Below, piece after piece: positions 1 to 46,057 of a stretch of 46,057 bases of DNA (position 1 is the first letter of the stretch; each line of letters opens with the position of its first letter). The position numbers and the translations under genes are program-made. The notes below the pieces were generated by a model that made no database searches, was not told the origin of the DNA, and saw nothing but the letters and a program-made list of their open reading frames with translations. The stretch spans positions 1 through 46,057 of the forward strand of contig NZ_CACWVY010000022.1 in NCBI RefSeq assembly GCF_902764455.1, in the 5' to 3' direction. This DNA is from an uncultured Methanobrevibacter sp. GTDB lineage: Archaea > Methanobacteriota > Methanobacteria > Methanobacteriales > Methanobacteriaceae.

Positions 1-365
1 TTGCAAAGAACAAATTCAAATGTAAAATAAAAAGAACAATAACATGTCAAAATCAAAAACAAAGAGAAAATATCACTTATTTAACAAAAACAAGCAAAAC
101 ATCGATATTCACTTAAATTTTGACATGGTTTCTACAAGGTTTATTTTTTCATATATACATAGCTTACTGGATTGTACTATTTTTTATTTCTGCATTCGTT
201 TACTTTCATAAGGGGCTGTTTATTCAACTGTTTTTGGAAGCAACTATCAAAATATTTATGAGTTCTTTTTATTATTGTGGAGTTTGTTTTGATGGTCGAA
301 AGTGTTATTATTTAATTTGTGTAATAAATAGTATTAACTAGTATGTTTATTTGGAGGAACTGGTA
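1..365. other. AT-rich leader region with no convincing gene
   Basis: The first 365 bases are AT-rich. A 73-codon open frame at 120-341 on the plus strand encodes a hydrophobic, Phe/Tyr/Ile-rich peptide, but no ribosome binding site precedes it and its composition looks like translated AT-rich spacer. I do not call it. The last part of the region presumably carries the promoter of the Ig-like protein gene that follows; TTATTTAAT near 306-314 is a possible TATA element. Confidence 0.5.
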
Positions 366-983
366 ATGGAAAACAAAAATATAATCATAATATTACTTGC
401 AATAATTGTTGTTCTTGCATCTGCAATAGGAGTAATGTTTTTAAATCCAATGCATGCTAAAGAACCAACAAAAATTAAAATTACAAGTGATAATGAGCAA
501 AATGAAGGTGGAAATCTATCTGTTAAATTAACTGATTTAAACAATACTCCAATATCAAAACAGGCAATTAATGTTACAATTACCAACAGCAAAGGCAAAG
601 TGATTACTGATGAGATTATTAAAACCGATTCCAAAGGAAAAGCTAAATTGGATTTTGATTTAAAGAAAGGCAAGTATAATGTAACGGTTAGCTACGGTGG
701 AAATGAGAATTATACGGGAAACAACACAACACAGAAATTGACTATTAAAGAAGAAGTTATAGAAGCCCAAAATGATTACAGTTCTCAATCTCAATCTGAA
801 TCTCAATCTTCATCAGGCAATCCGTATGATGTCAATAATCTTCCTCCAAGCAATGATCCTTATCGGGAAACCAGCAGAGAGCAAATTGATGAAAATTATG
901 TAATGCAGAAATATGAAGACGGTTATATTAGTTATGTTGATTTAAGAACTGGGGAAAGAAGAAGCGGAGGATTTTACAAGTAA
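366..983 (+). CDS. membrane-anchored protein with one Ig-like domain
   Basis: The product has 205 residues: a short N-terminal hydrophobic anchor (about residues 5-27), one bacterial Ig-like/adhesin-type beta domain (about 35-125, with the recurring pattern of T-D-S-K-G-K-A-K followed by Y-N-V-T-V-S-Y-G-G-N), a Ser/Gln-rich linker and a polar tail. Such domains are abundant in Methanobrevibacter adhesin-like proteins, so a cell-envelope location is likely. The start is ATG 366, because GGAGG at 353-357 sits eight bases upstream; an in-frame TTG at 351 would overlap that site. No enzymatic motif is visible. Confidence 0.75.
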   Translation: MENKNIIIILLAIIVVLASAIGVMFLNPMHAKEPTKIKITSDNEQNEGGNLSVKLTDLNNTPISKQAINVTITNSKGKVITDEIIKTDSKGKAKLDFDLKKGKYNVTVSYGGNENYTGNNTTQKLTIKEEVIEAQNDYSSQSQSESQSSSGNPYDVNNLPPSNDPYRETSREQIDENYVMQKYEDGYISYVDLRTGERRSGGFYK

Positions 984-1262
984 TAATGAGTACATAAAAA
1001 CAAAATAATGCTGTCTAATCAAGTTACATAAGGGTGTATGATTAAATTGATAATATTTTTGTGAAGTATTATTAAAAAGAGAGATAAATGGTGTTTAACC
1101 GACTAAATTAAACACCAGTGTTTTTTTGAGGAAAATTAGTGTTTGGCAGATTTTTAATTTTCCAACGACTTGTTTCAAATTAGGGAAAATTGTCAAAAAT
1201 ATAATTTAAGACGATTCTAATTTTGGAGAGTTTTTGTATTTATTTTGGACGTGATATTGAAT
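984..1262. other. intergenic region with overlapping inverted repeats
   Basis: No gene is visible between the Ig-like protein and the transporter. At 1090-1116 a perfect 9-bp inverted repeat (GGTGTTTAA / TTAAACACC) has a 9-base loop. Its right arm is shared with a second, mutually exclusive 6-bp hairpin (AAACAC / GTGTTT, 1110-1123) that runs into a T7 tract at 1121-1127. This could be a terminator for the upstream gene, or a two-state structure. The rest is AT-rich with nothing else recognisable. Confidence 0.5.
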
Positions 1263-1349
1263 ATTTAGGTATACCTAAATTTCATCACCAATTATACTGT
1301 TGTTGTAACTAGTATATAAATGTTACTATTTTTTAGGTATGCCTAAAAA
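1263..1349 (+). promoter_or_regulatory. promoter with two DtxR-like palindromic operators
   Basis: A perfect 18-bp palindrome, ATTTAGGTATACCTAAAT, lies at 1263-1280. A near-perfect 20-bp copy lies at 1330-1349 (TTTTTAGGTATGCCTAAAAA, one mismatched pair). A TATA box, TATATAAA, is at 1313-1320 between them, so transcription should start near 1340, inside the second palindrome. The TTAGG...CCTAA half-sites resemble those bound by DtxR/IdeR/MDR1-type metal regulators. The regulator assignment is inference; the symmetry and the placement around the TATA box are directly visible. Confidence 0.6.
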
Positions 1350-1417
1350 TATCTCCGAAAAAATAAAGTAATGCAACCAACATAGTATATCCAGGACTTT
1401 AGGTTTTTGGTGATTTA

Positions 1418-2062
1418 ATGTTTGAAAATGTGACAAAAGCTAGGGCATATGCATATTTGGCGGGAGTATTTTGGGCATTCATGATCATATCTAATATACT
1501 GGCCACCAGAACATTGGAAATAGAATTTATAGTGTTGCCGTGTTCAATACTCACATTTCCGGTACTGTTCATTGTAAATGATATTTTGTCGGAGATATAC
1601 GGTTATAATATGACAAAAGATATTATTTATTTGGGTTTCATAATCAACACTTTCGCAATTGTTCTCTATCATATTGCAATGCTTTTCCCTTCAAACAGTC
1701 CTAATGCAGATGCATTTGCAATGCTTCTGTCAACTACTCCCAGACTGTTTGTTGCAGGACTTATCTCATATATGCTTGGTAATCTATTGAATTCAAAAGT
1801 TCTGGTTGTGCTGAAAGAAAAATACAGTGATGGGTTATTTGTACGTTGCATACTCAGTACTGTAATCGGTGAGACTGTTGATTCTATTATTTTCATTTCA
1901 ATTTCATTCATCGGTGTTTTGCCGAGTGATGTGGTATTGACCATGATTTGCTGTCAAATTGTATTTAAATCTTTATATGAAATATTGGCTTATCCGGTAA
2001 CCAGAAAAGTAATTTTTCGTCTGAGAACTTTGGATGATGGAGAATTGAAAGGTCAAATTTAA
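1418..2062 (+). CDS. queuosine-precursor transporter family protein (YhhQ/Vut_1)
   Basis: This is an integral membrane protein of 214 residues with about six hydrophobic helices. It matches the COG1738/YhhQ family pattern: an N-terminal helix followed by ISNILATR, the acidic stretch FIVNDILSEIYGY near residues 50-62, and the late ILSTVIGETVDSIIFI segment (about 145-160). Bacterial relatives import 7-deazaguanine precursors of queuosine. In an archaeon the likely cargo is a precursor of archaeosine, which is inference. Start ATG 1418 has GGTGAT at 1409-1414. The gene stands alone behind a promoter with two palindromic operators and ends in a hairpin shared with convergent gatE. Confidence 0.75.
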   Translation: MFENVTKARAYAYLAGVFWAFMIISNILATRTLEIEFIVLPCSILTFPVLFIVNDILSEIYGYNMTKDIIYLGFIINTFAIVLYHIAMLFPSNSPNADAFAMLLSTTPRLFVAGLISYMLGNLLNSKVLVVLKEKYSDGLFVRCILSTVIGETVDSIIFISISFIGVLPSDVVLTMICCQIVFKSLYEILAYPVTRKVIFRLRTLDDGELKGQI

Positions 2063-2076
2063 AAAAAGAGTATATT

Positions 2077-2096
2077 GGAAACTCATTTGAGTTTCC
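2077..2096. terminator. bidirectional hairpin terminator
   Basis: GGAAACTC (2077-2084), loop ATTT, GAGTTTCC (2089-2096) form a perfect 8-bp stem between two convergent genes. An A7 run at 2061-2067 supplies a U-tract for the minus-strand transcript. TTAATTTTT beyond the stem supplies a weaker one for the plus strand. The stem abuts the gatE stop codon. Confidence 0.6.
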
Positions 2097-3962
2097 CTAA
2101 ATTAATTTTTGAATTTCTTCACGAACAATCTTGTTAACCATACCACCGTCGGCTTTTCCTTTAAGTTGTTTCATACACATTCCCATTAAAGGACCCATTG
2201 CACCCATTTGACGTTCTTTAACCATTGATTCATTGTTTGCTACAATTTCAGCAATGATTTTTGCCACGTCATCTTCACTGAGCATGGTTAAATTGTTTTT
2301 CTCTGCAATTTCAGCTATTTCAACGTCAGGAGTTTTGATTGTTTCAACCGCAAGTTTTCTTACACTGTCTTTAGCAATTTTACCCTCTGCCAAAAGAGAA
2401 AATATTGCTTTGTAGTGATCAAGGGTCAGTACATCAACATCAAATCCTTCCCTTTTGATTTCTCTTAAATCATATGCAAGAAGTGAAGCGACCGGTGTTG
2501 CATCAACATCAACCTCAGCTAAAATTGCTTCAAACATGTCAGCTTCCTGCCTTTTGACAAGCTGTGTTGCCAGGTCTTCACTTAAATTGTACTCTTCAAT
2601 GATTCTGGCCTGTTTGACATCAGGAAGTTCCGGCAGATTATTTGCAATAGGTTCAATTCTGTCATTGGTAATCTTGAATAAGGGAATATCTGTTTCAAGA
2701 TACATCCTGTTTGCGGTTGGAAGAGGTCTCATGTATTCTGTGTTACCGTCATCAAGGGCTTTACGGGTTTCTTCAACAACACCTTCAAGACCTAATTGTG
2801 CTCTTCTTTTAACTTCTTCCAAAGCGGATACTGCAATGTCTTCATCGTGAGCTACAATGATAAATGCGTCCTCATCACCAACATTTAAAAATTCAGTGAC
2901 TTTATCAACTTCATCTTGAGTAATTCCGTAAGCAGGCAATTCATCTGAATGGAATATTCCTGCAACGCCACGTTTTTTAGCATAGCTTGCAATTTCAGTA
3001 CCGAATCTTCTTCCAGGTTGTACTTCACGACCAATCAAACTGTCATAACCTTTCAAAACAACCGCTTTAATTGTTTGAGCAGATTTCAATATTTTTGATT
3101 CTGTATCTTCGAGAAGTTCATCCAAATCATGAATCTCTTCTAAAACTTCAGCATTTCTTGCATTAAGTTCTTTTTTAATTTCAATTAAAGCTAATTGTCT
3201 TTGAACTTCACGGTTTACAATTTCAGCCATCAAATCAAGATCCTGAACACCTTTGATTTCTACACGTGCACCTTCTGCTATGGAAATGTTCAAATCCTGT
3301 CTGATTGTACCGAGACCTCTTTTAACGTTGGTACTTCTTAGAATCTGACCGAGCATATATGCAACTTCACGAACCTGGTCCGGATGATGCATTGAAGGGT
3401 CAGTTGTAATTTCAGCAAGAGGTATTCCCAAACGGTCCAGTCTGAATTCTGTGAATCCGTCTTTGGTTTCAACTCTTCTTGCAGCATCCTCTTCAAGACC
3501 TAAACTTTCAATAACAACTCTTCCGTATGGAGTGTCAAGATATCCGTCGGTTGCAACCATACCTGTTCTCTGGAATCCTCCTGTATTACTTCCGTCGATT
3601 ACCTGTTTTCTCATTGTATGGAATTCATCAACAATGTGCATATTCATTAAACATGCGATTGTAATACAAATATCCAATGCTTCTTCATTCAGGCTGTGAG
3701 GAGGTTCATCATCGTTTTCAACCAAACATGTATGTTTTGCAAAGTTTTCATATTTGAAATTCAGACCCCTTAAGGATTCCTGCAGTGCCGCACGGTCAAT
3801 CTCACCAAGTTCGGACTGTGTCGGCCTTAGTTTTCTTTGAACCAGTTCATCAAAATCATCATCAACAAGCTCTGTTTTACATGGACAGAATAGCTTATGC
3901 TTACTGTTTAACTGCTGGTGAATTTCAAGTCCCATCATTAATCCTAATTTTTCATAATCCAT
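2097..3962 (-). CDS. gatE: glutamyl-tRNA(Gln) amidotransferase subunit E
   Basis: GatE (621 residues) is the kinase/transamidase subunit of the archaeal GatDE complex, which converts Glu-tRNA(Gln) to Gln-tRNA(Gln) in the cytoplasm. The GatB/GatE catalytic domain is at the N terminus ([21 protein letters not shown], then [10 protein letters not shown] and [14 protein letters not shown]). An AspRS-type insertion domain follows at about 280-420, and a YqeY-like tail ends in the [17 protein letters not shown] segment. The length is normal for the family. It lies directly behind gatD: the AGGTGAT ribosome binding site overlaps the gatD stop, so translation of the pair is probably coupled. Confidence 0.95.
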
Positions 3963-3971
3963 GCTATCACC

Positions 3972-5282
3972 TTAATTCAAGAAGTCCTCAATTGTGGATT
4001 TTTCTCCAAATTCACCTGCAACGTTTGTTTGCATAATCTCTTTTACTTTTGCATAATCGTCACTTTGACCTAAAGCCCAGCATAACTTGACATATGTTGT
4101 TTCAGGGGTCATGTCAATTCCTGAAATTACTCCTGCATCAATGATGTTACGTCCTGTGGAGTAAACGTTCATGTTGACTCTTCCGTAAAGGCACTGTGAG
4201 GTCATGATTACTGGTATCTTTTCATCTTCTGCTCTTTTAAATGAGTCGATAATGTCATTTGGAACATGTCCAAGTCCTGTTCCTTCAATTACAAGGCCTT
4301 TATATCCTTTGTCAATGTGATATTCGATGAAGTCAGCAGATATTCCTGGAAAACTTTTGATAAATCCGACTTTTTCCTCAATGGATGTATTCAATTCCAG
4401 TTCGTTTTCACCACGTTTTGTGTATGCGTAGTCTGGATTAACTGTAACTTTTCTGTTTTGGATTTTAGCTATAGGCTGAGCGTTGATGCTTCTGAATGTG
4501 TCTCTTCTTGAAGTGTGCATTTTTCTAACCTTTGTTCCTTTGTGAAGGTATGTGTATTCATCATTCAGGCTTCCGTGCATACACACACAAACTTCTGCAA
4601 TGTCTGATTTCGCAGCAACCACTGAATCAATCAGGTTGATGTTTGCATCACTTGAAGGTCTGTCTGAACTTCTCTGTGCGCCTGTAATAATTATAGGAAC
4701 CGGTGTTTTAAGCATAAAACTCAATGCAGCTGAAGTGTAGTGCATTGTATCGGTACCGTGAGCTATTACAACTCCATCAGCACCTTCTGAAATGTCATTG
4801 GCAATTTCTTCTGCTGCCTTTGCCCAGTATTCAGGCTTCATGTCTTCACTTAATATATTATATAAAGCCTTAACGTTGTAGTTTGCATAGTCCAAAAGTT
4901 CAGGATTTGCTTTTACAAGATCTGATGCGGTAAATGCAGGGTGAACTGCTCCTGTTCTGTAATCAATAACAGATGATACTGTACCTCCGGTTGAGACAAT
5001 TGAAATGTTCTGTTTGGAATCGTCATGGGGAATTTCAGTTTCTCCAAATCCGATTTTTGGCTTTTCACCTTTTTCAACAAGTTCTGCGGTAGTATTATCA
5101 ATAGCTACGCCAATGTTATATCCGCTTGATAATTTAATAACAAGATAGCCGTCATCAGCATCTTCAGGCCTGTCAAGAAGGATACCTGTATAGGAGATAT
5201 CTTCCTTGTTGACTTTGATTTTATCTCCTATGCCCAGACCATACTTTTCTATATAATTTTTTGTATTTTCTTTGTAACTCAT
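3972..5282 (-). CDS. gatD: glutamyl-tRNA(Gln) amidotransferase subunit D
   Basis: GatD (436 residues) is the asparaginase-like subunit that releases ammonia from Gln or Asn for GatE. An N-terminal SH3-like domain (about 1-80) is followed by an L-asparaginase fold. The first nucleophile region, STGGT, is at about 97-101, HGTDT at 175-179, and [12 protein letters not shown] follows. I place the start at ATG 5282; an in-frame TTG one codon earlier is less likely. Only nine bases separate it from the vorA stop, so it appears co-transcribed with the VOR genes, an unusual neighbour for a tRNA-charging function. Confidence 0.95.
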
Positions 5283-5291
5283 CAAATCACA

Positions 5292-6731
5292 CTATGAATT
5301 GTTTTTAATCCATTCAGCTCCTGCTTTTAAAACTTCAATGTTCACATCAATGACTTTAGGTTTTGATGCAAACATTTCACGGATTGCATTTTCATAAGAT
5401 TCGCGTTTTAAAACATCACCAAGTTCTGTTAAAGCACCTAAAAGTGCAGTGTTTGCAGTTCTTGCATTTCCATGCTCTTCTGCAATATCCACACATGGCA
5501 TTGCAATGACTTTAACGTCACGGTCTGTTTTAAATTCACCGATTTTTGAATCGTAAAGTATAACTCCTCCCTCTTTAACATCCTGTGAGAACTGTTCAAG
5601 GGAAGGTTTGTTTAAAGCAATAAGAATGTCAATGTCATCAACGACAGGAGTTCCTATGGTTTCATTGGATATTACAACTGAACAGTTTGATTTTCCGCCT
5701 CTCTGTTCTGGTCCGTAACTAGGATACCATGAAACATGTTTTCCTTCAGCACATGCGGCCTGAGCTATTGTAAGTCCTGCACTTAAAACTCCCTGACCTC
5801 CGAATCCGGACACTTTAATGCTTACCGGTTCGATTTCATCATCGATATAACCTGAACCTTCGCCTCTTGTAACATTGAATATTTTATCTAATGATTCTGT
5901 TGAAAAGTCACTTGCAGGTCTTTTTACAGGCTCTTTTGTGTACATATTGTTTCTGAAGTTTTTGACAGGGAATTCTTTTTCCATCTGTTCTTCAATGAAT
6001 TTTTGAGCACTTACAACATCCTGTTTTAAATTGGTAGGACAAGGTGAGAGAACTTCAACAAATGAATATCCTTTTCCTTCTTTCTGAACGGTCAGTGCCT
6101 GTTTTATGGCGAATTTTGCAAGTCTGATTTTTAAAGGATTTGCAAGGGATACTCTTTCAATAAATACAGGTGCCTTTAATGTGTTTATCAGTTCACACAT
6201 ATGGGTAGGATGTCCTGCATAGTCAGGGTCTCTTCCGGTTTGACATGTTACTGTTTTTTCACCAATAAGGGTTGTTGGTGCCATCTGTCCTCCGGTCATT
6301 CCGTAAACAGTATTGTTCACGAAAAATACTGCAATTTTTTCACCACGGTTTGCAGCCTGAAGGGTTTCATTCAATCCGATGGATGCCAAATCCCCATCTC
6401 CCTGATAGCTCATAACAATTGCATTGTCTTCTGCTCTTGAAATACCTGTAGCTACTGCAGGTGCTCTTCCGTGAGCAGTCTGGAAGTTTCCACAGTTAAA
6501 GTAGAAATATGCATATACTGAACATCCGACAGGTGAAATCATGACACATCTTTCCTGGATTCCAAGCTCGTCCATACATTCAGCAATTAATTTATGTAAA
6601 ATTCCGTGTCCACATCCTGCACAGTAGTGAGTTGACTGAATATTTGTTCCTTTTCTCGGATACTCTTCTAGAAGGGATTGTGGATTTCTACGTATTTGCA
6701 CTTCATAATCTTTATTTTCTTTTTCACTCAT
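5292..6731 (-). CDS. vorA: 2-oxoacid:ferredoxin oxidoreductase (VOR type), fused TPP-beta and gamma subunit
   Basis: This 479-residue protein joins the thiamine-diphosphate subunit (1 to about 270) to the gamma subunit (about 300-479), the arrangement and length of VorA in Methanothermobacter. In the TPP half, HYCAGCGHG (about 36-43) and GDGD (111-114), followed by [11 protein letters not shown], mark cofactor binding. In the gamma half, GFGGQG (309-314) and YGPEQRGG are diagnostic. With VorB and VorC it oxidises branched-chain 2-oxoacids to acyl-CoA and reduced ferredoxin, or runs in reverse for biosynthesis. Substrate preference is inferred from architecture. It sits 14 bases behind vorB. 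Confidence 0.88.
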
Positions 6732-6745
6732 TTTTCCACATCCTC

Positions 6746-7861
6746 TTAATCAATTATATTTGGACTTGCCTTTTCATCGCTTCTTTCGGATAGGTCAATG
6801 TCCTCATCTTCAATGCCGGCTATTTCATAAATTTTAGCAAGAATCTGTTTTAGTTCAATAAGGTTTCCTCCCATTCTGTTTACAAGATGGGTGTCCTCTT
6901 TTCTTAAAGCAGCAAACTGCACATCAGCCAATAGCTGACCGTTGCTCATTTCAACTGAAATAAAGCTAACTCCTTTGTCTGCGAGTTCTTTAACTTTATC
7001 AACAGGGAAAGGTGATAATGTAATTGGTCTTAAAAGTCCTACTTTTATTCCTTTTGCACGGCTTTTGTCAACTGCTGATCTTGCGATTCTTGAACTGATA
7101 CCGAATGACACAAGAACGATATCTGCATCTTCAACTTGATATTCTTCGTATATTACTTCTTCAGCTTCGATTTTTGCATATTTTTCCTGAAGCTTGTAGT
7201 TGAAGTCTTCCAGTTCATTAAAGTCATTGTAAATTGAAGTGATAAGATTGTCCATGCTTTCTTTATTTCCTTTTACTGCCCATGGCTTATCATTTTTAGG
7301 TTCAATTGCCTTTTCAGGAAATACCAACGGTTCTGCCATCTGGCCGAGGGTACCGTCAGCTAAAACCACTACCGGGTTTCTCCATTTGTCTGCAAGTTCA
7401 AATGCTTTCATTGTCAAGTCACACATTTCCTGAACGCTGTTCGGTGCAAGAACGATATTTTTATAGTTACCGTGACCTCCGCCTTTAACGACCTGATTGT
7501 AGTCTCCCTGTTCAGGTCCAATATTACCCAGTCCAGGTCCTGCTCTCATGATGTCTACAATAACTGCAGGAAGCTCTGCACCTGCAAGGAATGTAAATCC
7601 TTCCTGCATTAAACTGATACCTGGTCCTGATGATGAGGTCATGACTCTGTGTCCGGTTCCTGATGCACCGTAAACCATATTGATGGACGCCTCTTCACTT
7701 TCGGCCTGTACAAAGTTTCTTCCAACCATCGGGAAGTATTTTGATGCTTCGTGTAAGATTTCACTTGCAGGAGTAATAGGGTATCCAAAAAAACAGTCAC
7801 ACCCGGCATACATTGCACCAATGACAACTGCAGTATTTCCTTTTACCATTTGATTACTCAT
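6746..7861 (-). CDS. vorB: 2-oxoacid:ferredoxin oxidoreductase (VOR type), alpha subunit
   Basis: The alpha subunit of the oxidoreductase has 371 residues. It begins with the pyrimidine-binding domain ([21 protein letters not shown], then ITPASE at about 28-33 and a [14 protein letters not shown] loop near 75-88). A C-terminal transketolase-like domain starts near 245 ([17 protein letters not shown]). The KEG-type TSSSGPG loop and QAESEEASI are family hallmarks. The start codon directly follows the vorC stop (TAAATG spacing zero on the coding strand) with a GGGGG ribosome binding site inside vorC, so translation is probably coupled. Confidence 0.9.
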
Positions 7862-8146
7862 TTAGTTTCCCCCTTGATTAGTTGCCTTTGCTTTAATCAT
7901 TCTTGCAACTGAATCGTTTACAATCTTTTTATACTGATGTACTTCCAGCGCCAATGGTTCAGGACATGTAAAGTAACAGTCTTTACATCCTGTACATCCA
8001 TTTCCGCTGTAATATGCAAACTGATATCCTGCATCGTTCATGTCATCACTGAGTATGATGGCATTTTGAGGACATCCTGTTATGCATCTTTTACATCCTT
8101 TGCATAATTCTTTATTAATAACGGGATAAGATATCTCTTCTGTCAT
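7862..8146 (-). CDS. vorC: 2-oxoacid:ferredoxin oxidoreductase (VOR type), ferredoxin-like delta subunit
   Basis: This 94-residue ferredoxin-like subunit carries two [4Fe-4S] motifs: C15-x2-C18-x2-C21-x3-C25-P and C51-x2-C54-x2-C57-x3-C61-P. It relays electrons between the TPP site of VorAB and soluble ferredoxin. It is somewhat longer than a minimal delta subunit because of a polar C-terminal tail. It lies 13 bases behind the acyl-CoA synthetase gene. The ribosome binding site is weak (GATGAT). Confidence 0.88.
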   Translation of the reverse strand: MTEEISYPVINKELCKGCKRCITGCPQNAIILSDDMNDAGYQFAYYSGNGCTGCKDCYFTCPEPLALEVHQYKKIVNDSVARMIKAKATNQGGN

Positions 8147-8159
8147 TTATATCATCTGA

Positions 8160-9827
8160 TTAATTTTTATTATCATTTTCTCTTATTTCAACTCTTCTTA
8201 TTTTACCGCTGATGGTTTCAGGAAGTTCATCAACATATTCAACCATCCTTGGGTATTTATAAGGAGCTGTAACTCTTTTAACATGATTTTGTATGTCTTT
8301 AGTTAATGAATCTGATGCTTCGAAGCCAGGCTGCAGTACAATACTTGCCTTTACGATTTGACCTCTGACTTCATCAGGATAAGCGGTAATTGCACAGTGT
8401 GCCACTGCTTCATGGGATAAAACTGCACTTTCCACTTCGTAAGGTCCGATACGGTAACCTGAAGATTTGATTATGTCGTCATTTCTTCCAACAAAGTGAA
8501 CATATCCTTCTTCATCTACCCATGCGGTATCTCCGCAGTGGTAATATCCGTCGTGGATTTGCTGTCTGTATTTCTCATCATCATTTACATAGTCTTTAAA
8601 TAATCCAGGAATAGGTTTGTCTCCCATCTTAAAACAGAGTTCTCCTTCCTCACCGATTTCAACTTCATTGTGGTCTTCATCAAGAAGATGTAAATCAAAG
8701 AGAGGAGAAGGTTTTCCGATGGATCCTACCTTTGCATCAAGCCATATGAATGTTCCGATTGATAATGTGGTTTCGGTCTGTCCGAATCCTTCTTTGATTC
8801 TTAAGCCTGAAAGGTCATAGAATCTTTCGGATACTTCGGGAGGCAAAGGTTCTCCTGCGGTTGTAACGTATTTCAGATTTGAAAGGTCATATCCTTCAAT
8901 ATTTTCTTTGATGATGAATCTGTAAATTGTTGGAGGAGCACAGAATGTGTCCACCTTATTTTCAATGATTTTGTCAAGGAGTTTCAATCCGTTGAATCTG
9001 TCGTAATCGTAAATGAATATACTTGTTCCCGCAATCCACTGGCCGTAAAGGTTTCCCCATACTGCTTTTCCCCATCCGGTATCTGCTGCTGTGTGGTGGA
9101 TTCCGTCTTCTACAACATTATGCCAGTATTTGGCTGTAGGAATATGTCCTAGTGAGTAGGTATGCTTGTGTGAAACCATTTTCGGAAGTCCGCTGGTTCC
9201 TGATGTGAAATAAATAAGGAATATTTCTTCTGCATAAGTCTTATCATCACCGGTTGGTCTTTCAAATACTGCACTTTCCTTTTCAATAGCTTCATTGAAG
9301 TTAATCCAGCCGTCCCTATCAGTTTCGATAACAAGCTTTTTCAATTCAATTCCCAGTGATTTTTCAGCTTCCTCATAATCAGGTAAAAGTGAATCCTCTT
9401 CGACTGAAACGACCATTTTGGCATTTGACTGCTGTATTCTGAAGTCAATATCATGGAGTTTCAACATATGGGTTCCGGGAATTGCTATTGCACCTATTTT
9501 ATGAAGTGCTACCATACAGAACCAGAATTCATATCTGTTTTTTAAGGTCAGTATTACACTGTCGCCTTTTTTAATACCTAATCTTTTAAATAGGTTTGCT
9601 GTTCTGTTTGAATATTCTTTCATTTCTTTGAAAGTGAATGTGTGGTTTTCATCATTGTCATTTGTCCAGATTAATGCTATTTTATCCGGATCTATTTCTG
9701 CATATTTGTCCACTACATCAAATCCAAAATTATAATCCTCATTGTATTTTAATTTGAAATTTTCATGAAAATCTTCATAAGAGTCATAATCCACTCTTTC
9801 TACAAAATCCTGTATAACTGATGTCAT
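8160..9827 (-). CDS. AMP-forming acyl-CoA synthetase
   Basis: This 555-residue member of the ANL adenylating superfamily makes acyl-CoA from a carboxylic acid, ATP and CoA. The P-loop motif TSGTSGLPK is at about 208-216, the adenylate-binding motif GFGQTETT lies in the middle, and the hinge region is GDTAWVDEEGYVHFVGRNDD. The catalytic lysine near the C terminus is K542 in ETISGKIRR. Overall it resembles medium-chain or branched-chain acyl-CoA synthetases rather than acetyl-CoA synthetase, which has a longer N-terminal region. AGGAGAT precedes the start. Its place directly ahead of vorCBA suggests it activates isobutyrate, isovalerate, 2-methylbutyrate or aryl acids for reductive carboxylation (inference). 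Confidence 0.88.
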   Translation of the reverse strand: MTSVIQDFVERVDYDSYEDFHENFKLKYNEDYNFGFDVVDKYAEIDPDKIALIWTNDNDENHTFTFKEMKEYSNRTANLFKRLGIKKGDSVILTLKNRYEFWFCMVALHKIGAIAIPGTHMLKLHDIDFRIQQSNAKMVVSVEEDSLLPDYEEAEKSLGIELKKLVIETDRDGWINFNEAIEKESAVFERPTGDDKTYAEEIFLIYFTSGTSGLPKMVSHKHTYSLGHIPTAKYWHNVVEDGIHHTAADTGWGKAVWGNLYGQWIAGTSIFIYDYDRFNGLKLLDKIIENKVDTFCAPPTIYRFIIKENIEGYDLSNLKYVTTAGEPLPPEVSERFYDLSGLRIKEGFGQTETTLSIGTFIWLDAKVGSIGKPSPLFDLHLLDEDHNEVEIGEEGELCFKMGDKPIPGLFKDYVNDDEKYRQQIHDGYYHCGDTAWVDEEGYVHFVGRNDDIIKSSGYRIGPYEVESAVLSHEAVAHCAITAYPDEVRGQIVKASIVLQPGFEASDSLTKDIQNHVKRVTAPYKYPRMVEYVDELPETISGKIRRVEIRENDNKN

Positions 9828-9847
9828 TTGATAATCTCCTGTAAATA

Positions 9848-10399
9848 TTATATGATTACTGCTAAAAATTTAGCCGGTTTACCGTTAAGTGCTACCATTG
9901 CATGGCGGTGTGTTGAATCGAAGAATATAGAATCTCCTTCGTTTAACACGATTTCGTTGTTGTGTATATAAATTTTTAAGGAACCTTCCAGAACATAATT
10001 GAATTCCTGACCGGGGTGTGAATTAAGTGAAGGAACCGGATTCTTTTTAGGGTCTACTGTAACAAGGAATGTTTCAGCTTTTTTGTGAATGAATTTGGAA
10101 CATAAGTTTTCATGAGTGTATTCCTTGCTTCTGTCGATTGATATTCCTTTGTTTGCACGTGTAAGGTCGAATATGTTCATTCTGCTTTCTTCACCAGTCA
10201 ATAATAATCCTAAATCAACTTTAAAAATATGTGCAAGTTCGTATAAAAAACTTGCTGGAATGTCTATTTCGGCGTTTTCATATTGGATGTAAGTTTCTTC
10301 GCTAATATTCAATTTTTCTGCAATTTCTTTAATTGTAATGTCTGATAGTTCTCGCAATTCTCTAATTCTCTTTCCAATATCTTTGTTGTATTCATTCAT
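9848..10399 (-). CDS. XRE-family regulator with C-terminal cupin domain
   Basis: A 183-residue two-domain regulator: an N-terminal HTH_3 domain (about 5-60, [26 protein letters not shown]) and a C-terminal cupin_2 domain (about 105-180, with [14 protein letters not shown] and [10 protein letters not shown]). Such proteins are one-component sensors that often repress their own operon and bind a small acid or CoA-linked metabolite. It is the first gene of the acyl-CoA synthetase/VOR/GatDE run and probably controls it. I use ATG 10399 because AAGGTG lies eight bases before it; the longer frame from 10423 would place that site inside the gene. Confidence 0.85.
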
Positions 10400-10423
10400 T
10401 AATAAACACCTTAATTTTTTCAT

Positions 10424-10626
10424 TCATTATAATTATAATATATAATATTATAACATATTCTAATTTTTGAATTTGAAGTTATATAAACCTTATTAAAAAT
10501 CGTGATAATTCATTATAAATTGATGTTTTTTAAAATTTTATTATTGATTTTTTGAATGAAATTTGGGAAAATTTTAAATACTTCAAATATATAATTGTAA
10601 AAATAATTGAATGAGGGGGAAATAAA
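10424..10626. promoter_or_regulatory. divergent promoter region
   Basis: About 200 AT-rich bases separate the XRE-cupin operon (leftward) from a small unknown gene (rightward). TATATAA at 10588-10594 is a good TATA box for the rightward gene: it predicts a start near 10615 and a very short leader with GAGGGGG at 10613-10619. Leftward, the ATAATATATAATATTATAAC block near 10433-10452 could hold a TATA element close to the regulator gene, where autoregulation would be expected. No clear palindromic operator was found. Confidence 0.5.
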
Positions 10627-10998
10627 ATGTCATCCAGTGAAATAGGTACTAATGTTATTTTCAAAAAACAGTTAGGACTGAACTATGAAATCGACCAGAA
10701 ATATGTTGGTTTAAAAATGAAAGAAAATAATGTGTTGTCTTTTAATTTCAGAGTGCCTCAAGAATTAATAGGTGAAATTGAAGCATATTTCAAAAGATTT
10801 AAATTAGGAGAGCCAATAATGGTCGATATTGGTGGAACAGGAGATATCAAATGTGACTTTAAGGGAGTATCTCCGGTATTGAAAAATAAGAAGGATTCTA
10901 ACCAGTACTTTATCTCAGCTACTCTGCAGGAAGATAAACAGTATGATCCTTTAGAAGAAGAAAAATGTGAAACCTGCAGCGGATGCGGATTCCACTAA
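10627..10998 (+). CDS. unknown protein with Cys-rich C-terminal tail
   Basis: I do not recognise this 123-residue protein. It is polar, has no membrane segment, and ends with the cluster C-E-T-C-S-G-C-G-F-H, which could bind zinc or an Fe-S cluster. The middle (RVPQELIGEIEAYFKRFKLGEPIMVDIGG) looks like a compact alpha/beta domain. It has its own TATA box and a strong GAGGGGG ribosome binding site. A T-rich run follows at 11000-11012, so it is probably a single-gene transcript. The strong signals argue for a real, well-expressed gene. Confidence 0.75.
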   Translation: MSSSEIGTNVIFKKQLGLNYEIDQKYVGLKMKENNVLSFNFRVPQELIGEIEAYFKRFKLGEPIMVDIGGTGDIKCDFKGVSPVLKNKKDSNQYFISATLQEDKQYDPLEEEKCETCSGCGFH

Positions 10999-11013
10999 CT
11001 TTTTTATTTTTTT

Positions 11014-11823
11014 TTAACTATATCTATTTTTCAGCAGGATTGTTTCCTGTATTATATATTTAATTAACAGAACTGTTGCTATTAATGTTATTATTGTTGC
11101 AGGGATTAACCATGGCATTTGCCCAATTATATAATCAATTTGGGTAAATTCAAGCAATGTCGCCACTACGTTGTTTAGGAAATGAACGCTCATCGGAACA
11201 AGTATATTGTCTGTTTTCATGTATATGATGCACATGCAGATTCCAAACAGAAATGCACTTGTTATTCCTCCGAAATTATGCCCTATTGCGAATAAAAATG
11301 AAGAGAGTAACATTGCAGGAATAATTCCTATTCTTATTTTCAGTCTGTTGAAAAGCACTCCTCTAAATACCAGCTCCTCCAGAACAGGGGCAAATATTAC
11401 TGAAGCTATTATGTCCAGAAACAGGACTCCTCCGGCAATGTCGACATTGTCAATGTCAAAGCCTGTCACCCAGCTCGGATTGTAAAATCCGATAAGCAGG
11501 TCTATTCCTGAAACTATGCATGTAAAAAGGAATGCAAAAAGCAGATTTATTGCAAAGACATATAAAATTTCATTTCTTGTTTTAACTTCCAGTATCTGCT
11601 TGAAGTTTTGTGATAATCCTGAAGTGCCTTTTAAACACCATGCAAAGAAAATCAGTATCATTGTTAATAATGTGATGAAAAACAGATCTTCGTTATCAAG
11701 AACCTCCGGGAAAATAGCGGTCAATACTACCATAAGTATTATACAGATTATTATTGCGACAAATAATTCTCTAAGTCTTATTGTTCTTAAACGAATATTA
11801 AAATCGCTTACGCTTTTATCCAT
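11014..11823 (-). CDS. CPBP-family intramembrane metalloprotease (CAAX protease/Abi type)
   Basis: A 269-residue membrane protein with about eight hydrophobic segments. The CPBP (Rce1-like) motifs are present in order: APVLEELVFRGVLFNRL with the EExxxR signature, then FLFAIGHN with a metal-ligand histidine, and a late SVHFLNN histidine. Relatives cleave within membranes; in prokaryotes the substrates are mostly unknown (peptide maturation, bacteriocin immunity, signalling). It is only 11 bases behind the epimerase gene on the same strand, with AGGAAC as ribosome binding site, so the two may be co-transcribed. Confidence 0.85.
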   Translation of the reverse strand: MDKSVSDFNIRLRTIRLRELFVAIIICIILMVVLTAIFPEVLDNEDLFFITLLTMILIFFAWCLKGTSGLSQNFKQILEVKTRNEILYVFAINLLFAFLFTCIVSGIDLLIGFYNPSWVTGFDIDNVDIAGGVLFLDIIASVIFAPVLEELVFRGVLFNRLKIRIGIIPAMLLSSFLFAIGHNFGGITSAFLFGICMCIIYMKTDNILVPMSVHFLNNVVATLLEFTQIDYIIGQMPWLIPATIITLIATVLLIKYIIQETILLKNRYS

Positions 11824-11834
11824 ATTTTCAGTTC

Positions 11835-12767
11835 CTATAATATGGTTTTAAACCAGTTGATGGTTTCTTCAAGCTGACTTTCAAATTCGTTGGAGTCAAC
11901 ATTGAAATTGATTTCACTCATTTTTGTAGTATCTGCCAGGGAATGTTTAATATCTCCCTGTCTTTCAGGCAAATAATTTGGCTCAACATCGCTTTTGAGT
12001 GTTTTTTTGACGATTTCAAATAGCTGATTGATGCTTAACTTTTCACCTGATGCAACGTTCAGCACTCCATTGTAATCTGATTTGGCGGCGTTAATGTTGG
12101 CTTTAACAACATCATTTACATAAATGAAGTCTCTGGTCTGTTCACCATCTCCATAAATTTCCACAGGATTTCCTTCAAGAATTGCACTTATAAAATTCGG
12201 AATCACTGCAGCATACTGTGAATTCTTGTCCTGGTTAGGTCCAAAGACATTAAAATATCTCAGTGCAGTGTAATTCAGGCCGTAACTTTCATAAAAAGTT
12301 TGCAGATACAGCTCACAGCTTGCCTTGGATGCAGCATATGGTGACATCGGCATCAGAGGTTCGCTTTCCTTTAAAGGCATGTTTCTGTTTTGCCCGTAGA
12401 CGGCTGATGAAGATGAAAAGACGATTTTTTCTATGTCATTGTCAACGGCAGATTTCAGAAGTTTTATAGTGGCATTAAGGTTTATGTCATTGCATTCAAC
12501 TGGATGGTCTATACTTAGAGGAACGCTTGCCATTGCAGCAAGATGGAAAATATAATCAATTCCTGAGGTCAATTCATCAAGATCGGTATTACGAATGTCT
12601 TCTTTGATGATTTTTAAATTTTCATTATGGGCATCTTTTAGGTTATTTATATTGCCTGTGGACATATTATCAAGAATAACGACTTGGTTTTCTTTTAATA
12701 ATTCATTTGCAATATGTGAACCTATAAATCCAAGGCCACCAGTTATTAAAATATTTTTATTCCTCAT
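11835..12767 (-). CDS. NAD-dependent sugar-nucleotide epimerase (UDP-glucose 4-epimerase family)
   Basis: This 310-residue extended short-chain dehydrogenase has the Rossmann motif GGLGFIG at 10-16, the serine-rich stretch before AVYG at about 118-124, and the catalytic pair Y144xxxK148 (YAASK). RYFNVFGPNQ and a conserved DFIYVNDVV segment follow. The family interconverts UDP-Glc/UDP-Gal or UDP-GlcNAc/UDP-GalNAc, supplying sugars for pseudomurein, surface glycans or glycolipids. The exact substrate cannot be read from the sequence. It has a GGTGG ribosome binding site and shares an intergenic promoter region with the divergent eha operon. Confidence 0.88.
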   Translation of the reverse strand: MRNKNILITGGLGFIGSHIANELLKENQVVILDNMSTGNINNLKDAHNENLKIIKEDIRNTDLDELTSGIDYIFHLAAMASVPLSIDHPVECNDINLNATIKLLKSAVDNDIEKIVFSSSSAVYGQNRNMPLKESEPLMPMSPYAASKASCELYLQTFYESYGLNYTALRYFNVFGPNQDKNSQYAAVIPNFISAILEGNPVEIYGDGEQTRDFIYVNDVVKANINAAKSDYNGVLNVASGEKLSINQLFEIVKKTLKSDVEPNYLPERQGDIKHSLADTTKMSEINFNVDSNEFESQLEETINWFKTIL

Positions 12768-12831
12768 TAAGCCACCATTTTATAACTTTCATAATGTTTA
12801 AGCTATTATTATTAATTTTTAAGTAACAACA

Positions 12832-12872
12832 TTTATATATTTTTATATAATATAATTATTATTTAAGAGGAG
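12832..12872 (+). promoter_or_regulatory. eha operon promoter and ribosome binding site
   Basis: A TATA-like element TTTATATAT at 12832-12840 predicts transcription start about 25 bases downstream, near 12860. GAGGAG at 12867-12872 is the ribosome binding site for ehaA, so the leader is short. A second A/T run, TATATAA, at 12844-12850 makes the exact TATA position uncertain. This is the only obvious promoter ahead of the 14-kb plus-strand operon. Confidence 0.55.
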
Positions 12873-12881
12873 TCTAATAAT

Positions 12882-13265
12882 ATGTTTGATTTGGTTTACA
12901 ATACCATATTTTTTGCTTCATACAGCAATTTTTATGGGCTCGGTAATATAACACTCGGTTTATTTGATGTTATATTAGCTTATATTGTGACTATTATTGT
13001 TTCTATTCTAGTTGCATTAGTTTTGAAAGTCCCATTATTGCCAAGCAAACCATATAGGTATTCTTTTGATGTTAGTGCAATATATCCAACTCCCATAATA
13101 GCTATAGGTATACTTTCTATTTTTTTAGTTTTAAATTATACTTTCATGTATAACGGAATAGTTTTAGCTGTTGTCATTGGTATTTTATCTGCATTATTTG
13201 TGAAATATTTATTTGATTTTGTATTTCCAAAGCCTTTAGACGCTGATGAGGGGGAGGATATGTGA
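12882..13265 (+). CDS. ehaA: energy-converting hydrogenase A subunit EhaA
   Basis: The first gene of the eha operon encodes a 127-residue integral membrane protein with about three hydrophobic helices (near 25-50, 66-86 and 88-112) and an acidic C-terminal tail. Eha is a membrane-bound group 4 [NiFe] hydrogenase that uses the ion gradient to drive ferredoxin reduction by H2; in hydrogenotrophic methanogens it replenishes ferredoxin for CO2 reduction to formylmethanofuran. EhaA has no known catalytic motif, so the call rests on position at the head of an otherwise canonical operon and on its size and topology. Confidence 0.82.
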
Positions 13266-13756
13266 TGAATGAAGTAATTGGAATTATAATTGCTGCAATT
13301 CTCTGTTGGTTGAATTTTGTTATTGTTGATACATATTTCGGACTTCCTGAGCAGCCTGGTGTTAAAGGTGCTAGGATTATTGGTGAAAATGTTGAAAAAA
13401 GAGGAGGAGATATTGCTGGCGGTTTCTTCCAAGGAAACATCGTTTGTTCCCCGGATGCTTCTGCCGGTACATTAATAGCTTCTATTGGATATTTGCTTTT
13501 AGGAATTCCTGGCGGAATCATAGCGGCATTTTTAGTATTTATTGGAAATAGATTATGCGCTGATCCGGGTTATGCAGGAACTGTAGGAAGCCTAACAGCC
13601 ACTGTTATAATTTTTATCTGTTCATTTGTCGGTTTTACTCCGGAAATGTTTATTGTAGGTATGGTTATTGCAATATTGACTGTTCAGGGTATTGATCACA
13701 AAAGAGCTTCTATCCTTTTGGGTAAAATAGCTGAAAAATTCAATAGGCATGCTTGA
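13265..13756 (+). CDS. ehaB: energy-converting hydrogenase A subunit EhaB
   Basis: A 163-residue membrane subunit with an N-terminal helix, a glycine-rich hydrophobic pair near 60-100 and a further pair near 103-145. I take ATG 13265, which overlaps the ehaA stop (TGATG), with GGGGGAGG at 13250-13257 upstream; GTG 13262 is an alternative. The overlap implies coupled translation. It is a nonconserved integral-membrane component of Eha, assigned by operon order. Confidence 0.8.
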
Positions 13757-13769
13757 GAGGGGTAAAAAT

Positions 13770-14018
13770 ATGTACGTTGAAATTATTGGAGTTATAGTCA
13801 TTTTTGTAGCATTAAGAGCTTTAATAACTCGAAACAGGGCTGAAAGGTTATTGTATTTGAATGTTATCGGTTTTGGAGTTTCAGCCATTATTGCTTTAGT
13901 TATTAATACTCCATTTGCTCTTGTTGTTGCAGCTGCATTCTTTATTTGTTCTACAATCAGTGCGAATGCAATTGCATATACATTGAAAAGACTTGATGAC
14001 GAGATACTGTTGGAGTGA
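13770..14018 (+). CDS. ehaC: energy-converting hydrogenase A subunit EhaC
   Basis: A small membrane subunit of 82 residues with about three hydrophobic helices. The start is ATG 13770, preceded by GAGAGGGG at 13753-13760; an upstream in-frame ATG at 13749 lies before this site and inside ehaB, so it is less likely. The short polar loop with RNRAERLLYLNVIG between helices resembles small antiporter-like (MrpC/NuoK-like) subunits. Assigned by order and size. Confidence 0.8.
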   Translation: MYVEIIGVIVIFVALRALITRNRAERLLYLNVIGFGVSAIIALVINTPFALVVAAAFFICSTISANAIAYTLKRLDDEILLE

Positions 14019-14024
14019 TGCAGA

Positions 14025-14294
14025 ATGGAGTTTTTCGTATCAATAATTGCAATTGCTTTGATGGTAATCGGTGCATTTGGTATTATATTTCTTAAAAAAC
14101 CTTTAGATAAGGTCATAATGTTTACAATACTTGATGCAGGATTCATTCTGGTCGTTGTCTTGTTTAAATACCTGGATGTGGCAATGTTTGCGGCATTGGT
14201 TGATCCGTTATCAACTTTAGTATTCATTTTAGCAATTGTGAAAATTAATGAGATTAGAAAGAAAAAGCTGGAAAGTGGTGATTTGAATGATTAG
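14025..14294 (+). CDS. ehaD: energy-converting hydrogenase A subunit EhaD
   Basis: An 89-residue membrane protein with three hydrophobic helices (about 3-24, 30-48, 52-74) and a charged C-terminal tail. GGAGTGAT overlapping the ehaC stop serves as ribosome binding site for ATG 14025. Its helix pattern resembles the small membrane subunits of Mrp-type antiporters and complex I. The last codons overlap ehaE. Confidence 0.8.
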
Positions 14295-14547
14295 CGTTCC
14301 ATTATTCTTTTACTTTGGAATATTTCTGGCTATTGTAGGAAGTATTGCCACTGCATGGGGTCCTGGAGTAAACGACCCTATAGTAAGGACATTCAACACT
14401 GAAGTTGCATCAATAGGTGTCTGTCTGGTATTGCTGTGCTATAATCATGTTTTGGCATTACTGACATTGCTTGCAACTACTGTTGTCATTACATTAATTT
14501 TATTTAGAGCTATTATTCGTTTAGAAGAAATGGGGGCAGACGTATGA
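14287..14547 (+). CDS. ehaE: energy-converting hydrogenase A subunit EhaE
   Basis: An 86-residue integral membrane subunit with two or three helices. The central motif [19 protein letters not shown] forms a conserved-looking polar loop, followed by a strongly hydrophobic stretch and an amphipathic end ([13 protein letters not shown]). It overlaps ehaD by eight bases with GGTGAT at 14277-14282 and overlaps ehaF by four bases (ATGA). Assigned by order, size and topology. Confidence 0.8.
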
Positions 14548-15137
14548 GACTAGGAGTTTTATGGAATAAGCTTGCTGACCCTAAAAACGTTCCACGTTTA
14601 TTTGCTTTTAGTTTGGGAGTAATTTTAATCATAGGTCTGATTGTACCTATGGCATTAAATCCAGATCAATTATATGTTAGACCCGCTCCCCAAGAGCAAG
14701 TAGATGAAGGATTGGCCATTGCCCCTTATGACAGGGGTGGTGAAGTCTTAACTCAGCCTGGAATTATCAATCCTCAGTATCCTGATAATGCGGCAAGTCT
14801 GGGAATGATTACAGGATATATGTCACCGATTGCTGAGTGGATATCTGCGATTTCCCCTTACTTTGGAACCTCAATCTATTCATCTCCTGGAGGACTCATA
14901 GATGAAATATTATACTATACAAGAGGTTTCGATACAATTCTTGAGTCAAGCATACTGATGATGTCATTCATCATAGCTTCATGGCTGTCAATCAATTACA
15001 CCATGAACCGTAAAAATGATGAAAATGAGATAAGACAAGACGTCAAAAAAGCCATTTCCGATTCAGCAAAAGTAGCTAATGAAATTAAAGCCAGTGATGA
15101 AAAGGCAAGGGCTAAACAGTTAAGGAGGGATAACTGA
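14544..15137 (+). CDS. ehaF: energy-converting hydrogenase A subunit EhaF
   Basis: A 197-residue subunit with an N-terminal transmembrane helix (about 20-38), a long probably external polar domain (about 40-125, rich in Pro, Gly and Tyr), a second helix near 130-150 and a highly charged cytoplasmic tail that may form a coiled coil. GGGGG at 14532-14536 precedes the start, and the first codon overlaps the ehaE stop. The topology, with a large soluble loop between two helices, is distinctive within the complex. Confidence 0.8.
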
Positions 15138-15832
15138 TGGTATTCATACCTCCATATGTTCCTGATGCATTCCTATCAATGTACCTGCCGGCAATCTATG
15201 CGGGTCTTATCGTTGGATTTATAGGAACAATGGCAATTGCATTGAAAAGGGAAGAGATTCACATACTTATCCTGACTGATTTGGTTGGCCTTGCAATGAT
15301 ATTTGTTGTCTCTGCAGTTGGAACTGACCTTGCAGAAGCATTGATTTTACCTGGTCTGGTTGTAGAGCTTGCTGAAACATTGGCAATTTCTGAAATACTG
15401 ATTACAAGAGAAATGCGTATAATCGAACAGGATCCAAGAAGAAACTTAACCAAATCCTCTTCATTGTTCCCTCAGCCTTTCACATTGAATATGGAAATAA
15501 TGAATACTGCTCCTAACTTTATTGCGTTAGTTTTAATAGGATACGGTATTTTCCTTACCGGATTTACAGGAGGGGCAGTAGCAGGCGGAGGAATAGTATT
15601 GTATGCATTGTCCAAAAAAGCAAGAGGCCTTCCTGTATTGGTACTGGATGGTCTTGCAGGAGTTTCCGGAATAACCTGGTGTTTATGGATTTTAGGTTTC
15701 CTTCTGTTCTTTGTAGCACCTCAATACTGGTTATTAAGTTTATTCCTGGCAGCATGTGGATTATTATTAAAAGTAGCTTCAAAAGTTGGTTTAATTGGAC
15801 TGCTTATGAGAGAGGATATTGATAGGGAGTAG
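15137..15832 (+). CDS. ehaG: energy-converting hydrogenase A subunit EhaG
   Basis: A 231-residue membrane protein with about six helices: two pairs in the first 85 residues, a polar loop around 95-125 ([20 protein letters not shown]), then three or four more helices. AGGAGG at 15123-15128 is a strong ribosome binding site and the start overlaps the ehaF stop (TGATG). It is one of the nonconserved integral-membrane components of Eha, assigned by order and topology. Confidence 0.8.
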
Positions 15833-15839
15833 TGATAGA

Positions 15840-16511
15840 ATGGATTTTGTTACACCTGGGGGAAATTTACTTGGAATAATTCCGCTTGGAGATATCGTAT
15901 TATACCTTACTCCGTTTAACCTATTCCTGTTTGCAGTTTTAATTGGTTTTACTATTTTAATTGCATTGAGTAAGCCTGAAACTCAAATAGAGGCTACAAT
16001 GCATTATTTGAATAATACTGAAGTTAAAGTCGGTCCAAAGGAATTCAAGCAAAGAAGATTTTTATCTATAATTTGTGGTCTTGCATCAGCTGGAGCCATG
16101 ATTACTGGAGATTTATTCAATTTTACTCTGTTCATGGCATTGGTTGGTATTTTAAACATTGGTATTGTATCTGCTGTTAAACAGACTACTGTATTGAACT
16201 CTGCATTCAATTACGGTTTGATTGCCATGATGTGCAGTCTGCCTTTATTTGGTGGAGCTGCAATAATTCTTGCAGCAACCGGAACATTGTCACTGGCAGT
16301 TTTATCCCAAATGCCTGCCAGTCCGATGGTTGTATTTGGTGCAGTACTGATGTTGATTGGTATCTTGGGTGAAAGTGGAGTCGCACCTTTCTTTGCAAGT
16401 AAAGCAGAGATGTTCAGAACTGCGGGATCTCCATATATTGTAATTATTCACTTAAGTTCATTGTTTATTATTGTAAGAGCTGTTGAAATTTTGTTAATGG
16501 TATTGTGGTAG
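15840..16511 (+). CDS. ehaH: energy-converting hydrogenase A subunit EhaH (antiporter-like)
   Basis: This 223-residue protein has about six helices. It contains the segment [20 protein letters not shown] (about residues 74-93), typical of the NuoN/MrpD/Ech antiporter-like family, where the acidic and aromatic residues lie on the ion path. It is one of the two conserved membrane subunits of Eha and is a candidate for ion translocation. It is much shorter than full NuoL/N proteins, as known for Eha. The start is ATG 15840; an in-frame ATG at 15819 inside ehaG is less likely. Confidence 0.85.
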
Positions 16512-16519
16512 ATGGTAGT

Positions 16520-16735
16520 ATGGTTAGTCAAAAAATTACATGTGGTATATTACTGGCATTATCAACAATAGCTATTCTCGCATGTCTTGTAATAAACTTC
16601 GAGGCATGGATTGTTTATGCGGTAGCTATATTTGGTATTCCATTATGGATATTATCTTTAGGTTTATTGACAATGGCTAAACCAAAACCTGAAGATGCGG
16701 AAGAAAGGGTGAAAGAGCCATTTACTGGGTATTAG
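16520..16735 (+). CDS. ehaI: energy-converting hydrogenase A subunit EhaI
   Basis: A small subunit of about 71 residues with two hydrophobic helices (about 8-26 and 30-52) and a charged tail ending in RVKEPFTGY. The start is uncertain: ATG 16520 gives this length, while GTG 16505 overlapping ehaH would add five residues. The ribosome binding site is weak. Assigned by its position between the antiporter-like EhaH and the NuoH-like EhaJ. Confidence 0.72.
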   Translation: MVSQKITCGILLALSTIAILACLVINFEAWIVYAVAIFGIPLWILSLGLLTMAKPKPEDAEERVKEPFTGY

Positions 16736-16744
16736 AGTGGTATT

Positions 16745-17617
16745 ATGAATTTAATGGCAGAAATATTAATTCAAGTTGTTATTGCATTCCTGGCGGGAAG
16801 CCTTCTTCTAGGTCTGCACAGAAAAGTTATGGCCCGTGTTCAGAAACGTCCGGGACCGCCTATTGTCCAGCATCTGATACACTCTTTGAAATTTTTCTTT
16901 AAGGAAACCGCAATTCCAAAAACAGTTTCAAAAGTATTTTATATCGGTATTGTATTTATATTATGTTTAATATGGATTGTTGGTGTTATCGCAGGTCCTG
17001 TAGCTCATGATTCATTATTAATACTCTTTGGTGTTTATGCAGTTTACAAAATTGTTGAGCACAACTCAGGATCAAGTTCGGGTTCTCCGTATGGTAAATT
17101 AAGCTGTGTAAGGGCTGTTCTTTCAGCGGCAACAGAACTTCCATTGTTTGCAGCTATCGTATTTGTCTATATGGTAACTGGCACAATGAATATTGGAGAA
17201 ATAATTGCCTATCAGTCAGTACACGGACCTCTGGTATTTACAATTCCTCTTGCGGCACTGATGTTTTTCATGCTCATAATTACCAAATCCCCATACTCTC
17301 CATTTGCAATAACAAAGGATAAAGTATTGATTTCAGGATTTGAAACTGAACATTTCGGGCTTTTAAGGGGATTCATGCACTTTTCAGAGTCAATCGCATG
17401 GTATGTGATGCTTTGGGTATTTTTAACAATATTCTTCGGTCCGTTGAATGCTGTCGGATATCTCATTGGAATGATTGTAATCACATTTATAACAGGTTTT
17501 ATCAATGCGACAACCCCGATATTCAGTCCAAACCATTCAGTCATGACTCAAATTACTATAGGTGCAATATGCTTCTTTGGAACTGTATTGATGATATTTA
17601 GCGGAGTGGTAGCATGA
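16745..17617 (+). CDS. ehaJ: energy-converting hydrogenase A subunit EhaJ (NuoH-like)
   Basis: A 290-residue membrane protein with about eight helices, homologous to NuoH/HycD/EchB, the subunit that links the hydrogenase module to the ion-translocating arm. Diagnostic pieces are the first-loop motif [17 protein letters not shown] (about 25-42), the [20 protein letters not shown] loop with E-L-P downstream, and the [11 protein letters not shown] segment. This is the second of the two conserved integral-membrane subunits of Eha. Start ATG 16745 follows GTGGT. Confidence 0.88.
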
Positions 17618-17868
17618 ATAGTGAAGATGTAATAGTTTATTTCACTGCCTTAGTTGCTGTAGGTGTTGTAATTGTCGGATGCTTAGCAACAGGATTGCAT
17701 TCAACTCTCCTAGCTCCGATTATTGTCATAGGGCTGATTGCAACAATATTCGCGCTGATGTCCAGAGGCAATTTTGCACATAAGATAGAAAGTATAGAGA
17801 AATTATGTTTTATTATAACTTTTATAGCAATACTTTGCTCATTCATATTACTTTATAAACCGATGTAG
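17614..17868 (+). CDS. ehaK: energy-converting hydrogenase A subunit EhaK
   Basis: An 84-residue membrane subunit with three hydrophobic stretches (about 8-26, 30-46, 62-82) and a short charged loop ([14 protein letters not shown]). It overlaps ehaJ by four bases (ATGA) with GGAGTGGT upstream. There is no functional motif; assigned by operon order and size. Confidence 0.78.
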
Positions 17869-17876
17869 GAGATATT

Positions 17877-18185
17877 ATGTTAGATTATATGATTTATATA
17901 CTTACATTTGCAGTCGGATCAATTCTTGGTTTGCTCTACAGCTACAAACAGCATGGGGAACCATTTGTTGCAGTAACTGACTTAAACATTCCATTTACTA
18001 TAGTTTCAATTGTGGGATGGGTTTTAGGTTTCTGTTCCGGCAACATTATTTTATCAGCTGTTGGTTTTCTTTTGGCAGGATTTGTAATGGGAGAAAGACC
18101 GGGATACGGTAGAAAAGAATCTGCTATCGGTTTAATTGTAGGAATAATTGTATATGTAGTGTTAAAATTCAATTGTATGATGTGA
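17877..18185 (+). CDS. ehaL: energy-converting hydrogenase A subunit EhaL
   Basis: A 102-residue membrane protein with three or four helices and a conserved-looking loop GERPGYGRKESAIG near 76-89. AGGAGAT at 17867-17873 precedes ATG 17877. It is the last membrane-arm gene before the soluble and catalytic subunits. Assigned by operon order, size and topology. Confidence 0.8.
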   Translation: MLDYMIYILTFAVGSILGLLYSYKQHGEPFVAVTDLNIPFTIVSIVGWVLGFCSGNIILSAVGFLLAGFVMGERPGYGRKESAIGLIVGIIVYVVLKFNCMM

Positions 18186-18190
18186 TTGGA

Positions 18191-18583
18191 ATGGATGATA
18201 ATGAAAAATTAAGATTGATGCAGACAAGAATCATAAAAAGTTATGCTTGGCAGAGAGACGTTATAGTTCCGCTTTCCAAAGATTTCGATTGTACTGTTGA
18301 AGAGCTTGAAGAAGTGTTTTTTAATCTGTTTGATATGGACACTCTTGAAGCAATGCACGGAACCTATGAATCCGCAACCGATATCTGTTTATATCAGAAG
18401 TTTAATGCTGATTTAAGATTATGCTGGTTTAGCGGTACTTTAGAGGTCATTTCTCCTGAAGATGCAAAAAATTTAAAAATGAAGTTAGTCAATGAAGTTA
18501 AAAACGGAAAATCTTATGAAGATGCCCTGAAGGAAGGTCATTTGGAATTATTCGAACTATTGAAAAAAGAAGCGATTTATTAA
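18191..18583 (+). CDS. ehaM: energy-converting hydrogenase A subunit EhaM
   Basis: A soluble, mostly helical protein of about 130 residues, one of the nonconserved hydrophilic Eha subunits. It has no Cys clusters or nucleotide-binding motif; the centre contains EELEEVFFNLFDMDTLEAMH. I choose ATG 18191; a TTG at 18173 inside ehaL would give a 136-residue form. It is followed by a 40-base spacer, one of the few gaps in the operon, before the catalytic subunits. Confidence 0.78.
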   Translation: MDDNEKLRLMQTRIIKSYAWQRDVIVPLSKDFDCTVEELEEVFFNLFDMDTLEAMHGTYESATDICLYQKFNADLRLCWFSGTLEVISPEDAKNLKMKLVNEVKNGKSYEDALKEGHLELFELLKKEAIY

Positions 18584-18623
18584 TCATGTTTATTATTAAT
18601 TACAAAATAAAAGAGGGAGTACA

Positions 18624-19073
18624 ATGTTAGATGCTATAAGGGATGTTGTGAGAAAAAGCTCAATACATGTCTGTATCGTAAATTGTGGAGGATGTAATGG
18701 ATGTGACGTTGAATGTGTCGCACTGTTGTCTCCTAGATATGACCTTGAGCAGTATGGTATTTATGTTCACAATAATCCTCGTGAAGCTGATGTTCTGTTG
18801 TTGACTGGTGCTGTTACCGAACAATGGAAAGATAACTTAAAAAGAATATATGATAAGGCTCCTGAACCAAAAATAGCAGTAGCGGTAGGAAACTGTCCTG
18901 TATCCGGAGATGTATTTAACCAAGAGGGAGGCCATGTAAATGCGCCTGCATCTAATTTCATTCCGGTTGCTGCAGAAATTCCTGGCTGTCCACCAAGGCC
19001 TAATGAAATACTGGAAGCTATTTTGGCTGTTGGACCACAAGCTATTGCCGATCGTGGGAGGGAGCAACAATGA
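18624..19073 (+). CDS. ehaN: energy-converting hydrogenase A small subunit EhaN
   Basis: The 149-residue [NiFe]-hydrogenase small subunit of the NuoB/EchC type carries the proximal [4Fe-4S] cluster. Ligand cysteines are visible in [12 protein letters not shown] (C21 to C31), GNCPVSG (C91) and GCPPRP (C122), the pattern shared by group 4 hydrogenases and complex I. AGAGGGAG precedes the start. It overlaps ehaO by four bases (ATGA), as expected for subunits made in equal amounts. Confidence 0.93.
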
Positions 19074-20194
19074 TAGTGCCTATAGGTCCGATTCACCCTG
19101 CTTTAAAAGAGCCTATCAGATTGAAACTTCAAACTGAAGGTGAAAAGGTTGTTAAAGCAGAAATTGAATATGGATATGTTCACAGGGGAATCGAAAAGAT
19201 AATCGAAGGACAAACCTGGCAGAAAGGAATCTATCTTTCAGAAAGGGTATGTGGAATCTGTTCATATGAACACACCCAGACTTTTGCAGAAACAATTGAA
19301 AAGATTTCCGATGTCGATGTGCCTTTAAGAGCCCAATTTTTAAGAGTCATTGCAAATGAGCTGGACAGAATTCAAAGTCATTTCCTTGCAAACTCAACAT
19401 TTTTCAAATCAATGGATCATGAAACATTGTTCATGCATGTTCTGGAGTTAAGGGAATATGCAATGGATTCAATTGAACTGTTAACTGGAAATAGGGTTAA
19501 TATGGGCTGGAACGTTGTTGGAGGTGTTAGAATGGATGCAGATGAGCGCCATTTTGAACCAATTCTCAAAAACCTTGAAAAAATTGAGGAAGGCTTTGAG
19601 ATAACACGTAACCTCTTTGCTGAAGGTCCTGCATTGGCTTTAAGATGTAAGGGAATAGGATACATGTCCAAAAAAGAGGCAATTAAAGGAAGGGCTGTAG
19701 GTCCTATCGGAAGAGCTTCCGGTGTTAAAGAAGACTATCGTATAGGCCACTACACTTATGATGACCATTTTGACTTTAAGGTAATAAGACGAACTGAAGG
19801 AGATAACTACGCAAGAACCATGACTAGATTTGATGAAATACCTGAATGTATCAGTATTCTAAGACAAGCTATTGAAAATATACCTAAAGGTGAAGTCCGT
19901 ACTCCTGCAAATCTAAAATCCGGTTATGCTGTTCGAAGAAATGAGGCTCCTCGTGGTGAAGTTACATACATGATTGAAACCAACGGTAACCTAATCAAGA
20001 ACATTTCAATCAGGACTCCAAGTATTGCAAATATGGATTCTTGTGCAAAATATATGATTCGTGATGTTCCAACCGTTGCAGATGCCGTATCCACTTATGC
20101 ATCATGTGACCCGTGTGTTGCATGTGCTGAAAGGGTAGCTATTACAAATGAAGCCGGAAAAACATCTGTAAAAGACTTTTACGAGGTGAAATAA
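19070..20194 (+). CDS. ehaO: energy-converting hydrogenase A large subunit EhaO
   Basis: The 374-residue catalytic large subunit binds the Ni-Fe centre. Both nickel-ligand motifs are present: R59-V-C61-G-I-C64 near the N terminus ([13 protein letters not shown]) and D347-P-C349-V-A-C352-A-E-R near the C terminus. About 19 residues follow the second motif. The middle has the group 4/NuoD-like signature NELDRIQSH. It reduces ferredoxin with H2 (or the reverse), driven by the membrane arm. The gene starts within the ehaN stop and is followed after one base by ehaP. Confidence 0.94.
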
Positions 20195-20195
20195 A

Positions 20196-21224
20196 ATGTC
20201 ATCTCTGATGTGGTATGTTTATGAGTTTGCAAGAAAAGCATGGGCGGATGCCTTTACAAACGCACATTCGCTGCCTGACATATCTGAAAAGCCTGAACGT
20301 TTCAGGGATTTTCCTAAGGTAAACAAGGAATACTGTATAGGATGCGGAGCATGTACAGTTTCATGTCCTTCTCCAAATGCTATAAAGCTGGTGCGTGATG
20401 AGGATTCAGAAGAAGGGGAAGGTATGACCTATCCCGTAATTAAACCGGGTGCATGTATTCGCTGCGGATTCTGTGCAGAAGTTTGTCCGACTGACCCTAA
20501 AACATTGGAATGCGGTCAAAATCACTTAATATTACCTGAATTCAATATTATTCCATCAAAAAGACAGTACATTGTTGATGACTATCTGTGCATCAAATGT
20601 AAAAAATGTATGAAACAGTGTCCTGTCGAGGCAATCAGTCTGGTGGACGGTAAACTTGTAGTCGACCAGCTAAATTGTATATCCTGTGGTGAATGTGTTG
20701 ACGTTTGTCCTGTAAATGGAGCAATGAAAGGGGTATTTGTTGAAAATCTCCAGGACCAAAAGGATTTAATACTTTTATGCGTAAATTACCTTGAAGACTA
20801 CATTAACAATAAGGAAGAGGATTTAAGGGCTTTGGATGTTGATGGACTCCTCCAATATGACGTTCCTATTTCTGAAATTTGGGACGATGCCTTAAAAATC
20901 ATTCCGGATAACGAAATTGCTCTTGAAATTATGACCAATGCAGTCAACAGGCTAAAAATCAGAATAATTGATTGGGACAAATCCAACTGTGAAAAATGTC
21001 AGTTATGTATTCCGGATTGTCCTACAGGATGTATTTCCTTTGATGAAGTCAATGATACAATCGTAAGAGATAAGGATAGATGTCTGCGCTGCAGCATTTG
21101 TTATCAGACCTGTCCATTTTCAGTAATCAAGTATTTCATTGCCAAATTTTCAATGGAAGATGACGAAATTATTCATGCTACAGTAAAAGCATCAAATTTA
21201 AATGAGGATTTATTCATGGAGTGA
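20196..21224 (+). CDS. ehaP: EhaP, polyferredoxin with six [4Fe-4S] motifs
   Basis: In this 342-residue polyferredoxin I count six C-x2-C-x2-C-x3-C-P motifs: CIGCGACTVSCP, CIRCGFCAEVCP, CIKCKKCMKQCP, CISCGECVDVCP, CEKCQLCIPDCP and CLRCSICYQTCP. This matches the 6[4Fe-4S] polyferredoxin described for eha operons. A helical, cluster-free insert of about 80 residues separates motif 4 from motif 5. The first 50 residues (Trp/Phe-rich, WYVYEFARKAWADAF) resemble NuoI-type docking regions. It probably wires the hydrogenase to its electron acceptors. GAGGTGA precedes the start. Confidence 0.9.
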   Translation: MSSLMWYVYEFARKAWADAFTNAHSLPDISEKPERFRDFPKVNKEYCIGCGACTVSCPSPNAIKLVRDEDSEEGEGMTYPVIKPGACIRCGFCAEVCPTDPKTLECGQNHLILPEFNIIPSKRQYIVDDYLCIKCKKCMKQCPVEAISLVDGKLVVDQLNCISCGECVDVCPVNGAMKGVFVENLQDQKDLILLCVNYLEDYINNKEEDLRALDVDGLLQYDVPISEIWDDALKIIPDNEIALEIMTNAVNRLKIRIIDWDKSNCEKCQLCIPDCPTGCISFDEVNDTIVRDKDRCLRCSICYQTCPFSVIKYFIAKFSMEDDEIIHATVKASNLNEDLFME

Positions 21225-21229
21225 GTGTT

Positions 21230-22588
21230 ATGATTGACAGTTATACTAAAACACCAAGACCATTAAGGCATGTTGATGTCGATTATTTTGTAGATCAGAC
21301 CAAATGTGCAAAATGCAGTGAAAAACCATGTCTTCAGTCATGTCCAATTGATGCGATTTACTTTGATGAAGATGAAAATCTTGTCAGATTAAAAAATACA
21401 TGCTTTGGCTGTGTACTGTGCCGTAACGCCTGTCCATATGATGCATTATCATTGGATGTCCATATGGATCCTCCTAGAAAGGAAAATGTTCCAAACATTA
21501 ACACTAAGCTGTGCAAAGCATGCGGTGCATGTGTTCAGGCATGTAAAAACGGTTCCATACATATTGTAGCTGACGGAAAAAGCGAACCTCACAGTGAAAT
21601 CGACAAGGATTCATGTGTCAGATGCGGATATTGTTTCAGGGTTTGTCCGACAGATGCAATCAAATACGGACAGCTGCTTCCTAAAACAGTCAAGGGAGGT
21701 AAGGCCATTGTCGTTAATCAGGATAAATGTATCGGATGTATGACATGTACAAGAGTTTGTCCGTCAATGGGTGCAATTAATGTTGCAAGAACAAACAAGC
21801 TTCCTTATATTAATCCCGGTTACTGTGCAAGATGTGAGGAATGTATGCATTCATGTCCGTCTTCAGCAATCAAATATTCTTCACGTAAAAAGGCTTACAA
21901 AATGTACAGTGAAATCAAGTCATTTGATATAGTCTCTGAAATTGCAGGCCATGACATGAAAAGGCTGTCTATTAATCTTATCAGTTTAAATAAGGTTTTG
22001 GAAAAGGTAGGTAAATCCATTGCCCTGGAATTCAATGACCAGAACTTTGAAAACTTCATTGAATGCAAGGTAAATGACATGATGGAAAGGGAATTGAAAA
22101 TCAGTCTGGATTCCCACATTGAAATATCCAAATTCACAAAGCTTTTCGGTTCTTATCTGATGGATAGAAATATTGAAGTTTATGAAAACAAGTGTGTTGC
22201 ATGCGGTGAATGTTTCAACGTTTGTCCGGTTCAGGCAATAGAGCTTGACGGTCCAAATCCAATTAAAATTAATGATAACTGTATCTATTGCGGAAAATGT
22301 GTGGAAAAATGTCAGTTCGATGCAATCGGCGCATATGATGATTATTTCTATAGTAAAGATACTGATTTGTATTATGCAAGGTCTTATCTGCACTATCAGA
22401 GACTTGGCGATTTTTCACTTTCAGATGAAAAATGTCAGGCCTGTGCAATATGTGTAAAGAATTGTCCGACTGATGCACTGACTCTTGCAGATGATAAGAT
22501 AGACTTTGACAGTGAAAAATGTATTTATTGCAGACAGTGTGAGGCAATATGTCCTCTTGATGCAATCAGAATTGTTAACTTCAGGTGA
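21230..22588 (+). CDS. ehaQ: EhaQ, polyferredoxin with ten [4Fe-4S] motifs
   Basis: This 452-residue polyferredoxin has ten four-Cys motifs by my count, matching the 10[4Fe-4S] protein of eha operons. Motif 1 has an extended first spacing (CAKCSEKPCLQSCP). Motifs 3 and 8 lack the usual proline after the fourth Cys (CKACGACVQACK, CIYCGKCVEKCQ). A cluster-free helical insert of about 80 residues separates motif 6 from motif 7, echoing the insert in EhaP. I use ATG 21230 with GGAG at 21219-21222; GTG 21221, overlapping ehaP, is an alternative. It presumably carries electrons between EhaNO and ferredoxin-dependent partners. Confidence 0.9.
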   Translation: MIDSYTKTPRPLRHVDVDYFVDQTKCAKCSEKPCLQSCPIDAIYFDEDENLVRLKNTCFGCVLCRNACPYDALSLDVHMDPPRKENVPNINTKLCKACGACVQACKNGSIHIVADGKSEPHSEIDKDSCVRCGYCFRVCPTDAIKYGQLLPKTVKGGKAIVVNQDKCIGCMTCTRVCPSMGAINVARTNKLPYINPGYCARCEECMHSCPSSAIKYSSRKKAYKMYSEIKSFDIVSEIAGHDMKRLSINLISLNKVLEKVGKSIALEFNDQNFENFIECKVNDMMERELKISLDSHIEISKFTKLFGSYLMDRNIEVYENKCVACGECFNVCPVQAIELDGPNPIKINDNCIYCGKCVEKCQFDAIGAYDDYFYSKDTDLYYARSYLHYQRLGDFSLSDEKCQACAICVKNCPTDALTLADDKIDFDSEKCIYCRQCEAICPLDAIRIVNFR

Positions 22589-22591
22589 ATC

Positions 22592-23638
22592 ATGTTTGAA
22601 AAATCATTTATTACGGATTGTGAAGGGCCTCTGACTTTAAACGATAATGCTTTTGAGTTTACAGCAAAATTCATAGAAAACGGAGCTGAATTATTCAAAG
22701 TCCTTAGTTTATATGATGATTACTTGGTTGATGTAGTCAGAAAAGAGGACTATAAGGCCGGAAACACTTTAAAGTTGATTTTACCTTTCTTTGTAGTTGA
22801 AAATCTTAAAAACAGGGATTTGGTTGATTATTCAAGGGACAATATTTATTCAGTTGAGGACTCAAAATTCCTATTGATTTACTTGAAGAATGCTATGAAT
22901 ACTTATATAGTCAGCACCAGTTATGGTCAATATATTGAAGCTGTTTCTGATTATATGGAAGTTCCATTTGAAAATACATTTTACACAGAAGTTGATGTAG
23001 ATAGCTTAAGTTTAAATGACGAAGAAATTAAAAAAGTCAGTGAATTCAAGGATATGATACTTGAAAATCCTGATGACTATGAAATGTTTGATGATATTTT
23101 CTTTTCTCAAATTGCAAAGATGGGAATATATGAAAAAATCAGAGATATCGAAGTCGTTGGGGGACAAGGCAAAAAATTGGCTATCGACAAGATAATTGAA
23201 AGGGACAGCATTGACATTAACAATATATTATACATAGGCGACAGCATCACTGACGTTGAACCGTTGGAGTTTGCTAGAAAGAATGGCGGTGTGACCATAT
23301 CATTTAATGGAAATGAATATCCTCTAAAAGTTGCCGAAATAGCAATTGTATCTCCAAGTGCAGTCACAACTGCTGTAGTTGCCAATATTTATGCAAAATA
23401 TGACAAGGATAAAGTTTTAAAATTCATTGAAGATTATAATAATTTAAAAGATTATGAAGATTTATTCAATCAATATGATGTTGATTTGAAAATTAAAGAA
23501 AGATTCTTTGAAGTTTTCGAAGATGAAAAATATCCGATAATTCAAATAGTGAATGAAAATAATTTTGATGATATCCTAAAATCCAGCAAATACATGAGAA
23601 ATAACATCAGAGGACAGGATATTGGAGGATTAGGTTAA
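22592..23638 (+). CDS. ehaR: HAD-fold protein of the eha operon (EhaR-like)
   Basis: A 348-residue soluble protein with haloacid-dehalogenase features. The N-terminal motif ITDCEGPLT places D9 as candidate nucleophile, with E11 where most HAD phosphatases have Asp. STSYGQY around residue 109 fits motif II, and YIGDSITDVEP near residue 213 fits motif IV. Proteins of this type are annotated as Eha subunit R. Whether it is an active phosphatase or a structural or assembly factor is unknown. AGGTGA overlaps the ehaQ stop, so translation is coupled. The gene letter is less certain than the fold. Confidence 0.75.
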   Translation: MFEKSFITDCEGPLTLNDNAFEFTAKFIENGAELFKVLSLYDDYLVDVVRKEDYKAGNTLKLILPFFVVENLKNRDLVDYSRDNIYSVEDSKFLLIYLKNAMNTYIVSTSYGQYIEAVSDYMEVPFENTFYTEVDVDSLSLNDEEIKKVSEFKDMILENPDDYEMFDDIFFSQIAKMGIYEKIRDIEVVGGQGKKLAIDKIIERDSIDINNILYIGDSITDVEPLEFARKNGGVTISFNGNEYPLKVAEIAIVSPSAVTTAVVANIYAKYDKDKVLKFIEDYNNLKDYEDLFNQYDVDLKIKERFFEVFEDEKYPIIQIVNENNFDDILKSSKYMRNNIRGQDIGGLG

Positions 23639-23657
23639 ATTTATACGAGGTAATAAA

Positions 23658-24548
23658 ATGAGTTATGAAAAAGTAGATGATACATTTTTTGAAGCTTTTG
23701 AAGGTAAATACGTAAGAGCTTTAATCACAGGACCCACCAAAAAGATTGTTGAAAGGGCAGCATATGATTCAACTTCAACTCCAAGTGCAGTAATCGGAAG
23801 AGTTGAAGGAGGTGTTGAAGGATTTTTAGATGAATCACAAACTCCTGACGGCAGATTCGGTGCTGTTGTACAATACTGGTTGGGAAGTGATGATATTGAT
23901 AAATTTGCTTTTGAATTGTCATACAGACTTCGTCAGGATGTTCTGGTAAAACCTTTTACACGCATATTTGACTATTCCGACAGTGACAGCGAAGAATATA
24001 TTGAAATGATGGATATTGTAGGCCACTGCGGTGACGGATATGAATGGATAGTCGAAGAATACGGCAGAAAAATGATAAATGTTCCGATTGCAGTTCCAGA
24101 TTTCCAGATTGAAGAGAAATTTAAGATTAACGATGGAATTATGGGAGGAAACTTCTGGTATCTGTGTGAAACCCCGGATGCAGTACTGAATGCAGGTGAA
24201 GCAATAATCGATGCAATAATGGGCATTGAAGGTGCAACCGCTCCATTTGATGTATGTTCTGCCGCTTCAAAACCTGAAACCAACTTCCCTGAAATCGGAC
24301 CAACCACAAATCACGTTTACTGTCCTTCTTTGAAGGAATCTTTAGGTGATGAATCCAAGGTTCCTGAAGGCGTTAACTATATTCCTGAAATTGTTGTTAA
24401 TGCAATTGATGAAAAATCAATGAATGAAGCTATTAAAGCAGGTATTGATGCTGCTTTGGAATTTGAAGGAGTAATTAAAATCTCTGCAGGTAACTTTGAA
24501 GGTAAACTCGGAGATAAAAATATTAATCTATTGGATATTTTGAAGTAG
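23658..24548 (+). CDS. paralogue of formylmethanofuran:H4MPT formyltransferase (Ftr-like) in the eha operon
   Basis: The 296-residue length matches Ftr, which transfers formyl from formylmethanofuran to tetrahydromethanopterin. Family segments recognisable throughout include DTFFEAFEGKYVRALIT at the N terminus, TPDGRFG, GDGYE, GGNFWYLCET, APFD with SAASK, and the C-terminal KISAGNFEGKLG. Some Ftr active-site surroundings look changed, for example a shorter run before SAASK. Such a second Ftr is known in eha operons of Methanobacteriales and is counted as one of the hydrophilic Eha subunits (S or T; I cannot fix the letter). It may dock Eha to the first steps of CO2 reduction or act as a regulator. 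Confidence 0.85.
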   Translation: MSYEKVDDTFFEAFEGKYVRALITGPTKKIVERAAYDSTSTPSAVIGRVEGGVEGFLDESQTPDGRFGAVVQYWLGSDDIDKFAFELSYRLRQDVLVKPFTRIFDYSDSDSEEYIEMMDIVGHCGDGYEWIVEEYGRKMINVPIAVPDFQIEEKFKINDGIMGGNFWYLCETPDAVLNAGEAIIDAIMGIEGATAPFDVCSAASKPETNFPEIGPTTNHVYCPSLKESLGDESKVPEGVNYIPEIVVNAIDEKSMNEAIKAGIDAALEFEGVIKISAGNFEGKLGDKNINLLDILK

Positions 24549-24557
24549 GGTTTTAGC

Positions 24558-25490
24558 ATGGAAATATTTGACAATGATTTAAATGCAGAAGTTATAGGAT
24601 TCGGAGCACTTAACGTCGATAAACTATACTCTGTAGAAAATATTGTTGGAGCAGATGAGGAAAGCTTTATAAAAAGTGAAATTGACACTCCCGGAGGCTC
24701 AGCAGCAAATACAATCATAGGTCTGGCTCGTCTGGGCTGTGACACTTCAATAATCGGAAAGATTGCCGAAGATGAAGATGGCGATTTGATTGAATACAAT
24801 CTGGCAATCAACGGCGTATACACAAACAATTTGATATACTCCGATACTGGCGCCACAGGAAAATGTCTGGGTTTTGTTGACGGTGATGGTGAAAGATGCC
24901 TCTACATTGACCCGGGGGTAAATGATGAAATAAAGCTGGGTGAAATTAACCTTTTAAACATTATGAGATGTAAGATAATGCATTACACATCATTTGTCGG
25001 AGATACATTCAACACCCAGATTGAACTTTTGGAAAAGCTCAGTGAAGACACACTTTTAAGCTTTGATCCTGGAATGCTTTATGTTCAAAAAGGATTTGAC
25101 GCATTAAGACCGATATTGGATAGAACCAATATTTTACTGATAAATGAATCAGAATTGCGATTATTATGTAATAACGAAGAATCCCCAATCAAAGATCTGG
25201 CCGTTTATTTCCTGGATTTGGGAATTGAAACAGTTGTTGTAAAACAGGGTTCAAAAGGAGTTTATGCGATTAATGCAACTGAAGAATGCGAAGTTGAGGC
25301 ATATGAATGTGATGTAATTGATACAACAGGTGCAGGAGACAGCTTCAACAGCGGATTTTTATATTCTCACTTAAAAGGATATAACCTTGAAAAATCCTGT
25401 CAAATTGCAAATTGGGTGGCCAGCAAAGCCGTTGAAGGTTATGGAATGGAAAAATTCCCATCTTTAAAAGAATTGGAGGATTTCTTTTAA
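24558..25490 (+). CDS. PfkB/ribokinase-family kinase
   Basis: This 310-residue sugar or nucleoside kinase shows both PfkB signatures: an N-terminal GGSAANTIIGLARLG region (about 48-62) and the C-terminal DTTGAGDSFNSGF with catalytic D261. IYACGG-type lid features are not obvious, so the substrate cannot be called. It lies nine bases after the Ftr-like gene and appears to be in the same transcript. Methanobacteriales carry a ribokinase-like gene at this place, but its role with Eha is unknown. The ribosome binding site is weak (AGGG). Confidence 0.85.
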   Translation: MEIFDNDLNAEVIGFGALNVDKLYSVENIVGADEESFIKSEIDTPGGSAANTIIGLARLGCDTSIIGKIAEDEDGDLIEYNLAINGVYTNNLIYSDTGATGKCLGFVDGDGERCLYIDPGVNDEIKLGEINLLNIMRCKIMHYTSFVGDTFNTQIELLEKLSEDTLLSFDPGMLYVQKGFDALRPILDRTNILLINESELRLLCNNEESPIKDLAVYFLDLGIETVVVKQGSKGVYAINATEECEVEAYECDVIDTTGAGDSFNSGFLYSHLKGYNLEKSCQIANWVASKAVEGYGMEKFPSLKELEDFF

Positions 25491-25536
25491 GAAATCATGT
25501 TTATTAATTTAATAAAAAGAGTTAGTTGGTAATAAT

Positions 25537-26358
25537 ATGAAGGTTACGTTTCAAAAACAGATGAAAAATTTAGAACGTGAAGTTTTATTGAAATCTGTTG
25601 ATTTAGATGATGACGGTGATGATTTCCAATTTGAATTGAATGATTTCAAAGCAGATGAGGAAATTATAGCTATTGCACCTAGATGTGTAAGATGCAACAC
25701 CTGCGTTAGTGAATGTCCAGTTAATGCAATCGAACCAGCTAATATATTCAGAATAGCTAAAATAACTGATAAATGCGTAAAATGCGAAATATGTGTTCAG
25801 ACTTGTCCTGTTGCTGCAATCAAGTTAATTGATAATGCAGTAGTTTATGATGATGAAAATGACTTTATCGAGTATAATCTGTCTAATGTTAGCTGTTCTC
25901 ATAGAGTCGTCAGAATGAATGATATTTCTGTTAATTATTCGGTTGAAAATAACTGGGACGATTGTGCAAACCTGTGTCCGACAAATGCATTTACTCTTGA
26001 ATTCAAGGAGTTTTTTGATGATTTGGGCATTGATGAGGGTATTGATTTGGCGGAAGATACATTATATCCCCATGTAAATGAAAAAATGTGTATCGGATGC
26101 GGAGCATGTGTTGAAATTTCACAAAATGATGAAGCAATTGAATTGGATAGGTATCTTGGACCGATTATTCACAGCAGAAATCTTGATGTCAATCATGAGT
26201 TATGCGTAAATTGTTATCTGTGTGAAGAAAATTGTCCAACTATGGCAATAGAGTTATTGGATGGTGAAGTGGTTCTTGATGATGATAAATGTATAAGATG
26301 TGTAGAATGTACAAATCATTGTCCTGTAGGAGCACTTAAAAGAGTCAATATTGAATAA
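25537..26358 (+). CDS. polyferredoxin with four canonical [4Fe-4S] motifs and two degenerate ones
   Basis: The 273-residue polyferredoxin has canonical motifs CVRCNTCVSECP, CVKCEICVQTCP, CVNCYLCEENCP and CIRCVECTNHCP. Between the second and third are two altered cluster sites. One is split (SCSHRV followed 30 residues later by DCANLCP); the other lacks the last Cys (CIGCGACVEISQN). The protein is acidic (many D and E), suited to docking with partners. It follows the kinase gene after 46 bases and precedes the CBS-domain gene. It is a probable electron-transfer accessory to Eha. Confidence 0.85.
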   Translation: MKVTFQKQMKNLEREVLLKSVDLDDDGDDFQFELNDFKADEEIIAIAPRCVRCNTCVSECPVNAIEPANIFRIAKITDKCVKCEICVQTCPVAAIKLIDNAVVYDDENDFIEYNLSNVSCSHRVVRMNDISVNYSVENNWDDCANLCPTNAFTLEFKEFFDDLGIDEGIDLAEDTLYPHVNEKMCIGCGACVEISQNDEAIELDRYLGPIIHSRNLDVNHELCVNCYLCEENCPTMAIELLDGEVVLDDDKCIRCVECTNHCPVGALKRVNIE

Positions 26359-26372
26359 AATGAGGGTTGTTT

Positions 26373-27008
26373 ATGAGAGCAAAAGAATTAATGGATAAAA
26401 ACTTTGTATACTTGAACTGCGAAGACGATGTAATTGAAGTTTCAAAAGTAATGGAAGAAATCAGACGTTTTACCTGTCCTGTTGTAAATGATAAAAAACA
26501 ATTGGTCGGATGGATAACTTCATTTGACATTACAAGAGGATTAAGGGAAGGAAACAGTAAAATATCAGAAATCATGAGTGGTTATGAAGAAGTTGCAACC
26601 GTTCATGAAGATGATCCTGCAAGAAAAGCGGTAATATTAACTGCAAACAACAAATTTGTAACCGTACCTGTTGTAAATGACGACAATCAGATAGTGGGTA
26701 TGGTTCGCGCATGCGATATTGTGGAATTATTGTCTGAACTTTATGACATTAAAGTGGAAAAATTATACAAGGCAATGCAAAACCAGCTGAAAGGAGTAAC
26801 ATGGGAAGAGCTGATGTCTGCTTCAGCTATTGTATCTACAAAAACCACCGGTCAAAAAATTACTGCTGAAGAATACGAAGCAAATATTGTAAGTGCCACA
26901 TTCGGTGAAGCTATTTGGTCTACTGGCGGTTTGGAAAAATTCTTTGCAGGCTTAATTTCTGTTGGAGAAATGGTTATTGCCCGCCGTGTTGGAAAAGCAA
27001 GAAAATAA
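26373..27008 (+). CDS. two-CBS-domain protein with extra C-terminal domain
   Basis: A 211-residue protein. Tandem CBS domains occupy about 1-57 (VGWITSFDITRGL) and 64-118 (IVGMVRACDIVELL), a module that usually senses adenosine nucleotides. A C-terminal domain of about 85 residues (WEELMSASAIVSTKTTGQKI... ending near ARRVGKARK) is not one I recognise. As the last gene of the eha run, 14 bases behind a polyferredoxin, it could be an energy-state sensor for the complex. The start is ATG 26373 after GAGGG; TTG 26367 is possible. Confidence 0.8.
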   Translation: MRAKELMDKNFVYLNCEDDVIEVSKVMEEIRRFTCPVVNDKKQLVGWITSFDITRGLREGNSKISEIMSGYEEVATVHEDDPARKAVILTANNKFVTVPVVNDDNQIVGMVRACDIVELLSELYDIKVEKLYKAMQNQLKGVTWEELMSASAIVSTKTTGQKITAEEYEANIVSATFGEAIWSTGGLEKFFAGLISVGEMVIARRVGKARK

Positions 27009-27065
27009 CACTAACTAACTTTCATAACTAAAAAAACCCTGTATTTTCCACACTAACTGACGTTT

Positions 27066-27112
27066 AAAGAAAAATAAGACCATATGTCTTATACTTTCTT
27101 TATTTTTTTTTT
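27066..27112 (+). terminator. terminator of the eha operon
   Basis: A TAAGAC/GTCTTA stem (27075-27080 and 27086-27091, loop CATAT) is extended by AAAGAAA/TTTCTTT (27066-27072 and 27095-27101) across a small internal loop. It is followed by T10 at 27103-27112. It lies about 60 bases after the CBS-domain gene and closes the 14-kb plus-strand run. Confidence 0.75.
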
Positions 27113-27163
27113 AATAATCTTTTTAAATGATTTTAAATAAATGTTATTCTAAGAGGTATTTTT

Positions 27164-28996
27164 ATGAACAAAAAAATAACATTTATATTTATTTGCATTG
27201 CTTTATCACTGTTCTGTATCTCCTGCACATCTGCTGTGGACAGTAATGCGGAAAACATTACAGATAATGATTTTCAACTTAAGGAATCTCCGGTTATATC
27301 CGTAAACACTTCTTCTGTTTACACTCAGCATTCCATTGGAATTTTTCTAAAGGATTCAAATGATACTCCTTTGTCAAATCAGAATTTAACAGCGAAAATT
27401 AACAATGCGGATTATTCAATCTCCACAGGTAATGACGGTGAGGCCAGCTTATTATTAAATCTCAAACCTGCTCATTATAATTTGGACATATTTTTCATGG
27501 GCAGTGGAAATTACTCTGCCGTCAATAAGACTTTTGACATTAACGTTTTAAAACTTAAATCCACAATTACTCCTGGAAACACTACTGTTTTTAAGTATAA
27601 ATATTTTTACACTACAATGACGGATAATTTTGGAAATCCTATAACTGATGAGACAGTATCCTTTTTGGTAAATGGAAATACATACACTTCAACAACTGAT
27701 AAAAATGGAGTTGCATCATTTAAAAATCTTTTAAACCCTAATGCTAAATATTCTTTAAGTATCTCATTTAAGGGAAATAAATATTATAGTGCAGTTTCCA
27801 AAACAGTTTCACTGATAGTTCCTGCAACAACCTCTGTTGTCATAGGAAATAACAAACTGCTTACAAACGGGTATTTGAGAATTTATCTTAAAAGCTCCAC
27901 ACTTTCTGCTATCTCACAGCAAACTGTTGTAATAAAAATCGGAAATAAAACATATACTAAAACAACAAATCCTGAAGGAATAATTGTTTTTGCTCCTAAA
28001 GCAGGGACTGGTGCTTTAAATATTAGTGTAACATACGGAGGCACAGAAACAATCATAGGATCAAATGCCACAAAGAATGTTGATGGAATTTCCGGAAGCG
28101 TAAAAAATCCGTCAAAACAGAAAATTCCACTGGTCAACGGCGCTCCTGATATAGATGTAATGCCTGGAAGCTATGTAATGGCTGATGGAGATATGAAATA
28201 CACTCTTTTAAAAGCACAATATCTTGAAACAATAAAAAGGGACAGCTATTATCTTTATTTATATAACAAAATGTCAAATTATGTTTTTTTCAAAACTAAA
28301 GAAGCGCCTAATCTGCAGCATGTAATTGTAAGGGAAAAATGGAACGTTATTGAAAGAGCCATCAATACCAAAGTCGTTAAGGCAAATAAGGCAGGATACT
28401 GGCCAACTCAAATTTCAGTTTCTCTTAAAGGCAAATCCTATACTTATCCTCAGGTAAGGGATGTGCAGGATACAGGATATACATGCGGACCTACTTCATC
28501 AAGTATGTGCAGTCAATTTTTGAAAAATTATTACTGTGAAAAGCAGCTTGCAATACTTTCAAAATCCACTTATCGTGACGGGTCAACTACTAAGGGGCTT
28601 AAAATTGGTTTGGAGAAATGCAACTTCAAATGTAGCTATTATTATAAATCATCCTTCAGTAAAGCAATCAATGAACTTAAGAAAGGAGGCCGTGCTTTAA
28701 TTTTCCATACCTGGTATCATTATGTAGCAATCCTGGATATCAGTAAGGACGGCAAAAAGGTTTTGGTTGGAAATCCTTCAGGGGATTATGACCATGGAAG
28801 CCATGACATTCCAACAAACTGGTTGACAGTAAGTTATATGAAAAAGATGTTTAACAACTATGAAACTTCAGGTTTAATAGTAAAACTGAAATATAATCTG
28901 AAATCAACTACTAAAAATCGATTAAAATGTTCATATTCTAGTTTTGGTGAAGGATGGACAGCCCAAAATACCAATGAAAGAATTCCTCAGATTTAA
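27164..28996 (+). CDS. secreted cysteine peptidase with Ig-like repeats (C39/C71-like)
   Basis: A 610-residue exported protein. It has a signal peptide (about 1-25), three Ig-like beta domains (about 45-125, 130-218, 222-306), and a segment near 325-400 that resembles a pseudomurein-binding repeat (YNKMSNYVFFKT). A papain-like peptidase domain spans about 425-590 with Cys441 in YTCGPTSS, His519 in YHYVAI, and Asn537/Asp541 in VGNPSGD. This fits C39-like peptidases and also the C71 pseudomurein endoisopeptidases. A role in cell-wall turnover or attack on neighbouring methanogens is inference. GAGGT precedes the start; there is no C-terminal anchor. Confidence 0.8.
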   Translation: MNKKITFIFICIALSLFCISCTSAVDSNAENITDNDFQLKESPVISVNTSSVYTQHSIGIFLKDSNDTPLSNQNLTAKINNADYSISTGNDGEASLLLNLKPAHYNLDIFFMGSGNYSAVNKTFDINVLKLKSTITPGNTTVFKYKYFYTTMTDNFGNPITDETVSFLVNGNTYTSTTDKNGVASFKNLLNPNAKYSLSISFKGNKYYSAVSKTVSLIVPATTSVVIGNNKLLTNGYLRIYLKSSTLSAISQQTVVIKIGNKTYTKTTNPEGIIVFAPKAGTGALNISVTYGGTETIIGSNATKNVDGISGSVKNPSKQKIPLVNGAPDIDVMPGSYVMADGDMKYTLLKAQYLETIKRDSYYLYLYNKMSNYVFFKTKEAPNLQHVIVREKWNVIERAINTKVVKANKAGYWPTQISVSLKGKSYTYPQVRDVQDTGYTCGPTSSSMCSQFLKNYYCEKQLAILSKSTYRDGSTTKGLKIGLEKCNFKCSYYYKSSFSKAINELKKGGRALIFHTWYHYVAILDISKDGKKVLVGNPSGDYDHGSHDIPTNWLTVSYMKKMFNNYETSGLIVKLKYNLKSTTKNRLKCSYSSFGEGWTAQNTNERIPQI

Positions 28997-29006
28997 GGAA
29001 TTTTTT
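28981..29006 (+). terminator. hairpin terminator of the secreted peptidase gene
   Basis: AATTCCT (28981-28987) pairs with AGGAATT (28996-29002) across an 8-base loop that contains the stop codon, followed by a T run and a second T8 tract at 29012-29020. Confidence 0.6.
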
Positions 29007-29278
29007 CTACTATTTTTTTTTAAATGATCTGATGCTGCTTTGTAAAATACTGAAATATTTTAGAAATTCATTTAAGTTATATAACAGAAATTAAAATTAA
29101 ATAATTTATCTAAATAATGCAGGAATATTTTAACTAAGTTAAGGATAATGGCACAAAAGGGTATTATTGTTGATGTTTTTCTAATTAACTTTAAATAGAA
29201 ACAATACTGAAAATAATATTGGCAATGAGAAAGTTTATAAAAACTTTTTTCAACGATAAAAAAGGAAAACATTAACAT
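28997..29278. other. AT-rich spacer upstream of the TnpB relic
   Basis: No gene is visible. A 7-bp hairpin, AAAGTTT (29230-29236), loop ATAA, AAACTTT (29241-29247), lies about 30 bases before the TnpB-like remnant. It could be a left-end hairpin of the same decayed element or unrelated. The rest has no feature I can name. Confidence 0.4.
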
Positions 29279-29393
29279 TTGAAAATTGCCAGAAACATTT
29301 TGGACAAAGGGACTATCATGGTAATCTTATACTCATTAGAGCATACAGTCCGTGAAGTAAGTATCCTCAACTTCTACAAGTTGAGTAGTTCAA
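29279..29393 (+). mobile_element. relic of an IS200/IS605 element: TnpB C-terminal remnant and right end
   Basis: In one frame this short stretch reads K-I-A-R-N-I-L-D-K-G, matching the N-A-A-x-N-I-L-x-x-G pattern found after the zinc finger of TnpB (OrfB) proteins; a stop codon sits just before it. It is followed by GTCCGTGAAGTAAG, then a perfect hairpin CTCAACTT-CTAC-AAGTTGAG (29366-29385) and AGTAGTTCAA (to 29393). The order GTGAAG, hairpin, TTCA(A) is typical of the right end of IS605-family elements, which is also the 3' end of the TnpB guide RNA. No transposase or complete TnpB remains here. Confidence 0.65.
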
Positions 29394-29422
29394 ATAACAA
29401 TTTAAAATTAAGAGGTGAAAAA

Positions 29423-29821
29423 ATGAATAAAAAGATTTTATTGATGAGCGTTGTTTTATTAGCATTTGCTATGTCATTATCTTTTGTTACTGCTGCAGCA
29501 GATATTAACGCTCCAGATGGATTTAAAGTTAATGAAAAGTTATCTGTTACTAACCAAACAGGTGAATTTCAGGGTAAAGAAGCTATTATAACAATTGTGG
29601 TAATGGAAAATGGAACTGATAATATAACTGCTACTACTTTTGCTGTGAATGGTGATGTTAACATGACTCCTCTACCTGATTCCCAAAATAAAACAATTAA
29701 TGGTAAAGACGGAATCTTTTTGGAGAAAAATGGTCGTGCATTATTCGTATATAAAGTAGGAGAACAAATTGTAAACATTGATGCTCCAAATGAACAATTA
29801 ATCGAAAAAGTTGTAGTATAA
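29423..29821 (+). CDS. small secreted protein of unknown function
   Basis: A 132-residue exported protein with a clear signal peptide (about 1-26, ending near FVTAAAD). The mature part of about 105 residues is rich in Asn, Val and Ile and predicted beta, with several N-x-T/S sites (NQT, NGT, NIT, NMT, NKT) that archaeal N-glycosylation could use. No family is recognised. AGAGGTGA at 29411-29418 fixes ATG 29423; the longer open frame from 29279 runs through the TnpB relic and is not coding for this protein. A strong hairpin terminator overlaps its stop. Confidence 0.75.
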   Translation: MNKKILLMSVVLLAFAMSLSFVTAAADINAPDGFKVNEKLSVTNQTGEFQGKEAIITIVVMENGTDNITATTFAVNGDVNMTPLPDSQNKTINGKDGIFLEKNGRALFVYKVGEQIVNIDAPNEQLIEKVVV

Positions 29822-29841
29822 ATTTCTACTTTATACTTTTT
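29815..29841 (+). terminator. hairpin terminator of the small secreted protein gene
   Basis: AGTATAAA (29815-29822) and TTTATACT (29830-29837) form a perfect 8-bp stem with a 7-base loop that overlaps the stop codon. T-rich runs follow to about 29855. Confidence 0.7.
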
Positions 29842-30095
29842 TATTTTTTTTTTTTATCGTTTTGATTGTTTAGCTGAAATTTTTGAATTTTAAATTTAGT
29901 TCTATTTTTTACTAATTTTTCTATTTTTTTTATTTGAATATTTTTTCAGAATATTCAAGTGTTAAGAATCAAATAATTTCTTCCAGCACTCATGAAAGTA
30001 TTTAATAATATATTGAAATATATAATTAATCAGAATTTGTTTTAACAATATCAAAAGACAATATTTAACTTCAATTTCTTATGTTGGTGGTTGTT

Positions 30096-30524
30096 TTGAA
30101 TTGGAATCTGATCTGGCCAATTTTAATTGTTATTCTTTCAAATACATTCTATAATATATGTATGAAGTCAATGCCGTCTGATGTCAACCCCTTTGGTGCA
30201 TTGATGGTTACATATCTGGTTGCAACTGTAATATCTGCAATTATTTTTGTGTATATGGTTGGACCGTCAAATATTGCTTTTGAATTATCAAAAATTAATT
30301 TGACTTCAGTTATTCTGGCAATTGCTATTGTAGGACTTGAAGTTGGGTATGTGTTTGTTTATCGTGCAGGATGGGCTGTAAATACGGCAAGTGTGGTTGC
30401 AAATATTGGTCTTGCTTGTGTTTTAATCTTCGTAGGCTATTTCTTGTACAAGGAAAATGTTTCATTAAACCAGATTGCAGGAATTTTCGTTTGTATGGCT
30501 GGTCTGATTCTAATTAATATGTAG
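30096..30524 (+). CDS. EamA/DMT-family membrane protein, half-size
   Basis: A 142-residue membrane protein with about five helices covering one EamA domain (drug/metabolite transporter superfamily), ending in the usual ENVSLNQIAGIFVCMAGLILI helix. Full transporters have two such domains, so this one probably works as a dimer. The start is uncertain: TTG 30096 has GGTGGTTG just upstream, whereas ATG 30081 (147 residues) has no ribosome binding site. The cargo is unknown. The stop codon is part of the ribosome binding site of the next, very small gene. Confidence 0.7.
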   Translation: MNWNLIWPILIVILSNTFYNICMKSMPSDVNPFGALMVTYLVATVISAIIFVYMVGPSNIAFELSKINLTSVILAIAIVGLEVGYVFVYRAGWAVNTASVVANIGLACVLIFVGYFLYKENVSLNQIAGIFVCMAGLILINM

Positions 30525-30532
30525 GTGATTTA

Positions 30533-30634
30533 ATGAGGTGTCCTGTTTGCGGTGAATGGGTAGAAGACGGTGAGGAATACTGTCCGAACTGCGGATATGA
30601 TGTTTACTGCATAGATGAGGGAGATGATTTTTAA
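30533..30634 (+). CDS. 33-residue double-CxxC zinc-ribbon protein
   Basis: The frame encodes a 33-residue protein beginning M-R-C-P-V-C-G and containing C-P-N-C-G ten residues later, then an acidic tail (DEGDDF). Two CxxC knuckles spaced like this form a minimal zinc ribbon. AGGTGAT at 30523-30529 overlaps the stop of the EamA gene and sits at correct distance, and codon use looks normal, so I consider it real despite its size. Function unknown; possibly an RNA- or protein-binding adaptor co-translated with the transporter. Confidence 0.65.
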   Translation: MRCPVCGEWVEDGEEYCPNCGYDVYCIDEGDDF

Positions 30635-30882
30635 TCTATCTTGATGATTTAACCGTTCCTTGTTTTTCATTAACGATATACATAATATATCATATCTATT
30701 TTTTATAAATCTATTAAAATTATCTTTTTTTAAATAATATTGGATAATTTTTGTTATTTTTGTTAAAAAAACTATTGAATTTAAAATAGTCAATAATATA
30801 TATTATTAAATTTATAAGATTATCCATAAAGATAATTTATCAATAATTACTTCTTTATAATTGAACATAAAGGAGGTGAAAT

Positions 30883-33000
30883 ATGAGTAAAAAAAGCTTT
30901 ATTATTATACTAACTGTATTTGTATTATTAACGCTAAATTTTAGTGTTGCACATGAAGTTAATTCCACAGATAACAGTATTCAAACAGACAGTGGCGATA
31001 CTCAAATTTTAAAGGCTTCAAATTCCGATGTTGTTGAAGCGTCATCTAAACTGAGTACACATATTGATGTAAAAAGCAATACAACATTCGATGTCATAGG
31101 AGATTATTTTAAAGTAAAACTTTCTGATGAGAATAACAAATCTGTTGCTAACGCTAAACTGACATTTACTGTTGACGGCAAAAGCTATAATAAAAATACT
31201 GATTCTAATGGTATTTCTTCACTTCAGCTTAAATTAAAGGATGGCAACTACAAAATTGTTGTTAGGTTTGCCGGAAATGCTGATTATAAGGCATCTTCTA
31301 TTACAACTCATATAACAATGGATAATACTCGTGTTGTTGGAAGCGGTTTAAGTAACTCTGAAATTCAAAGCATAATTGATAATGCTAAAGTGAATAATGT
31401 GATTTTATTTAAAGGAAAAAGCTATTCTGGCATAAATTTGGTTATTACAAAAAGTTTATCATTAATTAGCACTGTTGATACAACATTAAAATCCACATCA
31501 TCAAGTCCTGTAATTACAGTTAAAGGTAAAAATGCATCTTTAACATCCATTAAAGGATTTAATATTCAGGGCAACGGTGATGGAGTTAAAATTCAGGGTT
31601 CTGATTATGTAACTATTTATGCAAATGACATTACGACTAAAGGAAATGCTATTATTGCATCCGAGACAAAATATCTGAACATTACTAAAAATAATATCGT
31701 TAAAAACTCTAAAAATGGTATTGTTGTTGGAGATTCATCTTATCTTTATGTTTTTGGCAATACGATTTCCAATAACGGTGAAGTTGGACTGGGAGTTGCT
31801 AAAGTAAACCATGTCTACATTGACGGAAATACTATTTCAAATAACGCTAAACAGGGTGTATATTTAACCAACAGCATCAATGGTGTTAATTATGGTGAAG
31901 GTCCAAAAAATATCCAGATTAATAAAAATACTGTTTCCAAAAACGGAAAGGACGGTATTGAAATCAAATATGCTGGAGATAACATAAATATCAGGTCAAA
32001 TACGGTTGAGGCCAATCATGAAAATGGTATTTCTTTAGGTATTGTCGGAACAAATACAATCCAGTCAAATGTAATAACTGAAAACTGGGAAAATGGTATC
32101 AGATTTTATAATAATTATGTAATGCCTAAAAATCAGGAAATCAGTTATAATGCTGTATTTAGCAATCTAGGTCGTGATGTTGAAGCAAAAGATACTTATT
32201 ATCAGGAAAATGGTATCAAATTGCAGATTGGAGACAACTGGTACACTGACTATAACGGAGTATGTCCTAAAGTCAGCACTAAATATATCAAATTTTCAGT
32301 AAAACAGATTGGAGACAATAAGTTTCAGGCTTTGTTTACGGATTCTTTCGGCAATATTGCTGGTCTGCTTCCAGATAGAACATTAACATTCCAGACCAAC
32401 AACGGAAAAACTGTAAGTATGACAATCAGCGGTGGAGCCGCAGTATTTACTGCGGATGCAAATGACGGAGATATTGTAAAAGCAACTGTGGACATGTCCA
32501 GAAGAGATAATGTTTATGATTCAAAAACCCAATCAAGTCCTGAAATAAATGGGGTGTCTCCGTCTTATGAGTATCCTTCAATCCCTCAATATGATTTGTA
32601 TGGTGATATTGGTGGAGGAAACGGAAACGGCAATGGTGATGGCTCTGGAGGAAATGCTAATGGTGGAAATTCCGGGTCTCAGGAGGGTGAACGTAGTAAC
32701 GGTAACGGTACTCACAGCCAACAGACAGATCCGTCCAGCAATTCAAATAATCCTGTAAATGATGTCTCACAAAGTTATGATACAGATACCTCCGCTCAGC
32801 AGGGAGCTTCCCAGAGCAGTAACGGTCCGGCTTCAGGCGCAGGAAGTGCAAATAGCCAGTCTGTAGTAAAACAGATTATTCTCGATGAAGATGATATTGT
32901 AAGAGTTGCTGGTATTTCATTTATTATCTTATTAATTTTATTGACAATTGCTTTTTATTATCGTGATGATATTAAACAAATGAAATCCAAAATGCAATAA
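30883..33000 (+). CDS. surface-anchored beta-helix adhesin-like protein
   Basis: A 705-residue surface protein. A signal peptide (about 1-24) is followed by one Ig-like domain (about 60-145), then a right-handed beta-helix (about 150-440, repeats of the N-x-I-x-x-N-x-x-G-I type as in NosD/pectate-lyase folds), a second beta region (about 445-555), a Gly/Asn/Ser/Gln-rich flexible spacer (about 565-665) and a C-terminal transmembrane helix (about 678-697) with a basic cytoplasmic end. The layout suggests a beta-helix held above the pseudomurein wall on a stalk. A near-perfect GGAGGTGA at 30871-30878 predicts strong translation. Confidence 0.85.
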   Translation: MSKKSFIIILTVFVLLTLNFSVAHEVNSTDNSIQTDSGDTQILKASNSDVVEASSKLSTHIDVKSNTTFDVIGDYFKVKLSDENNKSVANAKLTFTVDGKSYNKNTDSNGISSLQLKLKDGNYKIVVRFAGNADYKASSITTHITMDNTRVVGSGLSNSEIQSIIDNAKVNNVILFKGKSYSGINLVITKSLSLISTVDTTLKSTSSSPVITVKGKNASLTSIKGFNIQGNGDGVKIQGSDYVTIYANDITTKGNAIIASETKYLNITKNNIVKNSKNGIVVGDSSYLYVFGNTISNNGEVGLGVAKVNHVYIDGNTISNNAKQGVYLTNSINGVNYGEGPKNIQINKNTVSKNGKDGIEIKYAGDNINIRSNTVEANHENGISLGIVGTNTIQSNVITENWENGIRFYNNYVMPKNQEISYNAVFSNLGRDVEAKDTYYQENGIKLQIGDNWYTDYNGVCPKVSTKYIKFSVKQIGDNKFQALFTDSFGNIAGLLPDRTLTFQTNNGKTVSMTISGGAAVFTADANDGDIVKATVDMSRRDNVYDSKTQSSPEINGVSPSYEYPSIPQYDLYGDIGGGNGNGNGDGSGGNANGGNSGSQEGERSNGNGTHSQQTDPSSNSNNPVNDVSQSYDTDTSAQQGASQSSNGPASGAGSANSQSVVKQIILDEDDIVRVAGISFIILLILLTIAFYYRDDIKQMKSKMQ

Positions 33001-33081
33001 TCATCTTTTTTCTTTTTTTATAACAAATTATTTAATATATTTAAAACAAAAATATTTTTATCTTATCTTTGGAGGATTATT

Positions 33082-34200
33082 ATGAATAAAAGTGATTTGA
33101 AAAGGGATTATTTTATGCTCAAAGGACCGCTGGCCAAAAAGGGTTATGACTGGTGGTGGCATTCCTTAACTGCATATAATAAAAAAACTGGTGAACCAAG
33201 GCCATTTTTTATTGAATACTTTGTATGTAATCCAGCATTAGCTGAAGAAGAACCTACCCTTGGACAATTGCCTGAAAACAAGGCTGCAGGCAAAAAACCG
33301 TCCTACTGTATGGTCAAAGCAGGAACATGGGGTAAAAATCCTAAACAGATACATAATTTTTACTCAATGAAGTACTTTGACTGTCCTGATGATGAATTGA
33401 ACATTAGAGTAGGGGATTGCAGTTTAACAGAAACTCATATGAGCGGATTTTCTAGGGTGTCAGAAGAAGAAGCTCGCGAACACCCTGAATATATGTGTGA
33501 TGCTGGAGAAATGATGTGGGATTTGGATATTGATAAGCAAATCACTTTTAATGTTGGTTATGGTGCCAGTTCATTATTTAGAAAATTAAATTCATTTGAA
33601 ATGTTCTGGCATGCAGAAGGAATTAAAACTCAATACAGTGGATCCATCTGGCTTGATGGTGAAGAATACGAAGTGATTCCTGAAAAATCATATGGATATG
33701 CTGATAAAAACTGGGGAGGAGACTTTACCTCACCATGGCTTTGGATTTCCTCATGCAATATAACTAGCCTTAAAACTGGTAAAAAACTCAATAATTCTGC
33801 TTTTGAAGCAGGTGGAGGAAGACCAAAAGCATTCGGTATTTCAATACCTCGCAAACTCCTGATTGGATTTTATTATGAAGGAACAATGTATGAATACAAC
33901 TTCGCAAGATTCTGGAACATGGTAAAAATAGACTTTGACTTTGAAGAAGGCGATGAGATTCATACATGGCATATAAATGCATCCAACAAAAATTCCAGAA
34001 TGGAATTGGTACTCTATTGTAAACGTGATGAAATGTTACTTATCAACTACGAAGCTCCCGATGGCCAAAAAAGACACAACCGTTTATGGAATGGTGGAAA
34101 CGGTTGGGGTGAAATCAAACTATACAAAAAAGACGGAACATTAATCGATCATGTTAAAATTGAAAATGCTGGCTGTGAATATGGGGAGTATGATAAGTAA
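33082..34200 (+). CDS. tocopherol-cyclase-like (lipocalin/CrtC-fold) protein
   Basis: A 372-residue soluble protein with no signal peptide. The N-terminal GYDWWWHSLTAY... FFIEYFVCNPAL and the later DKNWGGDFTSPWLWISSC followed by AGGGRPKAF resemble the tocopherol cyclase/CrtC-like double-lipocalin family, where E/DKNWG and W-x-W-x-x-x-x-N are typical. Bacterial and plant members act on prenylated lipids (VTE1 closes the chromanol ring). Methanogens are not known to make tocopherol, so here it may bind or modify an isoprenoid lipid or quinone-like compound. It overlaps the next gene by one base (TAATG). GGAGGAT precedes the start. Confidence 0.65.
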   Translation: MNKSDLKRDYFMLKGPLAKKGYDWWWHSLTAYNKKTGEPRPFFIEYFVCNPALAEEEPTLGQLPENKAAGKKPSYCMVKAGTWGKNPKQIHNFYSMKYFDCPDDELNIRVGDCSLTETHMSGFSRVSEEEAREHPEYMCDAGEMMWDLDIDKQITFNVGYGASSLFRKLNSFEMFWHAEGIKTQYSGSIWLDGEEYEVIPEKSYGYADKNWGGDFTSPWLWISSCNITSLKTGKKLNNSAFEAGGGRPKAFGISIPRKLLIGFYYEGTMYEYNFARFWNMVKIDFDFEEGDEIHTWHINASNKNSRMELVLYCKRDEMLLINYEAPDGQKRHNRLWNGGNGWGEIKLYKKDGTLIDHVKIENAGCEYGEYDK

Positions 34201-34898
34201 TGATATTTACTGATATCCTGGCGTTAATTGTAGTATATATTTATGTTGCTGTCATTTTTGTTGTAGCAGAAATGGTTTTAAAGACAAGACCTGAAGTTTC
34301 ACGTAAATTTCTGCACATTATGGTAGGTAACATGATATTTGCCATGCCGTTTTTCTCAGATCCTTGGGTAATGGTGTGGTTTTTAACACTGCCGATTACA
34401 ATTGCCCTGTTCTTTTTAACTGAATACTCACCTGTTAAAATTGAAAACAGCGTAACAGAATCCGGTCATGCTTTGGGTTTATTTTTCTATGCAGGCATCT
34501 GGACAGTACTGATTGCAGTATTTACAACAATTGCTCCTGCAAACGATCCTAAATATTTCATATGGATTGTAGCATTGGCTATTGTTCCTATGGTATACGG
34601 TGACGGATTTGCAGCATTGATTGGTCAGAAGTTTGGTAAAGTCAAATATACTGTATTCGGAGGTACAAAATCCCTTGAAGGATCTCTTACAATGTTTGTT
34701 ATTACATCTGTAATGAGTGTATTTGTATGGATGGTTTTCACTTCAATAGGATGTACAATGCCTGAATTTAATATAGTTTACATATTGATGATTTCAGCTG
34801 TTGCAACAGTATGTGAAGCTTTCAGTTATGGTGGAATTGACAATTTAACAGTTCCTGCAGTAACTTCTATTTTATATTATTTAGTGGCTGTATTATAG
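34200..34898 (+). CDS. phytol/dolichol-kinase-like membrane protein (SEC59/VTE5 family)
   Basis: A 232-residue integral membrane protein with about seven helices. Conserved pieces of the COG0170 CTP-dependent prenol kinase/phosphatidate cytidylyltransferase-like family are visible: RKFLHIMVGN near 36-45, YGDGFAALIGQKFGK near 139-153, GGTKSLEGSL near 159-168 and the late DNLTVP. Relatives phosphorylate phytol, farnesol or dolichol. In archaea, salvage of geranylgeraniol or phytol-type alcohols for ether lipids is a reasonable guess. It is translationally coupled to the tocopherol-cyclase-like gene, which points to a shared prenyl-lipid substrate. Confidence 0.8.
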   Translation: MIFTDILALIVVYIYVAVIFVVAEMVLKTRPEVSRKFLHIMVGNMIFAMPFFSDPWVMVWFLTLPITIALFFLTEYSPVKIENSVTESGHALGLFFYAGIWTVLIAVFTTIAPANDPKYFIWIVALAIVPMVYGDGFAALIGQKFGKVKYTVFGGTKSLEGSLTMFVITSVMSVFVWMVFTSIGCTMPEFNIVYILMISAVATVCEAFSYGGIDNLTVPAVTSILYYLVAVL

Positions 34899-35016
34899 CC
34901 GCTAATTTCAATTCTTATTTTTTGCATTTCAGTAACTAATTTTTGCATCTTGGAGATATTGCCAAATAGCCATTTATATATTATTTTTCTAATTAATATT
35001 ATCGAATGGTGATAAA

Positions 35017-35268
35017 ATGAATTTAAGAGAAGAAGCCGAAAAAAGAGTTGATGCAAAAATAAAATTCAAAGAAAATTTATATAAATATTTAATTGTAAAT
35101 ACATTAATAGCTATAATTTGTCACATATTTTTACATAGCTATTGGTTAGTTGCATGTGTAATGTTTTTCTGGGGAATTGGCGTTATTGATGATTTTTTCA
35201 AGGCTTATTCTCTCAGTAATCATCGTGAAAAATTGATTCAAAAAGAAATTTCAAAAATGGGTGATTAA
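35017..35268 (+). CDS. 2TM-domain protein, first copy
   Basis: An 83-residue protein with a charged N terminus (REEAEKRVDAKIKFKENLY), two transmembrane helices (about 26-43 and 46-64) containing FFWGIGV, and a charged tail. This is the 2TM domain often found fused to or beside LytTR regulators. It is paralogous to the next gene, directly adjacent. GGTGAT precedes ATG 35017. Confidence 0.75.
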   Translation: MNLREEAEKRVDAKIKFKENLYKYLIVNTLIAIICHIFLHSYWLVACVMFFWGIGVIDDFFKAYSLSNHREKLIQKEISKMGD

Positions 35269-35544
35269 ATGAACGATAATTTACGTGTGTTAGCTGAAGA
35301 ACGTGCAGATGCAAAAATCAAATTCTATAAAAGTTTTACAATTTATTTAATTGTAAATGCATTTCTGGCAATCGTCAATGCAGTATACACTCCAGAATTC
35401 TGGTGGGTACTGTTCCCTGCATTTTTCTGGGGTATTGGGGTATTTGTCAAATTTTTAAATGCATTTGTCTTTGTGAATAAATTTAATACTGTAGAGTACC
35501 GTGAACGTAAGATTAATGAAGAAATGGAAAAGTTAAGAGATTAA
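35269..35544 (+). CDS. 2TM-domain protein, second copy
   Basis: A 91-residue paralogue of the preceding protein: the same EERADAKIKFYKSF start, two helices and the FFWGIGV motif between them, with a longer charged tail. The genes touch (stop immediately followed by ATG) and GGGTGAT lies inside the upstream gene, so they arose by tandem duplication and are co-translated. They may form hetero-oligomers in the membrane and modulate the LytTR protein that follows. Confidence 0.75.
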   Translation: MNDNLRVLAEERADAKIKFYKSFTIYLIVNAFLAIVNAVYTPEFWWVLFPAFFWGIGVFVKFLNAFVFVNKFNTVEYRERKINEEMEKLRD

Positions 35545-35548
35545 AATC

Positions 35549-35989
35549 ATGAAAGTAAATCTGTTTGTTTCAAGAGATATTGAAGAGCCATATGCAGACA
35601 TACACACCAATGAATTGACAGATAATATATCTAAAGCGATGTCAATTCTTGAAAGTGAAGATTCAAATGACATGCTGGCCGTTAAAAAAGGATCAGATAT
35701 TGCTCTTTTGGAGTTCAGTGACGTGTATATGTTTAGGGTTGAAGATAAGCAGGTGGTTGTATACACTGAAAACAACAATTACCTGATTAAAAAGCCGTTG
35801 TATCAGGTTGAAGAGACATTAGGCAGTGATTTTGTAAGAATTTCAAAATCGGCTATTGTCAATTTAAAGAAAGTTGAAAGGGTTGCCCCTTCACTTAAGG
35901 GAATGATGTTTATACAGCTTAAAAATGGTTTAAAGGATAATATCTCAAGAAAATATTTACCTGGTTTTAAAGAGGCTTTGGATTTGTAG
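35549..35989 (+). CDS. LytTR-family DNA-binding regulator
   Basis: A 146-residue regulator without a receiver domain. The C-terminal LytTR domain (about 48-146) shows GSDIALLEFSDVYMFRVEDKQVVVYT, then FVRISKSAIVNLKKVERV and the NGLKDNISRKYLPGFKEAL end, typical of this beta-type DNA-binding fold. The N-terminal 45 residues are a small acidic region. Paired with a downstream DUF3021-type membrane protein it forms a known kind of LytTR regulatory system, in which the membrane protein holds the regulator inactive. LytTR proteins are rare in archaea and common in Firmicutes, which suggests transfer. Confidence 0.85.
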   Translation: MKVNLFVSRDIEEPYADIHTNELTDNISKAMSILESEDSNDMLAVKKGSDIALLEFSDVYMFRVEDKQVVVYTENNNYLIKKPLYQVEETLGSDFVRISKSAIVNLKKVERVAPSLKGMMFIQLKNGLKDNISRKYLPGFKEALDL

Positions 35990-35997
35990 GTGAGAAT

Positions 35998-36426
35998 ATG
36001 AAAGTTGATTTAATGAAAAGGTTGGCATTGGGTGCTTTCGTTGGTTGTTTTATTGTAATGTTTGTCATGGTTTTGATATCTTTACAAGACGGTCCTCAAA
36101 ATGTAAGCTTTAGCGGTACAACAATTATCAATGCATTTTTAGGATCAATTGTAGTCGGTTGGGGATTTTCTTTGACTGGATTAATTTATGAAAAAGAGGA
36201 CATTGCATTTCCGCTTCAGGTAGCATTCCAGATGGGTATTGGAATGATTATACTCTTCATTGTTGCTATTTATCTTCAATGGATGCCTGTTAACTTGGGA
36301 ATCAGCATAATTATTGAATGGATAATAATCGCATGCATATTTGCGGCAGTTTTCTGGTGCGGTTTTTACATATATTATTATATGGTTGCCCGTGATTTGA
36401 ATAATAAATTAAATGTTAAAAAATAG
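35998..36426 (+). CDS. DUF3021-like four-helix membrane protein
   Basis: A 142-residue membrane protein with four helices (about 10-28, 40-60, 73-92, 105-130) and short polar ends. The layout and its place nine bases behind a LytTR gene match the DUF3021 family that partners LytTR regulators in Firmicutes, probably as a membrane-bound antagonist or sensor. The polar segment GLIYEKEDIAFPLQ between helices 2 and 3 is typical. A hairpin terminator follows at once, closing the four-gene cassette. Confidence 0.75.
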   Translation: MKVDLMKRLALGAFVGCFIVMFVMVLISLQDGPQNVSFSGTTIINAFLGSIVVGWGFSLTGLIYEKEDIAFPLQVAFQMGIGMIILFIVAIYLQWMPVNLGISIIIEWIIIACIFAAVFWCGFYIYYYMVARDLNNKLNVKK

Positions 36427-36432
36427 TATAAA

Positions 36433-36459
36433 GTAAATAGCTTGGCTATTTACTCTTTT
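36433..36459 (+). terminator. terminator of the LytTR cassette
   Basis: GTAAATAGC (36433-36441), loop TTG, GCTATTTAC (36445-36453) form a perfect 9-bp stem followed by TCTTTTT, seven bases after the last stop codon. Confidence 0.75.
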
Positions 36460-36484
36460 TGTAATCTCAACAAAAGTGGCAATC

Positions 36485-36565
36485 ATGAAAGATAAGAAGT
36501 TAAAAGATTTTTTAACTCCTGATGGTGATGAGCTGAAGAAAACCTTAAAAAATCTATTTTATTGA
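36485..36565 (+). CDS. possible 26-residue small open reading frame
   Basis: ATG 36485 opens a 26-codon frame rich in Lys and Asp (starting M-K-D-K-K-L-K-D-F-L) that ends in TGA. Upstream AAGTGG is a weak ribosome binding site. It could encode a small helical peptide or be the decayed start of a longer gene. Low support. Confidence 0.25.
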   Translation: MKDKKLKDFLTPDGDELKKTLKNLFY

Positions 36566-36648
36566 TTAAATTGATAGAATTGGATATTAAAAGAAAAGTA
36601 TGTGTACTCCTGAAAACAAATTTAAAATTGTAGTTGTGAGGTGTTAAA

Positions 36649-37218
36649 ATGAATGAAAAAGATTATGACGAACAATTGGCAAAGGCAGCTGAGTTTCACG
36701 GTCATGTCTGCGGTGGAATTGCCATTGGAACCAAACTTGCAATGTACGGTTTGGAATTGCTCGATATGCCTTTAAATGAAAGGCACAAAAATTTGATAGT
36801 ATTTTTGGAAATCGACAGATGCATGTCTGATGCGGTTCAGTCTGTCACAGGTTGTTCTATGGGTAAAAGAACCTTGAAACAAATGTATTATGGTAAATTC
36901 GCAGCAACATTCTATAATCAGGATACAGGTGAGGCTTTAAGAATAACTGATGCTGATGCCAATAAAAAATGCAAGGATGATGAAACCAAAGAGGAAATGA
37001 TTGCTCGTTTTAGAAGAGCTCCTCCTGAACAATTGTTTAAAGTGGATAAAGTTAAAATCGAGTTGGGTCCTGGAGACATGCCTGGCAAACCATACACTAC
37101 TGCATTCTGTTCTGTTTGTGGTGAAAAAGTTTCTGATGGTCGCCATAAACTCATTGGTGGAAAACCAGTTTGTAAATCATGTGCTGATGGTTCCTATTAC
37201 GAAATAATTGATGAATAA
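36649..37218 (+). CDS. FmdE-family protein with C-terminal zinc finger
   Basis: A 189-residue protein. The FmdE domain (about 10-145) has the Cys/His-rich AAEFHGHVCGG near 12-22, EIDRCMSDAVQSVTGCS near 54-70 and MGKRTLK. A C-terminal zinc-finger domain follows with two CxxC pairs (CSVC and CKSC, about 151-178). FmdE proteins were found with formylmethanofuran dehydrogenase but do not form its catalytic core; they bind metal and may act in metal (Mo/W) or cofactor handling. GAGGTG precedes the start. It stands alone here, far from fmd/fwd genes. Confidence 0.88.
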   Translation: MNEKDYDEQLAKAAEFHGHVCGGIAIGTKLAMYGLELLDMPLNERHKNLIVFLEIDRCMSDAVQSVTGCSMGKRTLKQMYYGKFAATFYNQDTGEALRITDADANKKCKDDETKEEMIARFRRAPPEQLFKVDKVKIELGPGDMPGKPYTTAFCSVCGEKVSDGRHKLIGGKPVCKSCADGSYYEIIDE

Positions 37219-37420
37219 TATTGTAGTTTTTATTCACCCTATTTTTCTTATTTTTCATGTTTTTATTTTTTTAATTAGATTGTGAATATGGTTGGAATGA
37301 TGGATACTTCATTTATTTTAAATTCTATTTTTCATTTGAAGTGTCTTTATATTAATTTCAGCTTTATTTAAAGTCATGTTTTTTATTTTAACTATCAAAA
37401 TTTTTAATCAAATCATTGAT

Positions 37421-37822
37421 TTAATCAATTTTGAAACCGCATTCGCTGCAGGTTTTGCTTTGGAATTTTACAACTCCTCCGCACTCTGGACATAACCATT
37501 TTTCTCTGTCCTGAGCCATCATTCGGCCGATGCCTGTGGTTTTTATCCTTTTGGCACTGTCAAGTGTGTTTAAATCATGTCTTTTGACATATTTTTTTGA
37601 GTGCTTTTTCATCAGAGGGCATGGAAACTCGCTGCAGCGTCCGCAATAGCTGAAATTTTTAGAATCAAAACAGGTTTTAATTTTGCACTTTAAACTGGCC
37701 TTGTTTTTTCCATCATCACTTATAAGGCATCCTGCACAGGGATTTTGGTATTTTTCACAGCTAATGCAGTTAATTCCACAAGGTGCAAGTAATTTTGAAT
37801 CAATTTCATCAGGCATTTTCAT
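37421..37822 (-). CDS. DUF3795-type Cys-rich protein with zinc ribbon
   Basis: A 133-residue protein with many cysteines: an N-terminal PCGINCISCEKYQNPCAGC region and CGRCSEFPCPLMK near 61-73 match DUF3795, a family thought to bind metal or Fe-S. A C-terminal zinc ribbon CPECGG ... CSECGF ends the protein. Function unknown. Two in-frame ATG codons (37822 and 37816) are possible starts; no clear ribosome binding site. The gene is isolated between two plus-strand genes. Confidence 0.75.
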   Translation of the reverse strand: MKMPDEIDSKLLAPCGINCISCEKYQNPCAGCLISDDGKNKASLKCKIKTCFDSKNFSYCGRCSEFPCPLMKKHSKKYVKRHDLNTLDSAKRIKTTGIGRMMAQDREKWLCPECGGVVKFQSKTCSECGFKID

Positions 37823-37980
37823 AATATTACTATATTTGATTTGATATTAATAATTGTATTATGTATTAAGTTTTCAAAGTAATTTCGAATGAAACAGAAT
37901 ATTGGAAAAGAAAATATCGGGGTAATTTAAAAATTGATTTGTCTTGTAATTATAAGTAAAAATCTCATTTTTACGATACA

Positions 37981-38101
37981 TTTATAAATACATAAAACAA
38001 ATAGTTTATTACTGTTATTTTTTAGCAGTGAAAATATACTTTTTTTGGGATAAGTTCCCATATGGATGTGGCCTTCGTGGCTGAACAAAAAGGTGTTATT
38101 T
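37981..38101 (+). promoter_or_regulatory. rpl15e promoter and structured leader
   Basis: A strong TATA box, TTTATAAATA (37981-37990), predicts transcription from about 38010. The leader of about 90 bases starts with the hairpin ACTGTTA/TAGCAGT (38011-38029) and holds a second, TGGGA/TCCCA (38046-38060), then GCC-TTCGT-GGC near 38071-38081. AGGTG at 38091-38095 is the ribosome binding site. Long folded leaders are common in ribosomal-protein genes and may be autoregulatory. Confidence 0.5.
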
Positions 38102-38600
38102 ATGTATAAATATATTAGAGACGCATGGAAAAACCGGTGCAGTTCAAAGAATTGAAAGACCTACTAGACTCGACAGAGCTAGAAGTTTAGGTTACAGAGC
38201 TAAAAAAGGTTTTGTTTTAGTAAGAACCAGAGTAAGACGTGGTGGAAGAAGGAAAACCCGTCGTTTCAATGGTCGTAAACCTAAAAGAATGGGTGTAAAC
38301 AAAATCACTCAAGCAAAATCCATTCAAAGAATTGCTGAAGAACGTGTAGCTAAAAAATACCCTAACATGGAAGTTTTAAACTCTTACTGGGTATGGTCTA
38401 CTGGAAAACATAAATATTATGAAGTAATTTTAGTTGATCCTAACAGTCCTTCTATTATCAACGATAAAAAAATCAATTGGATTTGCTCCAAAAAACACAC
38501 TAACAGAGCTCTTAGAGGCTTAACTAGTGCTGGTAACAAAGGACGTGGAATCAAATCTAAAGGAAAAGGCTCAGAACAAGCTAGAAGAAGAAAAATCTAA
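38102..38600 (+). pseudogene. rpl15e: 50S ribosomal protein L15e, disrupted near the 5' end in this sequence
   Basis: ATG 38102 with AGGTG upstream starts [11 protein letters not shown], the expected L15e N terminus, but that frame stops at 38153-38155. From 38136 another frame reads [20 protein letters not shown] and continues as normal L15e to the stop at 38598-38600. The join at 38135/38136 removes roughly 20 expected residues and shifts the frame by 2 bases modulo 3. L15e is essential and normally single copy, so a sequencing or assembly error, or a damaged second copy, is more likely than a true null. The remaining 154 codons look intact. Confidence 0.85.
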
Positions 38601-38627
38601 TTTTTCTTCATTCCTTTTTTGATTAAA

Positions 38628-39047
38628 ATGATTCATAATATCAAATTTAGAGCTTTCGTTTATGAAGATGAAAGCATTGATGATATAACTCAAGCTATTT
38701 TAAATATTCTTCCTGAAGCTGAAATTGAAGCCGAAGAAGCTGAAGGAATTCTGGAAGATAAAATAATAATTTTATCAGGTGTAGTATCCAAAAAAAGATA
38801 CACAAAGACTTTTTTTAACACACTCCTCGAGTGGACTGATTTAGACAAATTAAATTCCGATTTAGAACGTAAAATGGATGAAAAAGGAAACTGGTTTTTA
38901 AGATTTGACAAAGCCGATGCTTTAGATGAAAAATGGACAATTCTGGATAAAGGGGATTCAATCCATCTCAAAGTAAAAATTGCAGCTTTCCCTGCTAAAA
39001 AGCAGATTGCAGTTGATAAAGTCCGTGAAGCTATTTTAAATGATTAA
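38628..39047 (+). CDS. COG1325-type RNA-binding protein (predicted exosome-associated)
   Basis: A 139-residue protein resembling the COG1325 family of archaeal RNA-binding domains often encoded beside L15e and predicted to work with the exosome (HNIKFRAFVYEDESI at the N terminus, GNWFLRFDKADAL and IHLKVKIAAFP further on). The start is ATG 38628; TTG 38619 is possible. It follows rpl15e after a T-rich 27-base gap and overlaps the next gene by eight bases if that gene starts at 39040. Confidence 0.75.
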   Translation: MIHNIKFRAFVYEDESIDDITQAILNILPEAEIEAEEAEGILEDKIIILSGVVSKKRYTKTFFNTLLEWTDLDKLNSDLERKMDEKGNWFLRFDKADALDEKWTILDKGDSIHLKVKIAAFPAKKQIAVDKVREAILND

Positions 39048-39723
39048 TATGGAATTTAACCAGATTATTCAGGAATTTGAAGAGGCATCCAATGAAGATT
39101 TCGCCAAAAACATGAAAAAATTTGGAATTACCTATGTTAAAAGTTATGGACTCAGATTGCCTCAGATTAGAAAGATTGCAAAGCAGTGCGGCAAAAACCA
39201 TGAAATGGCATTAAAACTTTGGAATTATGGCTATCATGAGACCTACCTTATGGCAACACTTGTTGAAAAACCTGAAAAGGTTGATTCGCTTCAATTGAAT
39301 GACTGGGTGTATACATTCTATTCATGGGACTTGGTGGACCAGGCATGCATCAATCTTTTGAGATTCATTCCTGAGGCTATTGACAGCATTTTCATTTGGG
39401 CAGAAGCTGAAGAAGAATTTGTCAAAAGAACTGCTTTTAGCCTGATTGCAGTATTGGCAGTTCACAACAAAGATTCTGATTTTGACAGGTACTTTGAAAT
39501 AATTAAGCAGGGGTCTAAAGACAATAGAAATTTTGTCAAAAAGTCAGTCAATTGGGCATTAAGACAAATTGGAAAATCCAATGTAGAAAACAACAGAAAA
39601 GCTCTAAAACTGGCTTATGAAATTCTTGAAATCGATAACAAATCAAGCAGATGGGTCGCAAGGGGTGCGATTCGTGAACTTGAAAGTGAAAAAGTTCAAA
39701 AGAAACTCATGGAAAAAGGTTAA
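39040..39723 (+). CDS. AlkD-like DNA alkylation repair protein (HEAT-like repeats)
   Basis: A 227-residue all-helical protein of the DNA alkylation repair family. Family features include the N-terminal YGLRLPQIRKIAK, the central YSWDLVDQACINLL (the W-D-x-x-D region lining the DNA groove in AlkD), FVKRTAFSLIAVLA and VKKSVNWALRQIGK. AlkD relatives remove alkylated bases by a HEAT-like fold without base flipping. Start ATG 39040 overlaps the previous gene; ATG 39049 is an alternative. Co-transcription with the RNA-binding protein is likely. Confidence 0.82.
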   Translation: MINMEFNQIIQEFEEASNEDFAKNMKKFGITYVKSYGLRLPQIRKIAKQCGKNHEMALKLWNYGYHETYLMATLVEKPEKVDSLQLNDWVYTFYSWDLVDQACINLLRFIPEAIDSIFIWAEAEEEFVKRTAFSLIAVLAVHNKDSDFDRYFEIIKQGSKDNRNFVKKSVNWALRQIGKSNVENNRKALKLAYEILEIDNKSSRWVARGAIRELESEKVQKKLMEKG

Positions 39724-39765
39724 CTTTATTTTAAATTTTCTCCAATATAGTAGTAAGGTGAAATT

Positions 39766-40137
39766 ATGGAGAGGAAAAGCTATTATCTAATAATTATTTT
39801 GATTGCTTTTGTAATTTGCATAGGGGTATTTTTATATCAGTTTAATAATAATGTGCCTACCTTTATGGTTATTAATGAAACCGAAGTCCATGAAAACTCT
39901 TCTTTTGCAGGTGTTTTAATGGATGCCTACAGTTATGGTGTTGCAAATCAAACAGTTACCTATCAAACTCCAAATCATGAAATTAAAAACGTTACTACTA
40001 ATGAAAATGGGGAATTTAAGGTGGATAATGTCCAATCAGGTTCGGGTGATGCAAATTATTACAGCAGTTTCACATTTGCTGGCAATGGTAAATATCAGGC
40101 TTGTTCTTATGAAGGGAATGTTTCAGTAATCAAATAA
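39766..40137 (+). CDS. small membrane-anchored Ig-like protein
   Basis: A 123-residue protein with an N-terminal membrane helix (about 6-26) and one small beta-sandwich domain with the A-N-Q-T-V-T-Y-Q-T and T-N-E-N-G-E-F pattern of carboxypeptidase-regulatory/Ig-like repeats. It is probably displayed outside the cell, like the anchored protein at 366-983. AAGGTG precedes the start. Function unknown. Confidence 0.7.
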   Translation: MERKSYYLIIILIAFVICIGVFLYQFNNNVPTFMVINETEVHENSSFAGVLMDAYSYGVANQTVTYQTPNHEIKNVTTNENGEFKVDNVQSGSGDANYYSSFTFAGNGKYQACSYEGNVSVIK

Positions 40138-40142
40138 CATTC

Positions 40143-40361
40143 CTATTCAACTTCTATATCTATGAAAACATATTCTCCAACTGCAGTCACATGTTCATAT
40201 TCTACAATGATTTTTCCCTGACTGCGAACATTTGTTTTCAAATCAATTAAAACACTATTAATTTGTCCTGTTTTTGTATTTAAATCCATATCTTCTATTT
40301 TTCCGATTTTTTCTGCTCGTTTATCAATCACATTTTTTCCAATTATGCTTTTAATGTTCAT
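40143..40361 (-). CDS. PRC-barrel domain protein
   Basis: A 72-residue single-domain PRC-barrel protein (IIGKNVIDKRAEKIGKIEDM at the N terminus, INSVLIDL in the middle). These small beta-barrels occur in RimM and as stand-alone proteins in archaea, where some bind the division protein CdvB or FtsZ-linked partners; here the role is unknown. GTGATAAAATG shows the ribosome binding site. It converges on the small Ig-like gene with five bases between. Confidence 0.82.
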   Translation of the reverse strand: MNIKSIIGKNVIDKRAEKIGKIEDMDLNTKTGQINSVLIDLKTNVRSQGKIIVEYEHVTAVGEYVFIDIEVE

Positions 40362-40438
40362 TTTATCACTTAGACTATTAAATAAGATTATTCTACTAAA
40401 AAAATAAGAGATGAAAGATGAAAAAAGTGGTGTTTCAT

Positions 40439-41596
40439 CTATTCATTTACAGGATGACCGCATCCTGAACAGAACATGTCGTCAGGTTCAAGGGATCTTC
40501 CGCAATTGCTGCATTTTAATTCCTGATGTACTTTGTTTCCACATTTTGAGCAGAACATTGCGTCAGGTGCCAGCTTGTTTCCACATTTGGTACAGAATGA
40601 TACCTCTCCTTGAGATTCATTGTTAACAGGTTGTTGTGGTGCTTGATTTACTTGTTGGGGGTTTGCTTGCTGCTGTGGTGCTTGATTTACTTGTTGCTGG
40701 TCGGCTCCGAAGTTTTGACCGCCTGCAAATAATCCTCCTGACATGTTTCCGCCAACGTTGTTTCCTAACATCTGACCGAATGCCATTGCCATAGGAAAAC
40801 CTGCTACCATTCCATCAACGCCGCCTTTATTTCCAGGATTTTCAGCATATTTTTTAGCAACATCTGCCATTTGTTCATCAGCCCAATTGAATCCGAGAGT
40901 ACCGTATTCCATTTTTTTGTTTAATACGGCTTCAAGTTTTTTGGTTTCCTCTTTAGGAACAACAATATTGGATATGTAGAATGTTACGAGGTTCACACCA
41001 TATTCTTTGAAATCTTCTTTTAATTTTTCATGCAAAGCCTCAGAAATTTCCTCTAAATGCTGTGTAATGTTATAATAGCTTACTTCAGACATAATTTTTG
41101 ACAGGTAGTTTTTGACCTTTGTGGTTATTTTGCCTTTGAAGTAATCTGTAAGCTGGTCGATGGTGTTGAATGTTTGGGTTCCCATTACGTTTACCATGAA
41201 TTTTTTAGCATCATCAATAACAATATCCATAACACCTGATGCACCGACATTTATTGGTATTTGAAATGTTGGTTCAATAACAGGAAAACGGCTGCTTGTT
41301 CCCCAGATTACATTTAATGAAGTTGCCTTGTTAATAAAATAGACTTCACAGTGGAACTGGCTTACTCCTTCGGTAGGTAAATTTATCAATCCTCTCAGAA
41401 TTGGTATGTTTCCGGTTTCCAATGTGTATTTTCCTGGGCCAAATTCATCCAGAGCTTTTCCGTCTTTATAGAATATAGCTACTTGTGATTCATGAACAAT
41501 TAATTTTGAATGTGTGTTAAAGTCTTCTGCAGGATGTTTCCAGACTAATGTGTCCTTGTCTCCTTCAAATTTTATTACTTTTAAAAGTTCAACCAT
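40439..41596 (-). CDS. SPFH-domain protein with C-terminal zinc ribbons (YdjI-like)
   Basis: A 385-residue protein. An SPFH/band-7-like domain (about 20-225, from LIVHESQVAIFYKDGKA to SNIVVPKEETKKLEAVL) is followed by a helical segment, a Gly/Met-rich stretch (about 257-290), a Gln/Pro-rich linker (about 292-328) with repeated QQVNQAPQQ, and two zinc ribbons (about 333-381, CTKCGNKL and CSKCGNKV, then CSNCGRSL and CSGCGHPV). This matches YdjI-type proteins, which in Bacillus belong to a PspA-linked membrane-stress operon. GGAGG precedes the start. It follows the zinc-ribbon gene on the same strand by 21 bases. Confidence 0.82.
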   Translation of the reverse strand: MVELLKVIKFEGDKDTLVWKHPAEDFNTHSKLIVHESQVAIFYKDGKALDEFGPGKYTLETGNIPILRGLINLPTEGVSQFHCEVYFINKATSLNVIWGTSSRFPVIEPTFQIPINVGASGVMDIVIDDAKKFMVNVMGTQTFNTIDQLTDYFKGKITTKVKNYLSKIMSEVSYYNITQHLEEISEALHEKLKEDFKEYGVNLVTFYISNIVVPKEETKKLEAVLNKKMEYGTLGFNWADEQMADVAKKYAENPGNKGGVDGMVAGFPMAMAFGQMLGNNVGGNMSGGLFAGGQNFGADQQQVNQAPQQQANPQQVNQAPQQPVNNESQGEVSFCTKCGNKLAPDAMFCSKCGNKVHQELKCSNCGRSLEPDDMFCSGCGHPVNE

Positions 41597-41617
41597 TTTA
41601 TTTCCTCCATATTTTTT

Positions 41618-42382
41618 TTAAAGTATTCCGAATAGTTTTTTAGGTTTAGGTTTTTCATAATCAGGGTTATATTCATGAATTTTTTCAACATATCCGTCAA
41701 TGTATTTGTCATGTTCTCCCTTATCAAAAAAGCTTATATACTTATACATTGGTGTGTGAATGTCAATGGAATAAATCCAGGAGTCCAAAGCATCCTGAAA
41801 TGTATCGTCAGTTACGTTTTCAACCAAATCTCCATAATTATTTAACAGATAGCTTAATTCTAAAATGGTAATGAGATACCATTCATAATCTTCCACTTCT
41901 GAATATGCATATTCCAGCTGTTCAAGATAGGCATCATAAAAACTTTCAACAAGTCCGAATGTTTCATCTGTAAACATTTTTATAGCTTCATTTTTCTCTT
42001 CATCATCTTCAAGGCCTTCAACTATCTCTACTGCAGATGCAATTGAGTAATAAAGTTCATCAACTGCATTTTCATCTAAATAATCATATAAAAATGCTCT
42101 GTAGTAACCTGAATAGTACTGGGCTTCCCAGTCATTTGGATTTCTAATTAAAATTTCACTATAATATCTGTGTCCAAATTCTGCATCTCCCCTGTCACGC
42201 GCTCTTCTTGCAAGTTCATATAGATTATCTAATTCGGAAGATGAGTCATAACTGGAGGATTGCTCACTTATATTTGCAGGGTCATTTACAGGAAATTTTG
42301 TGCCGCAGGCCTGACAGACATAAAATCCGCCTTCCCTTGTAACCATGTTGCTTCCACACATTTCACACATTAATTCATTCAT
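41618..42382 (-). CDS. zinc-ribbon protein with TPR-like helical domain
   Basis: A 254-residue protein. The N-terminal zinc ribbon (C6-x2-C9 ... CQACGTKF) is followed by a Ser-rich linker (about 38-52), then a helical region with TPR-like repeats (LARRARDRGDAEFGHRYYSEILIRNPNDWEAQYYSGYY). It ends in a basic KPKPKKLFGIL tail. Proteins of this layout are widespread in Firmicutes and gut archaea. Paired with the SPFH protein downstream, it may be a scaffold or adaptor at the membrane. AAAGGTAG is the ribosome binding site. Confidence 0.75.
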   Translation of the reverse strand: MNELMCEMCGSNMVTREGGFYVCQACGTKFPVNDPANISEQSSSYDSSSELDNLYELARRARDRGDAEFGHRYYSEILIRNPNDWEAQYYSGYYRAFLYDYLDENAVDELYYSIASAVEIVEGLEDDEEKNEAIKMFTDETFGLVESFYDAYLEQLEYAYSEVEDYEWYLITILELSYLLNNYGDLVENVTDDTFQDALDSWIYSIDIHTPMYKYISFFDKGEHDKYIDGYVEKIHEYNPDYEKPKPKKLFGIL

Positions 42383-42830
42383 ATAAACTACCTTTTATAA
42401 ATTAATTATTCAATAATAATTATGTAAATTATTGTATTTTAAAGTATGTAATTAAAATTTTTAATCTATTGAATTTAAGTATTCAATTGATTTTTATTTA
42501 ATTTTTATTTATCTTTTTTTTAATGCTTTTCATTAAAGTATCAAGCATTATTAATTAACTAAAACTCAAAATCAGTTATAATCTCTATTATGTCCTCACT
42601 TTACATCAGAAGATCGTAATTGCTTTAGAGAATCGGGATTAATAGGCAACATTGACATTTCCATTACTTATTCAAAACTACATTTCTGATATATCTCATT
42701 TTAAAATCCTATTTGATTTACAATGTGGTGTCCCTTAATGTTAATGTCAAATCATTAAATTGAATCAAAAAAAGTAGCTATTGTTTTTATCAATGATTTC
42801 TTAATGGAAAACAATAGGAAATTAAAAATA
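42383..42830. other. AT-rich intergenic region without recognisable gene
   Basis: About 450 bases separate two minus-strand genes. The segment next to 42382 should hold the promoter of the zinc-ribbon gene. A less AT-rich island at about 42590-42740, on either strand, contains only short open frames; it may be the remains of a gene or mobile element, but I could not match it to a family. Confidence 0.4.
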
Positions 42831-42831
42831 G

Positions 42832-42859
42832 AAAAAAAGTAGATAGAAATTATCTACTT
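42832..42859 (-). terminator. terminator of the large surface-protein gene
   Basis: AAGTAGATA (42837-42845) and TATCTACTT (42851-42859) form a perfect 9-bp stem with a 5-base loop overlapping the stop codon. On the minus strand it is followed by a T7 tract (complement of 42832-42838). Confidence 0.75.
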
Positions 42860-45800
42860 AACTTTTACAGTTGTTTTTATTGTGTCTTTTTTGTAAGTTA
42901 CTTTGACAGTGTATGTTTTACCTTTTTTGAGCTTGTTGATAACTTTTTTGTTTAATGTTTTTTGCGCAATGCCTTTTGCATTGGTTTTGACTTTGTAGGT
43001 TTTTCCATTAAACTTAAATGTTATCAGTTTTCCTTTTTGGAGTTTTCCATTGATTTTAAGAGTTGCTTTCAGGGTAAATTTTTTGGCTGTCTTTTTGACG
43101 GTAACTTTGCTTGCTTTAAGTACTTGTTTAACAGTAACAGTGTTTTTGTAGGTTTCACCCGCATATTTGGTTGTTATTGTGTATTTTTTAGGGATGTCTG
43201 TTATTTTTATTTTTGCTATTCCGTTTTTGTCGGTTGGCACTGTTTTTGTATTTTTGTTGATTGTGAAGGTGACTTTTGCACCTGCAACAGTGGTATGACC
43301 GTCAGCGGTTACAACTTTAACGGAGAAGTATTTGCCTCCATCATAGTCTACTGAAATGTTTTTATTGTTGATGATTTTTGTATCATCTTCAACAGTATAA
43401 ACTTTTAAACAAGCGATATAACCTAAATCATAAGCATCTTTCCATGTTTTTCCGTCAAATGATACATATGAAATGTTTTGAACATAATGAACCCTAGTAT
43501 CCTCTAAAAGAAGGTATGGCACCCAATTTGATGTTATTTCTGCTTTGAAGACATCACCTTGTTTGATTGGTATGTAACTGTCTAATTTGATAGTGTGATA
43601 ACCAACATATGGGGACACTCCTTCCTGAGTCAATTTTAATTCATCGTTTACAAAAATTTTGACTGTATAATTGACGCCACTCTCATTGAAGTATGTTCCA
43701 ACAGCAGCAATCAAATCATCATCCAATGCTTCAAAGGCATTCATATAACTTATAGTTCCATTACTTCGCTCAAAATTAGAAAGCCATGTAATGTCATATT
43801 GATAGTTTTTATTGTATGGCACAGTATTTTCGATTATGGCAGCGGCAGCGTAATCAGTGACCTTGCCTGGCTTATATGCAAGGAGTGATTTGTCATAATA
43901 TGAAACATAGACGACTCCGTTGTCTCCCCACTCAGAACCATAACTGTTTTTGACAATCCATGCCCCATTGCCCGGAGGGGTGTATAGGAATTTTTCTTTT
44001 GGGAAATTATCATCCCATCCGATAATGGATACTTCATGGTTTGCACCTTCAGGCATATCGACATATTGTGCACAGGTTTTCGGATTATAATACTGAACTT
44101 CATCATCGAATGAAGCTTGTCCGAAAAAGGACACATCCAGAGATCCGTATTTCAATATTGCCAATTTAATTTGAGTACCGTTAGGTATTTCATTATTCGG
44201 TATGAATATCACATCCTGAACATGAATGTCATTGCCTGTTGTGGTTGGCATTGTAATTTTTCCAAGTTCATCATAAGTATCTACGCCATATGGAATTGCT
44301 CCAAGCCAGCTCAATAAATAACCAACAGAAGCAAGATTGGCTCCACCTTCAAATACTTCCATAGCTCCATAAGGTGAATATTTCATCACAGTTTTCATGT
44401 TATTCATAGAAACATTAAATGGAATTCCTGTAGCTTTTAATAATACTGATTCTAATGAACCTGACATTCCAAAAGTCCAGCAGGCACCCATCCATCCTTG
44501 GTCTCTAATAGGTGAAACCCATCCCCAGTCACGCAAATCAAATTTGGCTGGAAGAGTATCAACATTAATGTTATTGTTAACCAGAGTTAAATCCATGCCT
44601 TTTCCAACCATTATTGTTGCATAGAATGTATTATTGGTTGAAACAGTCTCATTATTTAATTCAGTGGTTGTATCTATGGTATATTTTTTAGTAAAAACAC
44701 TGAAAACGGCATTTGTATTGTTTTTGAATGTTGAACCTTTAATGTTGAATGAGCTATCATAGGCATATATTGCATTACCTTCACTTGCAACATTGTTGAA
44801 GAACCTGGAGTTGGTTATGTTTAGTGTAGAGATATCTGAGAATATTGCTCCACCAGAAGTTGGATAATCCTCAATTATACCCGCACTATTTGATTCAAAA
44901 GTACAATTGTTGATTTCAGTTTCTGTAAATGAAAGGTAAATTGCTCCACCATTGAATGCAGCATGGTTGTTTATGAATTCTGTATTGTTTAGCCAGAACT
45001 GTCCGCCCAATTGGACATATGCTCCACCAAACTCAGAAGATGCATCCTTAAATTTGGAATCGATTATTGTCACATTACCCTCATTGCCCGGATTATATCC
45101 TGTAATGTCTACATAAACTGCTCCTGCATTTCTGGAAGAAGTAGTGTTTATGAATTCACAATTGCTAATGTAAAGTTCGCCGCCTTCCCTAAGGCTCATT
45201 GCACCTGCGGTAAGATTAGCTTTCAGATTAATAAATTTGGAATTAATTATTCTAATTTTGGAACCTACAAGATATATTGATGGTGAATATGTGGCAGTGG
45301 TATTGGCAAAGGTAATGTTTTCGAGATTAAATTGGGAACCTGTGGAACCCATGACCTGGCCTGCTTTAGCATATATTTTTGAGGTAATGTATGAATTGTA
45401 AAGATTTAGTTTTCCTTTCGCAACTACAAATGATGATCCGCCTTCACCAGCATAATTGTCAATGAATTTGGAATTGTTACAATTAATAGTTACATCTTCG
45501 TAGACTGCTACAGCACCACCATTTTTACTTGCATAGTTGCTAATGAAAGTTACATTGTTTAATGTTAATGGTCCTGTAGAATATATTGCTCCACCCTTTT
45601 CGGCATTACCGTTGATTAGGATTAAATCGTTTATTGTTACATTGTTTGAGGTAATGTTGAATATTCTTGATTGATTTTTACCATCAATTGTGTGGCCGTT
45701 ACCGTTGAAGACAAAATTATCCTTGTTAATAACAATTCCACTACGGTTATCTGTTTCGTTGTTGAATTTGTAGTCGTGAGTTAAATCCACGACATCTTTT

Positions 45801-46036
45801 CCAGCTATTTCATCAGTCAAGTTGGTGAATGAATCTTCACTTGCTGTGTAGAGGTCATTCTGAGTGGTTTTAAGAATATCTGCACTGTCTTCAGTTGTGA
45901 TATCCTCCTGAACCGTTTTTAATATTTCTTTACTGTCATCTCCTATTGCATTGTCGGAGATGCTTTCTGCTGCACAGACTGCTCCCACCGACATTATCAA
46001 AATAAGCATGACAATCAAAATTTTTAAAGCTTTCAT
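42854..46036 (-). CDS. secreted beta-helix protein with papain-type (C1) peptidase domain
   Basis: A 1060-residue surface protein. In order: signal peptide (about 1-22), right-handed beta-helix with many N-x-T/S sites (about 75-440), and a C1A papain-like domain (about 490-735) with oxyanion Gln513, Cys519 (QGWMGACWTFG), His667 (NHEVSIIGWDD) and Asn697 (KNSYGSEWG), a complete catalytic set. A beta-rich lectin-like domain (about 740-900), an Ig-like domain (about 905-980) and a Lys-rich beta domain (about 985-1060) follow. No membrane anchor is seen; the basic end may bind the cell wall. The start is ATG 46036 with GTGAT upstream. Confidence 0.88.
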   Translation of the reverse strand: MKALKILIVMLILIMSVGAVCAAESISDNAIGDDSKEILKTVQEDITTEDSADILKTTQNDLYTASEDSFTNLTDEIAGKDVVDLTHDYKFNNETDNRSGIVINKDNFVFNGNGHTIDGKNQSRIFNITSNNVTINDLILINGNAEKGGAIYSTGPLTLNNVTFISNYASKNGGAVAVYEDVTINCNNSKFIDNYAGEGGSSFVVAKGKLNLYNSYITSKIYAKAGQVMGSTGSQFNLENITFANTTATYSPSIYLVGSKIRIINSKFINLKANLTAGAMSLREGGELYISNCEFINTTSSRNAGAVYVDITGYNPGNEGNVTIIDSKFKDASSEFGGAYVQLGGQFWLNNTEFINNHAAFNGGAIYLSFTETEINNCTFESNSAGIIEDYPTSGGAIFSDISTLNITNSRFFNNVASEGNAIYAYDSSFNIKGSTFKNNTNAVFSVFTKKYTIDTTTELNNETVSTNNTFYATIMVGKGMDLTLVNNNINVDTLPAKFDLRDWGWVSPIRDQGWMGACWTFGMSGSLESVLLKATGIPFNVSMNNMKTVMKYSPYGAMEVFEGGANLASVGYLLSWLGAIPYGVDTYDELGKITMPTTTGNDIHVQDVIFIPNNEIPNGTQIKLAILKYGSLDVSFFGQASFDDEVQYYNPKTCAQYVDMPEGANHEVSIIGWDDNFPKEKFLYTPPGNGAWIVKNSYGSEWGDNGVVYVSYYDKSLLAYKPGKVTDYAAAAIIENTVPYNKNYQYDITWLSNFERSNGTISYMNAFEALDDDLIAAVGTYFNESGVNYTVKIFVNDELKLTQEGVSPYVGYHTIKLDSYIPIKQGDVFKAEITSNWVPYLLLEDTRVHYVQNISYVSFDGKTWKDAYDLGYIACLKVYTVEDDTKIINNKNISVDYDGGKYFSVKVVTADGHTTVAGAKVTFTINKNTKTVPTDKNGIAKIKITDIPKKYTITTKYAGETYKNTVTVKQVLKASKVTVKKTAKKFTLKATLKINGKLQKGKLITFKFNGKTYKVKTNAKGIAQKTLNKKVINKLKKGKTYTVKVTYKKDTIKTTVKVK

Positions 46037-46057
46037 AAATTATCACAATTAAATATA

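Follow-up and report, generated by a model that had tools for sequence, protein, structure and literature searches.

A tocopherol-cyclase-like gene that runs directly into a prenol-kinase-like gene raises the question of what such a pair does in a methanogen, since we know of no tocopherol metabolism in these organisms. The two genes, here called ORF1 and ORF2, lie in the genome of an uncultured Methanobrevibacter sp. (assembly GCF_902764455.1), an assignment with which a protein identity of 97% to a Methanobrevibacter MAG agrees. The window is the whole stretch of DNA that was analysed, 46,057 nucleotides of contig NZ_CACWVY010000022.1. A sequence-only reading of it had compared the pair with VTE1 and VTE5, which act in one pathway in plants, and had suggested an undescribed route of prenyl-lipid salvage or modification.

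The overlapping genes and their products

The features of the locus are as follows.

33071..33075, + strand: Shine-Dalgarno-like GGAGG before ORF1 (sequence)
33082..34200, + strand: ORF1, tocopherol-cyclase-like (PF14249) double-lipocalin protein of 372 aa (ORF, Pfam, model)
33697..33717, + strand: YADKNWG motif, residues 206-212, with D208 as candidate catalytic acid (alignment of 62; plant counterpart YxEKNWG, PMC4963081)
33736..33744, + strand: W219-L-W221, candidate cation-stabilising Trp pair (alignment of 62)
34183..34188, + strand: Shine-Dalgarno-like GGGGAG before ORF2, inside ORF1 (sequence)
34200..34898, + strand: ORF2, read as a SEC59/VTE5-like membrane prenol kinase of 232 aa, with an all-helical model (ORF, motifs, model)
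34302..34316, + strand: RKFLH, residues 35-39, an Arg-Lys-x-x-His charged clamp (R35 and H39 invariant, K36 nearly so, in 12 relatives)
34596..34607, + strand: YGDG, residues 133-136 of ORF2 (invariant in the alignment of 12 relatives)
34881..34905, + strand: terminator-like hairpin overlapping the end of ORF2 (consensus match only)

Both genes occupy exactly the coordinates at which they had been placed from the sequence, and they overlap by one base within TAATG (34198-34202). This overlap, with a Shine-Dalgarno-like site before each ORF, agrees with the layout proposed earlier, and ORF1 and ORF2 probably form a co-translated unit. The hairpin after ORF2 suggests that the unit ends there; terminator-like hairpin sites in the region number 9, against 1.8 expected. 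On the 3' side of the pair (35017-36426) lie genes for two proteins with 2TM domains, for a DNA-binding protein of the LytTR type and for a DUF3021 membrane protein. The LytTR and DUF3021 genes together recall LytTR regulatory systems of bacteria, and the whole block comes after the pair in most, but not all, loci of the genus labelled g1. On the 5' side, a NosD-like right-handed beta-helix surface protein with a C-terminal membrane segment is encoded at 30883-33000 and, in several related genomes, is the immediate upstream neighbour of ORF1. A secreted-looking protein of 610 aa that combines Ig-like repeats with a C39-type peptidase domain is encoded at 27164-28996.

ORF1 is the sole PF14249 (Tocopherol_cycl) gene of its genome and lies above the curated cut-off of this family (E 6.8e-12, 45.6 bits against 26.6). 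Its residues 166-368, mainly the second half of the protein, are matched to positions 149-334 of the 335-position profile, and a full-length alignment fails, the N-terminal half being too diverged. An obvious signal peptide was absent on inspection by eye. The DKNWG...WxW pattern that had been noticed in ORF1 is real: an alignment of 62 archaeal and bacterial relatives has 76 invariant positions, and these include Y206, D208, K209, N210, W211, G212, W219 and W221. Photosynthetic cyclases have YxEKNWG with FPxWxW nearby, and FPxWxW is also frequent in bacterial relatives (PMC4963081), whereas ORF1 has YADKNWG and FTSPWLW, the Glu being conservatively replaced by Asp. Mutagenesis of CrtC has lent support to an Asp as the proton donor and to Trp residues as steadying the cation (PMC12402844; PMC6013536). 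W219 and W221 of ORF1 are likened to CrtC W283 and W285 (PMC12402844), and D208 to CrtC D268, by motif order only; by this analogy we infer that ORF1 may carry out chemistry of the same kind.

An AlphaFold2 model of ORF1 built from 15 relatives (pLDDT 81.8, pTM 0.83) has the fold class of tocopherol cyclase, as the earlier reading had expected. All 12 of its PDB matches with E < 0.001 belong to the CrtC/AttH double-lipocalin superfamily, being Fsa2-like pericyclases, AttH, kievitone hydratase and 25-phosphosteroid lyase, with modest TM-scores of 0.40-0.54. When the PDB was searched by sequence, kievitone hydratase was the sole match of note, and a weak one (E 0.079; E 0.039 with a profile). 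ORF1 is a bacterial-type, probably soluble tocopherol-cyclase-like enzyme in the CrtC/tocopherol-cyclase superfamily.

ORF2 matches no family in Pfam or NCBIfam, including PF01148, which only one of its 12 relatives reaches (E 0.0093), and its profile matches none of the PDB sequences; NMDA-receptor matches in a sequence search were dismissed as chance membrane matches. Because of this absence of a curated family match, the SEC59/VTE5 reading rests on motifs and on structural similarity. The alignment of 12 relatives contains the RKxxH triad, YGDG, GxKSxEGS and GxDN, and E206 is invariant; an RKxxH triad and a hinge Glu have been described in the Plasmodium polyprenol kinase PfPolK (PMC10849223). 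The ORF2 model is all-helical (pLDDT 79), and its top PDB fold match is the CDP-DAG synthetase 4q2e, with a match probability of 0.99 but E 0.04 and TM 0.37-0.41. ORF2 is best read as a CTP-dependent prenol kinase that is SEC59/VTE5-like without being called a member of that family. The two broad families proposed for the pair hold in this sense, for ORF1 by the Pfam score and for ORF2 by motifs and a CdsA-like structural match.

Distribution and origin of the pair

The pair is conserved well beyond the genome in which it was noticed. Among 139 Methanobacteriaceae genomes, ORF1 is present in 85 and ORF2 in 90 (92 if two weak matches are counted), and of the 74 genomes with both genes, 71 have ORF1 directly upstream of ORF2 on the same strand. 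A 72nd adjacent case is G027, where two contigs overlap inside the kinase gene. In genus g1 the paired genes overlap or lie only a few bases apart, and the wider context varies between genera and even within g1. In G019, which is presumably M. ruminantium M1, the two genes are side by side; the ORF1 homologue of this complete genome (L075, 5055-6122) is broken near the C-terminus by a frame change after about residue 353, which reflects either a sequencing error or recent decay.

Each gene also occurs without the other. Eleven genomes, mostly of Methanosphaera, have ORF1 only, and 20 Methanosphaera genomes searched with a profile gave no ORF2 relative; in two of this genus (L063, 6199-8381; L074, 6603-8779), the ORF1 homologue is followed after about 25-35 bp by genes for a MacB/FtsX permease and an ABC ATPase. 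Sixteen genomes have ORF2 only, and G060 and G065 carry both genes apart. In G067 (L073), ORF1 is mostly lost and leaves a remnant before an intact kinase gene, so that the kinase outlives the loss of ORF1 in this genome. When the search for ORF1 was widened to the phylum, no new genus joined those already noted, and the total stands at 4 of the 20 genera searched. At four loci with no linked ORF1 (L077, L078, L080 and L081), ORF2 adjoins the thymidylate kinase gene tmk, which looks like the older arrangement, the kinase being a resident, older gene of the Methanobacteriaceae that is often next to tmk. A VTE6-like DUF92 protein is uninformative as a partner of ORF1, as it is present in 125 of the 139 family genomes with or without ORF1.

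ORF1 relatives extend far into bacteria. A scan of 84,980 species genomes, a collection biased towards ruminant-gut MAGs, gave at least 559 related stretches. Among the matches listed, the best after methanogens are from Bacillota and Chloroflexota (55-66% identity), and the named hosts are mostly ruminant-gut MAGs. The relatives are sporadic and stand alone in Bacillota, Spirochaetota, Chloroflexota and a bin labelled Deltaproteobacteria. No kinase or ORF2 relative was found near ORF1 in 53 bacterial loci, nor was a conserved neighbourhood of bacterial ORF1 found, only small groups sharing an SDR, DUF362 or CmpB-type neighbour. A plasmid search gave no ORF1. Two unannotated faecal records labelled 'Bacteriophage sp.' (MT837528.1 and MT838316.1), possibly bacterial contigs, contain ORF1 relatives at 37-39% identity.

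In the ORF1 tree, archaeal sequences fall in two places. Clade A (the window, Methanobrevibacter, Methanosphaera and G007) stands beside Lachnospiraceae-type sequences, and clade B (G025, G060 and G065) lies among other gut bacteria; a single archaeal clade is rejected (AU p 3e-48). The natural reading of this tree is that ORF1 was horizontally acquired from bacteria at least twice. Since the apparent donors and the nearest relatives outside methanogens are bacterial, modification of archaeal lipids is disfavoured as the ancestral role of ORF1. A clade B ORF1 lies upstream of the kinase at the kinase-tmk locus in G025 and G027, the clade B placement of G027, which is outside the tree, being inferred from similarity and arrangement. 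Both ORF1 lineages are thus found before the kinase, but the AU test does not reject a single clade of kinases from all linked loci (p 0.73), which weakens a strict claim of two independent linkages: there could have been two, or one linkage followed by in-place replacement of ORF1. Before DN (residues 209-215 in the window), SYGG or SPGG stands in the kinases that accompany a clade A ORF1, whereas TPKG stands there in unlinked kinases and in the one linked to clade B; this may mark a change in the specificity of the kinase.

Possible functions of the pair

The analogy with plant tocopherol metabolism is weak. HPPD has no match in the genome of the window, which is 98% complete, and the single UbiA prenyltransferase there is presumably the archaeal lipid prenyltransferase; the precursor pathway of HPPD and homogentisate phytyltransferase was thus not found, and tocopherol synthesis by this organism is unlikely. 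A pathway unit of VTE1/VTE5 type is not supported: ORF1 is bacterial-type and apparently acquired at least twice, it lacks the kinase in the bacterial loci and in Methanosphaera, and the kinase lacks ORF1 in 16 genomes. ORF1 might instead close or open the chromanol ring of tocopherol-type quinols from plant feed. The family name, the kinship of its motif with the plant YxEKNWG, the FPxWxW of many bacterial relatives (PMC4963081) and the rumen bias of the named hosts among the matches listed agree with such a role. However, it is mainly the second half of ORF1 that the Pfam match covers, the fold is also that of hydratases and lyases in the superfamily, and the missing HPPD and lone UbiA speak against synthesis; a role on dietary vitamin E relatives is very improbable. 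A literature search on tocopherolquinol in Butyrivibrio listed no paper that contained the word.

The reading that we prefer, tentatively and with rather less than even confidence, is that the pair is a co-translated isoprenoid unit of rumen and gut Methanobacteriaceae, in which a protonating enzyme (ORF1) and a prenol kinase (ORF2) act on the same isoprenoid pool. In ORF1, a prenyl or terpenoid chain would lie between the two barrels and receive a proton from Asp208 at an isolated C=C bond; the cation so formed would be steadied by Trp219 and Trp221 and captured by water or an internal hydroxyl, giving hydration or ring closure without a cofactor. ORF2, the resident membrane kinase, would use a nucleoside triphosphate (CTP, to judge by the family) to phosphorylate an isoprenoid alcohol. 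The genes would be kept together because both handle one hydrophobic pool, most likely plant-derived prenyl compounds or alcohols, such as phytol and prenylated phenolics, in the gut contents of herbivores. The PF14249 match, fold matches confined to the superfamily, the invariant Asp and Trp residues, and the RKxxH, hinge Glu and apparent CdsA-like fold of the kinase count for this joint unit, as do the adjacency in 71 of 74 genomes and in G027, although the wider context varies, and the two ORF1 lineages before the kinase; the near-constant adjacency suggests that ORF1 and ORF2 may work together on isoprenoid compounds. Against it are ORF1 without an ORF2 relative in bacteria and Methanosphaera, the separate genes of G060 and G065, the kinase left alone in G067, and the modest TM-scores of the ORF1 fold matches. 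As the genes are found singly or apart, neither strictly needs the other, and their co-localisation may reflect regulation only.

Adjacency could also be inherited from one ancestral insertion and have no functional meaning. Two related genera account for most of the adjacent pairs, which makes the 71 cases non-independent, and the linked kinases may form one clade, with linkage once and ORF1 replaced later. Such chance neighbours are improbable, however: the pair is intact across several wider contexts, its genes overlap or nearly touch in g1, and the second ORF1 lineage at this place needs either a second insertion, which we estimate at about 1 in 2000 genes by chance, or replacement in place. 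A more serious contender, though still doubtful, is that ORF1 is a stand-alone detoxification enzyme that hydrates or cyclises the prenyl side chain of plant antimicrobials, the kinase being an unrelated housekeeping gene that is merely co-transcribed. Kievitone hydratase is among the closest solved structures as well as the only sequence match of note in the PDB, and the fungal enzyme yields a less toxic tertiary alcohol and also accepts xanthohumol (PMC5805349). The sporadic, stand-alone spread of ORF1 relatives is often seen with detoxification genes, and the permease and ATPase close behind ORF1 in the two Methanosphaera genomes form a MacB-type ABC exporter. On the other hand, detoxification by ORF1 alone leaves the 71 adjacent pairs and the two ORF1 lineages before the same kinase unexplained, and kievitone hydratase is secreted, whereas ORF1 has no obvious signal peptide.

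The adjoining kinase would also fit a module in which ORF2 phosphorylates an isoprenoid alcohol from which ORF1, as a phospholyase, expels phosphate to give an alkene, or in which the reverse addition takes place. Structures of 25-phosphosteroid lyase are among the 12 significant fold matches, and the 25-hydroxysteroid kinase/lyase cascade works on an isoprenoid side chain (PMC8449060; PMC11061730). Yet that kinase is reported as a phosphotransferase with little similarity to known ones and not a membrane CTP kinase (PMC8449060), ORF1 shares about 11% identity with the lyase, and bacteria and Methanosphaera carry ORF1 without the kinase; phosphorylation followed by elimination is improbable.

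The pair may possibly salvage phytol or modify archaeal lipid alcohols. A more speculative reading, which we consider unlikely, makes it a new module of isoprenoid processing: rumen methanogens would use it to rework prenyl alcohols or prenylated compounds from plants, either salvaging C20 chains for archaeal lipids or disarming plant antimicrobials, and hundreds of gut bacteria would use the ORF1 enzyme in the absence of the kinase. ORF1 represents a large, strongly conserved and functionally uncharacterised family of herbivore-gut anaerobes. Its substrate, once found, would supply a function for many unexplained genes and could expose a link of feed plant isoprenoids to the main methane producers of the rumen, and the pairing with a kinase is a testable clue that bacterial neighbourhoods do not give.

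Comparison with known systems

The term undescribed, as applied to this locus, does not fit the single genes. TC-like proteins of unknown function were reported from heterotrophic bacteria in 2016 (PLoS One, PMC4963081), gene 0432 of M. ruminantium is listed as tocopherol cyclase/vte1 (PMC7772410), and a gene of M. smithii is annotated as phytol kinase K18678 (PMC10939349); 0432 is probably an orthologue of ORF1, and the K18678 gene one of ORF2. The two entries were published separately, in a table or figure, where the pairing is left unremarked. For the pair the term seems to stand: the open literature yielded no earlier account of a conserved, co-translated unit of these genes, of how widely gut Methanobacteriaceae carry it or of ORF1 having come twice from bacteria, and all three appear to be new.

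The TC-like proteins of heterotrophic bacteria share with ORF1 Y-x-(D/E)KNWG followed by W-x-W (PMC4963081), whereas ORF1 occurs in methanogenic archaea, is paired with a prenol-kinase-like gene and has 55-66% identity to proteins of gut Bacillota. The plant and cyanobacterial tocopherol cyclase (VTE1/SXD1) has its Pfam family and a related motif in common with ORF1, which, compared by motif and family profile, is shorter, has Asp for Glu in the motif and lies in a genome in which no tocopherol pathway was found. CrtC carotenoid 1,2-hydratase and kievitone hydratase resemble ORF1 in the double-lipocalin fold class, by the structure match to kievitone hydratase, and, by motif order, in a candidate acidic Asp and W-x-W; ORF1 differs in its Pfam family and has about 11-12% identity to kievitone hydratase. 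The RKxxH motif, the conserved Glu and probably the all-helical CdsA-related membrane fold of SEC59, VTE5 and polyprenol kinases (COG0170 type, e.g. PfPolK) are also those of ORF2, which differs in having no curated family match and, in clade A-linked members, SYGG or SPGG instead of TPKG. The 25-hydroxysteroid kinase and 25-phosphosteroid lyase of Sterolibacterium, in which the kinase precedes the lyase in the pathway, offer a known case in which a kinase supplies a lyase with the ORF1 fold class, although that kinase is of another family, has no lyase candidate in its vicinity (PMC8449060) and acts on a steroid.
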